A stretch of 64,000 nt of DNA from Chloroflexota bacterium (GCA_958295775.1 CATQHC010000005.1:62001-126000), one strand, 5' to 3'. Counted from the stretch's first letter, positions 1 through 64,000 are shown. The notes: generated by a model from the sequence alone, not told the origin. Made by a program: numbers and translations.

Positions 1-1353
1 GGCCGGGCCATAGCCTTCGGCCTCGCTGCCCTCGCTCTCTGGTTCCTCTTGACTCTGAGTCTGCTGCCCGGCACGGCCCGCGCCTCTGAGGGCGACACCG
101 TGCAAAAACAAGAAGCTGAACGCGACGCCGCGCCACAAATAGATCACTCTCTCTTAGACGCCGTGAGCGTGATCCATGGCGATTTCGGCGGTTTATTGAG
201 AGGCGCCATCTTTGTGAGTTCTCGCCAACCGTTTGGTCCGTTTGGTTGGGTGGAAGTTGGTGTCAATAGTCAACTTAGGGGTACGGCACCCAGTTTGTTC
301 ATAGAATTGGACAGTAAGGAGCTAGAACCGGACAAATGGGCGACAGGCTTTGCGTACACGATACGGTTGTCCAAAATGCCGGTGGTGGACCCGGGGGTGA
401 TTGTGCGCGCGCAGGTCATTTCCGACAACTATGATAAGGTGCTTCCTGTCTATGACTATGAATTCGATCGGACCGCAGAAAATTGGGACAAGCGTCAAGA
501 CATCGATCTTGCCATAATTTCCCCGCCGATCGGCGAATCCGCCGTATATCTCTTGACCCATGTGGTGGAGACGCAGCCGGCCAACTACGATGGGGGGACC
601 ATCCCTATCACACGTATTGGGAACCCACAGCAGATCAAGATTTCCGTCAAAAACACCAAGCTATTGTTCGACGCGCCTGACGCAACGGCGACGTACACGA
701 TGGACCTCGATGAGTTTGCTCCTAATGTAGATTTGCCGCGCGTGGTGTACGAAGACTCCGGCAGAGAGATCCGCTATTCGCTCTCTGGAGACCTGCCTTC
801 GGGGTTTTTATTTGTGTCGACAAGAGACGACCAAGACGTTGGTGGCCCTGTGGATGCAGTACTTGGATCGGCGAGTTTCCCGCTTACGCTCATCGCTGAA
901 GACGAAACCGGCGATCGGGCTACCAAGCCAATTGAACTCAGGTTCGTCAACCCGTGGCAATTCTTGAGAACAAATGCGCGCACAAGCGGAGCAGCGGAAA
1001 CTACAGCCCTAAAAACAAGTACCATTGAGCCGGCGTTTACGATGACTACTGGCCAGTACGGTGAAATCGTACTGCCGCCGGTATACAATCTATTCACTGG
1101 CAAACGCGTGTCTCCCTTGCTATTCGAAGCCACGGTATACGATAGCCGGGTGGCCTCTCGTATTACTACTAATTATCAGGCTCGCGTTCATACTACTTCC
1201 TCGCCTCTGCCGGGTCTCACCTTAGCGGGGACAGGAGACCTCATCATCACGGGCACGCCTACCGGGCGGACGGGCGGAGACTTCGTCGCGGCCTACATTG
1301 GAGAAGAGAATGTAGCCGTGTATCGGTTCAGGATAAACGTAGCTGCCCAATAG
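1..1353 (+). CDS. Secreted protein with Ig/cadherin-like (He_PIG-type) segments, 5' truncated
   Basis: The reading frame is open from base 1, so the true start lies left of the window; the TTG at 49 is only the first internal start-like codon. The first ~25 codons of the window encode a hydrophobic stretch rich in A, L, F and W ending in P-G-T-A-R-A-S, which reads as a signal peptide with a cleavage site. The rest is extracellular-looking and has no further membrane segment. Two segments resemble putative Ig/cadherin-like repeats (He_PIG type): one around 'LPSGFLF', the other at the C-terminus around 'PLPGLTLAGTGD' followed by 'ITGTPTG'. No catalytic motif was recognised. It is probably an exported cell-surface protein of unknown role, followed by a hairpin and a separate strong ribosome binding site. 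Confidence 0.7.
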   Translation, partial: GRAIAFGLAALALWFLLTLSLLPGTARASEGDTVQKQEAERDAAPQIDHSLLDAVSVIHGDFGGLLRGAIFVSSRQPFGPFGWVEVGVNSQLRGTAPSLFIELDSKELEPDKWATGFAYTIRLSKMPVVDPGVIVRAQVISDNYDKVLPVYDYEFDRTAENWDKRQDIDLAIISPPIGESAVYLLTHVVETQPANYDGGTIPITRIGNPQQIKISVKNTKLLFDAPDATATYTMDLDEFAPNVDLPRVVYEDSGREIRYSLSGDLPSGFLFVSTRDDQDVGGPVDAVLGSASFPLTLIAEDETGDRATKPIELRFVNPWQFLRTNARTSGAAETTALKTSTIEPAFTMTTGQYGEIVLPPVYNLFTGKRVSPLLFEATVYDSRVASRITTNYQARVHTTSSPLPGLTLAGTGDLIITGTPTGRTGGDFVAAYIGEENVAVYRFRINVAAQ

Positions 1354-1475
1354 GACTGAGCGGGCGAGACGGCGCAAAGCCGGGGCGTCCTCGCCACTCT
1401 CTTCTAAGCAGGCTGAAGCGCGGGTGTGGCTGATTGTTCGTGGTTGCGTCCTGCCGCGACCCTGCGCCGGGCAAA

Positions 1476-1506
1476 CAACCGCCGGTCCGTAACGGACCGG
1501 CGGTTG
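1476..1506. terminator. Perfect 14-bp hairpin, terminator-like
   Basis: The left arm CAACCGCCGGTCCG (1476-1489) and its exact reverse complement (1493-1506) are separated by TAA. It lies about 120 bases after the stop of the upstream secreted-protein gene and about 50 bases before the next start. No T-run follows, so it is either a factor-independent terminator without U-tract or another dispersed palindrome. Confidence 0.4.
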
Positions 1507-1558
1507 CCGCGCGTTCCGGGGTGACGCGGCGGGCGCGGTCCATTCCCTAGGAGGCCCA

Positions 1559-2251
1559 GTGCAACTCAGGCACTTCTTCGTTCGCAACAGCGACGCCCCG
1601 GAACTCATCGAGCTCTTCCTGGTTGCCGGTGTCGCGTCGGTGCTGGCTATTCGCGGCTTTCTTGCCGCCACCGGCTACCCGCAGTTGGGCGGCGACGGCC
1701 TGCACATTGCCCACATGCTCTGGGGCGGGCTCTTCATGTCCGCGGCGCTGCTCCTGCTCTTTGCCGCGTTGGGCCGGGTGGCGCAGCGGCTCGCCGCCAT
1801 CCTCGGCGGCATTGGGTTCGGCACGTTCATCGACGAACTCGGCAAGTTCATCACCAGCGACAACAACTACTTCTACGAACCCACCATCGGCCTGATCTAC
1901 ATCATCTTCATCGCGATCTTTTTGGTGCTCGAGGCCTTTCGGCGACAGGAGCCGGGCCCGTCGGCGGCGCTTGCAAACGCGTTCAACCAATTGGAATTGG
2001 CGGCCGGCAGGCCGCTAGACGCCGACACCAAACGCACCACGCTCGATCTGCTCGCAAAGTCCGATGAATCGGACCCACTCGTCCAAGGGCTAACCACGTT
2101 TGTCCGGTCCATCAAACCGCAGCCGGTACCGGACATGACTACTTTCGAGCGCGGGACTACGCCGTGCGTCTCTATAGCCGTGTGGTGCTTTCACGTTGGT
2201 TCAGGCCGGTTCTCATTGGATTGTTCCTGTTGTTCGCCGTTTTGCAGATAG
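1559..2251 (+). CDS. Multi-pass membrane protein, N-terminal part (frameshifted)
   Basis: The GTG start at 1559 follows a strong AGGAGG at 1549-1554. The protein has about four membrane segments in its first 130 residues (around residues 20-40, 50-75, 78-98 and 105-125), then a soluble helical stretch. The family was not recognised; no enzyme motif is visible. From about residue 198 (base ~2152) the frame gives a Cys-rich, non-membrane tail that looks like out-of-frame translation. The overlapping frame from 2164 continues with clean membrane helices. Reading frame 2 up to 'FER' and then frame 1 'RDYAVRLYS' would give one protein of about 350 residues. A single missing base near 2150-2155 explains the break, by mutation or sequence error. 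Confidence 0.6.
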   Translation: MQLRHFFVRNSDAPELIELFLVAGVASVLAIRGFLAATGYPQLGGDGLHIAHMLWGGLFMSAALLLLFAALGRVAQRLAAILGGIGFGTFIDELGKFITSDNNYFYEPTIGLIYIIFIAIFLVLEAFRRQEPGPSAALANAFNQLELAAGRPLDADTKRTTLDLLAKSDESDPLVQGLTTFVRSIKPQPVPDMTTFERGTTPCVSIAVWCFHVGSGRFSLDCSCCSPFCR

Positions 2252-2610
2252 CCATAGTGTTGCTCGTTGTGCTGGCCGGGCTTCTTGTCGGCGCGTTCGA
2301 CGAGATGCAACTAGGTTTCACGGGCATTGCCACGCTCTGCTCTGTGGCGGTTACGGGTTTGCTCACGCTGATTGGCATCCTTCAACTGAGGCGTTCCCGC
2401 CTCACCGCCTACCACTGGTTTGTGCGCAGTGTGCTTGTGAGCATCTTCGTGACACAGGTGTTTACTTTCTTGGAATCGGAGCTTACGGCGCTCTGGGGCT
2501 TTTCTGTTGACATTTTGATTTACACGGCGCTGAAAATCATGATCGAGCGCGAGCAACTCATGGCTTCAGACATGGTGTCGGAGGCCCATTCGGCCCCAGA
2601 TGCGCCGTAG
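2164..2610 (+). CDS. Multi-pass membrane protein, C-terminal part (frameshifted)
   Basis: This is the continuation of the preceding membrane-protein gene in another frame. It encodes three to four hydrophobic helices (around residues 14-42, 50-70, 85-103 and 108-122) and a short polar tail ending at a TAG. The GTG at 2164 has no ribosome binding site, and this frame is open upstream to at least 2110, which argues against an independent start. I infer that it is the C-terminal half of one ~350-residue membrane protein broken by a one-base deletion in GCGCGGG near 2152. No function can be assigned. Confidence 0.55.
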   Translation: MRLYSRVVLSRWFRPVLIGLFLLFAVLQIAIVLLVVLAGLLVGAFDEMQLGFTGIATLCSVAVTGLLTLIGILQLRRSRLTAYHWFVRSVLVSIFVTQVFTFLESELTALWGFSVDILIYTALKIMIEREQLMASDMVSEAHSAPDAP

Positions 2611-2845
2611 AGGGCGCGCCCTGAGTCCCGCGGCGACAGCCCGCAATTGGCCAAGTCTAGGTGATTCAAAACAGCCGGCACGGCATCGGAGTCGTCGACC
2701 TACCAATTTCCGGGGCCGGTTATTGCCAAGCGCCCCTGTACCTGTGTCCCGGCAATGGCGGCGGGACGGCGCAGCCGCATGGCATACTAACCAAATGATT
2801 TCCTGCATTCGCGGCAATTAGCGCTCACTATCCACAAGAAACGGC

Positions 2846-3508
2846 GTGATGCAACGCGTACCCAGATCCAAAGCACAAGCACGGGCGAGCTACGACAGAA
2901 TGAGCCGCTCGTACGACCTCTTTGCGGGAGCATTTGAGCAGAGACTGCGCAACTTGGCATTGGCGCAGCTTGGCGTCAGGGAGGGCGAGACGGTTCTTGA
3001 AATCGGCTTCGGCACGGGACACTGCCTCAAGCAGATAGCCGAGGCGGTAGGCGCATCAGGCCGAGTGTGCGGCGTAGATCTCTCCGCCGGCATGCTGGAA
3101 GTCAGCCGGCGGCGGCTCGACCGAGCGGGATTGCTGGATAGGGTCGAATTGCACTGCGGCGATGCGGCGGACCTGCCCTATGCGGCTGAGACGTTCGACG
3201 CGGTCTTCATGAGTTTTACTCTGGAGCTTTTCGACACTCCCGAAATTCCCGTTGTGCTGGGCGAGGTAAGGCGCGTTCTCAAGCCGGGCGGCAGGCTGGG
3301 TGTGGTCAGCCTCGCGCGCGAGGACGGCGTCTCACTGATGCTGCGGGCGTATGAGTGGTGCCACCAACGCCTGCCCCAGTACATTGACTGCCGGCCCATC
3401 TACGTTGAGGAGGCGATTGCAGACGCCGGGTTCCATCTGGACTACCGGGAGAAGGAAAGACTCTGGGGACTGCCGGCGAAGATCGCGCTTGGCGTGAAGC
3501 GCGGCTAG
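2846..3508 (+). CDS. Class I SAM-dependent methyltransferase (UbiE/Methyltransf_11 type)
   Basis: A 220-residue cytoplasmic protein that transfers a methyl group from S-adenosylmethionine to an unidentified small molecule. Motif I is 'VLEIGFGTGHC' (about residues 50-60), followed by 'GVDLSAGMLEVS' with the acidic ribose-binding residue, the motif II region 'GDAADLPYAAETFDAV', and motif III 'VRRVLKPGGRLGVVSL'. This order and spacing is typical of the UbiE/COQ5-like group, but the substrate cannot be inferred. GTG (2846) and ATG (2849) are adjacent possible starts. The gene stands alone between the membrane-protein gene and the oppositely oriented BtrH-like gene. Confidence 0.85.
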   Translation: MMQRVPRSKAQARASYDRMSRSYDLFAGAFEQRLRNLALAQLGVREGETVLEIGFGTGHCLKQIAEAVGASGRVCGVDLSAGMLEVSRRRLDRAGLLDRVELHCGDAADLPYAAETFDAVFMSFTLELFDTPEIPVVLGEVRRVLKPGGRLGVVSLAREDGVSLMLRAYEWCHQRLPQYIDCRPIYVEEAIADAGFHLDYREKERLWGLPAKIALGVKRG

Positions 3509-3564
3509 GAAACGCCACGGTCTTTTCTTGGTCGTCTTGAAATGGGACCAAACACTCAGGGAAA

Positions 3565-3590
3565 TGTAGCGCGGGGGCTTGTGCCCCGCC
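3565..3590. repeat. Dispersed hairpin repeat, family A
   Basis: The core GTAGCGCGGGGGCTTG followed by a C-rich arm forms a GCGGGG/CCCCGC hairpin. The same unit recurs at 16037-16060, 16198-16221 and 16553-16576. It lies between convergent genes. Confidence 0.7.
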
Positions 3591-3726
3591 TTTGGCAGAG
3601 CGCTTTGAAGATGGGAAGGCAATTTTCCGCTTGTTCGGAAATGACGGCGCTGGGCTGTCTCAATTCCAAGCGGGGAATCGGCGGCGCCGCAACCCTTACA
3701 CTGCGCATCTTAGACGGGCATTCCGA

Positions 3727-4935
3727 TCAGTCGTCAAGGGCCCCACGCAGCATATCCAGCGCCGCCTGCTCATGCGCGTAGATATCGTTGACCTGCGCTT
3801 GCATGCGCGCGAAGAGATCGTTGATCCACGCTTCGTCACAGGGAAACTCTGCATCCACGATTGGGCGCATGGCTTCGAATTCTTTGCCAAGACCCACAAT
3901 CGTATCCGCCTGATCGTCACCGCCGTTCTTGATGGCTTCCTCCCGTCCATCGAGTAGTGTCCGGGCGGCTGCCAGGGGTTCTACCCCGGGGTCAAGCGCC
4001 ATCTCCGCGAGTGTCTGCCACTTGGCGCCGATTGCCCGATACTCCGCCGCGGCGTCGCCCAGCGCGGACGAATCCAGAACCGCCGCCGCTTCCGTGAGAA
4101 AGTCGGCGTACATGCCCCGCAGGGCGGTGCCGTCGCTGCCCTCATGCACAATCCCTTCGTAGACCGAGACCAGGCCGGAAAAGAGGCATTTGCCTCCCGC
4201 AAACACGGTGGGCCAGCCTTTGGCGTTCTTGGTATCCGCCAGCATGCGGGCCCACTTGCGCAACGTGGGCAACGCGAACGAGGTCGACTTGGAACCCAGA
4301 TGCTCGATATTGCCGCGAATGCCCGCAGTGACAGCCGCCGGCAAGTCGATCTCTTCAGAGGGCGAGAGCAGCAAGAGACGATTCTTGAACGAAGGAATGC
4401 GCTGGCGGGCGGCAGTGAGAGACGCGCTCGGCACGGTGAAGGGCTGCACGCCCGTATCGTCAATCGTGTATGTGTCTGCCGCCGCATCGTAGCCGCAGGC
4501 GGTCACGACCCAACTGAACCAACCGGTGTCGTCGGCGTCGCGATTATAGTAGTCGAGCAATTCCCGTTCGAGCCAGAGGATGGCAGGACTGCCCGCGGCC
4601 AGCGCGTCGCGGAGCGTCTGCCCCGCCTTCTTCATGCCGCCGGTCTCATGAATCTCAGCCGTCACGCCTATTCGTTCGCACAGGGTTGTGACGTAACGAA
4701 CGGGATAGTTGAACTGGTGCTGGAAGCCGAACACGATGGCCGGCCGGCTGTGTTCCTTGAACTCCCATAGGATATAACACGCGCCCAATCCACCCCCGAT
4801 ACCAAAGAGCATGGCCTCGCTGAACGGCTTGCCGGTGGCCGGGTCTTCCACGCCCAGATAGCGCAGGCAATTGGCGATGGTGGCGGTTTCCGGATGAATT
4901 CCGCCAAAGTAATCGTAGCCGGTAATGACAGACAT
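3727..4935 (-). CDS. BtrH N-terminal domain / DUF4872 protein
   Basis: A 402-residue cytoplasmic protein. The N-terminal ~130 residues ('GGIHPETATIANCLRYLG', then 'EAMLFGIGGGLGACY') match the butirosin-biosynthesis BtrH N-terminal type, a papain-like fold known from acyl-transfer chemistry. Here 'ETATIANCL' supplies a candidate catalytic Cys and the downstream 'DDTGWFSWVVTACGYD' is in the expected place for the His/Asp half, although the usual His is not obvious to me. The C-terminal half fits DUF4872, which usually accompanies this domain. BtrH itself moves an acyl group from carrier protein to butirosin. No biosynthetic cluster surrounds this copy, so the role is open. The ATG at 4935 follows a GGAG-type site. 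Confidence 0.75.
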   Translation of the reverse strand: MSVITGYDYFGGIHPETATIANCLRYLGVEDPATGKPFSEAMLFGIGGGLGACYILWEFKEHSRPAIVFGFQHQFNYPVRYVTTLCERIGVTAEIHETGGMKKAGQTLRDALAAGSPAILWLERELLDYYNRDADDTGWFSWVVTACGYDAAADTYTIDDTGVQPFTVPSASLTAARQRIPSFKNRLLLLSPSEEIDLPAAVTAGIRGNIEHLGSKSTSFALPTLRKWARMLADTKNAKGWPTVFAGGKCLFSGLVSVYEGIVHEGSDGTALRGMYADFLTEAAAVLDSSALGDAAAEYRAIGAKWQTLAEMALDPGVEPLAAARTLLDGREEAIKNGGDDQADTIVGLGKEFEAMRPIVDAEFPCDEAWINDLFARMQAQVNDIYAHEQAALDMLRGALDD

Positions 4936-5041
4936 GACTCCCAGTTCTCTCTCCGTGGTAAGACTAGATACGTAAACTCCGGAGCCTCAAGTAGAATGTG
5001 CCGTGAGTTGACTGTGGCGCAAGCCTCTCAGCGACAAAGGC

Positions 5042-5713
5042 TCACATCAGTGTGGCAGTCTGCTGGAACCTTCTGTAGAGGCTGTGGCTAAAGGGTCTGG
5101 CAGAAACTATCTCAGATGAAGGAATGACCAATCGAATGTCCTTTTCCTTGTGTTCTGTAACTGCAGGATAGTAGTCTATCGTTATTCTGAGTTGTTGCGT
5201 GCCCTCTTGCCGGTAGCCGCTCCAGTACGGTATAAGCTCAATGTGCTTTCCCGCTGCGTTGTTCCAGTAGATCGGAATGCCAATGTATGACTTTCTGCTC
5301 TTCAGTGAGATTTCAACGAATTCCCTGGACGTAGCAGTATCCACCATCAGGTGGCCGATGAGATCCCCACTGTTTCTTATCGTCCGGCGCAAGCACATGT
5401 TTGCGTTGAACCACGGGGTCTTATTCAATAACCAGGCTCCTGCGAATGCTTCAAGGAAAACCATTGCAAGCGTTCCCACATAATCAAAAGGTACGAAGGT
5501 TTTCCAAACTTCAAGCGGATAGAAAGAGAGGAAGAAATGCGCGAAGCCGGTGGCAATCAGGTAAGGAGTTACAAATAAGACCATCCCGGCGATGATGGAC
5601 TTGAAGAGCACATGATATCCGGAATCGTGTGGAATCTCGAATCGAGTATAATTCCATCGCCGTAAAAAGAGATACCCAATGACGGTAGGGTAGAGAGTTA
5701 GACCCCAGATCAC
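5042..5713 (-). CDS. Membrane protein with C-terminal beta-rich domain (DUF6338-like?)
   Basis: A 223-residue protein with an N-terminal membrane anchor (residues ~1-18) and two more hydrophobic segments (~35-65 and ~72-98), followed by a soluble ~120-residue C-terminal domain. That domain contains 'FVEISLKSRKSYIGIPIYW' and ends with 'IVIPSSEI'-like strands. The pattern resembles small membrane proteins with an Sm/SH3-like tail such as DUF6338, recalled from memory and not tested. The GTG start (5711-5713) abuts the TAA of the 75-residue gene upstream, so translation of the two is probably coupled. GC is lower than in flanking genes. This is the third gene of a NYN / small protein / membrane protein set. 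Confidence 0.6.
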   Translation of the reverse strand: MIWGLTLYPTVIGYLFLRRWNYTRFEIPHDSGYHVLFKSIIAGMVLFVTPYLIATGFAHFFLSFYPLEVWKTFVPFDYVGTLAMVFLEAFAGAWLLNKTPWFNANMCLRRTIRNSGDLIGHLMVDTATSREFVEISLKSRKSYIGIPIYWNNAAGKHIELIPYWSGYRQEGTQQLRITIDYYPAVTEHKEKDIRLVIPSSEIVSARPFSHSLYRRFQQTATLM

Positions 5714-5941
5714 TTACTTATTGGTTTCCTTGGCAGGATCAGTGTTGGAGTCCTTCTTACGGGACATCTCTCGCAGATAGGCAGAAAACTCCTCTGCATT
5801 CTGCTGGATTTCGGGGTCATTGAGGACATCTTCCGGGTCGAAGTAGATGCCGCCGTTACCGTCAGCATGAAGCTTGAGCGCTGAGTTCTCTTTTTCTTTG
5901 CCCATGAGTAGCATCTCTCTATTTGTCAGGGTAATTTTCAC
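5714..5941 (-). CDS. Small hypothetical protein (75 aa)
   Basis: A charged, soluble protein with an acidic middle ('FDPEDVLNDPEIQQNAEEFSA') and a Lys-rich tail; no domain recognised. ATG at 5941 opens the frame and an in-frame ATG also exists at codon 10. Its stop touches the start of the membrane-protein gene downstream, and 88 bases separate it from the NYN gene upstream, so all three are probably one transcript. Its size, charge and position between a nuclease-type gene and a membrane-protein gene would suit an adaptor or regulator, but that is only inference. Confidence 0.5.
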   Translation of the reverse strand: MKITLTNREMLLMGKEKENSALKLHADGNGGIYFDPEDVLNDPEIQQNAEEFSAYLREMSRKKDSNTDPAKETNK

Positions 5942-6029
5942 TTAGCATTATAGTAGAAGGGGAACGCACCCTACCAGTCAGGAGCTAGCCCTAATGGCCC
6001 ACCAGGATACTCCTGAATTGATCCTTGCC

Positions 6030-6896
6030 CTAATCTTCGTCTACCTCTCGCTTGGCCTCCTCAGTCATTTCATACTTTCTAGGCTTTGTTTCTTGCCTCT
6101 TAACCCCTCGTTCCTTCAGAATTGGCCAGATCTTGTTGCTGAATTCAATGCCAAATTGAGGCCTTGACATACCTGCCATTGCATGGTCGGGCCAGTGTTT
6201 CTTGATGATAGGCTGACAATCTGTACTCTTGAATAAACCGACATCAATACGTCTCATAATCAGATCGGCCACCTCAGTGAGTTGCTTGGCATTGTCCCGA
6301 ACCCCCTTGGGTGAGCGCGAAGGAGACTTGGGTTGAGTCTTAGGCTTGGTTGGGGAACGTACGACATGAATGTAGTCATTAGGAAAGTAATCTCTGATCG
6401 TAAACGATCGCGTCTTGTCACGATCCGTCATCACCCAGAGGAACGGGGTCTCTCCTTGATTCAATTCTTTCAACTTTGCATAGAGCGCCATAAAGTCGCT
6501 GTCGTCGCTCATCACGACCACGAATTGCGTGGTACCTAATACAAAGTCCGTCGCCGCGTCGATTGCCAGCGTGATGTCCGCGGCATTCTTGGATGGTTGT
6601 TTGCTAAAGTGCTGTATCCCGCGCACCGTTACCGCCAAGTGCGCAAACCGGTTTTCTGCCCACATTTCCCAGAGTTGCATTTGGTCTGCTTGGACGTAGA
6701 GATTCAGCCGTTTGAGAGGATGTCTCGTGTCCGGCCATGAATTGATGACCTCTTGAACAAGAGCCTGGGCACTATCTTGAAAGTTCTCGGTATCGACGTA
6801 TAGCGTAGACCCAGCGGTTTCAGTGGTTGAGTCAGAAGCAGCCGGAGAGTGATCGGCAGACTTCGTTGGTTTGTCGCAATTGCTCTGTACACTAAT
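6030..6896 (-). CDS. NYN-domain (PIN-like) ribonuclease family protein
   Basis: About 288 residues. After a Ser/Thr-rich leader the NYN fold is clear: 'LYVDTENFQ' (first Asp), 'ADITLAIDAATDFV' and 'VVVMSDDSDFMALYAKL', which hold the conserved acidic residues of LabA/NYN nucleases. A basic linker 'SPTKPKTQPKSPSRSPKG' leads to a helical C-terminal domain. The frame stays open upstream into murD, but that part is murD in another frame. The best ribosome binding site is AGGAGG (6904-6909), and the only in-frame codon at 7-base spacing is ATT (6894-6896); a TTG near 6943 is the alternative without a visible site. NYN proteins are usually metal-dependent RNases; the target here is unknown. It heads a three-gene set with small and membrane proteins. 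Confidence 0.7.
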   Translation of the reverse strand: MSVQSNCDKPTKSADHSPAASDSTTETAGSTLYVDTENFQDSAQALVQEVINSWPDTRHPLKRLNLYVQADQMQLWEMWAENRFAHLAVTVRGIQHFSKQPSKNAADITLAIDAATDFVLGTTQFVVVMSDDSDFMALYAKLKELNQGETPFLWVMTDRDKTRSFTIRDYFPNDYIHVVRSPTKPKTQPKSPSRSPKGVRDNAKQLTEVADLIMRRIDVGLFKSTDCQPIIKKHWPDHAMAGMSRPQFGIEFSNKIWPILKERGVKRQETKPRKYEMTEEAKREVDED

Positions 6897-6948
6897 GTCA
6901 GTACCTCCTGAACTATCGCGTGTGCGCCCCCTACATTCAGTCAATTGA

Positions 6949-8301
6949 TCATTTGGGCAACACGTCAACCCACGCGCGGAAGGTCTCACCGCGCTCGAAC
7001 TCATGTTGAAACATACCGAATGAGGCGCAGCCCGGTGACAGAATGACCGCGTCGCCGGCGCGGGCCAGCGCAACGGCCTGCCCAAGTGCCTGTTCCAGGC
7101 TCCCAAAACGTCCAGCCACCGGCAGGCGCAACGCCGCCGCCAGGCGGTCCGTGGCGCTGCCTTCCACGAGCACAATTCCCCTAATCGACTCTCTGTGGAC
7201 ATCCAGCGTCTGCGCCAGCCCCGTGAAGTCAAGGCGTTTATCCGCACCGCCCAGAATGAGGATTTTCGGCCCGGGAGTCGCCTCGATGCAGGCAACCGTG
7301 GCGGTGGGCATGGTGGCGGTGGTGTCATTGATGAAGCGGATGCCCCGCCACGCGCGCACTAACTCCTGCCGGTGCGGTACGCCGCTGAAGTCCTTTATCG
7401 CCGCGGCCATGGCGGCCGCGTCCACACCCCACGCCCGCGCCGCAGCAGCCGCCGCGGCCATGTTCTCTCGTTGGTGGACACCGCGCAGCGGAGAGTCCGC
7501 CGCACCAGGAATGTCATCTTGACCGGAAAACCAGACCACCTGTCCCGGGGCGCGCGCGCCAAAGCGCCCCGTGTACGCATTGCCCTTATTGAGCACGGCT
7601 ATGTCACCCGGGCCCTGAAAACGTATGTTGATTTCCTTGGCAGCAGCATAGTCGTCCATGTCTCGATACCGGTTCAGGTGGTCGGGCAGCACATTGGTCA
7701 CCACGGCCAGCGGCGGACTATACCTATGCGGCACAAACGCCTCCAACTGCCAACTGGACAATTCCAGGACAACCCGGCTTTCTGGCGTGATTTCTCCAAG
7801 CTGACTCAGCATTGAGACGCGCAGATTTCCGGCGGTTATAACGTGATGTCCGGCCGCGGCCAGCATCTGCGAGAGCAGCACCGTGGTCGTGGTCTTGCCT
7901 TTGGTGCCGGTAACCCCCACTACGAACGCACTAGGGCAAGCCTCTATGAAAAGGCTGCTCTCCATCTCGATCCGTGCGCCGGCCGCGCGCGCCACGGCGA
8001 GAAATGGGGATTCAAGCGGCACGGCGGGATTGCGCACGACGAGGTCGGCTTGCCGGAAGTCGTCTTCCTCGTGCCGGCCCAGCACGTAGCGAAGCGGCAG
8101 ACCCGCCAGCGCCGCCAGCGAGGGGCGCAACGTCGCCTCGTCCCGCAGATCCGTCACCGTCACCCTGGCGCCCTGCGCCGCGAGGTATTGCGCAACACCG
8201 ACGCCGCCACCATGCAAACCCAGCCCCATCACCACCACCCGACAGCCGGTAAGGCCTGCAGTGCCGGAGCGGAGTCTATTGTTGAGGGTCGTGGGTTTCA
8301 T
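6949..8301 (-). CDS. murD: UDP-N-acetylmuramoyl-L-alanine--D-glutamate ligase
   Basis: A cytoplasmic ligase that adds D-glutamate to UDP-MurNAc-L-Ala using ATP, in peptidoglycan precursor synthesis. The 450-residue length is right for MurD. It has an N-terminal Rossmann-like domain ('VVVMGLGLHGGG'), the Mur ligase P-loop 'GVTGTKGKTTTTV', the central 'LELSSWQLE' and 'NVLPDHLNRY' motifs, and 'FINDTTATMPTAT' and 'ILILGGADKRLDF' typical of MurD rather than MurC/E/F. The ATG at 8301 is the start. It is not in a dcw cluster: the gene downstream is the NYN protein and upstream is a divergent glycosyltransferase. Confidence 0.93.
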   Translation of the reverse strand: MKPTTLNNRLRSGTAGLTGCRVVVMGLGLHGGGVGVAQYLAAQGARVTVTDLRDEATLRPSLAALAGLPLRYVLGRHEEDDFRQADLVVRNPAVPLESPFLAVARAAGARIEMESSLFIEACPSAFVVGVTGTKGKTTTTVLLSQMLAAAGHHVITAGNLRVSMLSQLGEITPESRVVLELSSWQLEAFVPHRYSPPLAVVTNVLPDHLNRYRDMDDYAAAKEINIRFQGPGDIAVLNKGNAYTGRFGARAPGQVVWFSGQDDIPGAADSPLRGVHQRENMAAAAAAARAWGVDAAAMAAAIKDFSGVPHRQELVRAWRGIRFINDTTATMPTATVACIEATPGPKILILGGADKRLDFTGLAQTLDVHRESIRGIVLVEGSATDRLAAALRLPVAGRFGSLEQALGQAVALARAGDAVILSPGCASFGMFQHEFERGETFRAWVDVLPK

Positions 8302-8746
8302 GCGGCCCGCTCGCGCTTATGGCAGCGCAGTCTGGAATCCTGCGCTTCTTCTAGGCAATCCCTTTGTCTGGGTTGCCAGAGACCCTCGCGCACTCCCAAC
8401 AATGAACTAACTGTCCCATCTCCCCGCGGGAGAGGGCTAGAGCCTGTCCCGTGCGTGATACGGGCGTGAAGGTGAACGGTACCCTCTCTCCAATTGAAGG
8501 AACTAGGGACTGCCCCATATTCGATGTGGGGGTAAGGGTAAGCGTCTATCAACTCAATCTCATCCCGCTTGGTCGCCTGAGCAGCGCAAGTCCTGCCCCG
8601 CAGTGCAATTGGATCTCCGACGAGGCCGATCGCATCACCCACTGCCTCCTTTGCTACCATTGTACTATGACCGATTCACCTTGCGACCAAGTCGCAGTGG
8701 CGCCAAAACCGTAGCGCAACGTATCCTGTGCACGGAACATAACGAT
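8302..8746. other. Intergenic region between divergent murD and glycosyltransferase genes
   Basis: This 445-base region must hold both divergent promoters. A short palindrome TCTCCCCGCGGGAGA lies near 8419-8433, and GC-rich text with no convincing gene follows. No RNA gene was recognised. Confidence 0.5.
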
Positions 8747-10045
8747 ATGGCACGTTTTCTCTTCGTCTCGATACCTGCCTCCGGACACGTAAACCCCACG
8801 CTCCCCATTGTGCAAGCGCTGGTGGCACGCGGGCACGCCGTGGGCTACGCCACCGGCCCGAACATGGAAAAGACTGTGGGGCCGCTGGTCACGCAGTTCT
8901 TCCCAGTGGGGCCGGATGCAAGTCCGGCGGCAATTCAGAAGTGGTGGCCGGACATGGGCCGGTTGCGCGGGGCGCGGCGCTTGAACTTCATGATTCGCGA
9001 GGTCATGTTTCCGTTTGCCCAGAGTGTTGCCAGCGAGGTCCTGGACGTTTCGGCTTCTTTTCAACCGGACGTGCTTATATTTGACGCTTTCACCCACCCG
9101 GCAAGCATCGTGGCTGACACTCACGGTTTGCCCTGGGCTACCACGACCGTGGTGCCCGGCTTGCTGGACACCAAGCGCGCACATCCCTACGGATTGGGGC
9201 TTCCTTACCCTCCCAATGGGCTCCAGCGTCTCGCAACGCCGCTGCTACGGTGGCTCTTCCAAGCCGTTGTTCGCAGGCACGACCGCCAGTTCAACGGGAT
9301 TCGGGCTCAGTTCGACCTGCCGCCCATTCGTAATAGCTATCTCACGAGCACGATTTCGCCAAACTTGGTGCTCGCGCTCGTGCCGCAGGAGTTTGAATAC
9401 CCTCGCAAAGCCTGGCCGCCCACGGTACACTTCGTCGGTCCTGCCCTTTGGGACCGCCCGGGTGACTATACAATGCCGGCGTGGCTCGAGGCGTTGCCAA
9501 GTGAGCGCCCGCTCGTATACGCCACGATCGGCACGGTGCAGAGCGTCTATCAGTCAACATTCTTCGGCACGCTCTTCGCGGCGGCCCGCGATCTGGATGC
9601 TGACGTGGTGGTGACCACGGGCGGCAACCTCTCCGACCTGCCCGCGCCGCCCGACAACGTGTGGGTAGAACGCTACGTACCGAACAGCGTCATCATTCCG
9701 AAGGCGAGCATTGTGCTGCATCACGGTGGCGCGAGCTCAACCATGGGCGCGCTGCTGCACGGCAAACCTGCCGTCGTGACGCCGTTTGCGGACGACCAGC
9801 CGGATAACGCGCAACGCCTGCGCTGGCTTGGCGCCGGCACGACCGTTGATCCCTACAAAGTGTCAAGCGCGGCGCTGCGCGCGGCAATTGAAACGGCGCT
9901 TACGTCAGACGCAATGCGCGCACGGGCCACGGCCCTGGGGCAGACCTTGCAACAATACGACGCGGGAGGCACGGGGGCAGCACTCCTGGAGAAACTGGCG
10001 GAAACTGGTGCGCCAGTTCTGCGTGCTGCATCGCGCTCTACCTAG
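8747..10045 (+). CDS. MGT/UGT-type glycosyltransferase (GT1-like)
   Basis: A 432-residue GT-B fold enzyme that transfers a sugar from a nucleotide sugar to a lipophilic acceptor. The ATG at 8747 starts 'MARFLFVSIPASGHVNPTL', the usual N-terminus with the His of the HxNP loop; the longer open frame upstream is not needed. The C-terminal donor-binding region reads 'NSVIIPKASIVLHHGGASS' then 'GALLHGKPAVVTPF..DQPDNA', the bacterial macrolide glycosyltransferase version of the PSPG box. No signal peptide or membrane helix is present. It stands alone, so the acceptor (macrolide, terpenoid or lipid) cannot be said. Confidence 0.85.
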   Translation: MARFLFVSIPASGHVNPTLPIVQALVARGHAVGYATGPNMEKTVGPLVTQFFPVGPDASPAAIQKWWPDMGRLRGARRLNFMIREVMFPFAQSVASEVLDVSASFQPDVLIFDAFTHPASIVADTHGLPWATTTVVPGLLDTKRAHPYGLGLPYPPNGLQRLATPLLRWLFQAVVRRHDRQFNGIRAQFDLPPIRNSYLTSTISPNLVLALVPQEFEYPRKAWPPTVHFVGPALWDRPGDYTMPAWLEALPSERPLVYATIGTVQSVYQSTFFGTLFAAARDLDADVVVTTGGNLSDLPAPPDNVWVERYVPNSVIIPKASIVLHHGGASSTMGALLHGKPAVVTPFADDQPDNAQRLRWLGAGTTVDPYKVSSAALRAAIETALTSDAMRARATALGQTLQQYDAGGTGAALLEKLAETGAPVLRAASRST

Positions 10046-10500
10046 TTCTGCTCGCCAAGCCGGCGCGCTGTTCACGTGGAGTCTCCCAAATAAGTGAAAG
10101 AGTGTGACAAGGCAAGTCGCTGCTCTGCGCGCCTGAAAGGCGAGACAAAACTTGCCGCCCGTCGCCGAGCCAAGCGGTAGTCTTCGAATTCAGCCTCATC
10201 CCGACGCTCACCCTCCATGAGACCATTTCGAACCCTCTTCCCCTCGATGGGGAAGGCCGGGATGGGGGCGAGAAGCCACTTGTCGACGAGCAACTGCAGA
10301 CATCTCACACGCCTCTGGATTCCGGCTTTCGCCGGAATGACGGATTCATGTAAGGTTCTCCGCAACGGAGAGAGTTCTACGCGACAAAGAGAAATCTACG
10401 CCGGTCTAGGTCTTCTTCGCCTGTCTGCCGGGGATGACAATTCGATAGCCAACCATAGTTGCAGATTAACCGCAGAATCTCATCCCTCGCAGAGCGCGGC
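10046..10500. other. Intergenic region with hairpins and a family C repeat
   Basis: This 455-base stretch lies between convergent genes. It contains a TTCCCC-TCGAT-GGGGAA hairpin near 10239-10255 and a family C palindrome at 10315-10341. I see no gene and no RNA. Confidence 0.55.
10315..10341. repeat. Dispersed palindromic repeat, family C
   Basis: The unit TTCCGGCTTTCGCCGGAA plus a TGACGG tail is a hairpin with arms TTCCGGC/GCCGGAA. Related copies are at 16127-16150, 16288-16311, 16340-16365 and 50473-50502. Confidence 0.75.
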
Positions 10501-11559
10501 CTACAACCACTTCGCAAACCAGTCGAACGCTTTCGCGCCGCTGAAGGCGTGGCCGCCGGGGTGGAGATCCAAGTCGAGCCTGTCGCCGGCGCCGGCCGCG
10601 GCGTAGATGCGCTCCACGTCGGCGTAACAGCGCAGCGCATCGTCCTTCACAAAGCAGTCATCGAGTTCGCCAGCCTCCACGAGGCACGGACGCGGCGCGA
10701 TCAGACCGGCAACTGCCGCAATGTCGCCGAAGGTCAGCAGGCCGCGCGCGAACTGCGAACCACAGGTGTTGCCCCGTCCGCGGTGGCCGATTGCATCCCA
10801 AATCGTGCTGAGATAGCACACGATGTCGGCGCAGCGGACGCGCTCATCCAGGGCCGTAAGATACGTCGTCATCGTCCCGCCAAAGGAGAGGCCGATCATG
10901 CCGATGCGGTCCGGGTCCACGTTGGGCAGCCCTTGCAGCAGATCGATGCCGCGCATGCCGTCCCAAATGTCGAGGGCGAGCAACTGGAATCCTAGGTAGC
11001 CATAGCCCAAATAGAGCGCATTGCAGCCGTCACGCGAGTCGCGCCGCCACTCGCGCGGTCCTTGACGCTCGCCAAACCCGCGCCAATCGGGGGCCAGGCA
11101 GACGTATCCATGCTCGGCAAGCTGTTGGGCATAGTTTACGCCGGACTGCCGCTCTTTCTGCTGCGCATAGTTGGGATCGTCTTGTGGAGGCAAGATGCCT
11201 GCCGGGTCATCCTTGCCGCGTCCGTGCCCATGCGCGCAGAGTATGGCAGGCCGCTTTTCGCCCGCCGCGATATCCTTCGGCGTGAGCAGCCAGGCGGGCA
11301 CCGTGGCGAACGCCTCGCTATCGTAGAGAATCTTCTCCCGGATGTAGCTGCCCTCGTCGTGGCGCTCGACCACCTCGACGTTGAGCGGTACCGGATCGGG
11401 ATACGGCCCGATCATCTCGCGCACCTGAATCAATGTGCGCTCATGCCACGCCCGCCATTCATCGGCAGCGGACGGCAGCAACAGGGGCGCTGCGGTCGCC
11501 TTGGCGCGGGCGATAAGCCCTTCCACGGGATCGATGTACGGTCGTGTACTTACACTCAT
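10501..11559 (-). CDS. Alpha/beta hydrolase (dienelactone-hydrolase / acetyl-xylan-esterase-like)
   Basis: A 352-residue soluble hydrolase. The oxyanion/HG region is 'ILCAHGHGRGKDD', the nucleophile elbow 'GMIGLSFGGTM', an acidic residue lies in 'CLVEAGELDDCF', and the catalytic His in 'HPGGHAF'. The long N-terminal extension and the 'PDWRGFGERQGP' loop fit the multi-domain alpha/beta hydrolases that deacetylate or cleave carbohydrate esters; the exact substrate is unknown. GGAGGA at 11567-11572 is seven bases before the ATG at 11559 and fixes the start there, not at the longer open frame. It precedes no obvious partner; a small membrane protein gene lies 65 bases upstream on the same strand. 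Confidence 0.8.
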   Translation of the reverse strand: MSVSTRPYIDPVEGLIARAKATAAPLLLPSAADEWRAWHERTLIQVREMIGPYPDPVPLNVEVVERHDEGSYIREKILYDSEAFATVPAWLLTPKDIAAGEKRPAILCAHGHGRGKDDPAGILPPQDDPNYAQQKERQSGVNYAQQLAEHGYVCLAPDWRGFGERQGPREWRRDSRDGCNALYLGYGYLGFQLLALDIWDGMRGIDLLQGLPNVDPDRIGMIGLSFGGTMTTYLTALDERVRCADIVCYLSTIWDAIGHRGRGNTCGSQFARGLLTFGDIAAVAGLIAPRPCLVEAGELDDCFVKDDALRCYADVERIYAAAGAGDRLDLDLHPGGHAFSGAKAFDWFAKWL

Positions 11560-11624
11560 ACTCTCTTCCTCCAATGCGTACCCGAAACCTTAGCCGGGTT
11601 TACAATCCACCACGACGCAAACCG

Positions 11625-12023
11625 CTATTCTTGCCAGCCCCTCGTCTCCCCAAAGAGCGCCCTCGATTCCTCCCGCGTCAACACCCAGAGCGAGTAGATT
11701 CCAACGGCGGTGCCAAAGGGAATATTGAAGAGTTGGAGCACGCTAAGTATGAGCACCAGAATGCGCGCCCAGCTCTGCCGCTTCAGCAACCCGATGCCGC
11801 CAATGAGTCCGGGAGCGGAAACCAAGAACAGAAAGACACCAATAAACGCAGCAATCACCGCAAATATGCCTGCCACCGCAGATTCATCACTGGCAACCAA
11901 CAACAGCCCAATACCCACAAAGATGAGCAGCAGAAATGCGGCTGCAAGTAATCCCAATACGCTCAGCACAATGTATAACCACGCCACGATGTTTACATGG
12001 GTCTGGCTATCCTCAGGACTCAT
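11625..12023 (-). CDS. Small four-helix membrane protein
   Basis: A 132-residue protein with about four hydrophobic segments (residues ~10-40, 48-65, 68-80, 85-112) and a short polar C-terminus with 'LTREESRALFGE'. It resembles the widespread small bacterial membrane proteins of unknown function whose last helix carries 'GIYSLWVL'. It sits between the hydrolase gene and the MetE-C-like pair on the same strand, separated by only 28 bases from the stop of the latter, so it may be the third gene of that transcript. No function is proposed. Confidence 0.65.
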   Translation of the reverse strand: MSPEDSQTHVNIVAWLYIVLSVLGLLAAAFLLLIFVGIGLLLVASDESAVAGIFAVIAAFIGVFLFLVSAPGLIGGIGLLKRQSWARILVLILSVLQLFNIPFGTAVGIYSLWVLTREESRALFGETRGWQE

Positions 12024-12051
12024 GCGGGAAACCTTTCGTGTTTGCAGACGG

Positions 12052-13047
12052 TTAGGCGAGAGACTGGCGCACGCGGTGCGTGGCAGCCACGATATTCTGC
12101 AGTTTAGCGACGGCAGCGTCGCGGGGCACAGCCTGCAACCCGCAATCCGGATTTATCCAGAGTTGCTCCGGCGCGAAGTACTCCAGCGCCAGGCGAATGC
12201 GCGCTTCGATCTCTGCCACCGATTCTACACGCGGGTCTTGCGCATCCACAACGCCGTAGCCCATGCCACGGTCGGCGGGAAAGGGGTGCCTGCGCAAGAT
12301 GTCGAGCAGTTCGGGGGATACGTGCGCGAGCTCCAGGCAGAAAACGTGCGCGGGCAGCTCCAGCATCTTGGGGTAGACCTCATGGAACGCGCCGTAGCAC
12401 ATGTGCGTGAAGATCGTGACGTGCGCCGGCAATCCGGCACAGATGCGCTGCATGGCCTCAATTGCCACGTCTAGCTCCGCCGGCTGATCGTAGCGTGTGA
12501 CAAACGCCGGCTCATCAATCTGCAAATACCGCACGCCTGCGGCCACAAGCGCCTGCACCTCCTCGCGGACATATTCTGCCATGCCCAGCACTGCCGCGCG
12601 GCGGTCAGAATAATGGAGATCGAAGACCCAGTCCCGCAGGGTGTAGGGACCGGTGACCGTAACTTTCAGATCGCTCTTGGCGCGCGCCGCAGCGAATTGG
12701 TGCCAGTCTAGAAGCAACGAGCGCGGCTTGGTCGCCGGGCGCTTGATTACGGCCCGTTGGCCGTACATATTGTCCAACACCCAGACCGGGTCCGGATCAA
12801 TGTCGGCGCAGCCCCAGCCTTCCAGAAAGTACGTTGTCATCGAGCGCCGGTACTGCTCACCGTCCACGAGCACGTCTACGCCGAGGGATTCTTGGATACC
12901 GATCCAATCTGCTACTGCCGCTTCCTGGGCCCGGCGCATCCAAGCCTGGTCTTGCTGCTCCAGCGGCGCCATCTCCGCCTGGAATAATTCAGGCGGCTTG
13001 GGCAAGCTGCCGATGCTGGAAATGGGCAAAAGCGGAAGATTATTCAT
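12052..13047 (-). CDS. Cobalamin-independent methionine synthase (MetE) C-terminal-domain protein
   Basis: A 331-residue (beta/alpha)8 protein matching the catalytic C-terminal half of MetE without its N-terminal half. Zinc-site residues are present: 'FTHMCYGAF' supplies H-x-C and 'INPDCGLQA' the final Cys; 'LQIDEPAFVTR' holds the conserved D-E-P. MetE transfers a methyl group to homocysteine thiol; stand-alone MetE-C proteins in bacteria and archaea act on other methyl donors or as methionine synthase with a corrinoid partner, so the donor is open. The ATG overlaps the TGA of the upstream paralogue-like gene by ATGA (13044-13047), which indicates coupled translation. Confidence 0.85.
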   Translation of the reverse strand: MNNLPLLPISSIGSLPKPPELFQAEMAPLEQQDQAWMRRAQEAAVADWIGIQESLGVDVLVDGEQYRRSMTTYFLEGWGCADIDPDPVWVLDNMYGQRAVIKRPATKPRSLLLDWHQFAAARAKSDLKVTVTGPYTLRDWVFDLHYSDRRAAVLGMAEYVREEVQALVAAGVRYLQIDEPAFVTRYDQPAELDVAIEAMQRICAGLPAHVTIFTHMCYGAFHEVYPKMLELPAHVFCLELAHVSPELLDILRRHPFPADRGMGYGVVDAQDPRVESVAEIEARIRLALEYFAPEQLWINPDCGLQAVPRDAAVAKLQNIVAATHRVRQSLA

Positions 13048-14057
13048 AAAGCCCCGTTCCGGTTAAATCCGTGGGCGGCTTGCGCCAGCATCGCCAGCTT
13101 TTCAAACGCGGCGTGGCGCGGCAGATAGAGGAGCGCGGTGCTTGGCGTGGCCCAGCAGTTTGCATCGGGCACGGCAGACGTGATCGCGGTAAGCGTTTCA
13201 TGGAGTTCTGCCTCGCTTTCCACACGGATACTGCGGGCGTCGGCAATACCGGCCTGCAGGATTTTGTCTCCATTCCAGCCAGCGAGGGCGGCCAGATTGG
13301 GCGCGCGATAGGCATCGGTGAAGTCCAGTCCCAGCCCGCCGAGGCCGGGTATGTTGAGGAACGGCTGCAGCAGATCGCCGATCGCGCCGCACGCCAGGTG
13401 CACGATTACGGTCGCTTCCGGCGCCGCGTTGGCAATCTGCTCGATAACCCGTGCGACCAGTGGAAAATCAGGGCGATGCTTGGGGCGCAACACCACCGAT
13501 TCTTCAATATGAATGTACCGCACGCCAGCGGCGGCCAGGGCAGCAACGTCAGCCGCCCAGATGTCCACCAGCGCGGCAAAAGCCGCGGGCGTAGCGCCAT
13601 CTCCCTGCCGGTCCGCATACGCCCAGATAGTGTATGGGCCAAAGAGCGCGGGCTTGATGGGCCTCTCCGTGTGCGCGGTCGCGTGACGGTACGCGCTCAC
13701 GACAGGATTCTCCGCCTGGCGCGACGGTATCCGATCTAGCACCCAGTGATGATAGTAGGTGTTGGTGTCCAGATAGCGCAGCGGCGCCGCGACTTCCAAG
13801 CCGGCAACAGCCCGTGCCGCTTGGAACCACTCATCGTAGATGGGCACGAAACCCGCATCGAGAATGTCCGCGCCGGCTTCGTCTTGCGCGGCCAGCAATT
13901 CCAGTTGGGTTTCAGCTTGCACCGTGCGCAACGTCTCGTCGCGCCACGCACTTTCGGGTGTTGGAGTCTCTCGCTCACGCCACTCCTCAACGGCCGTGCG
14001 CAACGGGTGCTGACCGTTGCGCACAATCGGAAACCGTCCGGCGGTCGTAACAAGCAT
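13044..14057 (-). CDS. MetE-C / uroporphyrinogen-decarboxylase superfamily protein
   Basis: A 337-residue (beta/alpha)8 protein distantly related to the MetE-C gene downstream and coupled to it by a 4-base overlap. Around the zinc site it reads 'VHLACGAIGDLL', so the residue two after His is Ala, and where MetE has N-P-D-C-G-L it has 'TPSTAL', so the last Cys is missing. 'IHIEESVVL' takes the place of D-E-P. It may be a non-thiol-activating partner or act on a different substrate. The frame is open to 14108, but that start lies inside a repeated palindrome; ATG 14057 is more likely. Confidence 0.75.
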   Translation of the reverse strand: MLVTTAGRFPIVRNGQHPLRTAVEEWRERETPTPESAWRDETLRTVQAETQLELLAAQDEAGADILDAGFVPIYDEWFQAARAVAGLEVAAPLRYLDTNTYYHHWVLDRIPSRQAENPVVSAYRHATAHTERPIKPALFGPYTIWAYADRQGDGATPAAFAALVDIWAADVAALAAAGVRYIHIEESVVLRPKHRPDFPLVARVIEQIANAAPEATVIVHLACGAIGDLLQPFLNIPGLGGLGLDFTDAYRAPNLAALAGWNGDKILQAGIADARSIRVESEAELHETLTAITSAVPDANCWATPSTALLYLPRHAAFEKLAMLAQAAHGFNRNGAL

Positions 14058-14092
14058 AGATGCGATCCCTGGCAATAGCACTGCCGCGCTCA

Positions 14093-14122
14093 CGTAGGGG
14101 CACGACATGTCGTGCCCCTACG
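14093..14122. repeat. Perfect 30-bp palindrome (family P)
   Basis: The arm CGTAGGGGCACGACA is followed directly by its reverse complement. The same core occurs as a 32-bp palindrome at 20105-20136. Here it lies between the solute-binding protein gene and the MetE-C-like pair, on the path of transcription, and could act as a terminator or transcript-end structure. Confidence 0.8.
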
Positions 14123-14153
14123 TCTGCATCATACTCTCGCAGAAGGAGGACTA

Positions 14154-15548
14154 CTAGCCCTCCGCCATCAGCGCATTGGCGCGCTTGGCGGCGTCGGTGA
14201 ACGCCTCCGCCACCGTGATTTTATCCTCCACAATGGCCGTCTGCCATGCCTCCGCGAGGAGGCCGAATACGTCGGCATCTTTGCGGAAGAGGCCGCCGTT
14301 CGGCCAGGCGTACTTGCCCCGCACCGGATGCGCGAATGCGTCAAGATTCTTGTCCGCGAGCGCCGGGAAGTTCTCGCTCATGATGCTGATGTAACGGTCC
14401 TGCAATGAGGCGCGCGGATGCTGGATGCTGGCAATCTGGCACTGCAGGTCGAGGTAGGTATCGGTCTGCAGAAATTTCATGAAGTCCCAAGCCGTATCCG
14501 GGTCTTTGGTGCCTTCCCAAACCACCCACGCGTCAATGGAGCCCTGGGTAGCGCGGGCCACCGGGCCCTGCGGCAGTGGGGCCACGTCCCAGTCCGTGAC
14601 GTTATCGGGGAAGTCAATCGAGTACTGCCCCGGCCCCCACGAACCTTCCTCCCAGGTTGCCAGTGTGCCCTGCATGAGGGCCTGGACCTTGCTTCTGTCC
14701 AGCGCCGCCCACTCCTCACCGTGCACCATGCTCCGGTCCTGGTGGAAGCGGGCGTGCACCCACTCCATGGCTTCAATTGCCTGAGGACTATCGAAGGTGG
14801 CGTGGCGATCATTTTCCGGATCTACCACGGTGCCGCCGTTTTGAATGATCTTCCAAATGCCGCGGCCCCAGCCCGCGTCCACGCCGCCAAAGACGGTGTT
14901 TGGGCGGTCGGTAAGCCTGAGCATCGCATCCTGGTATTCGTCCCAGCCCCAGGTGTCATCGGGGAACGCCATGCCCTTCTTATCGAAGACCTGCTTGTTG
15001 TACCAGAGGACGTAGACGTTGATGTACATGGGCAAACCGTACTGACCCGTTTCCGGCCAGTGCATAGCGCTAAGCTGGAAGGGAATGTAGTCATCCATGG
15101 GAAAGCTGTCGCGCTTAATGTAGGGATCCATGTTGAGCAGCAACCCGTCCCGCCCCGCCTGGACGAGATTCGTGCCCCACATCATCGCAATGTCGGTCCC
15201 GGACCCGGCCACCCAGGCCGTGATGTAGACTGACGGACTGTCCTTTACACCGAGGACTTCCAGGGTGACGTTGGGGTTGTCCGCCGAGTATGCATCCGCG
15301 CCGGCCTGCGCCGCTTCCACCCAGGTGGAGTCGCCCCAAAGCGACCAACTGAGCGTGACCGGCTCAGCCTGGGGTTCGGCTTTGGGAGCCTCTGCTTCTT
15401 GCTCTTCGGCCGCAGGCGCCTCATCCGTTGTCGCCGCGGGCATGGTCGCTTGGCCGCAGGCGGCCAGGGCGATGGCGCCGAGTGTACCACCGCCGAGCCA
15501 AAGCACGGAGCGTCGTGTCAAACGGGTCTTGCGTTCATCAGTTTCCAC
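14154..15548 (-). CDS. ABC transporter extracellular solute-binding lipoprotein (family 1)
   Basis: A 464-residue exported sugar-type binding protein. The leader has a twin Arg 'TRRSVLWLGGG', a hydrophobic core and lipobox 'LAAC', so it is probably Tat-exported and lipid-anchored, followed by an Ala/Glu/Pro-rich linker. The mature part carries family 1 hallmarks: an N-terminal 'VTLSWSLWGDSTW', 'GSGTDIAMMWGTN', and a Trp-rich middle. GGGAGGT seven bases upstream of the GTG at 15548 sets the start, within a frame that is open a little further. No permease or ATPase gene is adjacent, so its transporter lies elsewhere. The nearby reductases and hydrolases suggest carbohydrate or polyol uptake. 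Confidence 0.87.
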   Translation of the reverse strand: METDERKTRLTRRSVLWLGGGTLGAIALAACGQATMPAATTDEAPAAEEQEAEAPKAEPQAEPVTLSWSLWGDSTWVEAAQAGADAYSADNPNVTLEVLGVKDSPSVYITAWVAGSGTDIAMMWGTNLVQAGRDGLLLNMDPYIKRDSFPMDDYIPFQLSAMHWPETGQYGLPMYINVYVLWYNKQVFDKKGMAFPDDTWGWDEYQDAMLRLTDRPNTVFGGVDAGWGRGIWKIIQNGGTVVDPENDRHATFDSPQAIEAMEWVHARFHQDRSMVHGEEWAALDRSKVQALMQGTLATWEEGSWGPGQYSIDFPDNVTDWDVAPLPQGPVARATQGSIDAWVVWEGTKDPDTAWDFMKFLQTDTYLDLQCQIASIQHPRASLQDRYISIMSENFPALADKNLDAFAHPVRGKYAWPNGGLFRKDADVFGLLAEAWQTAIVEDKITVAEAFTDAAKRANALMAEG

Positions 15549-16036
15549 TTGCCTTACCTCCCGACTTGCCTTCACGGCAAGCCACACCTAAACCATAGCG
15601 GTTGTCGATTACCCGGTGAGCAAAGCGGTCTCGATTGGATCCCCCGTTGAAGCTGTCTAACCGGTTGTCGCCCTCCCTTCGTTCGCCCAAATGAATTGAG
15701 GGAATCCGTAGTCTGTATTATGCCGGGAGTGACACGTTGATGCAATACATATTGGGGAAGTCAAACCCGTTGGATGTAGGCGAAGTGGGCTCCGCCTGTG
15801 AGCACCGCAAGGGGATGGGCAATTGCACCAGCGCTTTTTCGGCTTAGGATGTGCTTTCGGATGCAAGAGGATATGATCTCCTGCCCCTAATCACGTACCG
15901 GATAGGTATTGCGCGGCAATGACGGATGCTGTCCGCTTTCCATCGTGGCACGGGATTGACGCATGCAGTCCGCTTCCGCCGGAATGACGATGGCGGTCAG
16001 CTTGCGCGGGAATGGTGGATGCTGTCCGGTTCCGCC

Positions 16037-16060
16037 GTAGCGCGGGGGCTTGTCCCCCGC
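16037..16060. repeat. Family A hairpin repeat in first tandem unit
   Basis: GTAGCGCGGGGGCTTG plus TCCCCCGC forms a hairpin. It is identical to the copies at 16198-16221 and 16553-16576 and near-identical to 3565-3590. Confidence 0.75.
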
Positions 16061-16126
16061 CCCTGTGCTTTGGCACGAGGGCTGAAGACCCGGTGGCGAA
16101 GAGTGGTTGCAAGCAACAGAAGATAG

Positions 16127-16150
16127 ATTCCGGCTTTCGCCGAAATGACG
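16127..16150. repeat. Family C hairpin repeat in first tandem unit
   Basis: ATTCCGGCTTTCGCCGAAAT plus TGACG; one arm base differs from the perfect copy at 10315-10341. Confidence 0.7.
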
Positions 16151-16197
16151 GTGGCGGTCAGCTTGCGCGGGAATGGTGGATGCTGTCCGGTTCCGCC

Positions 16198-16221
16198 GTA
16201 GCGCGGGGGCTTGTCCCCCGC
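16198..16221. repeat. Family A hairpin repeat in second tandem unit
   Basis: Copy of the 16037-16060 unit displaced by exactly 161 bases. Confidence 0.75.
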
Positions 16222-16339
16222 TCCTGTGCTTTGGCACGAGGGCTGAAGACCCGGTGGTGAAGAGTGGTTGCAAGCAACAGAAGACAGATTCCGGCTTTCG
16301 CCGAAATGACGGTGGCGGTCCGCTTGCGCGGGAGAAGAT

Positions 16340-16365
16340 GGATTCCGGCTTGCGCCGGAATGACG
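16340..16365. repeat. Family C hairpin repeat
   Basis: GGATTCCGGCTTGCGCCGGAA followed by TGACG, with intact arms TTCCGGC/GCCGGAA; it directly follows the truncated third tandem unit. Confidence 0.7.
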
Positions 16366-16481
16366 TACGACACGCCCCTCGTGCTACCCTCTCATCTGCG
16401 TTCATCTGTAGGCCTTATTACACATACAAATGATGGATGCAGTCGGCTTTCCATCCTGGCACGGGAATGACGGGCCGGACA

Positions 16482-16505
16482 CGCAGGTTACAAACCTGCG
16501 CTACC
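16482..16505. repeat. Dispersed hairpin repeat, family B
   Basis: CGCAGGTTACAAACCTGCG followed by CTACC; arms GCAGGTT/AACCTGC. The reverse-oriented copy is at 35202-35226. Confidence 0.7.
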
Positions 16506-16552
16506 AAGGCAGTTCGTCGCACACCTTAGCGACAAGTAAAGGGCAACTCTTT

Positions 16553-16576
16553 GTAGCGCGGGGGCTTGTCCCCCGC
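16553..16576. repeat. Family A hairpin repeat
   Basis: Identical core to the units at 16037 and 16198 but outside the tandem array, shortly downstream of the aldo/keto reductase stop. Confidence 0.75.
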
Positions 16577-16694
16577 GCTTCGCGCACAGGGCAGGACAAA
16601 CATGAGGAAGACTTTCGCACATAGCAAAGCTGCGCACTGCGCGCGATGCAGTCGTTGCCGACGCACCGGCCTTAGGCAAGATCGGTGGGCCTCC

Positions 16695-17702
16695 CTAACT
16701 CAGCAATCCCAACTCCCGCTGCGTCTCCGCGACGCGCGCCAGCGCCGTCGCCGGCAGGGGGCCAAGATCGGAGATCGCCGCGTTCTGCTCGAGCTCAGCG
16801 GGATTCATGGCGCCGGGAATCACCGATGATACGCCGGAAAAGCTGAGGATGTAACGCAGGGCGGCTTCGCTCAGACTCCCCGCGATTCCTTCTTCGACCA
16901 GCCACAGGAAGGACTCCGCCTCCCGCAGACGCGCGGCGAGGCGTTCCTGAGGCATGAGACTGCGGTGGTCGTCCGGCGCGAACGCGTGATCCGCCGTGAA
17001 TGAGCCCGAGAGGAATCCGGAGGCGAGTGGCGACCGGATTACAATGCCGACGCCGCGCTCTTCGGCCATTGGCAAGAGCCGCTCGGTGGGTTCAGGTTCC
17101 AGCAGGCTGAAACCGATCTGTATGATCTCCGCGCGGCCGTCTTCCTCGATGAGCCGGATGGCCTCAGCCGTGGTCGTGGCGGAGACGCCAATGTGGCCGA
17201 CGTGCCTTTCTGCACGCAGCTCGACCAGCAGTCCCAGCGGGTCTTCGGCCATTTCGTCTGCGACCGGACTATGCAGTAACACACCTTCGATAAGGTCGGT
17301 CTGCAGGCGCTCCTGGCTGCGCTGCACGCTGGCGCGCAAGGCATCTCGGGAAAAGTCGCGGGCGAGGACCGGCGGCCCACCGTCAGCGGCCGGCAGGACG
17401 TGCTCGCCCCCTTTGGTCTCTACAAAGACCTCAATGTCCTTCAGATGTTGAGGCCGTTGACGCAACGCCTCGGCAATGTAAACTTCAGCTTCCGAGTACA
17501 CCGGCGCGGTGTCGATGAAGTTGAGACCCAGCGACAGCCCGTGATGGATGGTCTCCATCGCCGTCTCAAGGGTTACGGCGCCGTACGTGGCCGGACCCGA
17601 CCAGTAGCTGCCGCTCGTAATGAGCGCACCGCCCAACGGATACGTACCTAACCCGACTTCCGATACCTGGTGTCCTGTCTTACCCAACGGACGATAACGC
17701 AT
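16695..17702 (-). CDS. Aldo/keto reductase
   Basis: A 335-residue NAD(P)H-dependent (beta/alpha)8 oxidoreductase. The catalytic tetrad is visible: Asp and Tyr in 'FIDTAPVYSEAE', Lys in 'VFVETKGGE', and His in 'VLLHSPV'. The cofactor end has 'SSVIPGAMNPAELEQNAA'. The N-terminus 'RPLGKTGHQVSEVGLGTYPLGG' is typical of the AKR group of YccK/L-galactose-dehydrogenase-like enzymes. ATG at 17702 with AAGGGGA upstream. The neighbouring Gfo/Idh/MocA oxidoreductase gene on the same strand, 310 bases upstream, suggests sugar or polyol metabolism; the substrate is not known. Confidence 0.9.
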   Translation of the reverse strand: MRYRPLGKTGHQVSEVGLGTYPLGGALITSGSYWSGPATYGAVTLETAMETIHHGLSLGLNFIDTAPVYSEAEVYIAEALRQRPQHLKDIEVFVETKGGEHVLPAADGGPPVLARDFSRDALRASVQRSQERLQTDLIEGVLLHSPVADEMAEDPLGLLVELRAERHVGHIGVSATTTAEAIRLIEEDGRAEIIQIGFSLLEPEPTERLLPMAEERGVGIVIRSPLASGFLSGSFTADHAFAPDDHRSLMPQERLAARLREAESFLWLVEEGIAGSLSEAALRYILSFSGVSSVIPGAMNPAELEQNAAISDLGPLPATALARVAETQRELGLLS

Positions 17703-18012
17703 AGTTTCCCCTTCTCACTCGTCTATGTGGCCGGATTTCCTCAATCAAAAGTGTCACACTTGGACAGGAGCGACTTTGTATGTCATTCCGGTAAGTGTTG
17801 ACTAATTCGTTGACAGAATCTCCTATTTACTGGCAGCGTGACCGTACATGTCATACATGACGTTGAAACCACCGATAATTCCTATCAAAACTGTCAACGA
17901 ATTACCTGACACTTTCAAGAATGACTTTTGAGACAATCTTGGCGGCTTCCCGACTTCATTGCAGGCCAATCAGCAACAGTCCTATCACCAACGCGTAACC
18001 GGCTATGCCTGA
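17703..18012. other. Intergenic region holding an inverted-repeat element
   Basis: 310 bases between two minus-strand genes. Almost half is the inverted-repeat element at 17782-17925; the rest has no gene. Confidence 0.55.
17782..17925. repeat. Inverted-repeat element, MITE-like, ~144 bp
   Basis: A 35-base left arm (17782-17816, GTCATTCCGGTAAG...) and a right arm (17891-17925) are reverse complements at 28 of 35 positions, including a perfect TAATTCGTTGACAG block. The 74-base interior holds a smaller GTCAT-AC-ATGAC palindrome. It has no coding capacity. It could be a non-autonomous transposon remnant or a large cruciform; no target duplication was identified. Confidence 0.5.
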
Positions 18013-19179
18013 TTACCCACCCAGCGCCTCCCAATCTTTCAAAGGAAAGTCGATGCGCCGGCCCTCCTGCGCGGCGAGATACGCGCCCTCTACCACTTCC
18101 AGCGCCCGGGCGCCGTCGATACCGTTGGATTCCGGTTCGCGGTCCTCGCGAATAGCGGTTAGGAGTTCCTTCTCCTGGGCGGTGAAGCCTCCCGCATACG
18201 GCACGTGCAGCACGAGCTTTTCATTGGCCATTTCCGGATTGTTGCGGTGCGGCTGCTCGAAGGTGCAATCGGCAAAGGCCTGGGCAACTTGCGGCTCGTC
18301 AAACGTCAGCCACGGGAGCTTGTTACTGAATAGCGTGATCGTGGCATCGGAGCCGTGGCCAATGCCGCCGTCAAGTTTCACGTAGCCCTCGCTGCCGGTC
18401 ACGAAGATCTCGCGGTGCTGGGGCCCCTGCAGGCACCACACCATTTCAAACACGCCGATGGCGCCGCTATTGAAGCGAAAGAGTACGTGGGAGGTGGTCT
18501 CGATCTCCGCCGTTTCCCAGAGGAAGTTGTCGAACTCCGCGCCCGCGACGTGCTTCACGCCGCTGCCTTCCCAGAAAAGCAGCGTATCGATGTAGTAACA
18601 GCCGTCGCGATGCAACGCGCCGCCGCCGGCCGTGGCCTTGCCGAGTTTCCAACCCATGTTGGAGCGGGCCCCCTGCGTGATCACGTCCTTGTGCAGCATG
18701 TGACGCTCGAGCACATGGTAGATGTCGCCGATGAGCCCGGCGTCCAGGATGCGCTTTACCGCGCGGGCAGGAGGCTCGAAACGGTCGCGGTCGGCGGTCA
18801 TGAGCTTCACACCGGCGTCGCGGCATGCGCGCAGGGCTTCAACAGCCTCATCCATGTTGAGCACCAACGGCTTTTCGCAGAGGATGTGCACACCGGCCTC
18901 GGCCGCCGCCAGAATAGCGGGCAAGTGGAGGTGATGGGGCAGGCAGATATCCACGGCCTGCACTTCCGGCCGCTTGACCACCTCGGCAAAGTCGGAAGCC
19001 GCAGCCCTGGCGCCGTACTGCTGCACCCTGGCTTCGGCGCGTTCCAGGTCGTTGTCGCAAGCCACCTCCAGCCGTGCCTCTCCGGCCTTTTCCAGGCGCT
19101 GCCAACCGTCGAAATGAGGATGGGAAATGCCGCCGCACCCCAGGACCGCTACCCCTATCGGACCGCTCGTCGTCGCCAT
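18013..19179 (-). CDS. Gfo/Idh/MocA family oxidoreductase
   Basis: A 388-residue NAD(P)-dependent sugar/inositol dehydrogenase-type enzyme. The N-terminal Rossmann fold starts 'IGVAVLGCGGISHPHFDGW', with the conserved Lys-containing 'ILCEKPLVLNMDEA', and the C-terminal domain has 'GGALHRDGCYYIDTLLF', where the H-x5-D pair sits at the active site. The remainder, with 'GVFEMVWCLQGPQHREIF', forms the open beta-sheet domain. ATG at 19179 after GTGAG. Members act on sugars, inositols or amino sugars; the substrate cannot be read here. It shares strand and region with the aldo/keto reductase and solute-binding protein genes. Confidence 0.9.
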   Translation of the reverse strand: MATTSGPIGVAVLGCGGISHPHFDGWQRLEKAGEARLEVACDNDLERAEARVQQYGARAAASDFAEVVKRPEVQAVDICLPHHLHLPAILAAAEAGVHILCEKPLVLNMDEAVEALRACRDAGVKLMTADRDRFEPPARAVKRILDAGLIGDIYHVLERHMLHKDVITQGARSNMGWKLGKATAGGGALHRDGCYYIDTLLFWEGSGVKHVAGAEFDNFLWETAEIETTSHVLFRFNSGAIGVFEMVWCLQGPQHREIFVTGSEGYVKLDGGIGHGSDATITLFSNKLPWLTFDEPQVAQAFADCTFEQPHRNNPEMANEKLVLHVPYAGGFTAQEKELLTAIREDREPESNGIDGARALEVVEGAYLAAQEGRRIDFPLKDWEALGG

Positions 19180-19557
19180 GGTTGCTCACTTTCTCAGTTC
19201 AGCGTTACTGTCGTTTTTCGCGGGTTGTCTGTATGGTACGCCATCGGCGGCACTTTCGCCACACACCTTGCCGCTCAATTGTCAAGACCGAACTTTGGTG
19301 TCTGCCGCCGCGTACCGGAGTGGCAATAGCAGGCCCTGCAAGCGGCCCGCAAAGAGCCTGCATTTCTTCGATTCCATGGCTGCGCGAAATACCCTGCCCT
19401 TGTATTGGTTCCGCGCCAGCATAGTACAATGTTTCTGGAAGACTCTGTTTGCGGGAAGGGTGCCTGAGTCGGCGCGCAACCAGTCTTGCAGGCGTATCCT
19501 TGAGCAAGAAACAGCGCAATCCAACTCTGCGAGTACCGGCAAGAGAGCGCATGGAGC
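19180..19557. other. Divergent intergenic region
   Basis: 378 bases separating the oxidoreductase gene and the cytochrome gene, which are transcribed away from each other, so both promoters must be here. No repeat family member, RNA or convincing short gene was seen. Confidence 0.45.
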
Positions 19558-20067
19558 ATGAGCAAAAGAAAAACTGCAAACCGCCGTGGACTACCGGTTA
19601 ATCCGACGCTGATTATCGCTGCGGTGGCCTTGGTTGCGGTGACAATCGGACTTGCGGCTCTATGGGTGTTTGCCTGGAGCTCTGACGGGACAGATCGGGC
19701 GGACGCCTCCGACCCCAAGCTAGTGGCGCGCGGCGAAATCTTGTACCAGCAACATTGCGCCAGTTGCCACGGCGCAAACCTGGAAGGACAACCAAACTGG
19801 CGGGAACGCGATGCCGACGGCATGCTGCCCGCCCCGCCCCATGACATGACCGGGCACACGTGGCATCACAACGATGCGCTGCTCTTCGACGTGACGAAAT
19901 GGGGTTCCACCGCCGTCATTGGCGGCGACTACATGAGCAACATGCCCGGCTTTTCCGAGACAATGAGCGACGGCGACATCTGGGCGGTACTCGCCTACAT
20001 AAAGAGCACGTGGCCGCCGCAAGTTCAGGAGATCCAGTCGGAACTTGAGGACACGCGGCAGCAGTAG
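19558..20067 (+). CDS. Membrane-anchored monohaem cytochrome c
   Basis: A 169-residue class I cytochrome c. A basic N-terminus is followed by a membrane helix (residues ~17-40) that serves as signal anchor, leaving the haem domain outside. The haem site is C-A-S-C-H in 'YQQHCASCHGANLEG'; the distal Met ligand is likely in 'YMSNMPGFSETMSDGDIWAV', the usual C-terminal helix region ending 'LAYIKSTWP'. It probably carries electrons to a terminal oxidase or from a periplasmic dehydrogenase. It stands alone; the gene after it is convergent with a 32-bp palindrome between them. Confidence 0.9.
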   Translation: MSKRKTANRRGLPVNPTLIIAAVALVAVTIGLAALWVFAWSSDGTDRADASDPKLVARGEILYQQHCASCHGANLEGQPNWRERDADGMLPAPPHDMTGHTWHHNDALLFDVTKWGSTAVIGGDYMSNMPGFSETMSDGDIWAVLAYIKSTWPPQVQEIQSELEDTRQQ

Positions 20068-20104
20068 CTTTTGTCCGCCCGCCTATGGAAGAGACGCTGT
20101 GCCT

Positions 20105-20136
20105 GTGTAGGGGCACGACATGTCGTGCCCCTACAC
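20105..20136. repeat. Perfect 32-bp palindrome (family P)
   Basis: The arm GTGTAGGGGCACGACA is immediately followed by its reverse complement. It shares a 28-base core with 14093-14122. It sits between convergent genes, where it could end transcription from both sides. Confidence 0.8.
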
Positions 20137-20194
20137 GCGCGGGTCACCGATGGATAGCGGCCTCTGCCGCAACTAGACGAGGCAGCACCGCAGG

Positions 20195-21544
20195 TTACAC
20201 ACCCAGGACGAGGTTCCAGGTATAGGCGGCCTTGCCATTGGCGTTTTCGACCTGGCAAGTCACGTGATGCGATCCGGGTTCCAGCGTGGAAAAGTGCAGT
20301 GTGCCGGTGCGCTCTGCGTGTGGCTCCCCGTCTATGGTCCACGCATATCTCAGCGTGGGATCGATATGCTCCTCTGCGGGCAATGTGGCGTAGCCGATGT
20401 GGCGGTAGGCGAAGCCGCGGCCGGGGCCCAGGGCGCCGTCGGCTTGCAGCCAGCCCTCCAGCATGTCTCGGGCGGAATAGTAGAGCACGTAGCGGCCCGG
20501 CAGCTTGAGCACGTGGGGCGTGGAGGTGTAGCGGGCGTCGAACGCGTCCTTATTCGCGCTGGGCGGGAACACGGGATGTCCAACCCGGTCGGTCCACGCC
20601 TGGCCGTCCGCCGAGCGGGCAAACGTCAGGTCGAACCAGTCGCCGTAGGCGTCGTCCAATTGGCCGCGCGCAAAGCTCACGTCATCGCGCAGCGCCGCGC
20701 GGTGGCCGCCGTGCCACATCGCGAATCCCGGCCCGTCGCGTATGACGTGCGGATAGACGCACGACTTGTAGATGCCCTCCGGTTGAATGACGTCGGCGAT
20801 CTCTTCCCAATGAATGCCGTCCGGCGAGCGCAACAGCATGATGTGGCCGTAGATCGAACTGGGATCGGGGTCGCCCGCCGGCCGGGCGTTCGCCCACATG
20901 GTGAAGCTGCCGTCCGCTTCCTGAATAACGGAAGCACAGCGTCCGCTGCGGGTGACCGGCTCCGGGTGGATGTCCCACGCAATGCCGTCGGGGCTCTCGG
21001 CGTAGCCAACCTGCTGCGTCATCTCCACCAACTCACCATCGTCGGTCTGCTCCCAATGGGTGAGCGCGGAGAACCACATGCGGTACTTTCGCTCTTTCAG
21101 GTCGTAGAGCACGAACGGGCTTTGAAAGCACCAGCCCCAGCCGCCCGCGTCTTGCAGGGCTTGATCGGTGACGATGGGATTGCCGGGGTACTCCTCCCAA
21201 TGGATGCCGTCTTGCGAGGTGGCGTAGCCCAGATGGCAACTGGCCGGCCGCGGCGGGCCGGACGTACCCACGTACCACATCTTGTACATGCCGTCGGCGC
21301 GGATGACGCGCGGCATGTAGAGCATCACCCGCGACCAGTCCTGCGTGGTATTCGTGGTGGAAAGCACCGGCCGCTCCCGCCGCTGCCAATTCTGTTCGCG
21401 GGGCACTGTTTGGCAGGGCTCAATCTCTACACTGAGATCAACCGTCTCCCCAACCGCCAGCACAATCTCCGGGCCGGCCGGACTAACCGCACCTATGCGG
21501 GGCACGTACCAATCGGGAGGGGCGTTCTTAGGTATCAAAGTCAT
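20195..21544 (-). CDS. Five-bladed beta-propeller glycosidase-like protein (GH43/GH32 type)
   Basis: A 449-residue protein without signal peptide. It repeats the 'MYKMWYVG', 'GYATSQDGIHWEEYPGNPI', 'YRMWFSA', 'GYAESPDGIAWDIHPEPV' and 'LLRSPDGIHWEEI' pattern of glycosidase-like propellers. These repeats (aromatic-W strand then S-x-D-G-x-x-W) are common in GH32/GH43/GH130-related proteins. A short beta-sandwich tail begins near 'LRYAWTIDGEPHAERTG'. Catalytic acids could not be assigned with confidence, so activity on a beta-linked oligosaccharide is inferred only from fold. It is convergent with the cytochrome gene. Confidence 0.7.
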   Translation of the reverse strand: MTLIPKNAPPDWYVPRIGAVSPAGPEIVLAVGETVDLSVEIEPCQTVPREQNWQRRERPVLSTTNTTQDWSRVMLYMPRVIRADGMYKMWYVGTSGPPRPASCHLGYATSQDGIHWEEYPGNPIVTDQALQDAGGWGWCFQSPFVLYDLKERKYRMWFSALTHWEQTDDGELVEMTQQVGYAESPDGIAWDIHPEPVTRSGRCASVIQEADGSFTMWANARPAGDPDPSSIYGHIMLLRSPDGIHWEEIADVIQPEGIYKSCVYPHVIRDGPGFAMWHGGHRAALRDDVSFARGQLDDAYGDWFDLTFARSADGQAWTDRVGHPVFPPSANKDAFDARYTSTPHVLKLPGRYVLYYSARDMLEGWLQADGALGPGRGFAYRHIGYATLPAEEHIDPTLRYAWTIDGEPHAERTGTLHFSTLEPGSHHVTCQVENANGKAAYTWNLVLGV

Positions 21545-21572
21545 GAGTGTTCCACCCTAGCAAACGTCTGAG

Positions 21573-22421
21573 TTACCAATTCCGCAATAAGTGATCCGCT
21601 ATGCGGACCGCAGGTCTTGCTCCAATCGGATTGCTAGCACAAAAAAAGAGTTCGAACATCGGAGAGTTTTTCGAGTTCCTAAAAGTCCGAGGTGTTGGTG
21701 CAACCTTCGCAAACACCGATTCAAGTCTTTCACGGTATCTTTTAGCAATTCTATCGCTGCCTCGAAGGCGCTGCTGTGACGGCTCGCTAGACAGCAATGA
21801 TAGCTGTAGTGGGGTTTCGCTATACAATTCTACCCAATAGTTGCGTCCACCAAAGATCCTGTCTAGCTGGAGTGCCAACGAATCAGGTGGTTCCCTGCTA
21901 GTGGGCATCATGCGCGCAATCGCCATCAAGGGAAAGAGTATCCAGCAGTCGATCTTCTGCGTCCGTGCCAATTCTTCCACTGTGCTCCACGAGACTTGCG
22001 TGGCAAAAGGGTCAAGGAAGACTACGGCGCGTTCAGAGTTACCAAGAGTGGCACAGAATGCAGGCAGAGCACTATTGGCGTCCTCGTTGCGAATGCCAAT
22101 ATTACGATTAGGAAACTCTCTCTCCAACAACCTAAGAGATGCGCAACGGGCGGGATCCTTTTCAACGAATACAAGCCTATCAAAGGGCTTGTCCTGAACC
22201 TCTAAGGCGATACGCGGAGAGCCAGCACGGAATTCTTGGAGGCCTTCATAATCCTCCAAAACGTAGTCCGAGTTTGCCAAGTAGGTACCCTCTCCTGCGA
22301 AAGCATCAACGTATGTGAGTTGAAAAGGCTGGCTTTTAAGTGCGGTGGTGTAGGCATCCAGGTAGCGACCAAGGATTTCAAGCTTCTGATCTGTCCACGT
22401 ACCCCCAAAAGATGGTGACAT
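21573..22421 (-). CDS. Three-Cys-motif partner protein TcmP
   Basis: A 282-residue protein matching the TcmP family. 'FGGTWTDQKLEILGRYLDAY' followed by 'YVDAFAGEGTY' is the family's N-terminal signature and resembles a SAM-dependent methyltransferase glycine-rich loop. It is followed by 'LVFVEKDPARCASL' and 'ERAVVFLDPFATQVSW', where D-P-F takes the place of the catalytic D/N-P-P-Y-like segment. The family is defined by occurring next to a protein with a three-Cys motif, which is exactly the gene 14 bases upstream here. The biochemical role is not established. The pair has lower GC than its neighbours, suggesting acquisition. Confidence 0.85.
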   Translation of the reverse strand: MSPSFGGTWTDQKLEILGRYLDAYTTALKSQPFQLTYVDAFAGEGTYLANSDYVLEDYEGLQEFRAGSPRIALEVQDKPFDRLVFVEKDPARCASLRLLEREFPNRNIGIRNEDANSALPAFCATLGNSERAVVFLDPFATQVSWSTVEELARTQKIDCWILFPLMAIARMMPTSREPPDSLALQLDRIFGGRNYWVELYSETPLQLSLLSSEPSQQRLRGSDRIAKRYRERLESVFAKVAPTPRTFRNSKNSPMFELFFCASNPIGARPAVRIADHLLRNW

Positions 22422-22435
22422 TGATGCTGCTATTC

Positions 22436-23188
22436 CTATTCCGTCACCGGCATTTGTCGCCAGTGACGGCCATCAATCACTGCAGCATCGCCACCACGCT
22501 TGTTCCTTACACCGCCAAGCTGCTTTAGAAAGAAAGCAACTCCTGCGCCTTCTGATTGGTCGCGCAGGTTTCGCACCCAGTCCAAATTCATGGGTCTAGC
22601 GCCAGTGCCACTCTCGCCCCCCGCGATTACCCACTTAAGTGTCCCGTCGCTCAGCCAAGGGGTCAGTTCGATCTGTTCCAGCAAAGGTTCAGCAGAAACG
22701 AATCGAATAGGGGCAGGAAGCCTTGCCAGAACCGTAAGGCGTGGAGCGTACTTCTGGTTTTCCACCGATGTGCCCATCCAAATATTCGGATGCCAGCCAT
22801 CGGGAAAGGATTTTTTGTACTGATTCCACCAGCCGACAGCTCTTCCCGGTCTCTTCGTTAATACTTGAAACACGTGTCCTCGCTCGAATGCAGCTTGCTC
22901 CATCACTTTGAACATCTCAAGAACAAAATCAAAGGGGACACGGGAATGAAAGAGATCCGACATGCTGTTTACAAAGACACGTCTTGGTTTTTTCCAAGAT
23001 AGCGGGAGATGCAATCGCTCAGGTAGCAATTGAACATCATTGGGAGCAGTATTGTACCCTTTGACATCCATACCTCTTAGACGCGGATACATAGCGAACA
23101 TGTAGCAGTTGTCGCAGCCGGGCGAAACGCGAGTGCAGCCCGTTACCGGGTTCCAGGTTTCGTCTGTCCATTCAATCGCGGACGGCAT
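22436..23188 (-). CDS. DUF5131 / phage Gp37-Gp68 family three-Cys-motif protein
   Basis: A 250-residue protein beginning 'IEWTDETWNPVTGC', with the cluster C18-x6-C25-x2-C28 followed by Tyr. The family is known from phages and bacterial genomes and resembles radical-SAM proteins, although the spacing is not the canonical C-x3-C-x2-C. Other conserved blocks are 'VFVNSMSDLFH', 'VLTKRPGRA', 'WMGTSVENQKYA' and 'WVIAGGESG..ARPM'. The Cys set probably binds an iron-sulfur cluster; this is inferred. It forms an operon with tcmP. The ATG at 23188 lacks a strong ribosome binding site. Confidence 0.88.
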   Translation of the reverse strand: MPSAIEWTDETWNPVTGCTRVSPGCDNCYMFAMYPRLRGMDVKGYNTAPNDVQLLPERLHLPLSWKKPRRVFVNSMSDLFHSRVPFDFVLEMFKVMEQAAFERGHVFQVLTKRPGRAVGWWNQYKKSFPDGWHPNIWMGTSVENQKYAPRLTVLARLPAPIRFVSAEPLLEQIELTPWLSDGTLKWVIAGGESGTGARPMNLDWVRNLRDQSEGAGVAFFLKQLGGVRNKRGGDAAVIDGRHWRQMPVTE

Positions 23189-23338
23189 GCCAGGAATCCA
23201 ATGAGAATCGCTGAGAAGTGAATCCTAATTACCTATGATCCTTAAGAGCAGAATTCAGACAGCCTAACCAATAAACAACCCTAGAACAGAATAAAAGTCG
23301 GCTATTGGTCCCCAGCGGCCGTGGTGTCACCGCAATAG

Positions 23339-24880
23339 CTACCGCGAGTAGTTTGGCGCTTCCTTGGTCAGGATCACGTCGTGGGGGTGGGCTTCGCGGA
23401 GGCCGGCGGGGGTCATGCGGACGAAGCGCGCGTGCTCCTTCATTTCCTGGATGCTCGCGTTGCCGCAGTAGCCCATGGCCTGGCGCAAACCGCCTACGAG
23501 TTGGGTAACCAGGGCCGAGAGCGGACCCTTGTACTGCACGCGCCCCTCGATGCCTTCCGGCACGAGCTTCGCTTCCTCGCCGATGTAGTCTTGGAAGTAG
23601 CGGTCGCGGCTGGCGGTGCGCGCCTTCATAGCGCCGAGAGAGCCCATGCCGCGGTACTCTTTGAACTGCTCGCCTTGGTAGAGCACCACCTCGCCGGGAC
23701 TTTCTTCCACGCCGGCGAAGAGGGAGCCAATCATTACCGTGTCTGCGCCCGCGGCAATTGCCTTGGCCACGTCGCCCGCGTATTGGATACCGCCGTCGGC
23801 AATCACCGGAATGTCGTACTGGTTCGCAACGGCAACAACATCGGATATCGCCGTTATCTGGGGCACGCCGGTGCCGGTGACAACCCGGGTGGTGCAGATG
23901 GATGCCGGTCCAACGCCGACCTTCACCGCGTCCGCGCCGGCCTGTATAAGATCTTCCGCCGCGGCAGCCGTGGCAATGTTGCCGGCAATCACCGGCACGT
24001 CGAACAGCGTCTTGAACTTGCGCAGCGTTTCGATAACGCCCGCAGAGTGACCGTGGGCGCTATCCAGCACCAGCACGTCAACACCCGCGGCGACCACCTC
24101 TTGCGCACGCTTGATGCCCTCGACGTTCGTGCCGACGGCCGCGCCCACGCGCAGGCGGCCCTTCTCGTCTTTCGTTGCCAGCGGAAACTGGATCTTCTTG
24201 GCGATGTCCTTTACCGTAATCAGCCCTTTGAGCATGAAGCTGCTGTCAACCACCGGCACTTTTTCAATGCGATGGCGGCGCAGGACATCCTTCGCCTCTT
24301 CCAGCGTGGTGCCGACGGGAACCGTGATGAGGCCCTCTTTGGTCATCACGTTTTGCACGGGCTGGTCGAGGTTTTCCTCAAAGCGAATGTCGCGGTTGGT
24401 GAGAATGCCGACCAGCTTGCCATTCTCGGTAATGGGCACGCCGGAGATGTGGTAGCGTTCCATCAGGTCTACGGCCTGCCGCACGGTCGCACTGGGGCCC
24501 AGGGTGATGGGGTCGACGATCATGCCGGCTTCCGAACGCTTGACTTTGTCCACCTCGGCGGCCTGCACGTCGATTTCCAAATTGCGGTGAATGACACCGA
24601 GACCGCCTTCCCGCGCCAGCGCAATGGCAAGGCGCGCTTCAGTGACGGTATCCATGGCAGCAGAGATGAGGGGAATATTGAGGGCAATCGTCGGGGTCAG
24701 CCACGTGCGGGTGTCGGCATCTTTGGGGAGAACGGCAGAATAATCGGGAATGAGCACAACGTCGTCAAAAGTAAGGCCCTGTTTCACCAGCTTGGCATTG
24801 GACTCGGGGTCGCTGGTGGGAGCTAGGGGCTCAACTGCGGTAGGTATGCCCTCACTCCCGGCAGTATCATTCCGTATCAC
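23339..24880 (-). CDS. guaB: Inosine-5'-monophosphate dehydrogenase
   Basis: A 513-residue cytoplasmic enzyme that oxidises IMP to XMP with NAD+, the committed step to GMP. The catalytic barrel begins '[13 protein letters not shown]', is interrupted by two CBS domains (about residues 115-235, '[24 protein letters not shown]' region), and resumes with '[12 protein letters not shown]'. The active-site loop reads 'GPASICTTR': the catalytic Cys is kept, but the usual Gly before Ser is Ala. 'MGSLGAM' and the flap 'EGIEGRV' follow. GAGGAGG eight bases before the GTG at 24880 sets the start; a consensus TATAAT lies ~55 bases upstream. Confidence 0.95.
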
Positions 24881-24937
24881 CGGCAGTCCCTCCTCTGCTG
24901 CAATAAACGCACACGCTCGCTGTTGTCTCTTGTCCCC

Positions 24938-24943
24938 ATTATA
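24938..24943 (-). promoter_or_regulatory. Candidate -10 element of guaB
   Basis: The minus strand carries an exact TATAAT about 55 bases before the guaB GTG start. The -35 position (TTCCGT-like at 17 bases) is weak, so the assignment rests on the -10 alone. Confidence 0.35.
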
Positions 24944-25195
24944 CGGCACGGTGTTTGACTACGGAACCGAAATAGCGGGCTTGGGAACGCTTTTCCTGGA
25001 GACTTTTCAACCACGCGACACGCAGTGCGACCTGCCCAATCGCCGCCAGAGTCATTGCCTGCGGCGCCTCTACTGTCTGCGACATCGCCGAAGAGGCGTG
25101 ACCCTGCGCCGTTCGCCCTGATCCTGCCTATCCTGACGTTGCCGAATGGTCGCTGGGTTGACTGTCTTGTATTACCACCTGAGAGCGACAGGTTT

Positions 25196-25224
25196 CCGTT
25201 CGTGCTGAGCTTGTCGAAGCATGT
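25196..25224. repeat. Family D dispersed repeat (partial)
   Basis: CCGTTCGTGCTGAGC followed by TTGTCGAAGCATG, a copy of the repeat whose complete palindromic form is at 28327-28365; here the closing arm is lost. Confidence 0.65.
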
Positions 25225-25357
25225 AGGGATACACCATGAGCCCTGTATTTAGTTGCATTCTTCACTGGCGATGCTACACGGCGCCATAGGTGTGCGCAGT
25301 TTCGTCTGCCTGAGCATGTAATCGAGAGGAAAACAAACCAAGTATTGCGATAGTACC

Positions 25358-25386
25358 TTGCATTTTTCGCGCTACCTAGATATTCT
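25358..25386 (+). promoter_or_regulatory. Candidate promoter of padR-like gene
   Basis: TTGCAT (25358-25363) and TATTCT (25381-25386) are 17 bases apart, and the ATG follows only six bases later, so the message would be nearly leaderless. The AT-rich ATATTCTATAT at the -10 is a plausible autoregulatory operator for a PadR repressor. Confidence 0.3.
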
Positions 25387-25392
25387 ATATAC

Positions 25393-25770
25393 ATGTTACG
25401 CGAACTACGCAAAGGTACAGCCAGCCTGCTGCTACTCGATCTGCTGGCGACCCGGCCCATGTACGGGTTCGAACTCGCCGAGGCGCTGCGGGAACGCACA
25501 AATGGCGTGCTCGCCTTCAAGGAGGGCACGCTCTACCCGGCATTACACCGCTTGGAAGCGGAGGGGCTGGTAAAGCCTTACTGGCAGGACAGCCCGCGCG
25601 GGCCGCGCCGCCGCTACTACCGTCTGACTGCGAAGGGCCGCAAGGCGCTCGCCGAACGCCGCGAGCACTGGCACACATTGGTGGAGGCTATCAATGGCGC
25701 GCTTGACGCCGGAAACGGAACGCTTTCTCCGCAAGGCAGTAGCGGGACTGCCGTTCCTGAAACGCAATGA
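25393..25770 (+). CDS. PadR family transcriptional regulator
   Basis: A 125-residue winged-helix regulator. The family core is intact: 'LRKGTASLLLLDLLATRPMYGFELAEAL', the recognition region 'FKEGTLYPALHRLEAEGLV' and wing 'GPRRRYYRLTAKGRKAL'. The last ~30 residues ('NGALDAGNGTLSPQ...') are read from the same bases as the start of the next gene and are probably not important. It likely controls its own transcript and the two downstream TPR-type genes; PadR genes are commonly followed by genes with this helical prefix domain. The stop lies 77 bases inside the next gene. Confidence 0.92.
   Translation: MLRELRKGTASLLLLDLLATRPMYGFELAEALRERTNGVLAFKEGTLYPALHRLEAEGLVKPYWQDSPRGPRRRYYRLTAKGRKALAERREHWHTLVEAINGALDAGNGTLSPQGSSGTAVPETQ
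25661..25757 (+). repeat. Direct repeat at duplication junction, copy 1
   Basis: Begins GCGAGCACTGG in the padR 3' end and runs into the first TPR-type gene (GTGGAGGCTATCAATGG...). The second copy is at 26810-26887, lacking ten bases (CACACATTGG). The distance, ~1.15 kb, equals one gene, which identifies a tandem duplication unit. Confidence 0.7.
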
Positions 25771-26800
25771 GATCCGGGCGGAACTTCGCGCCCACATTGA
25801 AGACGCGATCCAAAGACATGACGCACGCGACGAACGTGCGTCTGCGGAGCGGAAAGCAGTAGGGGCCCATGGCGACGTCGCGGATCTCGATACAGCCAGG
25901 GGGAGACTCCGCGGCCTCGATAACGCTATCCGCGAACGCCGCGCGCAGGATGCCACGCCCGCGCATGGGGAGCAGGAAGCCGCGACGGAACTGACACCTC
26001 CGAAGCACACTAGAATTGGGAGGGAAATTCGCGCTCTCGAGGACCACCGGCAGGGGCTGACGCAACGCATCGCGCGTTTGCAGGCAGAGCGGGAGGCGGT
26101 GGTGGCGCTTGGCGGCGCCGCTGCGCTCAACCGTGAACTGCTCCGCTCGCACTTTGGCGGAAAGTGGCCGCTCCATCTCCTCCACGAGCAATTCGTGCGG
26201 CTACTCGTGCAACTGGCGCGCGGCCCGCTCAGTTCCATGGTCCGGGTAAATCGGGACGAGATTTGGTGTCTCATTAACCAGGGCCGTCATGACGAAGCCA
26301 TTGAACGCGCCGAACGGGAGTTCGCGTCGCACGGGTCGAGCTTGCTAGCCCACGAGAGACTCGCCGCCGCATACAGCGCCAGCGGGGATCACGAGCGCGT
26401 CTTGACCCACCGACAGGCGGCGGTGGATTGGCTCACCACGCATCCGGCGTCGTGGCGGTTCATCGAAGGGCAGGATACGGCGTTGGGAGCCGCGTACTGT
26501 AACCTAGCCAGCGCCCTAAGCTGCCTAGGCAGGAAGGATGAGGCTGAGGCGGCCGTGCGTGCGGGACTGGCAGTTGACGATGGAAACTTCATGCTCAACT
26601 TGCTGCAGGCGGAGTATTGCCTCAAGCGCGACGATTACGACGGCGCGTTCCACCACCTTGAAGCGTCGCTGGCTGAAGACCGTATGGTAATGGACGTCGG
26701 TAAATTCCTGCTGATGTTCTTGCATGGGAATGACTTCGACCCCCTGCGCCAAGACGCGCGCTTCGGTCGCATCGTACAGCGCGCCTACGAATGGGCGTAA
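25694..26800 (+). CDS. Permease-prefix (HAAS-like) domain protein with TPR-like repeats, copy 1
   Basis: A 368-residue soluble protein. The first ~40 residues, 'LTPETERFLRKAVAGLPFLKRNE' region with 'ELRAHIEDAI', match the helical prefix domain usually found in front of permease or sensor modules partnered with PadR regulators. A long charged helical region follows (~60-150). The C-terminal half looks like degenerate TPRs, with 'LAAAYSASGDHERVLTHRQAAVDWL', 'AYCNLASALSCLGRKDEAEAAVRAGL' and 'LLQAEYCLKRDDYDGAFHHLEASL'. There is no transmembrane segment. It overlaps padR by 77 bases and is a paralogue of the next gene. Likely a signal-responsive scaffold; inferred. Confidence 0.75.
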   Translation: MARLTPETERFLRKAVAGLPFLKRNEIRAELRAHIEDAIQRHDARDERASAERKAVGAHGDVADLDTARGRLRGLDNAIRERRAQDATPAHGEQEAATELTPPKHTRIGREIRALEDHRQGLTQRIARLQAEREAVVALGGAAALNRELLRSHFGGKWPLHLLHEQFVRLLVQLARGPLSSMVRVNRDEIWCLINQGRHDEAIERAEREFASHGSSLLAHERLAAAYSASGDHERVLTHRQAAVDWLTTHPASWRFIEGQDTALGAAYCNLASALSCLGRKDEAEAAVRAGLAVDDGNFMLNLLQAEYCLKRDDYDGAFHHLEASLAEDRMVMDVGKFLLMFLHGNDFDPLRQDARFGRIVQRAYEWA

Positions 26801-26809
26801 CGTCTCACT

Positions 26810-26887
26810 GCGAGCACTGGTGGAGGCTATCAATGGTGCGCCTGACGCCGGAAACGGAACGCTTTCTCCGCAAAGCCGTGGTGGGAC
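26810..26887 (+). repeat. Direct repeat at duplication junction, copy 2
   Basis: Second copy of the padR-tail/gene-start sequence. A vestigial frame across it still encodes the padR-like tail 'EAINGAPDAGNGTLSPQ', showing that the 3' end of padR was copied along with the downstream gene. Confidence 0.65.
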
Positions 26888-28017
26888 TGCCGCTCCGGAA
26901 GCGTAGAGAAGCCAGGGATGAATTGCGTACGCACCTAGAAGATGCCATTGAGCACCGGATAGCGCTGGGTGCGGAGCAGGCGGCTGCCGAGCAGGACGCC
27001 GTAGTGGCCCTTGGCGATGTTGAGACGCTCAACCGTGAGTTGCTGCGCGCCCACTTTGGCAGGAAGTTGCTGTTCCAGGTCGTCCTCCAAATAGTCGGCG
27101 GGTATCTGCACCAGCTACCGCGGGTCAGCTTGCGCCGGTCGGGGCTCAAGATTTGGAAGTATACGAGCAAGTACCACCGGCAATCTTCTGAGGGTCGGCA
27201 CGACGAAGTCATCGCACGCTTAGAGGGAGAGCTTGAGTCCCGGGGACCGAGCCTCGACATACACCAAGAGCTTGGCTCAGCCTACAACGCCATCGGCGAG
27301 TATGAACTAGCTTTGACACACCTACAGGCAGAGGTGGAGTTACTCAAGGAGAATTCGGAGCTGCGGCAGTTTCGTGGAGGGCAAGACGTCTGGTTGGCAG
27401 GCGCCTATTGCAATCTGGCTGGAGTGCTGAAGTCATTGGGCAAGGAAGTAGAAGCTGAGGAGGCCGTCCGCGCCGGACTTGCGACGAACGACAAGAATTT
27501 CCTACTGCACTATCAGCAAGCGGAGTTCTGCCTAAGGCGGAACGATCTTGACGGCACAGTCCATCACCTCGCGGCATGCCTGCAGGAAGATCCGGATAAT
27601 GTCGGCAAATTGGATCAGGGCAAGGCACTCCTGCATATCTTGTGCACGGATAGGTTTGACAAGGCCCGTCGAGATCCGCGATTCAGCGCGCTTGTGCAGC
27701 GTGCCCACGGGGAGCTAGCTAGCGAATTGGATCCGATGGCCGGTGACGGCGAGGTTGAAGCGGTTTTGCAGGACAGCCTTGCCGGGGACGGCAAGAAATC
27801 GCTTGCAAACATCCAACAGGCAAAACGCTCCCTAAAGCAGGGCGATCTTGATGGCACATTCGACCACTTGGAGTCATTCCTGAGTGACGGCCTAACAGTC
27901 AGCACTGCCGGCAAGAGTCTGCTGCTCTTCTTGTGCGCTTCTGACTTTGACCCCTTGCGCAACGATCCCCGGTTCGACCGCCTCCTGCTGCGCGCCCACC
28001 ATCATCCGCAGCACTGA
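26833..28017 (+). CDS. Permease-prefix (HAAS-like) domain protein with TPR-like repeats, copy 2
   Basis: A 394-residue paralogue of the preceding gene. ATG at 26833 corresponds exactly to the start of copy 1; a longer frame to 26791 would only add duplicated padR tail. The prefix domain is well kept ('ELRTHLEDAIEHRIALG', 'VVALGDVETLNRELLRAHFG'), without the inserted charged region of copy 1. The C-terminus has TPR-like units ending 'CLRRNDLDGTVHHLAACLQ' and a further internal duplication 'SLKQGDLDGTFDHLESFLS', followed by a repeated 'FDPLRNDPRFDRLL'. Soluble, probably cytoplasmic. It is likely co-regulated by the PadR-type repressor. Exact role unknown. Confidence 0.75.
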   Translation: MVRLTPETERFLRKAVVGLPLRKRREARDELRTHLEDAIEHRIALGAEQAAAEQDAVVALGDVETLNRELLRAHFGRKLLFQVVLQIVGGYLHQLPRVSLRRSGLKIWKYTSKYHRQSSEGRHDEVIARLEGELESRGPSLDIHQELGSAYNAIGEYELALTHLQAEVELLKENSELRQFRGGQDVWLAGAYCNLAGVLKSLGKEVEAEEAVRAGLATNDKNFLLHYQQAEFCLRRNDLDGTVHHLAACLQEDPDNVGKLDQGKALLHILCTDRFDKARRDPRFSALVQRAHGELASELDPMAGDGEVEAVLQDSLAGDGKKSLANIQQAKRSLKQGDLDGTFDHLESFLSDGLTVSTAGKSLLLFLCASDFDPLRNDPRFDRLLLRAHHHPQH

Positions 28018-28436
28018 TCTCCCTCGCGCTCCGGCCCAAACCGGATGAATCGTTGGCCGAGATCGGCCATTCCGCAATTCAACTAGCACCGACCTGCTTT
28101 ACACCTCACGGTGTTGCTGTGGTTCGGCAAGTGAATCATGCATTAGGAAAGAATCCTGTGCTAGCATGAGCCTAAGGATGGCGCACTCTGCCGTACCCAG
28201 CGCCTGCTTTCGGGTGCGCGGGGAGACATCAGACGGTCGCCTGAGGATTGGCCGGTTCTTCCCTCATCGTCTTTTAGGTAAGGCTCACCTCGTTCCGAGT
28301 AAGAAAGTTTCCGAATTGCAAGGCTGCAACCGTTCATCCTTCGACAGGCTCAGGACGAACGGTTGTCCTTACTACAAGTCCCGTCGGAAAACTCTCATCG
28401 CTGCCTTTGCTTCTCCGAATTGCGCTTGATCTAACC
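28018..28436. other. Intergenic region with a family D repeat
   Basis: 419 bases between co-directional genes. The only notable element is the complete family D palindrome at 28327-28365; a short open frame that crosses it (28166-28429) encodes repeat-derived residues and is not a gene. Confidence 0.55.
28327..28365. repeat. Complete family D palindromic repeat
   Basis: Outer arms CAACCGTTC and GAACGGTTG are exact reverse complements, enclosing ATCCTTCGACAGGCTCAGGAC. Other copies: 25196, 38308, 43316, 43510, 45672 and 52130. Confidence 0.8.
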
Positions 28437-30017
28437 ATGTCTTCTTCCGATAGACCACTTCCTACCGGTCGGTTCGCGTGGCTGCGGTCTGGTGGCAGCA
28501 CCGTGGCGGGTGGCGCAACTATCTTGATGGTGAGCTATGTGCTTTCGCGCGTGTTGGGGTTGGCGCGGGAGGTCGCCATTAGCGCGCAGTTCGGGACGTC
28601 CAGCGAACTTGACGCCTACGTGGCGGCGTTTCGGCTGCCGGATTTGGCGTTTCTGCTCTTTGCGGGGGGCGCGTTGAGTTCCGCCTACATCCCGCTCTAC
28701 CGCGAGATGCTGGCGCGCAACGACCGCGCCGCCGCGCGCGAATTCACCAGTGCGGCCCTCAACACCGTCATCCTGGCCGTGGGTTTCTTCGTTGGCGCCA
28801 TCATCCTGCTCGCCCCGTGGATCGTGCCGCTCTTTACCCATGGATTCGATAGCGAGACCCGAACGCTCACTGTCGCCCTGCTCGGCATCGTCGCGTTCTC
28901 GCCCTTGTTGCTCGCCGCGAGCGAAGTGCTCACGGCCACGCTCCACACGCGGCAACACTTCCTGCTACCCGCGCTGGCGCCGCTGCTCTACAACGCGGCC
29001 ATTCTCGTCGGCGCGGTGGTGCTGGCGCTGCGGTGGGGCATCTACGGCGTGGCGGCCGGCGTCGTCATCGGCGCGGGCTTGCATCTCCTCGTGCAGATTC
29101 CGGCCTTTCGAGCTTTGGGCCCGGGCTACGGCCTGACCCTTGACCCGCGCCTGCCGGAACTGAAGCACCTCATCCAACGTACCGCGCCGCGGATGGCCGG
29201 TCTGGTTACCGTCCACCTCTCCCTGCTGTTCATCATGGTCACGCTCGCCTCCGGGTTAGGCGGGGGTGTCGTGGCGGCGCTGCACTACTCGTGGATTCTC
29301 ATGATGCTGCCGCTGGGGGTGTTCGGCATGTCCGTGGCGCGCGCCTGGTTTCCCCGCTTTGCCGTCGCTGCCGTATCCGGCCCCACACCGCTGCTGGCGC
29401 GGCAGCTTACTACGGCAATCCGCACTGTGCTCTTCTTTCTGTTACCGGCAGCGGCAGGGTTGATGCTCTTTGCGCCGCTGGTTGTGGCCACGTTGTTTGA
29501 GCGCGGCGCATTCGACGCCGCATCCACCGAACTTACGGCGTGGGCGCTGCTCTTTTTTGCCGTCGGACTGGCGGGGCACGGCGCGGTGGAAGTCTTGAAC
29601 CGCGGCTTCTTCGCCCTCAAAGATACGCGCACGCCGGTCCTTATCGCCGTCGTGAGCATGGCGTTCGGGATCGCGCTCGCCGCACTGCTCATGCGCCCTT
29701 TGGCCCAAGGCGGACTGGCGCTCGGCATCTCGCTGGCGGTGTTGCTGGAGGCGGTCTGGCTGTGGCTGCTGCTGGCGCGCCGGGTACCGGAATTTCGATT
29801 TCTAGGCGGCATGCTGCCCTTGCTGCTCTGCACGTTGTTGGCGGCAGGCGCCGGCGGCGCACTGCAATGGCTGGTTCCGCTCCCCGGTACGCCAGCCGTC
29901 GTCCGTTTGGTCTTCTTTGGCGCTGTATTGCTTGGTGTCTACGTTCTCTCTGCGCTGTTGTTGGGCGTGCCGGAAGCGCGAGTCGGGTGGCAACGCCTGC
30001 CGAGGTTGCGCCGGTAG
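28437..30017 (+). CDS. murJ: Lipid II flippase MurJ (MviN family)
   Basis: A 526-residue integral membrane protein of the MOP exporter superfamily with about 14 hydrophobic segments, which moves lipid II to the outer face of the membrane for peptidoglycan synthesis. Family features: 'VSYVLSRVLGLAREVAISAQFG', 'DAYVAAFRLPDLAFLLFAGGALSSAYIP' and the 'RGAFD' segment in the second half, with Arg residues lining the cavity. ATG at 28437 is chosen over an upstream TTG-type extension because the family N-terminus starts here. It is not next to other cell-wall genes; murD lies 20 kb away. Confidence 0.92.
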   Translation: MSSSDRPLPTGRFAWLRSGGSTVAGGATILMVSYVLSRVLGLAREVAISAQFGTSSELDAYVAAFRLPDLAFLLFAGGALSSAYIPLYREMLARNDRAAAREFTSAALNTVILAVGFFVGAIILLAPWIVPLFTHGFDSETRTLTVALLGIVAFSPLLLAASEVLTATLHTRQHFLLPALAPLLYNAAILVGAVVLALRWGIYGVAAGVVIGAGLHLLVQIPAFRALGPGYGLTLDPRLPELKHLIQRTAPRMAGLVTVHLSLLFIMVTLASGLGGGVVAALHYSWILMMLPLGVFGMSVARAWFPRFAVAAVSGPTPLLARQLTTAIRTVLFFLLPAAAGLMLFAPLVVATLFERGAFDAASTELTAWALLFFAVGLAGHGAVEVLNRGFFALKDTRTPVLIAVVSMAFGIALAALLMRPLAQGGLALGISLAVLLEAVWLWLLLARRVPEFRFLGGMLPLLLCTLLAAGAGGALQWLVPLPGTPAVVRLVFFGAVLLGVYVLSALLLGVPEARVGWQRLPRLRR

Positions 30018-30171
30018 GGCAGGGAGCGGGACCAGCGTGGGCGTCCTCGAGCCAGGGCTGCGCGGCGAAAAGTAGCGGGCACATATACAATGCTAACTAC
30101 ATTCACTCGCTGCCTAAGATTTCCACCGGCATCGCGAACGCCCCCAATTCTGCTCAAGGAGTTTCGTCCCA

Positions 30172-31335
30172 ATGGCTGCACAATCCCAGACTACGGATGC
30201 CGGTCCCGTCTCCGAGCACGCGCGCATTACCAGCCTCGACTTGATACGCGGGGTTGCGGTGTTGGGCATTCTGCTGATGAACGCCGTGTCCTTCAAGTTC
30301 GTTGCAGCAGCCTACTACAACATCAGCGCCGGCGGTTCTGCAACGTGGCTGGACTGGGCCGTGGGCATTTTCGGCGAGGTCTTCATCGACCAAAAGTTCA
30401 TGGGGATGTTCTCCCTGCTGTTCGGGGCGGGCGTTATTCTCTTCATAGACCGTGCCGCCCAGAGGGGCAGGCGCGCCGTTCTGCTGAACCTATGGCGCAA
30501 CATCCTCCTGCTGGCAATTGGCGTAGCCCACTTCATGCTGTGGTACGGCGACGTGCTGATGATCTATGCGCTCTCCGCCTTCATTCTGATTGCGCTGCGC
30601 AGATTGCCGAACAAGGCGCTGCTGACGGTGGGCGTGGCGGTGTTCATGCTCTCGCTAGTCAGCGATCTGTACGGACAGTCCCTTGTCAATGAGGGCGCGC
30701 CGCTTGGCGGCATTTGGTTTACCTCTGAAGCCGAAGACGAAACACTGGGAAATCTTTCGTGGCTTGCATACATTGCGCGCGGGCCGGGGATGGTGCTCAT
30801 CGGCGCCGCGCTCTACCGCATGGGCTTCATGGATGGCGGCAAGTCGAGAGAGACATACCGCAAAACTGCAGCAATTGGGCTTGGCACCGGGTTGACGCTT
30901 GCCGCGCTGGGTGTGGTGATTACGGCTTTGGGGGACTACTCACGGGATGTTGCGCTGATCGGGCAGGTACCGAACAACCTTGGCACTATCCCCGCGTCGT
31001 TGGGCTATGTGAGCCTCATCATACTGTGGAACAACGGCGCCGATAGTTGGCTCAAGCGGCGACTGCGCGCCGTGGGCAGGATGGCGCTGACAAACTATCT
31101 ATCGCAGACGATAATGGGCGTGCTAATGTTGACGACCTTGCTCGGCGATGCCGACTCATTGAACCGAAGCGCCCTCCTCGTGTTTGTGGTCGCCGTATGG
31201 GCTTTGCAGCTATGGTGGTCGCAGGCGTGGCTGAGGCGCTTCCATTTCGGACCCGCCGAGTGGCTCTGGCGTTGCGCTACCTACCGCAGCCTCCAGCCGT
31301 TGCGCCGCCCAAGGAATCCGCTAGGCACGAAGTAG
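30172..31335 (+). CDS. DUF418 family membrane protein, copy 1
   Basis: A 387-residue polytopic protein with about nine membrane helices. 'RITSLDLIRGVAVLGILLMNAVSF' is the signature N-terminus, 'KFMGMFSLLFGAGVILFIDRAAQRGR' the conserved loop, and the C-terminal DUF418 portion has 'VGRMALTNYLSQTIMG' and 'RFHFGPAEWLWRCATY'. AAGGAG lies at the right distance from ATG 30172. The family is widespread and its transport role is unknown. A second copy of the family is encoded at 44.4-45.7 kb. Confidence 0.88.
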   Translation: MAAQSQTTDAGPVSEHARITSLDLIRGVAVLGILLMNAVSFKFVAAAYYNISAGGSATWLDWAVGIFGEVFIDQKFMGMFSLLFGAGVILFIDRAAQRGRRAVLLNLWRNILLLAIGVAHFMLWYGDVLMIYALSAFILIALRRLPNKALLTVGVAVFMLSLVSDLYGQSLVNEGAPLGGIWFTSEAEDETLGNLSWLAYIARGPGMVLIGAALYRMGFMDGGKSRETYRKTAAIGLGTGLTLAALGVVITALGDYSRDVALIGQVPNNLGTIPASLGYVSLIILWNNGADSWLKRRLRAVGRMALTNYLSQTIMGVLMLTTLLGDADSLNRSALLVFVVAVWALQLWWSQAWLRRFHFGPAEWLWRCATYRSLQPLRRPRNPLGTK

Positions 31336-31479
31336 CTCAGATTAGGCACTTGCAAAGAGCTGTGTGGTGGCCCGCCGAAAAAGTGGCCAATTCAAAAGAA
31401 CAGAGCCTCAGGCGTACAAAAACTGTTTTTAGGGCTCTTACATGGGACGGTATATAAAGCAGATTGAACTGGCGGTAAG

Positions 31480-31707
31480 CTAGTCTTCTCTCAACATTTG
31501 GTAATGAAATAGCACGACTTCCTCCAGTGTGTCCAGCCTTTCAAGAATCGCGGCCTCCTGCTCTCGCTTTATTAATAGGATGTCTAGTCCGCTAGTGACG
31601 ATGAAACCAGCAATAATTGTGACGTTGAATGCTTCGTCTTGTGGTGAGAATTCAGCCCCAAAGAACCACTTTGCAGCCACGCGTAGAAGAGCCACAATAC
31701 CAATCAA
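31480..31707 (-). CDS. Small single-pass membrane protein
   Basis: About 75 residues: a hydrophobic segment (~20-45, 'NVTIIAGFIVTSGLDILLI') and a C-terminal acidic coiled-coil-like helix 'REQEAAILERLDTLEEVV'. The composition is protein-like. The weak point is the start: only TTG (31707) is available, and the frame stays open upstream to an in-frame stop near 31790 with other TTG codons. GC is low compared with flanking genes, as in the two small genes to its right, which face the opposite way. No function recognised. Confidence 0.45.
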   Translation of the reverse strand: MIGIVALLRVAAKWFFGAEFSPQDEAFNVTIIAGFIVTSGLDILLIKREQEAAILERLDTLEEVVLFHYQMLRED

Positions 31708-32007
31708 AGGCGGTAAGTAAGGCCGTTCACGATTGGTCTTAACAGCATGGTTCTCTTGGATTGGCTACTTTCGCATTGAAGAGGCAATTCAGGTCAGGTA
31801 AACACATTTGGAGTCGCAATTGAGTACTAGAGCGATCTATCCGGTCTGCTTTGGTGTGGGCATGGGTCTGGTGAATTGAACGGTGTCAAATGGCTTTACG
31901 CTATATTATACTGGACATGAGAGTGGAGCTAGCCGTTGTCGCTAAGCGACGTGTTACGAATGACTCCATTGATGCACACGTAACATGTAAGACGAGTGAG
32001 TGGTCTC

Positions 32008-32292
32008 ATGAACTTGTTTCTAATCAGTTTTCAGGAACCCGTAAGTTCTGCAATCAAAGATAGGGCTAAAGCCGCCTTTTCCTCTAGTCAGGTATTTATA
32101 CTGTCGGATCGCCTTCTGCTAGTACGAACCTCAATAGAGAACACCAAGGACTTGAGCGCTTTCTTTGACCTCACTGGTGATGGTGATGACCCAATATCTG
32201 GTGTGGTTTTCAAGCTCAATGGTTCATACTATGGCTACTATTCCTCAAGTCTTTGGGATTGGTTAGCAAAGGGTAGGGAAAGTAGTGAATGA
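32008..32292 (+). CDS. Small hypothetical protein, possible Cas2/SinR-like ferredoxin fold
   Basis: A 94-residue soluble protein. Predicted order from the sequence: strand 'NLFLISF', helix 'VSSAIKDRAKAAF', strands 'QVFILSDRLLLVRT', helix 'TKDLSAFFDL', strand 'SGVVFKLNGSYYGYY', then 'LWDWLAKG'. This beta-alpha-beta-beta-alpha-beta pattern with an N-terminal hydrophobic strand recalls the small Cas2/VapD/SinR-like proteins, a resemblance from pattern only. ATG 32008 is preferred to GTG 31996. The stop overlaps the start of the next gene, so the two are translationally coupled. AT-rich relative to surroundings; likely an acquired cassette. Confidence 0.6.
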   Translation: MNLFLISFQEPVSSAIKDRAKAAFSSSQVFILSDRLLLVRTSIENTKDLSAFFDLTGDGDDPISGVVFKLNGSYYGYYSSSLWDWLAKGRESSE

Positions 32293-32539
32293 ACCTAATG
32301 GCGATCGCCGGCCAGCAGGCTATGACATTGGACGGTTTGACGACGCTAGAGACAGGGTACTAAAGCTAGAATCTAGAGTTGATGAGCTTGTAAAGTCATT
32401 GGCGACAAAAGAGAACCTGGCCAAATTGGAAGCGGACATTGCCAAGGCTAAGTTATCTATTCTAGTTATTGTCTTAGGAGCGGTGACTGCACTTGGTAAC
32501 ATTGGCCTCATGGCATATAGATTGGTTTCCGGCAACTAG
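32285..32539 (+). CDS. Small coiled-coil protein with C-terminal membrane anchor
   Basis: 84 residues: polar N-terminus ('NGDRRPAGYDIGRFDD'), a heptad-like coiled coil ('RVLKLESRVDELVKSLATKENLAKLEADIAKAK') and a C-terminal membrane helix ('SILVIVLGAVTALGNIGLMAYRLV'). The GTG at 32285 lies eight bases before the end of the previous gene. Such tail-anchored coiled coils occur as holin-like or membrane effector partners, but nothing here proves that. It forms a two-gene unit with the upstream 94-residue protein. Confidence 0.6.
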   Translation: MNEPNGDRRPAGYDIGRFDDARDRVLKLESRVDELVKSLATKENLAKLEADIAKAKLSILVIVLGAVTALGNIGLMAYRLVSGN

Positions 32540-32705
32540 ATTCTGCCGCCAGTCAAATCACCACATTGTGCCGCCCTCAAACACCGCTCCAGACTCACGG
32601 GGCGGCGTTGCCAACTGTAGGGGCAACTACCAGACTTTGAACGGTGGAATCATCAAGTCAATCCGCCAACTGACCCACCAGTCAAGCAATTGAGTCCTCT
32701 ATTGA

Positions 32706-32735
32706 TTGACATACGCCCAAAAGCTGGGTTAGAGT
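32706..32735 (+). promoter_or_regulatory. Candidate sigma70-type promoter of solute-binding protein gene
   Basis: An exact TTGACA (32706-32711) and TAGAGT (32730-32735) are separated by 18 bases, 56 bases before the ATG at 32791. A second TTGACA at 32755 has no matching -10 before the start codon. Confidence 0.35.
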
Positions 32736-32790
32736 CCTACAGTGGGTAAAGAGGGTTGACAATAAAGATAGAGGCAAGGAGTGAGCCACC

Positions 32791-34182
32791 ATGGTTACCC
32801 GACGAAGCTTTTTGCGCTTTAGCGGTGTAGCGGCTACGGCGCTGGTTGCTGCCGCGTGCGGCGCGGTGCAGACCGCCCCGGCAGCCGAAGAACCGGCTAT
32901 GGACGAAGAGAAAGAGGCTCCGAAAGAGGCTGTTCAAGAGGCTCCCGCCAAGGAGGTGCAGAAGCTATCCATCAATAGCTACGGCAACGCCGCGGTGCTC
33001 GAGCGTTATGTGCGAGTCTTAGGCGTGTTCAACGAGACGTTTGCCGGTGAGTATGAGGCGGAAGCGACGATCACGCCGTTCGCCGAGTACAACCCCAAGC
33101 TCATTTCTCAGATTACGGCGGGCGTGCCGCCGGACGTCTGGAACCTGTGGGCGCAATTCAAGTCCAATTACGTGGAGCGCGGCCTTGTGCTCGACATTAC
33201 CGATCGCGTCAAAGCGAGCGCGACTGCCAGCCTGGACCACTACGTCCAGCCGATGCATGAGGCTATGTCGTATCAAGGCCGCATCTGGGGCACGGCACAG
33301 GACTTCAACGGCACCCTGATCTATCTCAACCTGACCATCTTCCAGAACGAGGGCTTGGAATTGCCGGCCGAAGGCTGGACGATGGACGATCTTCGCGACA
33401 TTGCGAAGCGCACCGTCAATCCGGAGGAGAACATCTGGGGCGGCAAGAATCTTGCAAACAACACCGGCTCTGACAACTTCGCGGTGATGTGGAACTACGG
33501 CCAACACTTTTGGGTGGACGACGACCAGGCCAAATCGTTGGTCAATAGTCCGGCCGCCGTTGCTATGTATACCATCTACCAAGAAATGGCGTTTGCCGAC
33601 CGCAGCATGCCGTCGGCGGCCAATCCACAGGCCGAGGGCCTCGGTTCCCATCAAGGGTACTATGCCACGTGGGACGCCTGGGGCAACGAGCCCTGGTGGA
33701 TCGATTTCCGCAACGAGGGCAACGTGCCTTTCGAATGGCAGGCCCATACGTATCCGGCGGGCCCCATGGACCAGAAGCACTTCTCCCAAGGCCACTTGTG
33801 GTCGATTGCGGAATCGCATCCGGACCACGATACTGCTTGGTTCCTTGCCGAGTGGATCGGCGGCATCGAGGGCTGGAAACAGTGGGTAGCCTTGGGCCAG
33901 GGTCAGCCGCTGCCGGTTTCCGACCGCGCGCTGTGGGAGCAGTATTATAGCTTCCTGGAGCCGGATAAGGCGCAGATACAGACCGACTTCATGCTGGAAC
34001 GCATGTACAACGGCCTGGCGTTCAACTTCCAGTACTGGCCGACGTACGGCGACTGCAGCGGCATCATGCGCGAGGCACATCAGGTCATCTTTGGCGAGTC
34101 GCCCGGCGAGGTGAAGTCCAACCTTGACGAAGCCGCCAAGCGCATGACGGCGGTTCTGGAGGAATACAAGAGCAAGTCATAA
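32791..34182 (+). CDS. ABC transporter sugar-type solute-binding lipoprotein
   Basis: A 463-residue exported protein. The leader is 'VTRRSFLRFSGVAATALVAAAC': a Tat-like R-R-x-F-L-R motif, hydrophobic core and lipobox with Cys, then a Glu/Ala/Pro linker. The mature domain has 'SQITAGVPPDVWNLW', the family 1 region 'GRIWGTAQDFNGTLIYLNLTIFQNEGLELP', and a Trp-rich C-terminal lobe with 'WLAEWIGGIEGWKQWV'-like sequence, fitting carbohydrate binding. AAGGAG precedes the ATG at 32791. A strong terminator follows the gene; no permease genes are adjacent, so it is transcribed alone. Confidence 0.88.
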   Translation: MVTRRSFLRFSGVAATALVAAACGAVQTAPAAEEPAMDEEKEAPKEAVQEAPAKEVQKLSINSYGNAAVLERYVRVLGVFNETFAGEYEAEATITPFAEYNPKLISQITAGVPPDVWNLWAQFKSNYVERGLVLDITDRVKASATASLDHYVQPMHEAMSYQGRIWGTAQDFNGTLIYLNLTIFQNEGLELPAEGWTMDDLRDIAKRTVNPEENIWGGKNLANNTGSDNFAVMWNYGQHFWVDDDQAKSLVNSPAAVAMYTIYQEMAFADRSMPSAANPQAEGLGSHQGYYATWDAWGNEPWWIDFRNEGNVPFEWQAHTYPAGPMDQKHFSQGHLWSIAESHPDHDTAWFLAEWIGGIEGWKQWVALGQGQPLPVSDRALWEQYYSFLEPDKAQIQTDFMLERMYNGLAFNFQYWPTYGDCSGIMREAHQVIFGESPGEVKSNLDEAAKRMTAVLEEYKSKS

Positions 34183-34260
34183 TTGCTTGCGCGCTCTGTA
34201 GCGTGCGCTGCACACGTGCAGTGCCGCGAAAAGTGAACAAGCCGCAGCGAGTATGAACAA

Positions 34261-34294
34261 AGAGGAGGGCACGGATGCCGTGCCCTCCTCTTTT
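34261..34294 (+). terminator. Rho-independent terminator
   Basis: A 14-bp perfect stem, arm AGAGGAGGGCACGG (34261-34274), loop ATG, closing arm 34278-34291, then TTT. It lies 79 bases after the solute-binding protein stop and before the convergent hydrolase gene. Confidence 0.8.
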
Positions 34295-34335
34295 CACATT
34301 TTCCGCGCAAACTCGGAGCGGAATGCCGGTCTTGC

Positions 34336-35052
34336 TCACATGCAGATCGTCTCCCCCGGCTGCAACTCGCAGATTTCCAGTTCGTTGATATCTTGCGCGG
34401 CAGCACGAAAGGCTTCCGGAGTGCCGGTAAGTAGCGGGAACGTTCCATAGTGGCAGGGAACAACCCGTGCTACACCAAGCATGCGGCAGGCTTCCGCGGC
34501 GTCGTCCGGTCCCATGGTGAAGTGATCGCCAATCGGCAGAATCGCCACGTCGGGCCGATAGCGGCGGCCAATCAGCGCCATGTCGCCAAAGAGCGCGGTA
34601 TCCCCGGCGATATACAGTTTCAGTCCATGGGAAAACGTGACCACAAAGCCGACGCTCTCACCCGCCGGTATCAGCGTATCGCCAGCCATGATCGTGCTTG
34701 TGTGATCGGCATGCACCATCATCACCGCCAATTCCGCCACGTGCACTGTGCCACCTTTATTCATGCCCACGACGTTCGCGACGCCTTGCTGCTCCAGCCA
34801 GCGGGATATGTCGGCCGTCGTGACCACGGCCTGCGGCTTGGTGCGCAGTGCGAGGGGCACAGTATCCCCCAGGTGGTCGCCGTGACCGTGTGTGACAAGG
34901 ATAGCGTCTACAGTTGCGGGGTTCTTTAGATCGTCGGGACACGCGGGATTGCCTGCGAGGAACGGGTCGATGAGCACGACTTTCCCCTCAGGTGTCGTAA
35001 TGCTGAACGCGGCATGTCCCAGCCAGGTAATCGCTACAGCGCTTGCTGCCAT
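34336..35052 (-). CDS. Metal-dependent hydrolase, UPF0173 (metallo-beta-lactamase fold)
   Basis: A 238-residue cytoplasmic hydrolase of the YtkL-type family. 'ITWLGHAAFSI' begins the fold, the metal motif is 'LVTHGHGDHLGD' (H-x-H-x-D-H), further ligands are the Asp in 'LYIAGDTALFGDM' and His in 'VVPCHYGTFPLL'. 'VVLIDPFLAGNP' is the family-specific segment. It contains no RNase-type beta-CASP insert. Function in vivo is unknown; members hydrolyse phosphoesters or lactones in vitro. ATG at 35052 with AAAGGAATG upstream. It is convergent with the solute-binding protein gene, separated by a terminator. Confidence 0.88.
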   Translation of the reverse strand: MAASAVAITWLGHAAFSITTPEGKVVLIDPFLAGNPACPDDLKNPATVDAILVTHGHGDHLGDTVPLALRTKPQAVVTTADISRWLEQQGVANVVGMNKGGTVHVAELAVMMVHADHTSTIMAGDTLIPAGESVGFVVTFSHGLKLYIAGDTALFGDMALIGRRYRPDVAILPIGDHFTMGPDDAAEACRMLGVARVVPCHYGTFPLLTGTPEAFRAAAQDINELEICELQPGETICM

Positions 35053-35201
35053 TGTCTCATTCCTTTCTGTGTAGCTCTAGCAAACTCAACCATTTGCGCA
35101 ACACGCGGCGCGCGCAATTACACTATCTTGGTAGGCAGCGCACGCGTAGCCGTATACACACATTGTAATCAGCCGAGACCAGACTTATATGCGCCATGAT
35201 T

Positions 35202-35226
35202 GGTAGCGCAGGTTTGTAACCTGCGC
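35202..35226. repeat. Dispersed hairpin repeat, family B
   Basis: GGTAGCGCAGGTTTGTAACC followed by TGCGC; inverted copy of 16482-16505. It lies after the end of modB. Confidence 0.7.
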
Positions 35227-35283
35227 CCTCCGGCCCGGTACTTCGCTCTTGGGCCCGAAGGCTCATCGAGACTCCAGCTACCG

Positions 35284-36141
35284 CTATACCTCGCCAAAAC
35301 GCCGGCCAATCCAACGGAAGAGGAAAAGGGCGGCAAATGTGGCGAGTACCAGCAATGTCGCCAGGACGATGGCAGTCTGGAGATCGGACTCCAAGGCCGT
35401 CATGATGGCCAGGGGCATGGTCTGCGTGCGGCCGGTGAAGTTGCCCGCAAACATTATCGTGGCGCCGAATTCACCCACTGCCCGCGCCCAACTCAACACC
35501 GCTCCGCCCACCAGGGCAGGCCACGCCAGCGGCATGGTCACGTAGCGCAACATCTGCCACGTCGATGCGCCTAACGTGACGGCAATCTCTTCAAGTTCAG
35601 CGTCAACCCGCGTAAAGCCAATCTTCGCCGAGCGAACGTAGAACGGCGCTGCGACGAAGACTTGCGCCAATATCACTGCCAGTGTGGTGAAGGCAATCTC
35701 GATGCCAGCCGGATAGAGCCAGCGTCCGACCACTCCCAAGCGGCCAAGGACGAGAAGCAGAGCGACACCAACCACCACGGGCGGCAGCGCCAGTGGTACA
35801 TCAATCAAGGTATCCAGAATTCGTCTTCCGGCAAAGCTGCTCCGCGCGAGCAGATACGCTGTGGGCGTCCCCACGAGCACTATGATGAGGAGCGAGGCCA
35901 CGCTCGTCAGCGCGCTCAGCCGGAGGGCGCTCAATACAACGGGCTGCGTAAGCTGATGCAGGAGGTCGCCGGTCATGAAGGCACGCACAACGAGAGCGAG
36001 TAACGGCAGTCCCACAAACGCCGCAAGCAGAACCGTAGGCACCATGAAGAGCGAGCGCGCGCCGACGTGGCCCGCGGCAAGGCGCGCGGGGCTCACCTGC
36101 CGTTTGCGGGGAGATGACGGAGGAGACGGTGTGCGGTTCAT
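35284..36141 (-). CDS. modB: Molybdate ABC transporter permease
   Basis: A 285-residue inner-membrane permease with about six helices. The ABC-permease EAA loop reads 'EEIAVTLGASTWQMLRYVTMPLAWPAL' (about residues 190-215), and 'TPTAYLLARSSFAGRR' plus 'ARAVGEFGATIMFAGN' are ModB/CysT-type signatures. A Pro/Ser/Arg-rich N-terminal tail of ~30 residues precedes the first helix. The ATG overlaps the modA TGA by four bases (36138-36141). It imports molybdate or tungstate with ModA and an ATPase. No ATPase gene follows; the next gene is an unrelated hydrolase. Confidence 0.9.
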   Translation of the reverse strand: MNRTPSPPSSPRKRQVSPARLAAGHVGARSLFMVPTVLLAAFVGLPLLALVVRAFMTGDLLHQLTQPVVLSALRLSALTSVASLLIIVLVGTPTAYLLARSSFAGRRILDTLIDVPLALPPVVVGVALLLVLGRLGVVGRWLYPAGIEIAFTTLAVILAQVFVAAPFYVRSAKIGFTRVDAELEEIAVTLGASTWQMLRYVTMPLAWPALVGGAVLSWARAVGEFGATIMFAGNFTGRTQTMPLAIMTALESDLQTAIVLATLLVLATFAALFLFRWIGRRFGEV

Positions 36142-36992
36142 GCTGCGGCTACCGCCTGCAAGCCGGCTTGCTCCAAAATCTCCTGCGCCGCCGGCGAAAG
36201 CACGAATGCGAGGAACCGACCCGCGAGCTCCTGCTCCTTGCCGGTTGCCAGCAGCGCAATCGGGTATTCCGCAATTACGTTGGCGTGCGCCGGGATCTCC
36301 AGCGTTCCAACAGCGGCAGGCACCGAGGCTACGTCGCTCACGTAGACGACTCCCGCATCCGCTTCACCAAGTGCGACCTTTGCAAGAACTTGGCGCACAT
36401 TAAGCTCCTCCGACCGCACGTTTGCCAATACGGCTTTCGCAAAGGCGTTCCCATACGCGGCGTCCGTGCCCAGATTGTCGAGCATCTGTCGCGTGTAACG
36501 GCCCACCGGCACGTTCTCCTGCGCCAAGACGATGCGCACGTCCGGTCGAGCGAGGTCGTGCAAACCTTGTAGTCCGGCCGGGTTCGCAGCAGGCAGCACC
36601 ACGATCAGGCGGTTCTGCGCGAATACGACCGGGGCTTCCGCCACGAGATTCTCTTTCTGTAAACGCTCCATATGCAAAACATCCGCAGAGGCAAAGACAT
36701 CGGCCGCGGCGCCATGTTCGATCTGTGTGCTGAGTGTCTGCGAACCGGCAAAATTGAAGACGACCTGTACGTCCGCGTTGCGGGTCTCGAATTCCTTGCC
36801 GATGGCCGTGAATGCTTCCGTGAGTGAAGAAGCAGCGTACACGACAAGCGTGGTTTTCTGCTGCGAGGCACACCCTGAAGCCAGCAGAGAAACGCACAAC
36901 AGCGACCACAGCGCGAGACACACTCTCCGCAATCGCGCCGCGGAGAGCGCGGCTGCGCCTCGGCCTGTGATCAATGTCTGTCGGTCGTACAC
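36138..36992 (-). CDS. modA: Molybdate-binding lipoprotein of ABC transporter
   Basis: A 284-residue binding protein. GGGGAG six bases before GTG 36992 supports that start; the open frame to 37163 has no site. The signal peptide ends in lipobox 'SLLASGC'. The mature protein begins 'TTLVVYAASSLTEAFTAIGKEFE', and has 'FNFAGSQTLSTQIEHGAAADVFASAD' and 'AQENVPVGRYTRQML', which carry the Ser/Ala/Tyr oxyanion contacts of ModA. It binds molybdate or tungstate outside the membrane and hands it to ModB. It is diverged from plsX and coupled to modB. Confidence 0.92.
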   Translation of the reverse strand: MYDRQTLITGRGAAALSAARLRRVCLALWSLLCVSLLASGCASQQKTTLVVYAASSLTEAFTAIGKEFETRNADVQVVFNFAGSQTLSTQIEHGAAADVFASADVLHMERLQKENLVAEAPVVFAQNRLIVVLPAANPAGLQGLHDLARPDVRIVLAQENVPVGRYTRQMLDNLGTDAAYGNAFAKAVLANVRSEELNVRQVLAKVALGEADAGVVYVSDVASVPAAVGTLEIPAHANVIAEYPIALLATGKEQELAGRFLAFVLSPAAQEILEQAGLQAVAAA

Positions 36993-37263
36993 AGCGCGCT
37001 CCCCAATAATCCTAAACGGGCTCACTTGAATGGTACCGCCTGCTTGGACTTCCATTCGCGGCGTCATGCCGGTCTTGAGCCTGACACTGAGTCGAACCAT
37101 GAACGGCTGTGCCCTGCCTAGAAGCCGACAAGCCTGGGGTCTGCCGCCAGATTCTGCAGCCAAGCGTCAGTCGTGCCGGGGCAACCTGTTCGTCACGGTG
37201 TTGCTTAGTAAGTATAATGTTGCCAACCGCAGCGGGGCTAGGTGAGAGCTAAGGAGAATCTGT

Positions 37264-38280
37264 GTGGCAATAGTGCTCGACGCAATGGGCGGCGATGAAG
37301 CGCCTCAGGCAATCGTCGCCGGTGCGGTAGAGGCCGCGCGCTCGTCCGGAATACCCACCGTCCTGGTCGGACGGCAGGAAGCGCTCGAGGCAGAACTGCG
37401 CCGGCACGATATTGCCGGACTAGAACTGACGATCCACCACGCGCCGGACGTCATTGCCATGAACGATCATGCCACAGCCGTGCGGCAACGTCCGGAATCG
37501 TCCATTCGCGTTGCTTGCGATCTCGTCAAGAGCGGGGAGGGCAAGGCCGTAGTAAGCGCCGGCCACAGCGGCGCGACGATGGCGGCCGCGCTCATGGCGT
37601 TTGGCCGTATTCCCGGAATCAGCCGCCCGGCGCTCATCGCCTTGATTCCCGCCCGCACCACACACCCCACGCTCCTCATTGACATGGGGGCCAACGCCGA
37701 CTGCAAGCCACAGCAACTCCAGCAGTTCGGCCTCATGGGCAGCATCTATTCCGAACAGGTGTACGGCGTCGAGAATCCCAAGATCGGACTCCTCTCCATC
37801 GGCGAGGAACCCAGCAAAGGCAATGAACTCTCCCTGGCGGCCTATGCGCTGCTGGAGAACGCGCCGGTGAACTTTGTCGGCAATGTCGAGGGACACCACA
37901 TCCTCTCCGAATCTGTAGACGTGGTGGTCTGTGACGGCTATACGGGGAACGTGGCGCTAAAGACGCTGGAAGGCGCAGCCGAGTTTATCAGCAGTCTGCT
38001 CAAGTCGGAATTGCGTGCGAACCCGCGCCGAATGCTCGGCGCCTTGCTTGCGCAACCAGCGTTCAACGCCGTCCGCGCGCGCATGGACTACGAGGAGCAC
38101 GGCGGCGCGCCCTTGGTGGGTCTGAACAACACCGTGATCATCGCTCACGGCCGCTCCAATGCGAAGGCCATCGCCAGCACTCTGCGCCAAGCCCACCAGT
38201 CCGTCACCATGGACGTCACGGGCAAGATAAACCAACGCATGGCGGCGCTGCTCAGCGGCAGCGAAGCTTCTTCTGCGTAG
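37264..38280 (+). CDS. plsX: Phosphate acyltransferase PlsX
   Basis: A 338-residue peripheral enzyme that makes acyl-phosphate from acyl-ACP for phospholipid synthesis. Signature blocks: 'IVLDAMGGDEAPQAIVAGA', 'VSAGHSGATMAAALMAFGRIPGISRPA', 'GLLSIGEEPSKGNELS', 'VVCDGYTGNVALKTLEGAA' and the C-terminal 'YEEHGGAPLVGLNNTVIIAHG'. AAGGAG precedes the GTG start at 37264. In many bacteria plsX sits with rpmF and fabH; here it stands alone, divergent from modA, with a family D repeat just after it. Confidence 0.95.
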   Translation: MAIVLDAMGGDEAPQAIVAGAVEAARSSGIPTVLVGRQEALEAELRRHDIAGLELTIHHAPDVIAMNDHATAVRQRPESSIRVACDLVKSGEGKAVVSAGHSGATMAAALMAFGRIPGISRPALIALIPARTTHPTLLIDMGANADCKPQQLQQFGLMGSIYSEQVYGVENPKIGLLSIGEEPSKGNELSLAAYALLENAPVNFVGNVEGHHILSESVDVVVCDGYTGNVALKTLEGAAEFISSLLKSELRANPRRMLGALLAQPAFNAVRARMDYEEHGGAPLVGLNNTVIIAHGRSNAKAIASTLRQAHQSVTMDVTGKINQRMAALLSGSEASSA

Positions 38281-38307
38281 AGCGGCACGAACGGGCTACG
38301 ACGGAAT

Positions 38308-38344
38308 GACCATTCCAGTTGAGCCTGTCGAAGCATGAACGGTC
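38308..38344. repeat. Family D dispersed palindromic repeat
   Basis: GACCATTCCAGTTGAGCC then TGTCGAAGCATGAACGGTC; outer arms GACC/GGTC are kept. Located between convergent plsX and the 590-residue gene. Confidence 0.7.
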
Positions 38345-38451
38345 ACTGACCCCTTGGCGGTTGCTGGTCCCGCCTGTTCTCATTCTGCCCTTGCCTAGCT
38401 CGGTGAAGCATCGAGCCAAGAGCGGTCAGAGTTCCAAGAACCACCAAGTAC

Positions 38452-40224
38452 CTACACCCAGGGAAAACTGAGCGTTGGCTGGTTGGCGTAGCGTTGCATG
38501 GTGAGCGTGATGCGCTCGCCGGCGCCGGGGGCCAGCCGCACGACGAGGTGCGGGCCGTTGACCTCAGTCGTAATCCCGCCTGCAGTGGCGCTGATAAACT
38601 GATGTTCCGCATACGCCCCGCCCTGCACAATGAGCGTGCGTTCTGCCACCGGATTCAGGTTTACGAGGGTCACGCCAACTTCCGCGGCCGTGAGATGGTC
38701 GACCAACGCCGCCACGTCTTCCGGCAGCCCGGCGCGGCGGCGGGCGGGATCGAAATAGCGCAAGCGGCAATAGAGCGGCCCGCCCTCGCGTCCCGTGGGA
38801 AATCCGCCGAGCGTCAGCCGGATAAGCGCATCGGTGATAGCGGGGTTGAAGGCGTTCATATCATCGGAAAGCCGCGTATCCTCCGTGGTGGCGTCCAACC
38901 GCACTTTCTCGCTGCGCTGCCGCACTTCAGCGTAGTCGCGCTGCAGCGCTTCCACCGGATAATTGGGGTTCTTGCCCGCCAGAAAGTCGTACCAGGGGTG
39001 TTGCGGCGCACGTGCCAAATCCTGCGGGTCCATGGACAAGTAGTACATTTCATGCGCGCCCGCCGCGAACGGCTCCGGCCGGTAATCGTACCACCCTTCC
39101 TCACCATAGGCGTCACCGTACATGTAAGGGTACGTGGGCGTGCCGTCGCTGTCCTTGGCATTGGCGTTCACGGCGTCGAGCATCTCGCGCCAGACGGCGA
39201 GGTAGCTCTGGTCGCCGGTCATGAGCAGCGCGTTGCCAAAGCCGTAGACGGCGCGCTGCTGAAACGCCGGCCTGTGGGCGAGTTTGCCGGTGTTATGGTC
39301 GATCACGGAGAAGCCCCAGCCGTAGACGCCGCCGTACCACTTGCCGTCGCAGGCGCCGCCAATCGTGCCGTCCAGCCCAATATTGGTCGGGATGATGTTG
39401 CCGTTTGCCTTGGTGTGCGCCACCCAGCCGTCCACGTACCGCACAATCCAGTCGCGGTACTTTGCCTCGCCCGTGAGCGCATAAGCGGTAAGAGCAACAG
39501 TGGTAACGGAGAGATTCAAGGGGTGGTCGCCCGCCACGTCGTTGTAGTCCCGGAAATGGTCGAGCATTTGGGCAAAGCTGTTCTCACCGTGCTTGGCATC
39601 GAACCGCCCCGCCACCTCGATGGGGTCGCCCGCCCAATCAAGCGCGGTGGACTTGCGCAGCATGGGCCCCCGGCTGCCGTTGAACATGCTGCGGATAACG
39701 TTGTGCTCCGGGTCGTAGTTCGGAGCTTGGGGGTCTTCATCCATGTAGAAACCGGCGTAGCGGCGGATGCGCTGCTCGTAGACGCTGCTCGCGGGATCGC
39801 TGAGCGGTTCGAGAATGAAAGGCGAAATCCACTCGCCGTGGTGCATCCAATCGAACATTACGGAGAATTCTTTGTAATACATGCCTTCACGGGCCATGGG
39901 CACGTATTCGCTCTTCGCCTCGGTATACTGGCGCAGATGCCCGTTCCAGCCATGCTTGTACATGGCCAAAACGTCATCCGACGCGCCGAGCGCATGGAGC
40001 ATGGGCCAATTGAGCAGGTTCTCGCCCGCGTCATCGGGGCCGTCGTTCCCGCCCCAGCGCGGTATGCAAAGCAAGTAGCCGCGATCGTCGAAATACTTCG
40101 CATAGAACGCCGCGCAGGCAGCCTCCTGCGCCCGCAATAACTCCCGCTCCAACAACGCCCAATGCGGCGGGTCAAGCGGTGTGCTCAGGTATACTAGAGC
40201 CGAGCGGTCATCTGTGACGTTCAC
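38452..40224 (-). CDS. Putative six-hairpin glycosidase-like protein
   Basis: A 590-residue soluble protein without signal peptide. Helix-rich, Trp/Tyr-rich repeats such as 'YLLCIPRWGGNDGPDDAGENLLNW', 'YYKEFSVMFDWMHHGEW', 'RYAGFYMDEDP', 'YGGVYGWGFSVIDHNTG' and 'YGFGNALLMTGDQSYLAVWREML' suggest an (alpha/alpha) toroid like those of glycoside hydrolases and polysaccharide lyases. The last ~100 residues form a beta-rich domain ('VGVTLVNLNPVAERTLIVQGG'). Candidate acids are abundant, but none can be assigned as catalytic. The GH and solute-binding protein genes elsewhere in the window support a carbohydrate role, as inference only. Confidence 0.65.
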   Translation of the reverse strand: MNVTDDRSALVYLSTPLDPPHWALLERELLRAQEAACAAFYAKYFDDRGYLLCIPRWGGNDGPDDAGENLLNWPMLHALGASDDVLAMYKHGWNGHLRQYTEAKSEYVPMAREGMYYKEFSVMFDWMHHGEWISPFILEPLSDPASSVYEQRIRRYAGFYMDEDPQAPNYDPEHNVIRSMFNGSRGPMLRKSTALDWAGDPIEVAGRFDAKHGENSFAQMLDHFRDYNDVAGDHPLNLSVTTVALTAYALTGEAKYRDWIVRYVDGWVAHTKANGNIIPTNIGLDGTIGGACDGKWYGGVYGWGFSVIDHNTGKLAHRPAFQQRAVYGFGNALLMTGDQSYLAVWREMLDAVNANAKDSDGTPTYPYMYGDAYGEEGWYDYRPEPFAAGAHEMYYLSMDPQDLARAPQHPWYDFLAGKNPNYPVEALQRDYAEVRQRSEKVRLDATTEDTRLSDDMNAFNPAITDALIRLTLGGFPTGREGGPLYCRLRYFDPARRRAGLPEDVAALVDHLTAAEVGVTLVNLNPVAERTLIVQGGAYAEHQFISATAGGITTEVNGPHLVVRLAPGAGERITLTMQRYANQPTLSFPWV

Positions 40225-40425
40225 TGTCTTCCTCCGTGATTGAGCTTGAAATGTCGTGGCGGGATCGTTCTATGTTCATACTGTTGAGCCAGAGTCTCTC
40301 ACCATTATGCCGGTTTGGCAATGACAGTCATACAATACTGCGCGCTCTTTCCATGGGGAAATTCGCTGTCACTGATGACATGACACCAAGATGCACATGA
40401 TTGAATTCAAAACTAAGTGAGTGCG

Positions 40426-41157
40426 ATGCTACGCGGTGTAGTTTTCGATCTGGACGGCACATTGCTTGACCACGATGGCGCTGAATTGGCGGCGCTCGCC
40501 AAACTGTATCCTTCCCTTTCTTCCGGCGAAAGTGCGTCCCGAAAATGGCTAGACTTTCCCGACTTTGCCGCCGCCTGGCATGATGCGGCAGAGCGTGGCT
40601 GGCAGCGCTACGTGGCTGGCGAGTTAACCTTTTCCGAACAGCGCACCTGGCGGGTAGAGCAAGTACTGGCTATGCAGCAAGATTCCGGAGTTGATAGTCA
40701 GCCGCTCACCGAGCAAGAAGTATTGGACATTTTCGCGCGTTACCTCACCTTGTACGAGGATAGTTGGACACTCTATCCTGACGTCTTGCCCTGCCTTAAG
40801 GCCCTCGCGGCGTATCCCCTGGGCGTGATAACCAACGGCGACGGCATTCAGCAACGGCAGAAGCTCCAGCAAACGAGTATTGCGGATTACTTCAGTTCTG
40901 TCGTGATTTCCGGGGAAATTGGCGTGGCCAAGCCGCAGCGGGAGATCTTTGCGCAGAGCGCTGAGGAGTTGCAGCTCAGTCCCAGCGAGTTGCTTTTTAT
41001 CGGCGATAACCCGCAAGCTGATGTACGTGGAGCCTTGCAGGCCGGTTGGCACTGTGTCTGGCTAAACCGCACGTGCGCAAAGCAAGAGGTAAAGGCAGTA
41101 ACAATCTCCGAGCTAGCGGAACTGCCAACTCTGATTGCCGCCGGAGTTTTTGACTGA
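40426..41157 (+). CDS. HAD-superfamily hydrolase (YjjG/haloacid dehalogenase type)
   Basis: A 243-residue phosphatase-type enzyme. The four HAD motifs are complete: 'GVVFDLDGTLLDHD' (nucleophile and acid Asp), 'LGVITNGDG' (motif II), Lys in 'ISGEIGVAKPQREIF' (motif III) and 'LLFIGDNPQADVRGAL' (motif IV). A helical cap lies between motifs I and II, typical of subfamily I nucleotide or sugar phosphatases such as YjjG. ATG 40426 and GTG 40417 are both possible starts. holA follows on the same strand after 51 bases and may be co-transcribed. Confidence 0.9.
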   Translation: MLRGVVFDLDGTLLDHDGAELAALAKLYPSLSSGESASRKWLDFPDFAAAWHDAAERGWQRYVAGELTFSEQRTWRVEQVLAMQQDSGVDSQPLTEQEVLDIFARYLTLYEDSWTLYPDVLPCLKALAAYPLGVITNGDGIQQRQKLQQTSIADYFSSVVISGEIGVAKPQREIFAQSAEELQLSPSELLFIGDNPQADVRGALQAGWHCVWLNRTCAKQEVKAVTISELAELPTLIAAGVFD

Positions 41158-41208
41158 CGACTAGTCAAACCAACTCGCACCTTAGAGGGGATTGGACAAA
41201 CTACCGCG

Positions 41209-42183
41209 ATGATCCGTTGTCTAATCGGACACAGCAAGGGCACCGTTGAGGCGGAAGTTGCCCAATTGGCATCACAGGGCGAGGCGATAGCCGATCTGAA
41301 CCGCGTGGTGCTGGATGGCGACGTCATCGACATGGAAGCCCTGCAGGTGCATTGCGACACCTTGCCCTTTTTGGGTGGGGCGAAGCTCGTGGTCGTTCGT
41401 GACCTGCTGAGCCGCTGTCTCAAGGAGAAGCCGCTGCGCGACGGGCTGCTCGCCTACTTGCCCGGTCTACCGGACCATTGCACACTGGTCTTGGCCGACC
41501 CCGCCCTGCCGCGCGGGCGAGAGACCACGGCGCTCACCAAGGCGCTGCGCAACCTTCCCGGAGCAACCGTGGACGTGGCCGACCAACGCCGCGGCAGGCC
41601 GCAAGTTGCCTGGATTGTAGAAAACGCGCCCCGGTTTGGCTGTGCCATTACCCGCCAGGCAGCGGAACACTTGGCGGCGGTGCTGCCTGACCGGGACACC
41701 ATCGAGCAAGAACTGAGAAAGCTATCGCTCTACCGCAACCGCACCGGTACTATCAGCGAAGAGGACGTACATCTGCTGGTGCCGCAGTCGCGAGAATCGA
41801 ACATATTCGCTTTCGCGGATGCGGTTTCCGATGGCAGGCGACGGCAAGCGCTTGCGCTCCTGCACGATCTCCCCAATCAGGAGCCCGGTTATGTGCTCTC
41901 GATGATTGCCCGCCAGTTTCGCCTCATTCTCAAGGCCAAGCACGTCCTGCACACGGTGCAGTCGCCTAAAGAAGTGGCGCGCGCCGTCGGCCTCACCCGT
42001 GCGCCGCCGCGCGCCGTCAACCGTGTAATTGCCCAGGCGCGCCGCTTCAGCGTCGACCAACTCGCCTCGATCCACGCCCATATTGCCCGCACCGACTTCG
42101 CCATCAAGCGGAGCCGCATGGACCCCGCCACCGCGCTGGACCTGCTCGTGATCGGGTTGTGCTCCATCGCCAGCCAGCGCTAG
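41209..42183 (+). CDS. holA: DNA polymerase III subunit delta
   Basis: A 324-residue subunit of the clamp loader; it opens the beta sliding clamp. The N-terminal domain includes 'VVLDGDVIDMEALQVHCDTLPFLGGAKLVVVRDLL', matching the 'sl.lFg..rlv.v' core of HolA, then 'ALRNLPGATVDVAD' and 'EQELRKLSLYRN', 'NIFAFADAVSDGRRRQALALLHDL', and the C-terminal collar with 'PGYVLSMIARQFRLILKAK'. No P-loop is expected in delta. ATG 41209 starts. It is convergent with rpsT, a neighbour in many bacteria (holA-rpsT), which supports the call. Confidence 0.92.
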   Translation: MIRCLIGHSKGTVEAEVAQLASQGEAIADLNRVVLDGDVIDMEALQVHCDTLPFLGGAKLVVVRDLLSRCLKEKPLRDGLLAYLPGLPDHCTLVLADPALPRGRETTALTKALRNLPGATVDVADQRRGRPQVAWIVENAPRFGCAITRQAAEHLAAVLPDRDTIEQELRKLSLYRNRTGTISEEDVHLLVPQSRESNIFAFADAVSDGRRRQALALLHDLPNQEPGYVLSMIARQFRLILKAKHVLHTVQSPKEVARAVGLTRAPPRAVNRVIAQARRFSVDQLASIHAHIARTDFAIKRSRMDPATALDLLVIGLCSIASQR

Positions 42184-42615
42184 CCAACACGCAATTCTGA
42201 GGGTTCTTCTTTGGTACAGCGCATTTAGTGACGTAACAACCGGATTCTTCATCGGCAAGTCGAGCGCCAAGGTGGGAACGCATGAAAACTAATCTCCGGG
42301 AAGCCGCGGGCGACGATTGCCGCCGCCGCTGTCTCTCCCAGGCTACCCACTGGTGACGAATCATGGCGGTAGGCTTGGCACGCCAGCGGTTGAGGGTGTC
42401 GAGAGATGCAAGAAAGATGGCTATCGGTTTGCGCAGGCATGACGGGTCCCGGGGCTTGCACTATTGTGCAATGGCTTGGCTGCAAGCTCGGCGCACAATC
42501 GACCAACCATTTGATTCCCGCAGGGCATCTCTGCAAAAGCAAACCCCGCGCTTCCCGCAGAGCGGTAGGCGCGAGGCCGCAAACCATCTTCCAATAAGCG
42601 GCAGGAGAGGTAGCT
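42184..42615. other. Intergenic region between convergent holA and rpsT
   Basis: 432 bases with no gene, no clear terminator hairpin and no member of the repeat families. Short open frames in it have no ribosome binding site and no protein-like composition. Confidence 0.45.
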
Positions 42616-42891
42616 CTAGGCAGCCCCGCTGAACGCCAGATTGTACCGGCGTGTGAGCTGAGACTTGTGCCTGGCGGCGTTGTTGGTGTGAATGACACCC
42701 TTGCGGGCGGCGCGGTCAAAGCGGGCGCATGCCAGGGCTACGGCCTCTTGCGCCGTTTCTTGATCGCCCTCAGTGATGGCGTCGGATGCTTTGCGGCTGT
42801 AAGTCTTCAAGCTGCTGCGCACTGAACGGTTACGCAGGCGCTGCCGTTCCTGACGACGAACGCGCTTGAGATTGGCACGTTTCTTGGGCAA
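42616..42891 (-). CDS. rpsT: 30S ribosomal protein S20
   Basis: A 91-residue basic protein of the small subunit that binds 16S rRNA. 'PKKRANLKRVRRQERQRLRNRSVRSSLKTYSRKA' and the C-terminal 'KGVIHTNNAARHKSQLTRRYN' are diagnostic. The start is TTG (42891), preceded by GAGGAG ten bases upstream. A rare UUG start also occurs in E. coli rpsT, where it is part of S20 autoregulation; a similar weak-start control here is plausible but inferred. Confidence 0.95.
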   Translation of the reverse strand: MPKKRANLKRVRRQERQRLRNRSVRSSLKTYSRKASDAITEGDQETAQEAVALACARFDRAARKGVIHTNNAARHKSQLTRRYNLAFSGAA

Positions 42892-43315
42892 TTTCTCGCG
42901 TCTCCTCGGCTCTCTTTACCATGTCGTGACGACATATTACGCTTATTTCGCCCATTATACCAACTTCAGCAGCGGCATGCCCGTAACGGATTAGTAGAAC
43001 AGCAAGAATCTTCTTACACCCGGAAGTGACCATGCGCGCTCACCTGGCCAAAACTGCTCTCGTCCCTGTGCGTTTCTGCATCACAATGGGGTCCAAGTGA
43101 GAGATGCGCACCCCTCTTCAGTTTCTGCTGAGCCTGCTATGACTGAGGAACTGGAAAAGTCGACTTGCAAACGGAAAGAAGCAAAAGAATTCAACTTTCC
43201 TTCCCAAACCGCTCAACTGTTTGCAGTTCATGCTGAGCACTTTGACAAACTCCGCACAGGCCTATTGAAGAAACTACGGAGCAACACGCTATTCTCGCCG
43301 GTCAGTTTCGCTTTC

Positions 43316-43347
43316 CGTTTACCCTGCGACAGGCTCAGGGCGAACGG
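43316..43347. repeat. Family D dispersed repeat
   Basis: CCGTTTACCCTGCGACAGGC then TCAGGGCGAACGG, orientation opposite to the copy at 43510. Confidence 0.7.
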
Positions 43348-43404
43348 AATGGACGCCTTACGCCCACTAAGAAATCTATCCCGACCGCCGGGCTATCAAC
43401 TCCA

Positions 43405-43485
43405 GTAGATTCAACACCTGTGGCTTCAACTCCTATAACTTCAGCTCTTGTAGCTTCAACCCCCGGAACGTCAACACCTGAGACT
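43405..43485. repeat. Degenerate 15-bp tandem repeat
   Basis: About five imperfect 15-base units of type GTAGCTTCAACTCCT; read in frame they give repeated S-T-P-x-x. No surrounding gene supports translation. Confidence 0.55.
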
Positions 43486-43509
43486 TGCAAGATGGGCGCC
43501 TGTCTCTTC

Positions 43510-43543
43510 CCCGTTCGTGCTGAGCCTGTCGAAGTACGTACGG
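43510..43543. repeat. Family D dispersed repeat
   Basis: CCCGTTCGTGCTGAGCCTG then TCGAAGTACGTACGGG; the central GAGCCTGTCGAAG core is intact. Confidence 0.7.
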
Positions 43544-43590
43544 GGGATCAGCACGATTTCACCAGACCACTTCCTAATCACCGCTCCACT

Positions 43591-43893
43591 TCAACTGTTC
43601 TCTTCTTCCGCAGTCTCCAGTTGGTAAAGCTGCGTCGCGGTGTCACGGCAAGTGGCAGTGCGGAGTACGGCATCGCGGGAGACGTTGGTAAGGCTCGCCC
43701 ACCGGCCCCAGTTCGGCTGGCCTTTGTTCGCGTTGCCCTGCTCGCGCGCCAGCTTGTGGAGCACAGCCGTCGCGCGATTGGCGATATTCGACAGCATCAT
43801 GGCCGCAGCGGCCGGCGGCAGTTCCGCGGCAATGCCCTTGAGGACCGTATCCACCTCTTTCGGCACGGCGCGCGGCTTGACCTCGATTTCCAT
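43591..43893 (-). CDS. Hypothetical protein (100 aa)
   Basis: A small soluble protein with a helical, Ala-rich middle ('DTVLKGIAAELPPAAAAMMLSNIANRATAVLHKLAREQG') and a polar tail containing 'NWGRWASLTNVSRDAVLRTATCRDTA'. AAGGAG nine bases before the ATG at 43893 and good codon-like composition support a real gene. The family is not recognised. No partner gene is adjacent: repeats lie downstream and a long gene-free stretch upstream. Confidence 0.6.
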   Translation of the reverse strand: MEIEVKPRAVPKEVDTVLKGIAAELPPAAAAMMLSNIANRATAVLHKLAREQGNANKGQPNWGRWASLTNVSRDAVLRTATCRDTATQLYQLETAEEENS

Positions 43894-44356
43894 CTATACT
43901 GACTCCTTGCATTTGTTTGGATATTGTTCACACTTTCTTCAATATTCTAGGTTACTATCTGTGCTAACGCTCTTTCGATGATGGATGCCGGCACGGAATC
44001 AGTATGTCACGCTTCTATAGGGCGCACAGGTTCTTGGACTGGGGCGCACGCCTACTATCGTAGCGGCGCCTGCCACGGCCAAGCAGCCATAGCTCCCCTG
44101 ATCAGAAAGAACCGGCACGCAAACTCAGCGAGACGGTGTCGCGTGCGCGCTCTTTCTGAATCATACCAAAGGGCGCCAAGAGTCCCATTTAGAGTCCTAC
44201 TGCACAAATAGGCGCGCTCACCTGCCGCTGCAACACGTTTCCCATTTCAGCCGGTGAGGACCGCGCGAAGGAGAATGAAAGCGAGTATTCTATCAAACAG
44301 TGCATATGGCCGGCCCCCGCAAGTGTGCTGGATTGAGAACAGGCGTATGATTTCGT
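43894..44356. other. Intergenic region
   Basis: 463 bases between the divergent 100-residue gene and the second DUF418 gene. No repeat family copy, RNA or supported gene was found. Confidence 0.45.
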
Positions 44357-45703
44357 ATGGTCAGTGAAAGACAAACTGCGAGCGAATCTTCAGTCGAGCA
44401 AATCGGACCGGTAGCGCTTTCAGAGCGCATACAGGTCATAGACACACTGCGAGGGTTCGCGCTCTTCGGCATATTGCTCGTGAATATGCACCTTTTCAGT
44501 CATCCAGTGCAGGAGTTGCTCATTGGATATGACGATGTGGGCCCATTGCTAGATCGTGTCGCTGCCTGGGGAATTCAGGTTCTCGCTGAGTCCAAGTTCT
44601 ATCCGATATTCTCATTTCTCTTCGGACTGGGGTTTGCCCTTCAGATTCAGCGTGCTGAGGAACGTGGCGCTTCGTTTGTACCCCTCTATCTACGCCGGTT
44701 GTTTATCCTTTTGCTCATTGGCTTGGCTCATGCGGCGTTCGTGTGGGTGGGTGACATTCTGGTGCTGTATGCCGTGCTGGGAGCAATCCTCCTCCTCTTT
44801 TTCCGCAAACGCTCGCCGCGAACGCTCCTCGTGTGGGCGGGAGTGTTTCTTGCGGTATCGGTGCTGCTGCCTGCCGGACTGAGCGGGCTGGCATTGCTCG
44901 CCAAGCTCACCCCTGCCGGCGCAGCCGAGGTTAGCGCAGGCTTTGCCGAATCGGACACAGGGTTGCGCGCCGACGCAGCGCAAGCCGCGCTCGTCTACGC
45001 CACCGGTTCATTCGCCGAGATTACGGTTCAACGCCTGAGCGATCTGCGCCTGATGTACAGTGTCGCCATTTTCTTGGCTTTCAATGCCTTTGCCATGTTT
45101 CTGCTCGGCCTCTACGCCGGCCGCCGCAACATTTTTCGGAACATCTCGGCGCACACGCCGCTGCTCAAGAAGATTTTCTGGTGGGGTCTCGCTCTAGGGG
45201 TGAGCAGTAGTCTCACCCACGCGCTGGTGAGTCACGGACCGGAGTTTGCACTGCCTACCTGGCTGGATGTGCTTGCCGATTCCGCGCGCACGCTCGGCGC
45301 GCCAGTGCTCGCGCTCAGCTACATTGCCGGACTCACTCTCTTGCTGCAACACGATGCCTGGCGGGCACGGCTGGAGCCGCTGGCCGCGGTTGGCCGCATG
45401 GCACTGACCAACTATCTGCTGCAGTCTCTCATCGCCACCACACTGTTCTACGGCTATGGCTTCGGTCTTTTCGGACAGGTGGGGCCGGGCCTTGGGCTAC
45501 TGTTTTCAATTGCAATCTTCGCTTTGCAGATACCGCTAAGTGTTTGGTGGCTGCGGCACTTCCAATACGGACCGGTAGAGTGGCTGTGGCGCACACTCAC
45601 GTATCTGCGCTGGCAGCCAATCAAACTTAGTGGCGCCTGGGAACGTCAATTGGACAAACACAAGAAGGATCCGCTCGCTCTGAGCCTGCCGAAGGGCGAA
45701 TAA
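44357..45703 (+). CDS. DUF418 family membrane protein, copy 2
   Basis: A 448-residue polytopic protein with about ten helices, homologous to the 387-residue gene at 30.2 kb. N-terminal signature 'RIQVIDTLRGFALFGILLVNMHLF', loop 'SKFYPIFSFLFGLGFALQIQRAEERG', and the DUF418 C-terminal region 'AVGRMALTNYLLQSLIATTLFYGYG' and 'RHFQYGPVEWLWRTLTYLRW'. The last residues 'DPLALSLPKGE' are encoded by a family D repeat that has extended the 3' end. Transport or membrane function unknown. Confidence 0.88.
   Translation: MVSERQTASESSVEQIGPVALSERIQVIDTLRGFALFGILLVNMHLFSHPVQELLIGYDDVGPLLDRVAAWGIQVLAESKFYPIFSFLFGLGFALQIQRAEERGASFVPLYLRRLFILLLIGLAHAAFVWVGDILVLYAVLGAILLLFFRKRSPRTLLVWAGVFLAVSVLLPAGLSGLALLAKLTPAGAAEVSAGFAESDTGLRADAAQAALVYATGSFAEITVQRLSDLRLMYSVAIFLAFNAFAMFLLGLYAGRRNIFRNISAHTPLLKKIFWWGLALGVSSSLTHALVSHGPEFALPTWLDVLADSARTLGAPVLALSYIAGLTLLLQHDAWRARLEPLAAVGRMALTNYLLQSLIATTLFYGYGFGLFGQVGPGLGLLFSIAIFALQIPLSVWWLRHFQYGPVEWLWRTLTYLRWQPIKLSGAWERQLDKHKKDPLALSLPKGE
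45672..45699. repeat. Family D repeat forming the 3' end of the DUF418 gene
   Basis: CGCTCGCTCTGAGCCTGCC followed by GAAGGGCGA; degenerate copy that encodes the final residues of the protein. Confidence 0.6.
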
Positions 45704-45767
45704 ACTCTGCGCAATCTCATCGCATGTACCTGTCGTTTTGGGATTCCGCGAAATTCACGAAAGCAAT

Positions 45768-45793
45768 ATGGGAGCGCGGTTCTGCGCTCCCAT
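45768..45793. terminator. Terminator-like hairpin between convergent genes
   Basis: Perfect 10-bp arms ATGGGAGCGC (45768-45777) and GCGCTCCCAT (45784-45793) with loop GGTTCT. It lies between the DUF418 gene and the alpha-mannosidase gene; U-runs are weak on both sides. Confidence 0.5.
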
Positions 45794-45835
45794 GATCACT
45801 TCAAGTCCTTAGCGTGTGACGACCAAACTGCCCTG

Positions 45836-48529
45836 CTAGCTCTTGAACGCCACGGCAATCGTCTCAATCTCATAGCCGCCCAGCGGCACGGTTACGGTAT
45901 TGCCGGAGACCGCGAGCTCCGTCTCCAGGCCGCCCATCAGATCGGTCACCCAGGCGGCTTCCACCGCACGCGGGAGTTGCAGCGAAACCGTCGTATCTTC
46001 ACCGTGGGCCTCGAACAAGCGCAGCAGCCAGTTTCCGGGGCGGTCCGGGTGCTCCTGGATGGTGGTGATCACCACGTTCGGCGCGTCCGTGCGCACGAAA
46101 CTCTCGGAATCGCTGAGGAACGTGTTGCCCGCAAACGGCTGCATCGGCGCGGCCGTGGCTAACTTAGCAGTCTGCAAGGGGTTCCAATGCTGCCAACCGA
46201 CGCGCTCACCGTTGGCGCTCCGCCAGTCGCCATTGTGGGGCACGAGGGTGGCATGGTAGGTATGCACGCCAAGGTTCGGGTACTCGAAGAACGGCGTGCC
46301 GCAGGAGTACGCCGTGCGGATGAACATCGGGTAAACGGACGTGCCTTTGATGGTGTGCACGCAGTTGCTGGTGCCCAGGGTAACGCCGTAGTCGCTGTTG
46401 GAAACATCCAACCACTTTTGCACCCAGCGCGAACCGTCGCCGCGATAGGTGTTCGGTACCTCGTCCTTGCCGAAAACCACGTTGGCATACGGCACTTCAT
46501 ACGTCACTTCACCGCCTGTCACGTTGTAGGGCAGTGCGAGACGCACCTGCGTATTCTTCGTGCCGTTCCAGTCGATGGTGGTGGTGAGGTCCACGCGCGG
46601 TTCATGGTTGTGCAGGCGGATTTCTTGCACAATCGGTGCCCCGAGCACGTGGCTGCGTAGACAGACCGTCGTCCAAATGGGTCCGCGCTCAATCCACTGC
46701 ACCTGCGTGGGGCCGTCGCTAGCGCGCCACTCCCGGCCGGTGAAATTCGTGCCGGCCAGCCAGTCTTCGCCTCTGGCTTGTACCTCGAGCGCCTCATCGG
46801 TCGTTGGCACCTTCATGGCCTGCTCATCTTGGGAATCTTCCAGGTCGAAGCGCAGGTCTTCCAGTACCACCACCTCGTTGAAGTAGTGGTCGGCTTCGGC
46901 GGCGAGTTCCACACTGGAGCCGTCCGCTCGCTTCCACTGCAAACTCTTGACCATACCGCCGGTGACGTCCAACCGGAAGTGGTCGTTTTCAACCACCTGT
47001 TCCATGGTCATGCGCCGCGTATTCTGGTCGCTGGCGCCGACCCTGGGTTCCAAGTAAAAGGCCTTGATGCCAAGCGAGGGCACGTCCTTCGCCAGGAACG
47101 CGAAGTCCACCCGTGAGTAACCAAAGCCGGCAAAGTCGACCCGGTCGTCGCCGGCGTTCTGGGCCTTCAGGACCTGGCACGGCATCTCGTTGCCTTGCCC
47201 ATCGGTGACGCGGATGCCCGTCACGTTGTCACCGCCGAACTCCATGTAGTCCACCACCACGTCCGAGCGGTCCCAGTTGAGCGGGTTGCTCACCAGGATT
47301 GTGCGCGCTTCGTCGCTGGGCGGAGCATAGTTGACATGGGTGGCAAACTGGTTGTTCGCCTCCCGCGCGATTTCCATGCCGATCATGCGGGCGTGCACAG
47401 CGGTCTTGTAGCGCACGTCGTCGTTGAGCTCGCCATGTCTGCCGCCAACGTTATGGTCGTGGCAGTTATAGAGGTCTTCCCAAGCGGGATCGAGTTCGGC
47501 GCGCGGGTACGCGCCCAAGCCCAGGAGTCCGCGAATGGCGGAGAGTTTCTCCGCGGATGCCAGCGCGTTCTCCGCGTGGCGCGCTTCCAGATAGACGCGC
47601 GGCGCGAACGCCGGAATCGCGTAGAAGGCGTACGGAAAGTGGCCGCCGAAGACGGGCAAATCGTCCACCATGCCGGTCCGCTCAGCGGCTTCAAAGAAGC
47701 CCGTAATGGTCGAAAAGGTGAAGTTCAGCTTGCCTTCGTCGGTGAGTTTCTTGGCCGCGGCCACCATGTCCTCCGGTACCGGCGGACGCAGGTCGGACTG
47801 CCCCATCATGAGCAGCACGGGCAAGGGCCAGAGGCGCATGGCCTCCGAAATTGAATACACTTCCGGCTCATCACCCTCGTAGTCGGGCAGCCAGCCGAAT
47901 TCCGGGTTGGTAAGCAAAAAGGCCCAACCGTAGTTGTTGAGGTGGTTGGCCGCCAACACCCGCGAACCGTCCGGCGCTTGCCACCAATGGACCGGCGAAT
48001 ATGGGCGGAATCTTGTGTAAGAAAAGTATTTCACCCCGGCTTTGGCAAGCAATTGGGGCAATTGCGGCGTGTGGCCGGGCAGGTCGGAGTGCTGCGCCGT
48101 GGGCAGGTCGCACTCCAACACATCGCGTGCGAAGCGCTTGGCATGCACGATCTCCCGCACCATGATCTCACCATCGAGGACATCCTCCATGTAACCGACC
48201 ATGGCGGCAGTAGTCTCGAGCTTGCGCTCCTTGATGAGTTGCTTCACCTTGGGCAGGTACTCGGGGAAACGCGCCAGGAAGTGACGCAAGAAGGCCGCGT
48301 ACTCGACCGTGAACCGATAGTCCGGCACCGGGCCGCTAATGGCGTCGATAGAACCTTTTATTAGCTCGTCAGCGTAGGCGAGACACTCGGAGATGCCCGC
48401 GCACCAGCCGAAGTCCAAGTGCGAGCCCGGGACAATGAAGATTTCTTCCGGCAACGTGATCTCATCCAGGGGAACAACCGTTGCCTTGCGGACGCTGTTG
48501 ACCTCCGCCGGCCAAGTCTTGACTGCCAT
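45836..48529 (-). CDS. Glycoside hydrolase family 38 alpha-mannosidase
   Basis: An 897-residue cytoplasmic enzyme expected to hydrolyse alpha-mannosidic bonds with a zinc-dependent retaining mechanism. The N-terminal catalytic domain has 'IVPGSHLDFGWC' in place of the usual H-x-N/H-D-P-G-W and 'PTAQHSDLPGHTPQL' in place of the W-Q-I-D-P-F-G-H-S nucleophile region, so the zinc and nucleophile Asp residues appear conserved but the flanking residues differ. A helical middle and large C-terminal beta-sandwich domains complete the architecture. Length is normal for GH38. GGAGAAAGAAGG precedes ATG 48529. The substrate could be host- or algal-derived mannans; not shown. Confidence 0.82.
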   Translation of the reverse strand: MAVKTWPAEVNSVRKATVVPLDEITLPEEIFIVPGSHLDFGWCAGISECLAYADELIKGSIDAISGPVPDYRFTVEYAAFLRHFLARFPEYLPKVKQLIKERKLETTAAMVGYMEDVLDGEIMVREIVHAKRFARDVLECDLPTAQHSDLPGHTPQLPQLLAKAGVKYFSYTRFRPYSPVHWWQAPDGSRVLAANHLNNYGWAFLLTNPEFGWLPDYEGDEPEVYSISEAMRLWPLPVLLMMGQSDLRPPVPEDMVAAAKKLTDEGKLNFTFSTITGFFEAAERTGMVDDLPVFGGHFPYAFYAIPAFAPRVYLEARHAENALASAEKLSAIRGLLGLGAYPRAELDPAWEDLYNCHDHNVGGRHGELNDDVRYKTAVHARMIGMEIAREANNQFATHVNYAPPSDEARTILVSNPLNWDRSDVVVDYMEFGGDNVTGIRVTDGQGNEMPCQVLKAQNAGDDRVDFAGFGYSRVDFAFLAKDVPSLGIKAFYLEPRVGASDQNTRRMTMEQVVENDHFRLDVTGGMVKSLQWKRADGSSVELAAEADHYFNEVVVLEDLRFDLEDSQDEQAMKVPTTDEALEVQARGEDWLAGTNFTGREWRASDGPTQVQWIERGPIWTTVCLRSHVLGAPIVQEIRLHNHEPRVDLTTTIDWNGTKNTQVRLALPYNVTGGEVTYEVPYANVVFGKDEVPNTYRGDGSRWVQKWLDVSNSDYGVTLGTSNCVHTIKGTSVYPMFIRTAYSCGTPFFEYPNLGVHTYHATLVPHNGDWRSANGERVGWQHWNPLQTAKLATAAPMQPFAGNTFLSDSESFVRTDAPNVVITTIQEHPDRPGNWLLRLFEAHGEDTTVSLQLPRAVEAAWVTDLMGGLETELAVSGNTVTVPLGGYEIETIAVAFKS

Positions 48530-48713
48530 GAGACCTTCTTTCTCCTTCTGCTATTATCGAGAATCCACGCGAACGATGCACAGAAACGGTTTCACGCCGC
48601 CGGGTTGGCTCTCATTTCAATGCGTCTGTTCTCTCCGCCATACCACCCCTCATGCCCAAATGCTGTCACTCTTTCCGCTATGCCGGCTGTGTCTCGGTCA
48701 TTCCGGCGAAATG

Positions 48714-48741
48714 CCGGCCCCGTACCGCGATACGGGGCCGG
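48714..48741. repeat. Palindromic repeat, family C variant
   Basis: Arms CCGGCCCCGTA and TACGGGGCCGG, 11 bp and perfect, separated by CCGCGA. It lies downstream of the GNAT gene and upstream of the mannosidase gene. Confidence 0.7.
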
Positions 48742-48789
48742 AATCCAAGGGTGGGGCGGGGCGCCTTAGCCAGTGCCTGGCGAAGTCAC

Positions 48790-49326
48790 CTACAGGATGC
48801 ACTCCATTTCGCGGGCATTGTGGAAACTCCCCGGAATCAGCCGGGTCATCGTGAAGCCCATCTTTTTGTACACGTGCTGCGCCCGCAGGTTGTCGCCATC
48901 CACAGTGAGTATGATACGCCTTTTGCCCAATTGACGCGCAACCGTGATGAGGTGCTGCATGATCGCCTGTCCGAGCCCATGCCCTTGATACGCATCGGCC
49001 ACGGCAATGCCGAGAACGGGCCGTGCGGATTGCAGATTCTCAAAAAACCCATAGCCCGCCGGTTCTTCTTTCCCTTCCTGCTCCGCGAGAACGAGAAATC
49101 GGATGAAGTCGGGGTCTTCAGCCTGAGCCGCAAGGTCCTGCGCCACGGCATGCGTCCACGGCGTATGCGGTCGGAACCAGGCGCGTGTCTGCTTGCCCAG
49201 CATCTGGAAGAATGCGTAGAGCAGGTCGGCGTCCGATGTGCGCAGACGATGAAAGCGCACCACGCCAAGGGTGGGAAGAGAAATGGACTTATCAAGGGTT
49301 GGGTCTGTCAAGAAGAGACTCCACAA
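48790..49326 (-). CDS. GNAT family N-acetyltransferase
   Basis: A 178-residue acetyl-CoA-dependent transferase. The GNAT core is recognisable: 'FRPHTPWTHAVAQDLAAQ', 'RFLVLAEQEGKEEPAGYGFFENL', motif A 'LGIAVADAYQGHGLGQAIMQHLITVARQLG' with Q-x-x-G-x-G binding pyrophosphate, and the C-terminal 'VDGDNLRAQHVYKKMGF'. The substrate is unknown (ribosomal-protein or small-molecule acceptors both occur). ATG 49326 is an acceptable start with few alternatives. It stands next to an IS30 element. Confidence 0.85.
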   Translation of the reverse strand: MWSLFLTDPTLDKSISLPTLGVVRFHRLRTSDADLLYAFFQMLGKQTRAWFRPHTPWTHAVAQDLAAQAEDPDFIRFLVLAEQEGKEEPAGYGFFENLQSARPVLGIAVADAYQGHGLGQAIMQHLITVARQLGKRRIILTVDGDNLRAQHVYKKMGFTMTRLIPGSFHNAREMECIL

Positions 49327-49431
49327 TGTATCGGTTATTTTAGAAGCCTATAGTCAATCCGTCTTCAGTATGACAAAGAAAGCGTACAAGGGAACGAACG
49401 AGAGCGAGTGTAGCAAAAGGCGCATCAGCCG

Positions 49432-50408
49432 TCATTCCCGCGTATGCGGGAAGGTGGCTTCACATTTCAAGCGCAACACTTGGTTGATGAATATTTCTGC
49501 TGGCGTTTGGTAGCCGAGGCACTTGCGCGGGGTGTGGTTGTAGGCTTGCACCAACTGCGCGAAGCGTTCTTCGGTTACGGTCGCCAGGTCGGTTTTGCGC
49601 GGCAGCCCGCGCCGCAGGCGCCCGATGGCGGCTTCTTCGAAGAGGACGTTTTCAATGCCGTCTCTCTGCCACGGTGAGTGGGTATCGCAGAAGAAGGTCT
49701 GCATCCCCCAGGTCAGGGAGGCGGTAGTGGCGGACGTCTGCGACGAAGTCGGCGAACTCGGTGCCGTTGTCGAAGGTGGCCGTCTGACGCCACTCTGGAG
49801 GCAAGGAAGCGAACAGGTCATGCCTGGCAGTGGCGATGAGCAAGCGCGAGTGGCGCTCGTGCAGGGTCAGCGCCGCTTGGCCGTAGGTGCGAAAGAGCAT
49901 CAGATCAACCTCCCAATGACCGGGCGTTTGGCGGGCTGCCGCCGTCTGGTGCCGTTCTGCCAGGGGACGGCGCTGGGCAATGAACGCAGCCGGGCTGCCG
50001 CCTCTGCGCCCCCGCCAGCCGCGTTTCGACTTGCCCCGCGGCAGGTAATGGCGCCAACTGCCCGTAGCTAAAGCGATAGGGGTCTCATGCGCAATGACCG
50101 GCGCACCGGCTGCTTGCGCCAGGCGACCGGCAACCTGCGCCGGCGACCAGCCGCATTGCAGGTACCCCAGCACCACCTCTCGCAACGCCGCATCCCGCTC
50201 CAGCTTGCCGCCGCGCCAACGCCTGTTCCTGGGCATATCTCGCCTGATAGCCTCGCTTCCCGGACCCATTGCGTATTACCTCCCGCGTAATGGTCGATGG
50301 CGCGCGATCCAGAGCTGTAGCAATTTTCCGCTGCGACTGCCCCGCGGCGAGAAGTCTGGCCGCTTCACACCGCTCTTCAAAGGTAAACTGACTGTAGTAT
50401 GTTCCCAT
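49432..50408 (-). pseudogene. IS30 family transposase with two frameshifts
   Basis: Reading the minus strand, ATG 50408 opens with the IS30 helix-turn-helix 'TFEERCEAARLLAAGQSQRKIATALDRAPSTITREV', then the frame shifts near 50260-50280 ('ALARRQ' to 'KLERDAALREVVLGYLQCGWSPAQVAGRL'). The DDE core follows with 'TPGHWEVDLM' and 'TFDNGTEFADF', and a second shift near 49720 leads to 'FFCDTHSPWQRDGIENV' and 'YNHTPRKCLGYQTPAEIF'. All three acidic residues survive in the pieces, but no single frame encodes the protein, so the element is inactive unless the shifts are sequencing errors. Confidence 0.85.
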
Positions 50409-50445
50409 GGCAACACCTTAGCAAAGTGTTGCACTTCGTTTGTGA
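49460..50445 (-). mobile_element. IS30 family insertion sequence (degenerate)
   Basis: A 986-base element bounded by imperfect 24-bp inverted repeats, 49460-49483 (TCACATTTCAAGCGCAACAC...) and 50422-50445, which match at 18 of 24 positions and share the GCAACACTT core. The interior is filled by an IS30-type transposase in three frames. It sits between repeat hairpins (49431-49453 family C-like, 50473-50502). No clear target duplication was found. Confidence 0.75.
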
Positions 50446-50472
50446 GTCTAGGAAATCTATCTGCTCCCAAAG

Positions 50473-50502
50473 CCGTCACTCCGGTTTTCGCCGGAGTGAC
50501 GG
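50473..50502. repeat. Perfect family C hairpin
   Basis: Arms CCGTCACTCCGG and CCGGAGTGACGG, 12 bp and exact, loop TTTTCG. Adjacent to the right end of the IS30 element. Confidence 0.8.
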
Positions 50503-50606
50503 CGAGATGGCCTACACAGATCCCGCACGGTTCCAGCATTCGGCCGTCAGGGCTAATCGCAGAATCTTTACGGAATCCAATATGTGCACGCCTGGATCTA
50601 AATCAT

Positions 50607-51242
50607 CTATGGCACTGCTTCATCCGCCGCTGAGGTACCTTCGGACTTAGGATTACTCCCCGACCGCGCCAAGAGCCTAATCACGAAGAAGCCGCCGACA
50701 AGCAGTACCATAAAGACAACAAACAAGATGTCAAGATATTGGTCGATGAACTCCGCAATCGGTTCGCCAAAGAAGGCGATCAGCAGGCCGACGGCGAAGA
50801 AGCGTGCGCCCCGTCCTATGAGCGACGCCAGCATGAAGCGGCCGAAGTGCAAGCGGAACATACCGGCCGTGACGGTAAACACCTTATAGGGAATCGGTGT
50901 GAGCGCGGCAATGAGGATTGCCCAGACGTCATGGCGCTGATACTTTTGCTCGACGAACTGGATCTTGTCCTGCGAGAAGAGGCGGTCCACCACCGGGCGT
51001 CCGCCCCACATGCCAATCATGTAGCCGATGCCGGCGCCGATGAGGGAACCGAGGAGACAGATGGCGGCAAAGACCAGGGCAAAGCTCGGTTTGCCGACAC
51101 CCAACGCAATTAAGAGCGGGTCCGGCGGCACCGGAAAGATAATCGACTCCGCCGCCGACAAAACAAAGAGCGCCAACCCGCCATACGGCGAATCCGCCCA
51201 GGCCAGCACCCAATCCACGAGGTCATGCAGAAGGTCAAACAA
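50607..51242 (-). CDS. VTT-domain (DedA/YqaA-like) membrane protein
   Basis: A 211-residue inner-membrane protein. 'LFVLSAAESIIFPVPPDPLLIALG' is the re-entrant P-P-D/E motif, 'GSLIGAGIGYMIGMWGGRPVVDRLF' and 'YQRHDVWAILIAALTPIPYKVFTVTAGMFRLHFGRFM' are the core of the VTT (SNARE-associated) domain, including the Gly/Arg residues of the family. A polar tail follows the last helix. DedA-family proteins are lipid scramblases or transporters involved in envelope homeostasis. Co-directional with the DUF488 genes, 17 bases after them, so possibly the last gene of that transcript. Confidence 0.87.
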   Translation of the reverse strand: MFDLLHDLVDWVLAWADSPYGGLALFVLSAAESIIFPVPPDPLLIALGVGKPSFALVFAAICLLGSLIGAGIGYMIGMWGGRPVVDRLFSQDKIQFVEQKYQRHDVWAILIAALTPIPYKVFTVTAGMFRLHFGRFMLASLIGRGARFFAVGLLIAFFGEPIAEFIDQYLDILFVVFMVLLVGGFFVIRLLARSGSNPKSEGTSAADEAVP

Positions 51243-51259
51243 AGTCTAAATCCTCTTAC

Positions 51260-51733
51260 TCAAGTGAGATGCTCAACTTCAACAGCGCCCCATTGCCCGT
51301 TGAAGTACTCCGCCACCAACCGGCGGTGACAATGGTCCGGCTCGTGCTCGCTGCACAGCAGGCAACTGTTTTCAATGGTCGCTCTTAGTCTCTTCGTGAT
51401 GCGTATTCCACCAGTGGGTCGGATTCCGTCCGCAAGGATGCGCCGTTCGTGCAAAAGGGAGCGGAAAGTGCGTTCGTAAGTTGCCCAGTCACAATCTCCA
51501 TTGCGATAGGCCTCCAGCAATTCCTTAGTGGGCGCGAGGTCCGGCGCATGGATATACTGCATCCGGCAGATTCTCTTCAGAAGATACGGCAGGTCGTCGC
51601 CATGCGCAAAACGCGCCAATTGCGATGCGTTGTTCAGCCGCACGTCTATTAGGCGTTTCGCACCAGAATCCCGCAGTAAGCCAAAGAATTCCGCGGCCGA
51701 CTTCTTAGTAAAGCCGATGGTGTATATTTTCAA
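51260..51733 (-). CDS. DUF488 family protein, copy 2
   Basis: A 157-residue soluble protein. 'KIYTIGFTKKSAAEFFGLLRDSGAKRLIDVRLN' is the DUF488 N-terminus and 'CLLCSEHEPDHCHRRLVAEYF' the conserved Cys/His-rich C-terminus. The R-L-N-x-x-S (instead of R-S-x-P-x-S) and the Cys set place it in the subgroup with 'DVRL'. DUF488 function is not established; the C-x-x-C-x6-C-H-R site may bind a metal or nucleotide. It lies downstream of another DUF488 gene and two dual-OB-like genes on the same strand. Confidence 0.85.
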   Translation of the reverse strand: MKIYTIGFTKKSAAEFFGLLRDSGAKRLIDVRLNNASQLARFAHGDDLPYLLKRICRMQYIHAPDLAPTKELLEAYRNGDCDWATYERTFRSLLHERRILADGIRPTGGIRITKRLRATIENSCLLCSEHEPDHCHRRLVAEYFNGQWGAVEVEHLT

Positions 51734-51838
51734 GGCGTGTACTCCAAGTCGGTACCTCTTGACGAGAGGTGTGGGCGGTCTGGGTACCCGCCCTCTATCA
51801 AGTTCAGAGCAAGACTCTTGCTATCAAGACGGAGAGTG

Positions 51839-52492
51839 TCAATCTTCGGAGGGTTCCTGCCAGCGCGCGCCCACGCGCTTCGCTTGACGCTTTACAGCGT
51901 CCGCTATCACCTCTTCATGTGAGCGGAAAAGGTCGCCAATGTAATGAATCTCAGTTTCGTCCAGCAGCCGATTCATTACGTTTACGTGACTCTCTAAACT
52001 GCCGTCGGCGTGGATATGCGCCACGGCAACGCCCTGCTTTGCCAGTGTCTGGGCGATCAATAGGGTACGGTGGCAGTCCAGTGGCTCTTTCTCGCTGCAC
52101 ATCAGGGCCAGTCGGCGTGCAGTGGAAGAAGCCGTTCGTCCTGAGCCTGTCGAAGGATGAACGGCTGCGGTGTCCAGGACGTACGCGAGGCCTTTCTCAA
52201 ATGCGGCTGTTGCCGCCAGCTTGTCATACGTGACACGCCCGTCGGCGTCGTAGCACACACGGTCCGCCGGTTGGCCGCCAAGCTCTTTGCCGCGGAAGAT
52301 GTAGCGGATGCCAGCTTCCTTCAGGGCCTCTTCCAAGTCTTCCTTATTGAAATGAGGTAAGTAGCGGCTGTAGGGCGCTGAACGCACGTCCACAACCGTG
52401 TCTACGCCGTGCATTTGCAGTAGCGTCAGAAACTCCTTTGGCTCATGATTGGAGTGGCCGATGGTGAACACCGGATGAGAAATGTTGCCCAT
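51839..52492 (-). CDS. DUF488 family protein, copy 1, with repeat insertion
   Basis: A 217-residue protein whose N-terminus 'VFTIGHSNHEPKEFLTLLQMHGVDTVVDVRSAPYSR' and C-terminal 'LALMCSEKEPLDCHRTLLIAQTLAKQGVAVAHI' are classic DUF488. Between them, residues ~110-123 ('VHPSTGSGRTASS') are encoded by a family D palindrome (52130-52166) inserted in frame; relatives have only a short linker here. The protein probably still folds because the insert lies between secondary-structure elements; this is inferred. 17 bases separate it from the upstream dual-OB-like gene. It belongs to a four-gene set. Confidence 0.88.
   Translation of the reverse strand: MGNISHPVFTIGHSNHEPKEFLTLLQMHGVDTVVDVRSAPYSRYLPHFNKEDLEEALKEAGIRYIFRGKELGGQPADRVCYDADGRVTYDKLAATAAFEKGLAYVLDTAAVHPSTGSGRTASSTARRLALMCSEKEPLDCHRTLLIAQTLAKQGVAVAHIHADGSLESHVNVMNRLLDETEIHYIGDLFRSHEEVIADAVKRQAKRVGARWQEPSED
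52130..52166. repeat. Family D palindrome inside the DUF488 coding region
   Basis: Outer arms AGCCGTTC and GAACGGCT are exact reverse complements around GTCCTGAGCCTGTCGAAGGAT. It is the same element as at 28327-28365 in the other orientation and keeps the reading frame of the host gene open. Confidence 0.85.
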
Positions 52493-52509
52493 GCTCTAAC
52501 TCTTAGGCA

Positions 52510-53193
52510 CTAATTGATTACAGCGGCAATCAACTTGTAGCAATAGCCGTCCACGAACGCTTCGGCAAGGCTAATCGTCAAGAAACACTCGCCAATTTTG
52601 TGATTTCCGATTGAAGCATATTCGCGTTCGCAGATGGGATCAGTAACCGAAAGACGATACTCCGTCTCGGCGTGATGAAAGTTCCCATAGATTTTCCTGC
52701 GAACCGTGTTGGAGAAGGGATTAGATTTGTCATACACATCAAGCACTAGATTGCTAACCTCAATGAGGCACAAGGATACTGCAAGGCACTCGGCATCTTT
52801 ACCAGACACTCTATTGTTAAGCCCATTACTGGATTCGGAGCCACCACTCCAAAGCTGCTCAACAGGGTCGACAAGCTGGCGCAGGCCCCCCACGTTCACA
52901 CGTTTCTCCAGTGTCCAGTAATACTCAGGGTTAAGCAGCCAGTTTTCTTGCTGATGGCCTCTTGGTCTCGCCTTGAATAAGGGCACATCGACTACATCGA
53001 GCACGGCTGGCTCGCTCCCATCTCTATACTGTCGTTCGCATCGATCAAGTGCCTCATCCTCGCGATTGCTAACTGGCCGCACCCAAGCACCAGTGCTGCC
53101 ATCTTTCAGCAGTTCCTTCCCCGCGATGCAGCGACCGCCTTTCTTCCATGAGTTTGCGAGGCACACGATGCGTTTGGTGATGATGTCTGCCAT
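52510..53193 (-). CDS. Dual-OB (DuOB)-like domain protein, copy 2
   Basis: A 227-residue soluble protein. 'TKRIVCLANSWKKGGRCIAGKEL' and 'GAWVRPVSNREDEALDRCERQYRDGSEPAVLDVVDVPL' are shared with the next gene upstream, followed by 'NWLLNPEYYW' and a C-terminal beta-rich half with 'YRLSVTDPICEREY' and 'GECFLTISLAEAF..GYCYKLIAAVI'. The pattern is what I recall as the dual OB-fold domain, which would suggest nucleic-acid or nucleotide binding; untested. AGGAGG eight bases before ATG 53193 sets the start. Low GC; coupled closely to the DUF488 genes. Confidence 0.75.
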   Translation of the reverse strand: MADIITKRIVCLANSWKKGGRCIAGKELLKDGSTGAWVRPVSNREDEALDRCERQYRDGSEPAVLDVVDVPLFKARPRGHQQENWLLNPEYYWTLEKRVNVGGLRQLVDPVEQLWSGGSESSNGLNNRVSGKDAECLAVSLCLIEVSNLVLDVYDKSNPFSNTVRRKIYGNFHHAETEYRLSVTDPICEREYASIGNHKIGECFLTISLAEAFVDGYCYKLIAAVIN

Positions 53194-53242
53194 GCACACG
53201 TCCTCCTCATGAATACTCCACGATATCGCTCAGAGTGATGCA

Positions 53243-54019
53243 CTAAAGCGTGAATAGTGGAATCTGCCCTGTGCTCTCGCTCGGAACGTCCGTTACACTC
53301 TGCTGTGAAGGCGAAATGATGGCGGCGATGAGTTTGTAGGCATAGCCCTTGTGCGGCCCACCGAGGCTTATGGTAAGGAAACAAGCGTCAAGCGCGTAAC
53401 TGCAACTGGGCCGCTTACCGTAAGTTTGCTCGTAGATAGCATCAGTGACGCCCAGCCGATACTCTACTCCATCATACCGGAATCGTCCCTGCACTTTATA
53501 CAGGTATCGACTCTTCAATCTTAGCTTGGATGATGTCTTAGTCGTGGACACTTCCAACCAGTCAACCCGGATGAGACGCAGCGAACTATTGAGGGCATTG
53601 GCAAGGTAAAGCGGGACTCTGTCGTTCTGTCCCTTATCGCTGCTGTGTCCGTTAGTCCAGAGCGGGCCTGCCGGGTCGGTGAACGGCTTCAGTTCATCTA
53701 GTGTAATGCGGCGCACTCTACTCCAAAAAACGTGTGGGTAGGTAGGATGCGGGTCGAGCAGCCAGTTTTCCGATTGGTACGTGTTTGGCCGCGCTTCGAG
53801 CAACGATACGTCCATAACGTCGAGCACGCGCGGCTCGCTGCGGTCCTTGTACTGCCGCTCGAATGCATTTACCGCTTCATCCCCACGGTCGCTGACGGGC
53901 CGCACCCACGCGCCGGGGCATCCCTTCGCCAAGAGTTCCTTACCGGCGATGCAGCGGTCACCCTTCTTGCGAGAGTTGGCCAGGCAGACGATACGCTTGA
54001 CAATGGAGTTCGTTGCCAT
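53243..54019 (-). CDS. Dual-OB (DuOB)-like domain protein, copy 1
   Basis: A 258-residue paralogue of the following gene, sharing 'VKRIVCLANSRKKGDRCIAGKELL', 'GAWVRPVSDRGDEAVNAFERQYKDRSEPRVLDVMDVSLLEA' and 'YRLGVTDAIYEQTY..' with 'ACFLTISLGGPHKGYAYKLIAAIISP'. It has an extra C-terminal tail ending 'GQIPLFTL', reminiscent of the short peptide ends that contact clamp-like partners (Q-x-x-L-F), a resemblance only. GGAG seven bases before ATG 54019 supports this start over the longer frame. It begins the four-gene set. Confidence 0.75.
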   Translation of the reverse strand: MATNSIVKRIVCLANSRKKGDRCIAGKELLAKGCPGAWVRPVSDRGDEAVNAFERQYKDRSEPRVLDVMDVSLLEARPNTYQSENWLLDPHPTYPHVFWSRVRRITLDELKPFTDPAGPLWTNGHSSDKGQNDRVPLYLANALNSSLRLIRVDWLEVSTTKTSSKLRLKSRYLYKVQGRFRYDGVEYRLGVTDAIYEQTYGKRPSCSYALDACFLTISLGGPHKGYAYKLIAAIISPSQQSVTDVPSESTGQIPLFTL

Positions 54020-54149
54020 TTGCGTGCTCCGGTAAGGGGAATGGAGGCGAGGAGATGTTCTTGTCAATAATGATCCAGCACGTTGAATTGTACAGCCCCT
54101 GGCCCGGCTTGAAAGTTAGGCCGCCGAGTAGAATGAGAACGCACGATAT

Positions 54150-54470
54150 CTAATACGCAGCCGGGGCGTAGACGTTCAGCGTGCGGAGGGGTTCGTTGCC
54201 GGTGCAGCGGAGTTCGTGGGGATCGCCGGCCTCGATGATGAGCACGTCGCCTGGGGCTAGCGGCGCGGTCTCGTCGCGCACAGTGGCCTCGCCGTGGCCG
54301 GATACGACGTAGACCACCTGATCGGACTGCGGATGGTCGCTGGCGTGCAGGCCGCCGGTCTTCTCGCCGGGACCGAGTATCAGAATGCCAACCTGGCTTT
54401 GTGCTGTGCCAGCAACTATGCGAAAGAGTGAATCTTCCGCGAGAACTGGTGTGACGTTAACCGGTTTCAT
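54150..54470 (-). CDS. Cupin-domain protein
   Basis: A 106-residue single beta-barrel cupin. Motif 1 is 'LHASDHPQSDQVVYVVSGHGEATV' (H-x5-x-E-like pattern with H, D, Q), motif 2 'GDVLIIEAGDPHELR' with the final His. Metal-binding residues are mostly in place, though the Glu of motif 1 is replaced by Gln or Asp. GGAGG seven bases before ATG 54470 sets the start. It could be a small sugar or amino-acid isomerase-type cupin or a regulatory sensor; nothing near it indicates which. Confidence 0.8.
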   Translation of the reverse strand: MKPVNVTPVLAEDSLFRIVAGTAQSQVGILILGPGEKTGGLHASDHPQSDQVVYVVSGHGEATVRDETAPLAPGDVLIIEAGDPHELRCTGNEPLRTLNVYAPAAY

Positions 54471-54989
54471 ACCCGTGCCTCCACAAGAGTGACACTCTCT
54501 ACAAAGCTCTTTATGTATCTCTACACGATCGGATGGAATTGTGCTGGAGCGGTGAAGACTCCCCCAGGGAGCGGGAACCGGATAGCCAAAAACCCTCACA
54601 TCCCGGCACTATCCTTTATGACAGGGCGTTGCTCCTGTGCTTTTGACGAGGGTCTGGGAAGTGCCTACCAGAGTCAATTGTGTGTCAGCCAAAGAGAGGG
54701 AGTCACCTTGGCAGCCTTGGTTGTATGCAGCACGCTCGTGTGTGATTGGAGACCCTTGGGAGACCTATGCGAAACCCCTTTTCCCCTTTCTGGGTGAAGT
54801 CCGGGCTGGGGATGAAGAACGGCTTCGCGGCTAGCGATCCCTCGCTACCCACGCCCCCTCTGGATTCCTGCCACGTATCAGGTACGGGGCCGGCTTTTCG
54901 CCCGAATGACGGAGTTATTCAAAGGTCTCCTGAGGAAACTGAATGCCGGATTGCCCTGCATGCGCAGCACGCGCAGCTTGCGAATGCAC
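54471..54989. other. Intergenic region with a family C-like repeat
   Basis: 519 bases between the cupin and EF-G-like genes on the same strand. Bases 54861-54913 hold a degenerate palindrome of family C type (TTCCTGCCACGTATCAGG, GTACGGGGCCGG, CGAATGACGG). No gene was supported. Confidence 0.5.
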
Positions 54990-57071
54990 TTAGGCTGAGG
55001 CTTCTTCCTTCTCCTGTTTATGCGCTGCCACCACCTGCTCCTGGGTGCTGGCGGGCACTTGCTCATAGCCGATGAACTCACTGGAGAACGTCGCACGGCC
55101 CTGGGTGAGCGAGCGCAAGTCGGTTGCGTAGCGCAGCACCTCCGCTTGGGGCACTTCCGCTTGGACCTCCATCGTGCCCGGGGAAACCATGTCCATGTTA
55201 TGTACTTTGGCGCGGCGGCTGGTGAGGTCGCCGATTACGTCACCCATGCGGTCTTCCGGCACACGTACGTTCATCTGCAAGACCGGTTCCAGGAGGACGG
55301 GCTTAGCCCTGCCCATGGCTTCCCCAAGTGCCATGGTGCCGGCAATCTGAAAGGCAATATCTGAAGAATCGACGGTGTGCTCCTTGCCGTCGACGAGCGT
55401 TACGCGCAAGTCGACCACCTCGCCGCCGGCGAGCGTACCCTCTTTCATGGCTTCGCGGATGCCCTTGTGCACCGCCTCGCGAAACGGTGCGGAGATTGCG
55501 CCGCCGAAGATCTTATCGACAAATTCGAAACCCTCGCCTCGTTCTGCCGGTTCGACCTCGATATTGCAGACCGCATACTGCCCATGGCCGCCGGTTTGGC
55601 GCACAAAGCGACCCTCCGCCGCTGCCTTGCCGGTGATTGTCTCCTTATAGGGCACTTTGGCTGGCACAGTCTTTACATCGGCGCCGAACTTGCGCTTCAT
55701 GCGCTCGAGCGCGACATTGATATGCGTTTCTCCAATGCCCGACAACAGTGTCTGGCCGGTTATGGGTTGCCGTTCAACGTGCAGGCTGGGGTCTTCTTCC
55801 GTAACCCGCGCCAGCGCGCTGCTGAGCTTTTCCAGGTCTTCTTTCGACGTAGGTTCGATCGCGGCGGTAAAGAGCCACTGCGGGAATGTCACCGCCGGTA
55901 ACGTAAAGGCTTGCTTCCGTTCGCTCAGGGTGTGGCTGGTCACCGTGTCCGCCAACTTGGCGATGGCGCCCAAGTCTCCCGCGGCGATGTGGTCTGTAGT
56001 CTCTTGTTCGCGACCGCGCATGAAAAGCAACTGACCGACACGCTCTTCAGATTCCGTGATCGCGTTCCACACGCGGGAATCCGAGCGCAGCGTGCCCGAA
56101 TAGACGCGGACGAAAGTCAGCTTGCCCACGTAGGGATCGCCCAGGGTCTTATAGACAAAGGCCGCGAGCGGGCCTTCGGAGTCCGCAGCAAGCTCCACTT
56201 CTTCACCGCCTTGCGTGGCGGTAGCGGGATCAGTCTCAGCCGGCGAGGGGAGATAACGGATGATCGCCTCGATGAGCGCCTGCACGCCGACGTTTCGCGT
56301 CGCTGAACCGCACAACACCGGCGTGAGTTGACCGGTGAGCACTCCCTCGTGGAGGGCGGTCTGCAGCTCTTCGGCAGAAATGTCTTCGCCTTCCAGGTAT
56401 TTCTCCGTCAGATCGTCGTCCAGTTCCACCACGCTCTCGATGAGAGTCTGCCGATACTCCTCAACGGTATCTTCGAGGTCTGCGGGTACCTCCGCCTCAG
56501 TCACCTCATTGTCGTTATGGAGGTATGCCGCATTCGCCAATATGTCGACCACACCTCTAAAGTCGTCCTGAGACCCAATGGGAACATGCAGCGGCGCCAC
56601 ACTGTTGCCAAAGTACTCGCGCAGGCTGTCCAGCGTCGCAAAGTAGTCGGCATTCTCGCGGTCCATACGATTGACAAAAATCAAGCGCGGGAGTTCGTGG
56701 GCGGTGATGCGTTCCCATGACTCCTCCGTGCCAACCTGCACACCGCTTGACACGTCCACCACCAGCACCGCGCCATCGGAAACATGCAGGGCGCTGGCGA
56801 CCTCTCCCGTAAAATCTGCATAGCCCGGCGCGTCGAGCAGGTTTATCTTGGAGTCATTCGACTCTACCGGAACGAGCGAGAGATTGAGGGAGATCTGGCG
56901 CTTGACCTCGTCCGGATCATAGTCTGAAACCGTGCTGCCGTTGTCCACGGAGCCAAGGCGGCCAATGGCGCCGGTAGCGTACAGCATCGCTTCTGCAAGC
57001 GAGGTCTTGCCTGCGCCCACGTGGGAGAACAGCCCAACATTACGAATCGCGTCCGTTGCATACGCCTTCAT
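54990..57071 (-). CDS. Elongation factor G-like GTPase (EF-G paralogue)
   Basis: A 693-residue translational GTPase. G1 'GLFSHVGAGKTSLAEA', switch I region 'GSVDNGSTVSDYDPDEVKRQISLNLSL', G3 'LLDAPGYADF', G4 'FVNRMDREN' (Arg for the usual Lys in N-K-x-D), domain II onward 'FVYKTLGDPYVGKLTFVRVYSG' and C-terminal domain V 'PVLLEPVLQMNVRVPEDRMGDVIGDL'. The V-G-A-G instead of I-D-A-G P-loop and the short switch are features of the second EF-G group rather than the canonical FusA. It may act in translation under stress or ribosome recycling; unproven. ATG 57071 is chosen over an upstream frame. Confidence 0.9.
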   Translation of the reverse strand: MKAYATDAIRNVGLFSHVGAGKTSLAEAMLYATGAIGRLGSVDNGSTVSDYDPDEVKRQISLNLSLVPVESNDSKINLLDAPGYADFTGEVASALHVSDGAVLVVDVSSGVQVGTEESWERITAHELPRLIFVNRMDRENADYFATLDSLREYFGNSVAPLHVPIGSQDDFRGVVDILANAAYLHNDNEVTEAEVPADLEDTVEEYRQTLIESVVELDDDLTEKYLEGEDISAEELQTALHEGVLTGQLTPVLCGSATRNVGVQALIEAIIRYLPSPAETDPATATQGGEEVELAADSEGPLAAFVYKTLGDPYVGKLTFVRVYSGTLRSDSRVWNAITESEERVGQLLFMRGREQETTDHIAAGDLGAIAKLADTVTSHTLSERKQAFTLPAVTFPQWLFTAAIEPTSKEDLEKLSSALARVTEEDPSLHVERQPITGQTLLSGIGETHINVALERMKRKFGADVKTVPAKVPYKETITGKAAAEGRFVRQTGGHGQYAVCNIEVEPAERGEGFEFVDKIFGGAISAPFREAVHKGIREAMKEGTLAGGEVVDLRVTLVDGKEHTVDSSDIAFQIAGTMALGEAMGRAKPVLLEPVLQMNVRVPEDRMGDVIGDLTSRRAKVHNMDMVSPGTMEVQAEVPQAEVLRYATDLRSLTQGRATFSSEFIGYEQVPASTQEQVVAAHKQEKEEASA

Positions 57072-57409
57072 ACGGTTTGTACCCTTACTGGAGAAAGAGG
57101 TATAGTGCACTTAAGATTGGCATTATATACCAGAGCGCAGCAACGCACCAAAACTGCTCGGACTCTATGGTCGCATAGGTTGCGTTTTTGGGCATTGCCT
57201 CTAAGCATTCCACTTGATCGTGCACGTTGTGCGGAGACCACTTCTGTCACGCACGTGAACCGGTTAACAACCGAGAACGCAGTAAAGCAATTGTCCGTCG
57301 GGGCCTTTTAATTGCGGTATAGGGTGACCGTTGCCGCGCCGGAGAGGTCGCTAGGAAATCCAGAGATGGCGTTTGTGTGGCAAGCAAGACCAGGAAATGA
57401 GGGAGCATC
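57072..57409. other. Divergent intergenic region
   Basis: 338 bases upstream of both the EF-G-like gene and the small membrane-protein gene. No recognisable RNA, repeat family or short gene was found. Confidence 0.4.
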
Positions 57410-57764
57410 ATGAAGATCTTTCGCATTGTGGTGCTGGTGCTGGCGGTGATACATCTACTCCCGGTGGGCTTGACAGCCGGCGGCGGTTTTGCCGATGGAG
57501 GCAGCCTCTGGGAACGTCTCGCACTTATGCTGGTACATCCGGTGACCGCTATTCTACTCTTGATCATAGTGGCGCTGCCCACACCCTCCCGCAACCTGCT
57601 CATGATTGGGTCAGCGGTCATAGTGGTAAACGTGATTGCCGACGTAGCGCTGGCCATTTCGGCGGGGAACACGAGGAGACTGGTGGCTGCCGCTCGTCTT
57701 TTCCGTAGTCCCGCTCATTGGGTTGGCCTACACACTGACATTGCTTAGGCGCAGCGCCGACTAG
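57410..57764 (+). pseudogene. Small four-helix membrane protein, apparently frameshifted
   Basis: ATG 57410 opens 'KIFRIVVLVLAVIHLLPVGL', followed by two more hydrophobic helices ('LALMLVHPVTAILLLIIVAL' and 'LLMIGSAVIVVNVIADVALAI'). After 'SAGNT' the frame gives an implausible Arg-rich tail ending at 57748. In the +1 frame the same bases encode 'GDWWLPLVFSVVPLIGLAY' and 'TLTLLRRSAD' ending with TAG at 57764, a fitting fourth helix. A one-base error near 57670 restores a ~117-residue protein. Family unknown. Confidence 0.55.
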
Positions 57765-57897
57765 CAGTGTTTGCTAAGTAGTGCTGCCCAGATGGCCTTC
57801 GACGCTCTGCGAGGGGTCGTCAAGGGCAACAAGAGTGACGGCTCGCATCCCCCAGAGTGAATTGTAGCCCCTCTCAGTCTTGATAGAGGAAAGGACT

Positions 57898-58632
57898 ATG
57901 ACGCAAATCGAAAAGCTAGATCGTCCGGAAGCTACTCCTTTTGCAGGAGCATATACCCTGCGCGAAACCGCAGTGCTGCTTCGGGCAACCACACCTCCCC
58001 TTAACGTCAATCTATGGCAATGGAAGCGGCGGTCCGACCAGTTTATTCAGCCTACTACCCAACACTTGTCACAGTGGATACGGCTCGGAATGGGATGGGA
58101 CAAACCGGTTAGGGTTTCCAGCAAGGACCGGGTAATTGCGTTTGCCGATCTCGTGAGACTTCGTATGATCGCTCTGCTTAGATCAAGGGGAATCGCATAC
58201 AGAGAGATCTTGGTGGCCGAGGATTACATCCGTGACCTGCGAGGTATCCGACAGCCTTTCATCACTGAAAAGATGTGGACTGCCGGTTCTGATGTCTTTG
58301 TGGCTTTTTCAGAAGAGCTAATTGCGGCGTCTCAACACGGCCAGCTTGTTTTTGAATTCATGGGAGAATTCCTCAAGCCTGCAAATCACGGTCTCATGTT
58401 TAGCTTGGATGGCTCGCCCGCGCTATGGAAGCCCTCGTCGGCAGTGCTAATCGATCCTGCAGTTCAATTCGGGGCGCCGTGCATAGCAGAAACTCGAATT
58501 GAGACTCGCTCTATCTGGTCGCTCTATCAAGCCGGTGACAGCGAAGATTCCCTGGCGGAGGCGTTCAACCTGCAAAGGAGTCAAGTAAGAGACGCAATTG
58601 AGTGGGAGCAATTGCTATCCAATGCAGGCTAG
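57898..58632 (+). CDS. DUF433-domain antitoxin-like protein with N-terminal HTH
   Basis: A 244-residue protein. The C-terminal ~60 residues ('VLIDPAVQFGAPCIAETRIETRSIWSLYQAGDSEDSLAEAFNL') are a DUF433 domain, which pairs with DUF5615 PIN-like toxins. The N-terminal half has a MerR-like winged-helix-type segment ('DLVRLRMIALLRSRGIAYREI') and is probably used for DNA binding and autorepression. ATG 57898 follows GAGGAAAGG. The stop overlaps the toxin-like gene by 11 bases, typical of toxin-antitoxin operons. GC is below that of the neighbours. Confidence 0.85.
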   Translation: MTQIEKLDRPEATPFAGAYTLRETAVLLRATTPPLNVNLWQWKRRSDQFIQPTTQHLSQWIRLGMGWDKPVRVSSKDRVIAFADLVRLRMIALLRSRGIAYREILVAEDYIRDLRGIRQPFITEKMWTAGSDVFVAFSEELIAASQHGQLVFEFMGEFLKPANHGLMFSLDGSPALWKPSSAVLIDPAVQFGAPCIAETRIETRSIWSLYQAGDSEDSLAEAFNLQRSQVRDAIEWEQLLSNAG

Positions 58633-59077
58633 TTCGGTACGTTTCTTTTTGGATGAAAACCTGCCGCCTCAGGTGGCGCGTGCCTTGGCACTAGTAGGGT
58701 ACTTAATTACACATCCACAGGATGAAGATAAGCGCGGTGAAAAAGATGCCGAACTCATATCTTGGCTGGCGCGAGAGCAATATGTTTGGATTACCAAGGA
58801 TCACGCCGCATGAAAAGTTCATGGTGATCAGCTCCTTAGAGAATGCGTTTCTGTCGTTTGGGTCAAGGGGCTAGAAGGAAAGAAGAACACGGTTAACACC
58901 CAGCAGGTGCATTTGATGTTGACCGTAGAACTACCAAAGATTATCGAGAAAATGCAGAGTGCTACTGGCCCAATGTATTTCGCGCTTTCCCTGACAAGTA
59001 ATGGTCCAAGGCTAGTAATTCTGCGTGATGAGGCAGTAGGTACAGGAAAGTCTTCGCGCGCACTTCGTAGACTATAG
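58622..59077 (+). pseudogene. DUF5615 PIN-like toxin with internal stop
   Basis: ATG 58622 starts 'MQASSVRFFLDENLPPQVARALALVG', the DUF5615 N-terminus with the first acidic residues (D-E-N), and 'WLAREQYVWITKDHAA' carries the second Asp region. A TGA at 58811-58813 follows codon 63. Beyond it the same frame stays open for another 87 codons and encodes 'KVHGDQLLRECVSVVWVKG' and a helical tail ending at TAG 59077, as in full-length family members. One base change (CGA to TGA) explains the stop. The toxin is probably inactive, whereas the antitoxin is intact. Confidence 0.8.
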
Positions 59078-59282
59078 CCTATCCAGGTAGCTGGCTTTTC
59101 CTCCCACCTGAATTAGCGGCGAGTTACCCTCAGCGCAAACTTTGATCACTCCACGTTTGCGAGAATCCAGTTCAAACTCTAGTCGCAGTGAAGCGGAGAT
59201 TTCAAACTTAATAGGCGCAAACAAATTGTGGCATAGTTCACCGTTAGGGGTGAAAACGGATCGTCACAGAAAGTCAAGACCC

Positions 59283-59702
59283 ATGGCAGGCCAACTCGTT
59301 GCATCATTTCACACACGGACGGCGGCGCTGCATGCGGTGGAGGAACTGGCAGCGCTGGGTTGCGACATGGAGATGATGAAGGTCGAGCACCAGGGCTCGC
59401 GGGCTGCCCTGATCCGCCTAATTCTGCGTATCGCGCAGGGTGGCGTCATTGGCGCGGCGCTCGCTCTCGTAACCGTCTTCGTGGTGCCGAGCGAATTTCT
59501 GTTGCCGATTATGGTCATTGGCGGCGCGGCCGGCGCGGTCTTCAATGTGCGTGTGACCCGCCCGCGTGAGCTGCCGATAGAAGTGGAAGACACCAGTGTG
59601 CAAGTGTTGGTGATCGTGCAAGGCGCGAACCTCGAGTCGGCGACGATGGTTCTCCGCAAAGAGGGCAGCACCGCGATCCAGCAATTGCATGAGGATAGCT
59701 AG
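59283..59702 (+). CDS. Small membrane protein with ACT/stress-protein-like ends
   Basis: A 139-residue protein: 'GQLVASFHTRTAALHAVEELAALGCDMEMMKVEH' at the N-terminus looks like the ferredoxin-like strand-helix-strand of general stress proteins, two hydrophobic segments follow (~57-76 and 80-97), and a C-terminal 'VQVLVIVQGANLESATMVLRKEGS' closes the fold. The ATG at 59283 is preferred to the longer frame from 59142, whose N-terminus is not protein-like. Resembles the DUF1269/YflT-type stress proteins; family membership not certain. Confidence 0.7.
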   Translation: MAGQLVASFHTRTAALHAVEELAALGCDMEMMKVEHQGSRAALIRLILRIAQGGVIGAALALVTVFVVPSEFLLPIMVIGGAAGAVFNVRVTRPRELPIEVEDTSVQVLVIVQGANLESATMVLRKEGSTAIQQLHEDS

Positions 59703-59763
59703 GCGGAGCCGACGTATCCTGGCTGGGTTGTGACACCTTGGACTCTCTGCAGAAGGGCGATTC

Positions 59764-61575
59764 CTAACCCCCGTCACCTGCCGGCTCTACCTGCTCGAAA
59801 ATCGCCGCAAGTTCTGCCGGTGTGGCAGCGCTCGCCTCCTCTTCACTCCCGCTATATACCCGTGCCGTGGGCATGGAGTCATCCAGCGCCAAACCGTGGG
59901 CGGCCAGCAAGTCCGAGTCGCGTGCCGGATCCAGCCACTGCACTATCTGCGCGGGCGTGTGGATACGCAGCGCTTGCTGGAAGAGGCTCTGTGCTGCCGG
60001 CGCCGCGCGGGAGCCGGTCACGATGATGTGCGTTGGCGCGCGCAAGAGCCGGTCAACCGCCTGGCCGTAGGGTGCCCCGAAATACGCGAAGTGCCGAAAT
60101 GTCTCGGCGTAGTTGGCGAGCGCGGTCTGGGCGATTGCGCGGTAGTGCTCGATCTTGGTGAGACGCCACAGGCGAACCAAGAGTTCAGCCGCGGCGGCCG
60201 AATCCGCCATGACTTCCTGCCGGTGGGCAAGTAGCCCCAGCGTCGCTTCGCCGAGATCTGGAACGCTATCCCAAAAGCCGCCGGTCGCAGGGTCGTGATG
60301 GTGACGGAGGATGTGCGCGGCAATCGCCTGGGCATGATCGAGGTATTTGCGGACGCCCGTACCTTCGTACGCGTGGATGAAGGCGCGGGCCGCGGCGGTC
60401 TGGTCCGGCAGCCAGCCCCAGCCATACGCTCTGCCGTCCCAATTGCGGGCGACACCGCGCTCGGCATCCCACATGGCCTGCCACAGATGATCCAGTATCG
60501 ACATGGCGTGGTCGCGGAATTCTGTGTTCTCCGTGGTGCGAAAGGCGACTAAGAACGCCTGAGCCGCCAGCGCGTTTTCTCTTGCGTGAATAACCGGGTC
60601 AACGCACGTTTCGCGGATCGCGCTTCGTTGCGCTGCAGGCAAGTCATAGTATTCTTTCGTGGCAAAGAATCCGCCAAAGAATGCGCCGGCAGCCGGATTC
60701 CTCAGTTTCTCAAGCAAGAACTGCAGCACGCGCGTGCCGACTTGCGTAAAGGCATCCTCACGAAAGACATGTGCGGCTTCCATGTAGAGCGAGACTAGCG
60801 CGGCGTTCTCTTCCAAGGTACACTCGCGTTCCGGGTTCTCCCAGTGGGCGTCGTTGGCAAAGCGGAAGAAGACCCCGTCCTCGCGGTCGAAGAGGTTGCT
60901 CAACGCCATGATGTCCAGCGAGTGCTTCACCAGGGCGGCCAGATTGTAGTCGAGCGCGTGCTGGCACCACTCCAGGGCGAAGTGCAAGGCCTCCGTGTGC
61001 GTGAACTTGGGCGCATCACCCAGGCCGCCGTTCACGCGGTCGAACGCGCCCGTAATGAAAGCCATGGTTTCGGCGGGTATTGCCGGAGTCAATACCCCGT
61101 CCACGGCTCTTTCTTCCGCTTCCGCCGCGCGCCGCTTCTTTTCCAGCGCGCCGAGCTTTTCGCGAATGGTGTCGCGGTTCTTGCGGTACTCCTCGGCCAG
61201 TTCCACCAGGAAGTCGCGCATATCCTGCACGGGAATGTAGGTGGCGCCTGCCATCAACTCGCCTTCCGGGGTAAGAAAGGCCGTGGTGGGCCAGCCGCCG
61301 CGATTGTAGCGCCGGTCGATGTCGGGGCGCTCGGCAGCATCCACCCGGACCGGCACAAAGTCGGTCTTGATGAGAAACTGCACCGTATCGTCGGAATACG
61401 CCCGCTCGTCCATCAGGTGGGACCATTGGCTCCACGCCGTAGTGATGCACAGCAGGATGGGCCGGTTGCGCGCCTGCGCCTCGGCAAACGCCTCCGCCGA
61501 CCACGCGCGCCAAGGGACAAGGTGGGCGCTGTGCGGGCGCGGCGAGAAACGGAAAGAGGGTGAATTGCGGTTCAA
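59764..61575 (-). CDS. Thioredoxin-domain DUF255 (YyaL-like) protein with Ser for active-site Cys
   Basis: A 603-residue protein with an N-terminal thioredoxin-like DUF255 domain (~1-150) and a C-terminal six-hairpin-type helical domain. The usual redox site C-H-W-C-H is 'TAWSQWSHLMDE' here: both cysteines are Ser, so dithiol chemistry is not possible. The rest of the domain is normal ('FLIKTDFVPVRVDAAERPDID', 'GGWPTTAFLTPEGELM'). The helical part has 'NPERECTLEENAALVSLYMEAAHVFRED' and 'VIHARENALAAQAFLVAFR', as in spermatogenesis-associated protein 20-like proteins. Length is slightly under the usual ~680. Function not established. Confidence 0.85.
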   Translation of the reverse strand: MNRNSPSFRFSPRPHSAHLVPWRAWSAEAFAEAQARNRPILLCITTAWSQWSHLMDERAYSDDTVQFLIKTDFVPVRVDAAERPDIDRRYNRGGWPTTAFLTPEGELMAGATYIPVQDMRDFLVELAEEYRKNRDTIREKLGALEKKRRAAEAEERAVDGVLTPAIPAETMAFITGAFDRVNGGLGDAPKFTHTEALHFALEWCQHALDYNLAALVKHSLDIMALSNLFDREDGVFFRFANDAHWENPERECTLEENAALVSLYMEAAHVFREDAFTQVGTRVLQFLLEKLRNPAAGAFFGGFFATKEYYDLPAAQRSAIRETCVDPVIHARENALAAQAFLVAFRTTENTEFRDHAMSILDHLWQAMWDAERGVARNWDGRAYGWGWLPDQTAAARAFIHAYEGTGVRKYLDHAQAIAAHILRHHHDPATGGFWDSVPDLGEATLGLLAHRQEVMADSAAAAELLVRLWRLTKIEHYRAIAQTALANYAETFRHFAYFGAPYGQAVDRLLRAPTHIIVTGSRAAPAAQSLFQQALRIHTPAQIVQWLDPARDSDLLAAHGLALDDSMPTARVYSGSEEEASAATPAELAAIFEQVEPAGDGG

Positions 61576-61846
61576 TTCAATCCTACACTTGGCTATGTGT
61601 CAGTCTCGGTTGTATCCCATTGTACCGGCTGGAGTCCTGGGACTAGTGCTAGAAGCAAACTCCTGGTCAGGCAGTCAGGCAAACTCCGCAATCCACTAGA
61701 GTGCTATTGTACAGTCAGTGGTTGGGAAAGCCTAGCTGGTACAACACATCGAGATGCGGATAGCGAATCAAAGGGGCCAAGTTGACCAAGCCACTTCTTC
61801 AGCTTTCAGTGATGGTTAGCGACAGCCAGAACACCAAACTGTGATC

Positions 61847-63181
61847 ATGGCGTCAGATTCTGAGTCACACCGTACTGCCGGTGACATATTCCTTCGCCAA
61901 GGCCAATTGCGAGAAGCGTTGGCGGAATACAATGCGGCGATCAATCTCAGTCCTGCAGAAAGTGCTGCCTATTTTGATCGTGGTCGCGCCTATAGAATCT
62001 TAGGGGAATTCAGGAAGGCCATAGAGGATTTCAATCAAGCAGTTGCACTCGATCCAGAGGATTCTGGCGCCTACCTTTACCGTTGTCTTGCTTACGCGAG
62101 ACTGGGGGAATACAAGTGTGCCACAGAGGACTATCACACTGCAATTAGAGGAGGCGCTGATGGATACATATTCTTCGCCTTTGGCTTTGATCAATCGGAG
62201 GACATGCAAAGAGAGATTAGAGCCTACAGCGAAGCTATAGCACAGAATTCGATTGATCTACACGCTTGGTTCTTCCGCGGTCTTGCGAACGAGAGAAACA
62301 TGAACTTTCAGGAAGCCATAGCAGACTATAGCCAGACCATTGAGCTAAACGCGGAGCATGCTGGTGCCTACTTTCGGCGCGGAAGAGCCTACGTTGGAAG
62401 TGGTGACTACGAGAAGGCCGTTGCTGACTACACCAAGGTGACTTCACTCCAATCAGAAGATGTTAAGGCCTACCTTGAGAGAGCGAGTGCCTACGAGTAC
62501 ATAGGTGAGATCGAGAAGGCGATAGCCGACTATAGCCAAGCTATTGCGCTGGACCCAGAGGTTGACCGTGCCTATTTTCACCGTGGCCTCTGTAGTTTGA
62601 AAATACGGAGAAGCAGGGATGCTATTGAAGATTTCGACAAGGTAATTGAACTCAACCCAGAGGATAGTAATGCTCATTACAACCGTGGTCGTTGCAATAT
62701 GCAACTAAAGGACTACGAGAAGGCCATCACAGATTTCGATCAGGCCATTGCGCTGAATCCAAAGGACTATCGATTATACCTAAGTCGTGGGCGTGCCTTC
62801 AGAATACTAGAGGAATATGGGAAGGCCAAGACAGATTTCGACCAGGTTATTGCGCTAGAACGAAAGGATGTTGACGCCTATCTCAACCGCGGGTTGACCT
62901 ACGAGGGACTAGGAGAATATGGGAAGGCAATTGCAGATTACAGCTTGGCGATTGCACTTGAGCCAGGCCATGGCCAATCCTACCTCTACCGTGCAGTGGC
63001 CTATGATGGACTTGGGCAGTACGAGCAGGCCATAGCAGACTACAGTCAGATAATTGAGCTCAATCCAGACCATATGAGTGCCTATCGATTCCGAGGACTA
63101 GCTAAGAGAAAATTGGGCTTGGAAGCTGATTCAGACCTTAACCGAGCACGTTCCCTGCAATCGGATGCGGCGGAAAGATAA
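61847..63181 (+). CDS. Tetratricopeptide repeat protein
   Basis: A 444-residue protein made almost entirely of about 11-12 TPR units of 34 residues. Consensus 'YxxRGxAYxxLGEYxKAIxDYxQAIALxP' is seen in 'YFDRGRAYRILGEFRKAIEDF', 'YFRRGRAYVGSGDYEKAVADY', 'YLSRGRAFRILEEYGKAKTDF' and 'YLNRGLTYEGLGEYGKAIADY'. There is no signal peptide or membrane segment. Adjacent repeats are similar at the DNA level too. It probably acts as a protein-interaction scaffold; partners unknown. ATG 61847 and GTG 61841 are alternatives. It has lower GC than the NIF3 gene to its right. Confidence 0.88.
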   Translation: MASDSESHRTAGDIFLRQGQLREALAEYNAAINLSPAESAAYFDRGRAYRILGEFRKAIEDFNQAVALDPEDSGAYLYRCLAYARLGEYKCATEDYHTAIRGGADGYIFFAFGFDQSEDMQREIRAYSEAIAQNSIDLHAWFFRGLANERNMNFQEAIADYSQTIELNAEHAGAYFRRGRAYVGSGDYEKAVADYTKVTSLQSEDVKAYLERASAYEYIGEIEKAIADYSQAIALDPEVDRAYFHRGLCSLKIRRSRDAIEDFDKVIELNPEDSNAHYNRGRCNMQLKDYEKAITDFDQAIALNPKDYRLYLSRGRAFRILEEYGKAKTDFDQVIALERKDVDAYLNRGLTYEGLGEYGKAIADYSLAIALEPGHGQSYLYRAVAYDGLGQYEQAIADYSQIIELNPDHMSAYRFRGLAKRKLGLEADSDLNRARSLQSDAAER

Positions 63182-63422
63182 GGGCGGCTTCAAGATCGGG
63201 AAGGCGATAGCATCGAAACTCAATTGGCATGTGCTCTTCCGCAGAAGTCGAGGCAATCTTGCTGTAGGTGTCTTGACGCGGCGTACATTGCTTGGACGGA
63301 TTGGCATGACCGCAGAATCCGTTAATATGTCCTCGTTGACACCGCAGTGAGACCCTCACCATACTGAAAACGCAACTATAGCAACCAATAGGCCGTTGCC
63401 CGAATGAAGTGAGGCAGCCGTA

Positions 63423-64000
63423 ATGCGCGCGCTCGAAATCGATCACCACATGCGGCAAGTCGGCGCCTGGGTCGATTGGAGCAAGACCGTCGATACGTTT
63501 AAACTGGGCGAGCCCAGCATGGAAGTGCAGGGCATTGCCGTGGCGTGGCAGAGTCAATTGTCCACCCTGAAGGCTGCGCATGCGCTGGGATGCAACCTCT
63601 TCGTGACCCACGAACCTACGTTTTACACCCACTTGGATTCCGTTTCGGGGGAATTTCCCAAAGTCCATGCAGAGGCGAAACGAGCCTGGCTGACAGAGAC
63701 CGGCCTGATCATCTATCGCTGCCACGACGTGTGGGACGTGATGCCGACTCACGGCATTCGCGATAGCTGGGCGCGGGGTCTTGGGCTGGATGGCCCGCCG
63801 CTGGCCGAGGACGAGCGCCGCTGGTACGGACTCTATGCGGTCCCGCGCCAGACCGTCCATGCCCTGGCGCAAGACTTCGCCGCCCGGCTCAGCGCCATCG
63901 GACAGGACCAAGTGCAGGTGGTTGGCGACCTCACGCGCACGGCGGAACGCCTGGCGATCGGGACGGGCGCTGCCTGCCGCGTGCCCCACATGGCGCAATT
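63423..64000 (+). CDS. NIF3-family dinuclear-metal protein, 3' truncated by window
   Basis: The frame from ATG 63423 has no stop before the window ends. It begins 'MRALEIDHHMRQVGAWVDW', then 'GIAVAWQSQLSTLKAAHALGCNLFVTHEPTFYTHLDS', where H-E-P corresponds to the family's H-H/E-P metal motif, and 'LIIYRCHDVWDVMP', 'GIRDSWARGLG'. These match NIF3/YqfO (GTP cyclohydrolase 1 type 2 homologue) proteins. A longer opposite-strand open frame over the same bases is its shadow. GAGG lies nine bases upstream of the ATG. The protein is cytoplasmic; its reaction is not established. Confidence 0.82.
   Translation, partial: MRALEIDHHMRQVGAWVDWSKTVDTFKLGEPSMEVQGIAVAWQSQLSTLKAAHALGCNLFVTHEPTFYTHLDSVSGEFPKVHAEAKRAWLTETGLIIYRCHDVWDVMPTHGIRDSWARGLGLDGPPLAEDERRWYGLYAVPRQTVHALAQDFAARLSAIGQDQVQVVGDLTRTAERLAIGTGAACRVPHMAQ

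Follow-up and report, generated by a model that had tools for sequence, protein, structure and literature searches.

Four intact ORFs arranged head to tail on the minus strand, at positions 51260-54019 of the 64,000-nt stretch of Chloroflexota DNA analyzed here (the window), represent a PDC-M45 cassette in which the gene encoding DuOB, a protein named for its fold only, is tandemly duplicated. Judging from the genomic context of the cassette, defense appears to be its most likely function. The fuller proposal, that this PDC-M45 member with its duplicated DuOB serves defense against phages or plasmids and that DuOB guides two cysteine enzymes onto the nucleic acid of invaders, is one for which we see the chances as about even; the binding and directing role of DuOB is suggested by predicted folds and by invariant residues.

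Gene content and catalogue identity

The upstream gene, DuOB-1 (53243-54019), encodes a protein of 258 aa with an additional C-terminal tail. The downstream copy, DuOB-2 (52510-53193), likely starts with the ATG at 53193, which is preferred over the alternative start at 53199 because it is preceded by AGGAGG at 53202-53207. Both proteins aligned with the entire PF22557 (DuOB) profile (positions 1-210 of 210), with 195.8 bits (E 1.2e-57) for DuOB-1 and 220.7 bits (E 2.8e-65) for DuOB-2, against a Pfam gathering cut-off of 27 bits. These genes are followed by those for DUF488-B (51839-52492, 217 aa) and DUF488-C (51260-51733, 157 aa), which scored 78 (E 1.2e-21) and 73.7 bits (E 2.5e-20) with PF04343, above the DUF488 cut-off of 22.2 bits; DUF488-C also matched DUF488-N3a (E 2.4e-11). 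The ORFs and the Pfam families agree with the preliminary description of this region as two paralogs with a 'KRIVCLANS...GRCIAGKEL' signature and two DUF488 genes on one strand, and profile searches of both DuOB proteins matched no well-known enzyme family.

PADLOC models matched all four proteins component by component, as PDC-M45 A, A, B and C, and far better than any other model did. Specifically, the PDC-M45A model (PDLC04653) matched DuOB-1 with E 4.5e-76 and DuOB-2 with E 3.6e-78, the PDC-M45B model (PDLC04657) matched DUF488-B with 228 bits (E 1.8e-68), and the PDC-M45C model (PDLC04658) matched DUF488-C with 202 bits (E 1.1e-60). By comparison, PDC-M19A, a PADLOC component that holds a DUF488-like domain, was matched only weakly by DUF488-B (53.1 bits) and DUF488-C (43.3 bits). 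In the window, the components are contiguous on a single strand and share the A-B-C gene order found in most relatives. The cassette is not new as a genomic find, and its earlier designation as an undescribed system no longer holds, as PADLOC, a defense database, already lists PDC-M45 as a candidate. PDC systems have been presented as unpublished candidates from 'guilt-by-embedding', mostly without experimental validation (PMC12988326; PMC11811056). The literature search found no paper naming PDC-M45 and no known anti-phage activity for it, and searches on DuOB and mSLOG matched only unrelated words.

A REP-like palindrome (52132-52164, minus strand) was found in frame within the DUF488-B gene, as an insertion just before the active-site strand. 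This element has 23 genomic copies, compared to 0 in the reversed control, and is missing from the DUF488-B gene of another genome (G003); it is therefore dispensable for DUF488-B function. The preliminary description had also placed the genes in low-GC DNA. The GC content of the cassette is indeed below the window average (54.7% versus 58.9%), but the effect is mild, with 10% of equal-sized windows lower still. Promoter and terminator scans gave results no better than those for shuffled sequence.

A VTT/DedA membrane protein gene (50607-51242, minus strand; PF09335) begins 17 bases downstream of the cassette and had been proposed as the possible end of the set. In G001, G002 and G003, the cassette likewise lies between EF-G/cupin and this VTT gene. 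However, the VTT proteins of the genus share 84-91% identity, compared to about 50-80% for the cassette proteins, and in G007 the best VTT relative and the cassette are on separate contigs. In G004, a congener in which no DuOB was found, VTT has other neighbors; it adjoins an R-M system composed of a DUF4928 REase (restriction enzyme) and a Vsr-C5-methyltransferase. VTT was therefore judged to be a resident neighbor rather than a fifth part of the cassette. The R-M system beside VTT in G004 is only suggestive of an exchange for the cassette; VTT retains a DnaJ-like neighbor there, as in G002, but G004 does not represent a clean empty site or exchange, because the region is rearranged, with EF-G and cupin on a different contig from VTT. 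The flanks of the cassette in the window consist of housekeeping genes and an IS remnant, with no defense island.

Predicted folds, active sites and additional DuOB copies

The AlphaFold2 model of DuOB (72 sequences; pLDDT 95.6) confidently predicts a tandem OB fold, which is most like the folds of nucleic-acid binders such as RPA70 and the HIN-200 immune DNA sensors. The best whole-length matches to the model were nucleic-acid-binding double OB folds, including LEF-3 (Z 6.2); RPA70 DBD-A/B (1jmc) aligned over 176 residues at 4.5 A with a modest score (Z 5.7), and comparison with HIN-200 domains gave Foldseek probabilities of up to 0.98. The Z scores are modest (Z < 8), and these matches indicate likeness in fold, not in function. 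While the HIN-200 proteins (IFI16, AIM2-like, p202 and p204) and RPA70 DBD-A/B share the two tandem OB folds predicted for DuOB, they are eukaryotic and without sequence similarity to it. The predicted tandem OB fold fits the nucleic-acid-binding role that had been suspected for the DuOB proteins. Searches of PDB sequences with DuOB and DUF488 returned nothing useful; a weak FokI match (E 0.27) was considered noise.

Both DUF488 proteins carry a common site, C-x-E-x5-C-H-R, in a Rossmann-like fold, and the two are clear homologs (hhalign 98.6%, E 1.4e-15). In DUF488-B, this site is represented by C-S-E-K-E-P-L-D-C-H-R (C132-R142; 52067-52099, minus strand), of which C132, E134, C140, H141 and R142 were invariant in 76 sequences; in DUF488-C, it is represented by C-S-E-H-E-P-D-H-C-H-R (C127-R137; 51323-51355, minus strand), with C127, E129, C135, H136 and R137 also invariant in 76 sequences. 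This invariance suggests that both proteins are enzymes. In the DUF488-C model (pLDDT 93.9), C127 is at a strand end and H136 at a helix start, so that C127 would sit where PTP-like enzymes have their nucleophile. PTP-fold phosphatases (SsoPTP, PRL1, KAP) share with this model a Rossmann-like sheet and a conserved Cys at the strand end before a helix. However, they carry a C-x5-R phosphate-binding loop, which is not present in DUF488-C, where position 6 after C127 is D133; the DUF488 site is longer and has a second invariant Cys. In addition, tetrapyrrole methylase folds score equally well (Z 7.2, compared to Z 6.7 for SsoPTP and Z 6.5 for PRL1). Taking into consideration the longer loop, we do not assign DUF488-C to the classical phosphatases.

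Of the five genomes of the window's genus that bear the cassette, three (the window, G005 and G002) have an additional upstream DuOB, a tandem arrangement that distinguishes them from the PDC-M45 model. The additional copies form a clade with support of 100/99 for the window and G005, and of 85/95 with G002 added. Their C-terminal tails contain QIPLFTL (window and G005) or QPSLFGG (G002), and among the DuOB tails listed, the QxxLF type was confined to the additional copies (3/3). In DuOB-1, the QIPLF segment (53252-53266, minus strand) resembles a sliding-clamp-binding peptide and may be one, as hypothesized earlier for the 'IPLFTL' terminus. Independently, motifs of the canonical QLxLF kind recur in DUF488-B tails of other cassettes: 7 of these proteins, most of them from B-C-A cassettes, have Q[LM]x[LM]F, against a background expectation of 0.34 (Poisson P about 7e-8, with relatedness ignored). 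The clamp hypothesis thus gains weak support from all three additional DuOB copies and from the DUF488-B proteins of other cassettes, but it fails for DUF488-B of ordinary A-B-C cassettes, where xDLF/xDMF is conserved and the Q is mostly missing (14/76); the motif is not general to DUF488-B.

The window DuOB-2 is only 52-53% identical to the copies of the genus. Its synonymous sites are saturated (pS 0.74-0.80), compared to pS 0.49-0.67 for the window DUF488-B, DUF488-C, VTT and EF-G genes, and this difference suggests that DuOB-2 probably came from elsewhere and took the place of an earlier copy. DuOB-2 also fell outside the genus clade in the tree, with weak support.

Distribution, mobility and genomic neighbors

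A DuOB-only query, in which DUF488 was not used, identified 80 DuOB loci in a collection that represents each species by one genome. A complete cassette was present at 74 of these loci (72 A-B-C and 2 B-C-A), while 5 loci had one recognizable DUF488 and 1 had none recognizable; therefore, the clustering of DuOB with DUF488 genes is not due to chance, and the two families are neighbors nearly everywhere across the genomes checked. Across the same 80-locus set, a median of 11 bases separated the A stop from the aligned B start; the corresponding value for the B stop and the aligned C start was -4, and overlap is usual there. On one viral contig (L241), B and C are fused into one protein, which supports the two working together.

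According to the record titles, the hosts of DuOB include Chloroflexota, Pseudomonadota, Acidobacteriota, Nitrospirota, Latescibacterota, Actinomycetota, Cyanobacteria and others. In a separate Pfam-based search of 301 Chloroflexota genomes, 33 had DuOB, and close relatives can be without it. Among the further loci that this search added, the stronger DuOB matches were in B-C-A cassettes, and several weak DuOB matches were solitary. The cassette was also found on prophage-like contigs and on plasmids as small as 4.2 kb; isolated phage genomes gave no DuOB or DUF488-C match at E 1e-5. The same gene order in many phyla, the patchy distribution and the plasmid and prophage-like carriage bear out the suggestion that the genes were acquired as one unit.

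Carriage on small plasmids and prophage-like contigs could also indicate a toxin-antitoxin-like module that maintains these elements. We regard this as very improbable, given that the three proteins of the unit are conserved, have two invariant enzyme sites and show no toxin fold, that loss between sister genomes is frequent, and that stable chromosomal copies are frequent and under purifying selection. In the window's genus, omega was 0.07-0.28 for the cassette genes (0.25-0.27 for DuOB-1), compared to 0.06-0.14 for VTT and EF-G.

The cassettes of prophage-like contigs and small plasmids often comprise DuOB, DUF488-C and an mSLOG:DUF4326 protein (loci L110, L124, L210, L214, L244-L246 and others), for which PADLOC has no model. 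In this variant, DuOB and DUF488-C are the same as in PDC-M45, and mSLOG:DUF4326 takes the B slot. About 20 viral loci carried mSLOG:DUF4326 and at least 8 were A-B-C, but none carried both DUF488-B and DUF4326; it therefore seems that either of the two can fill the same slot. DUF4326 has been placed in the rhodanese-phosphatase superfamily and predicted to act on the ribose-linked phosphates of ADP-ribose (PMC9503650). Together with the likeness of DUF488-C to the PTP-fold phosphatases SsoPTP and PRL1, this prediction could point to the processing of nucleotide derivatives such as ADP-ribose adducts, where DuOB would recognize an adduct on nucleic acid and the DUF488 and DUF4326 proteins would remove or trim it, so as to counter phage ADP-ribosylation or a phage-made signal. 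We consider this role improbable, as the methylase folds score level with the phosphatases, the phosphatase loop is missing from DUF488, and genes for ART, Macro or NADAR did not recur among the neighbors of the cassette. Moreover, profile comparison of DUF488 with DUF4326 (PF14216) was not significant (hhalign P 0.05 for DUF488-C and 0.79 for DUF488-B, with the motif in register for DUF488-C only), and kinship of the two families is not claimed.

The gene neighborhoods found elsewhere bear on a defense function. HmaB (DUF1156 methylase) is encoded directly upstream of the cassette in 5 loci, 3 of which also have a gene for a DUF499/HEPN_Swt1-type protein directly downstream, which places the cassette inside an Hma-type locus in these 3 cases. 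A Schlafen/AlbA_2 protein neighbors the cassette in 10 loci, an Allochromatium plasmid has the cassette adjoining cas1, csx16 and csm6 (type III CRISPR), and an Agrobacterium plasmid has it adjoining a CBASS cyclase and a HORMA gene. The flanking proteins (n = 133) matched 151 PADLOC families, compared to 39 families for 107 arbitrary Chloroflexota proteins, in a rough control that counts families rather than proteins and represents one phylum. Many flanks, chiefly in Chloroflexota, consist of metabolic genes, and this, along with the position of the window copy outside any defense island, would suit a mobile module for nucleic-acid repair or modification, with DuOB binding damaged or modified DNA or RNA, the DUF488 pair repairing or modifying it, and an advantage unrelated to phages. 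Tandem OB folds and cysteine enzymes suit repair as well as they do defense. Nevertheless, patchy distribution, embedding in Hma loci, adjacency to CBASS and type III CRISPR genes, and carriage on very small plasmids are typical of defense cargo, and we regard the repair module as a possible but rather unlikely explanation.

Proposed mechanism and implications

Under a defense function, the tandem-OB protein DuOB, similar in predicted fold to RPA70 and HIN-200, would bind invading or replicating nucleic acid; a preferred ligand is possible, as the KRIVCLANS..GRCIAGKE segment of DuOB is unusually conserved. DuOB would then bring both DUF488 proteins to the bound site, where the invariant Cys of C-x-E-x5-C-H-R would let the pair act on either the nucleic acid itself or a nucleotide that comes from it, a step that would need neither NTP hydrolysis nor a nuclease domain. 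In some versions, clamp-like peptides may anchor the complex at the replication machinery. Because the DuOB slot shows faster turnover than the enzymes, the additional copy in the window's genus would broaden recognition. The most specific form of this model is decidedly improbable. It envisages a prokaryotic immune cassette in which a HIN-200-like tandem-OB protein recruits two cysteine enzymes (a DUF488 pair, or DUF488 with mSLOG:DUF4326) to the replication clamp, where phage nucleic acid or bound nucleotides would be subject to direct chemistry that involves neither a nuclease nor an ATPase.

DUF488 is a common family, found in 6 of 14 control genomes, including E. coli, and we know of no activity for it. 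The cassette combines DUF488 and DuOB into a single mobile unit whose active sites are conserved, and the natural swap of DUF488-B for mSLOG:DUF4326 hints at the chemistry involved. What is new here is this replacement of DUF488-B by mSLOG:DUF4326, the additional DuOB of the genus with its QIPLF tail, and the apparent replacement of DuOB-2. The small plasmid-borne versions make laboratory testing easy. If the cassette does function in defense, its chemistry would be new among defense systems, as it contains neither a nuclease nor an ATPase.

Alternative and fused forms of the cassette

On prophage-like contigs (L110, L124, L125, L210, L214, L215, L218-L220, L222, L225-L232, L236, L238 and L240) and small plasmids (L244, L245, L246, L248 and L292; the smallest plasmid is 4.2 kb), an alternative cassette was found, in which DuOB and DUF488-C are followed by an mSLOG:DUF4326 gene. 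DUF488-B and DUF4326 did not co-occur in any one cassette, and PADLOC has no model for the DUF4326 protein. On a viral contig (L241:4308-5441), DUF488-B and DUF488-C are fused into a single protein of 377 aa, the linker of which contains QLHLF. Canonical clamp-like motifs (QLSLF, QMTLF, QLTMF), resembling sliding-clamp-binding peptides, were also found in the DUF488-B tails of loci L108, L109, L237, L270, L277 and L279, with such tails belonging chiefly to cassettes with the gene order B-C-A.

A palindrome within DUF488-B and nearby elements

The DUF488-B gene of the window carries a REP-like palindrome, GTTCATCCTTCGACAGGCTCAGGACGAACG, at 52132-52164, which also occurs at about 28332-28361 and has 23 genomic copies at ≤3 mismatches, compared to 0 for a reversed control. 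In the gene, the palindrome represents an in-frame insertion immediately before the active-site strand. Among related genomes of the genus, G001 likewise carries the palindrome, G002 and G005 carry a longer form, and it is absent from G003.

Downstream of the VTT membrane gene lies a transposase remnant (49432-50408), which starts with an HTH_38 domain (50088-50408; Pfam); the rest is in other frames and had no Pfam match. This remnant looks like a frameshifted IS30-type element. Separately, plus-strand genes for a DUF433 protein and then a short DUF5615/PIN_10 protein (57880-58813) resemble a toxin-antitoxin-type pair.

Neighboring genes and DuOB duplication

Ten loci (L036, L038, L044, L048, L055, L063, L070, L088, L092 and L098) encode a Schlafen/AlbA_2-type protein close upstream of the cassette, which might be an additional cassette component. 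In a contig of Archangium violaceum (L047), an A-B-C cassette is flanked by an additional DuOB-like ORF, which is oppositely oriented; DuOB duplication may therefore not be confined to the window's genus.
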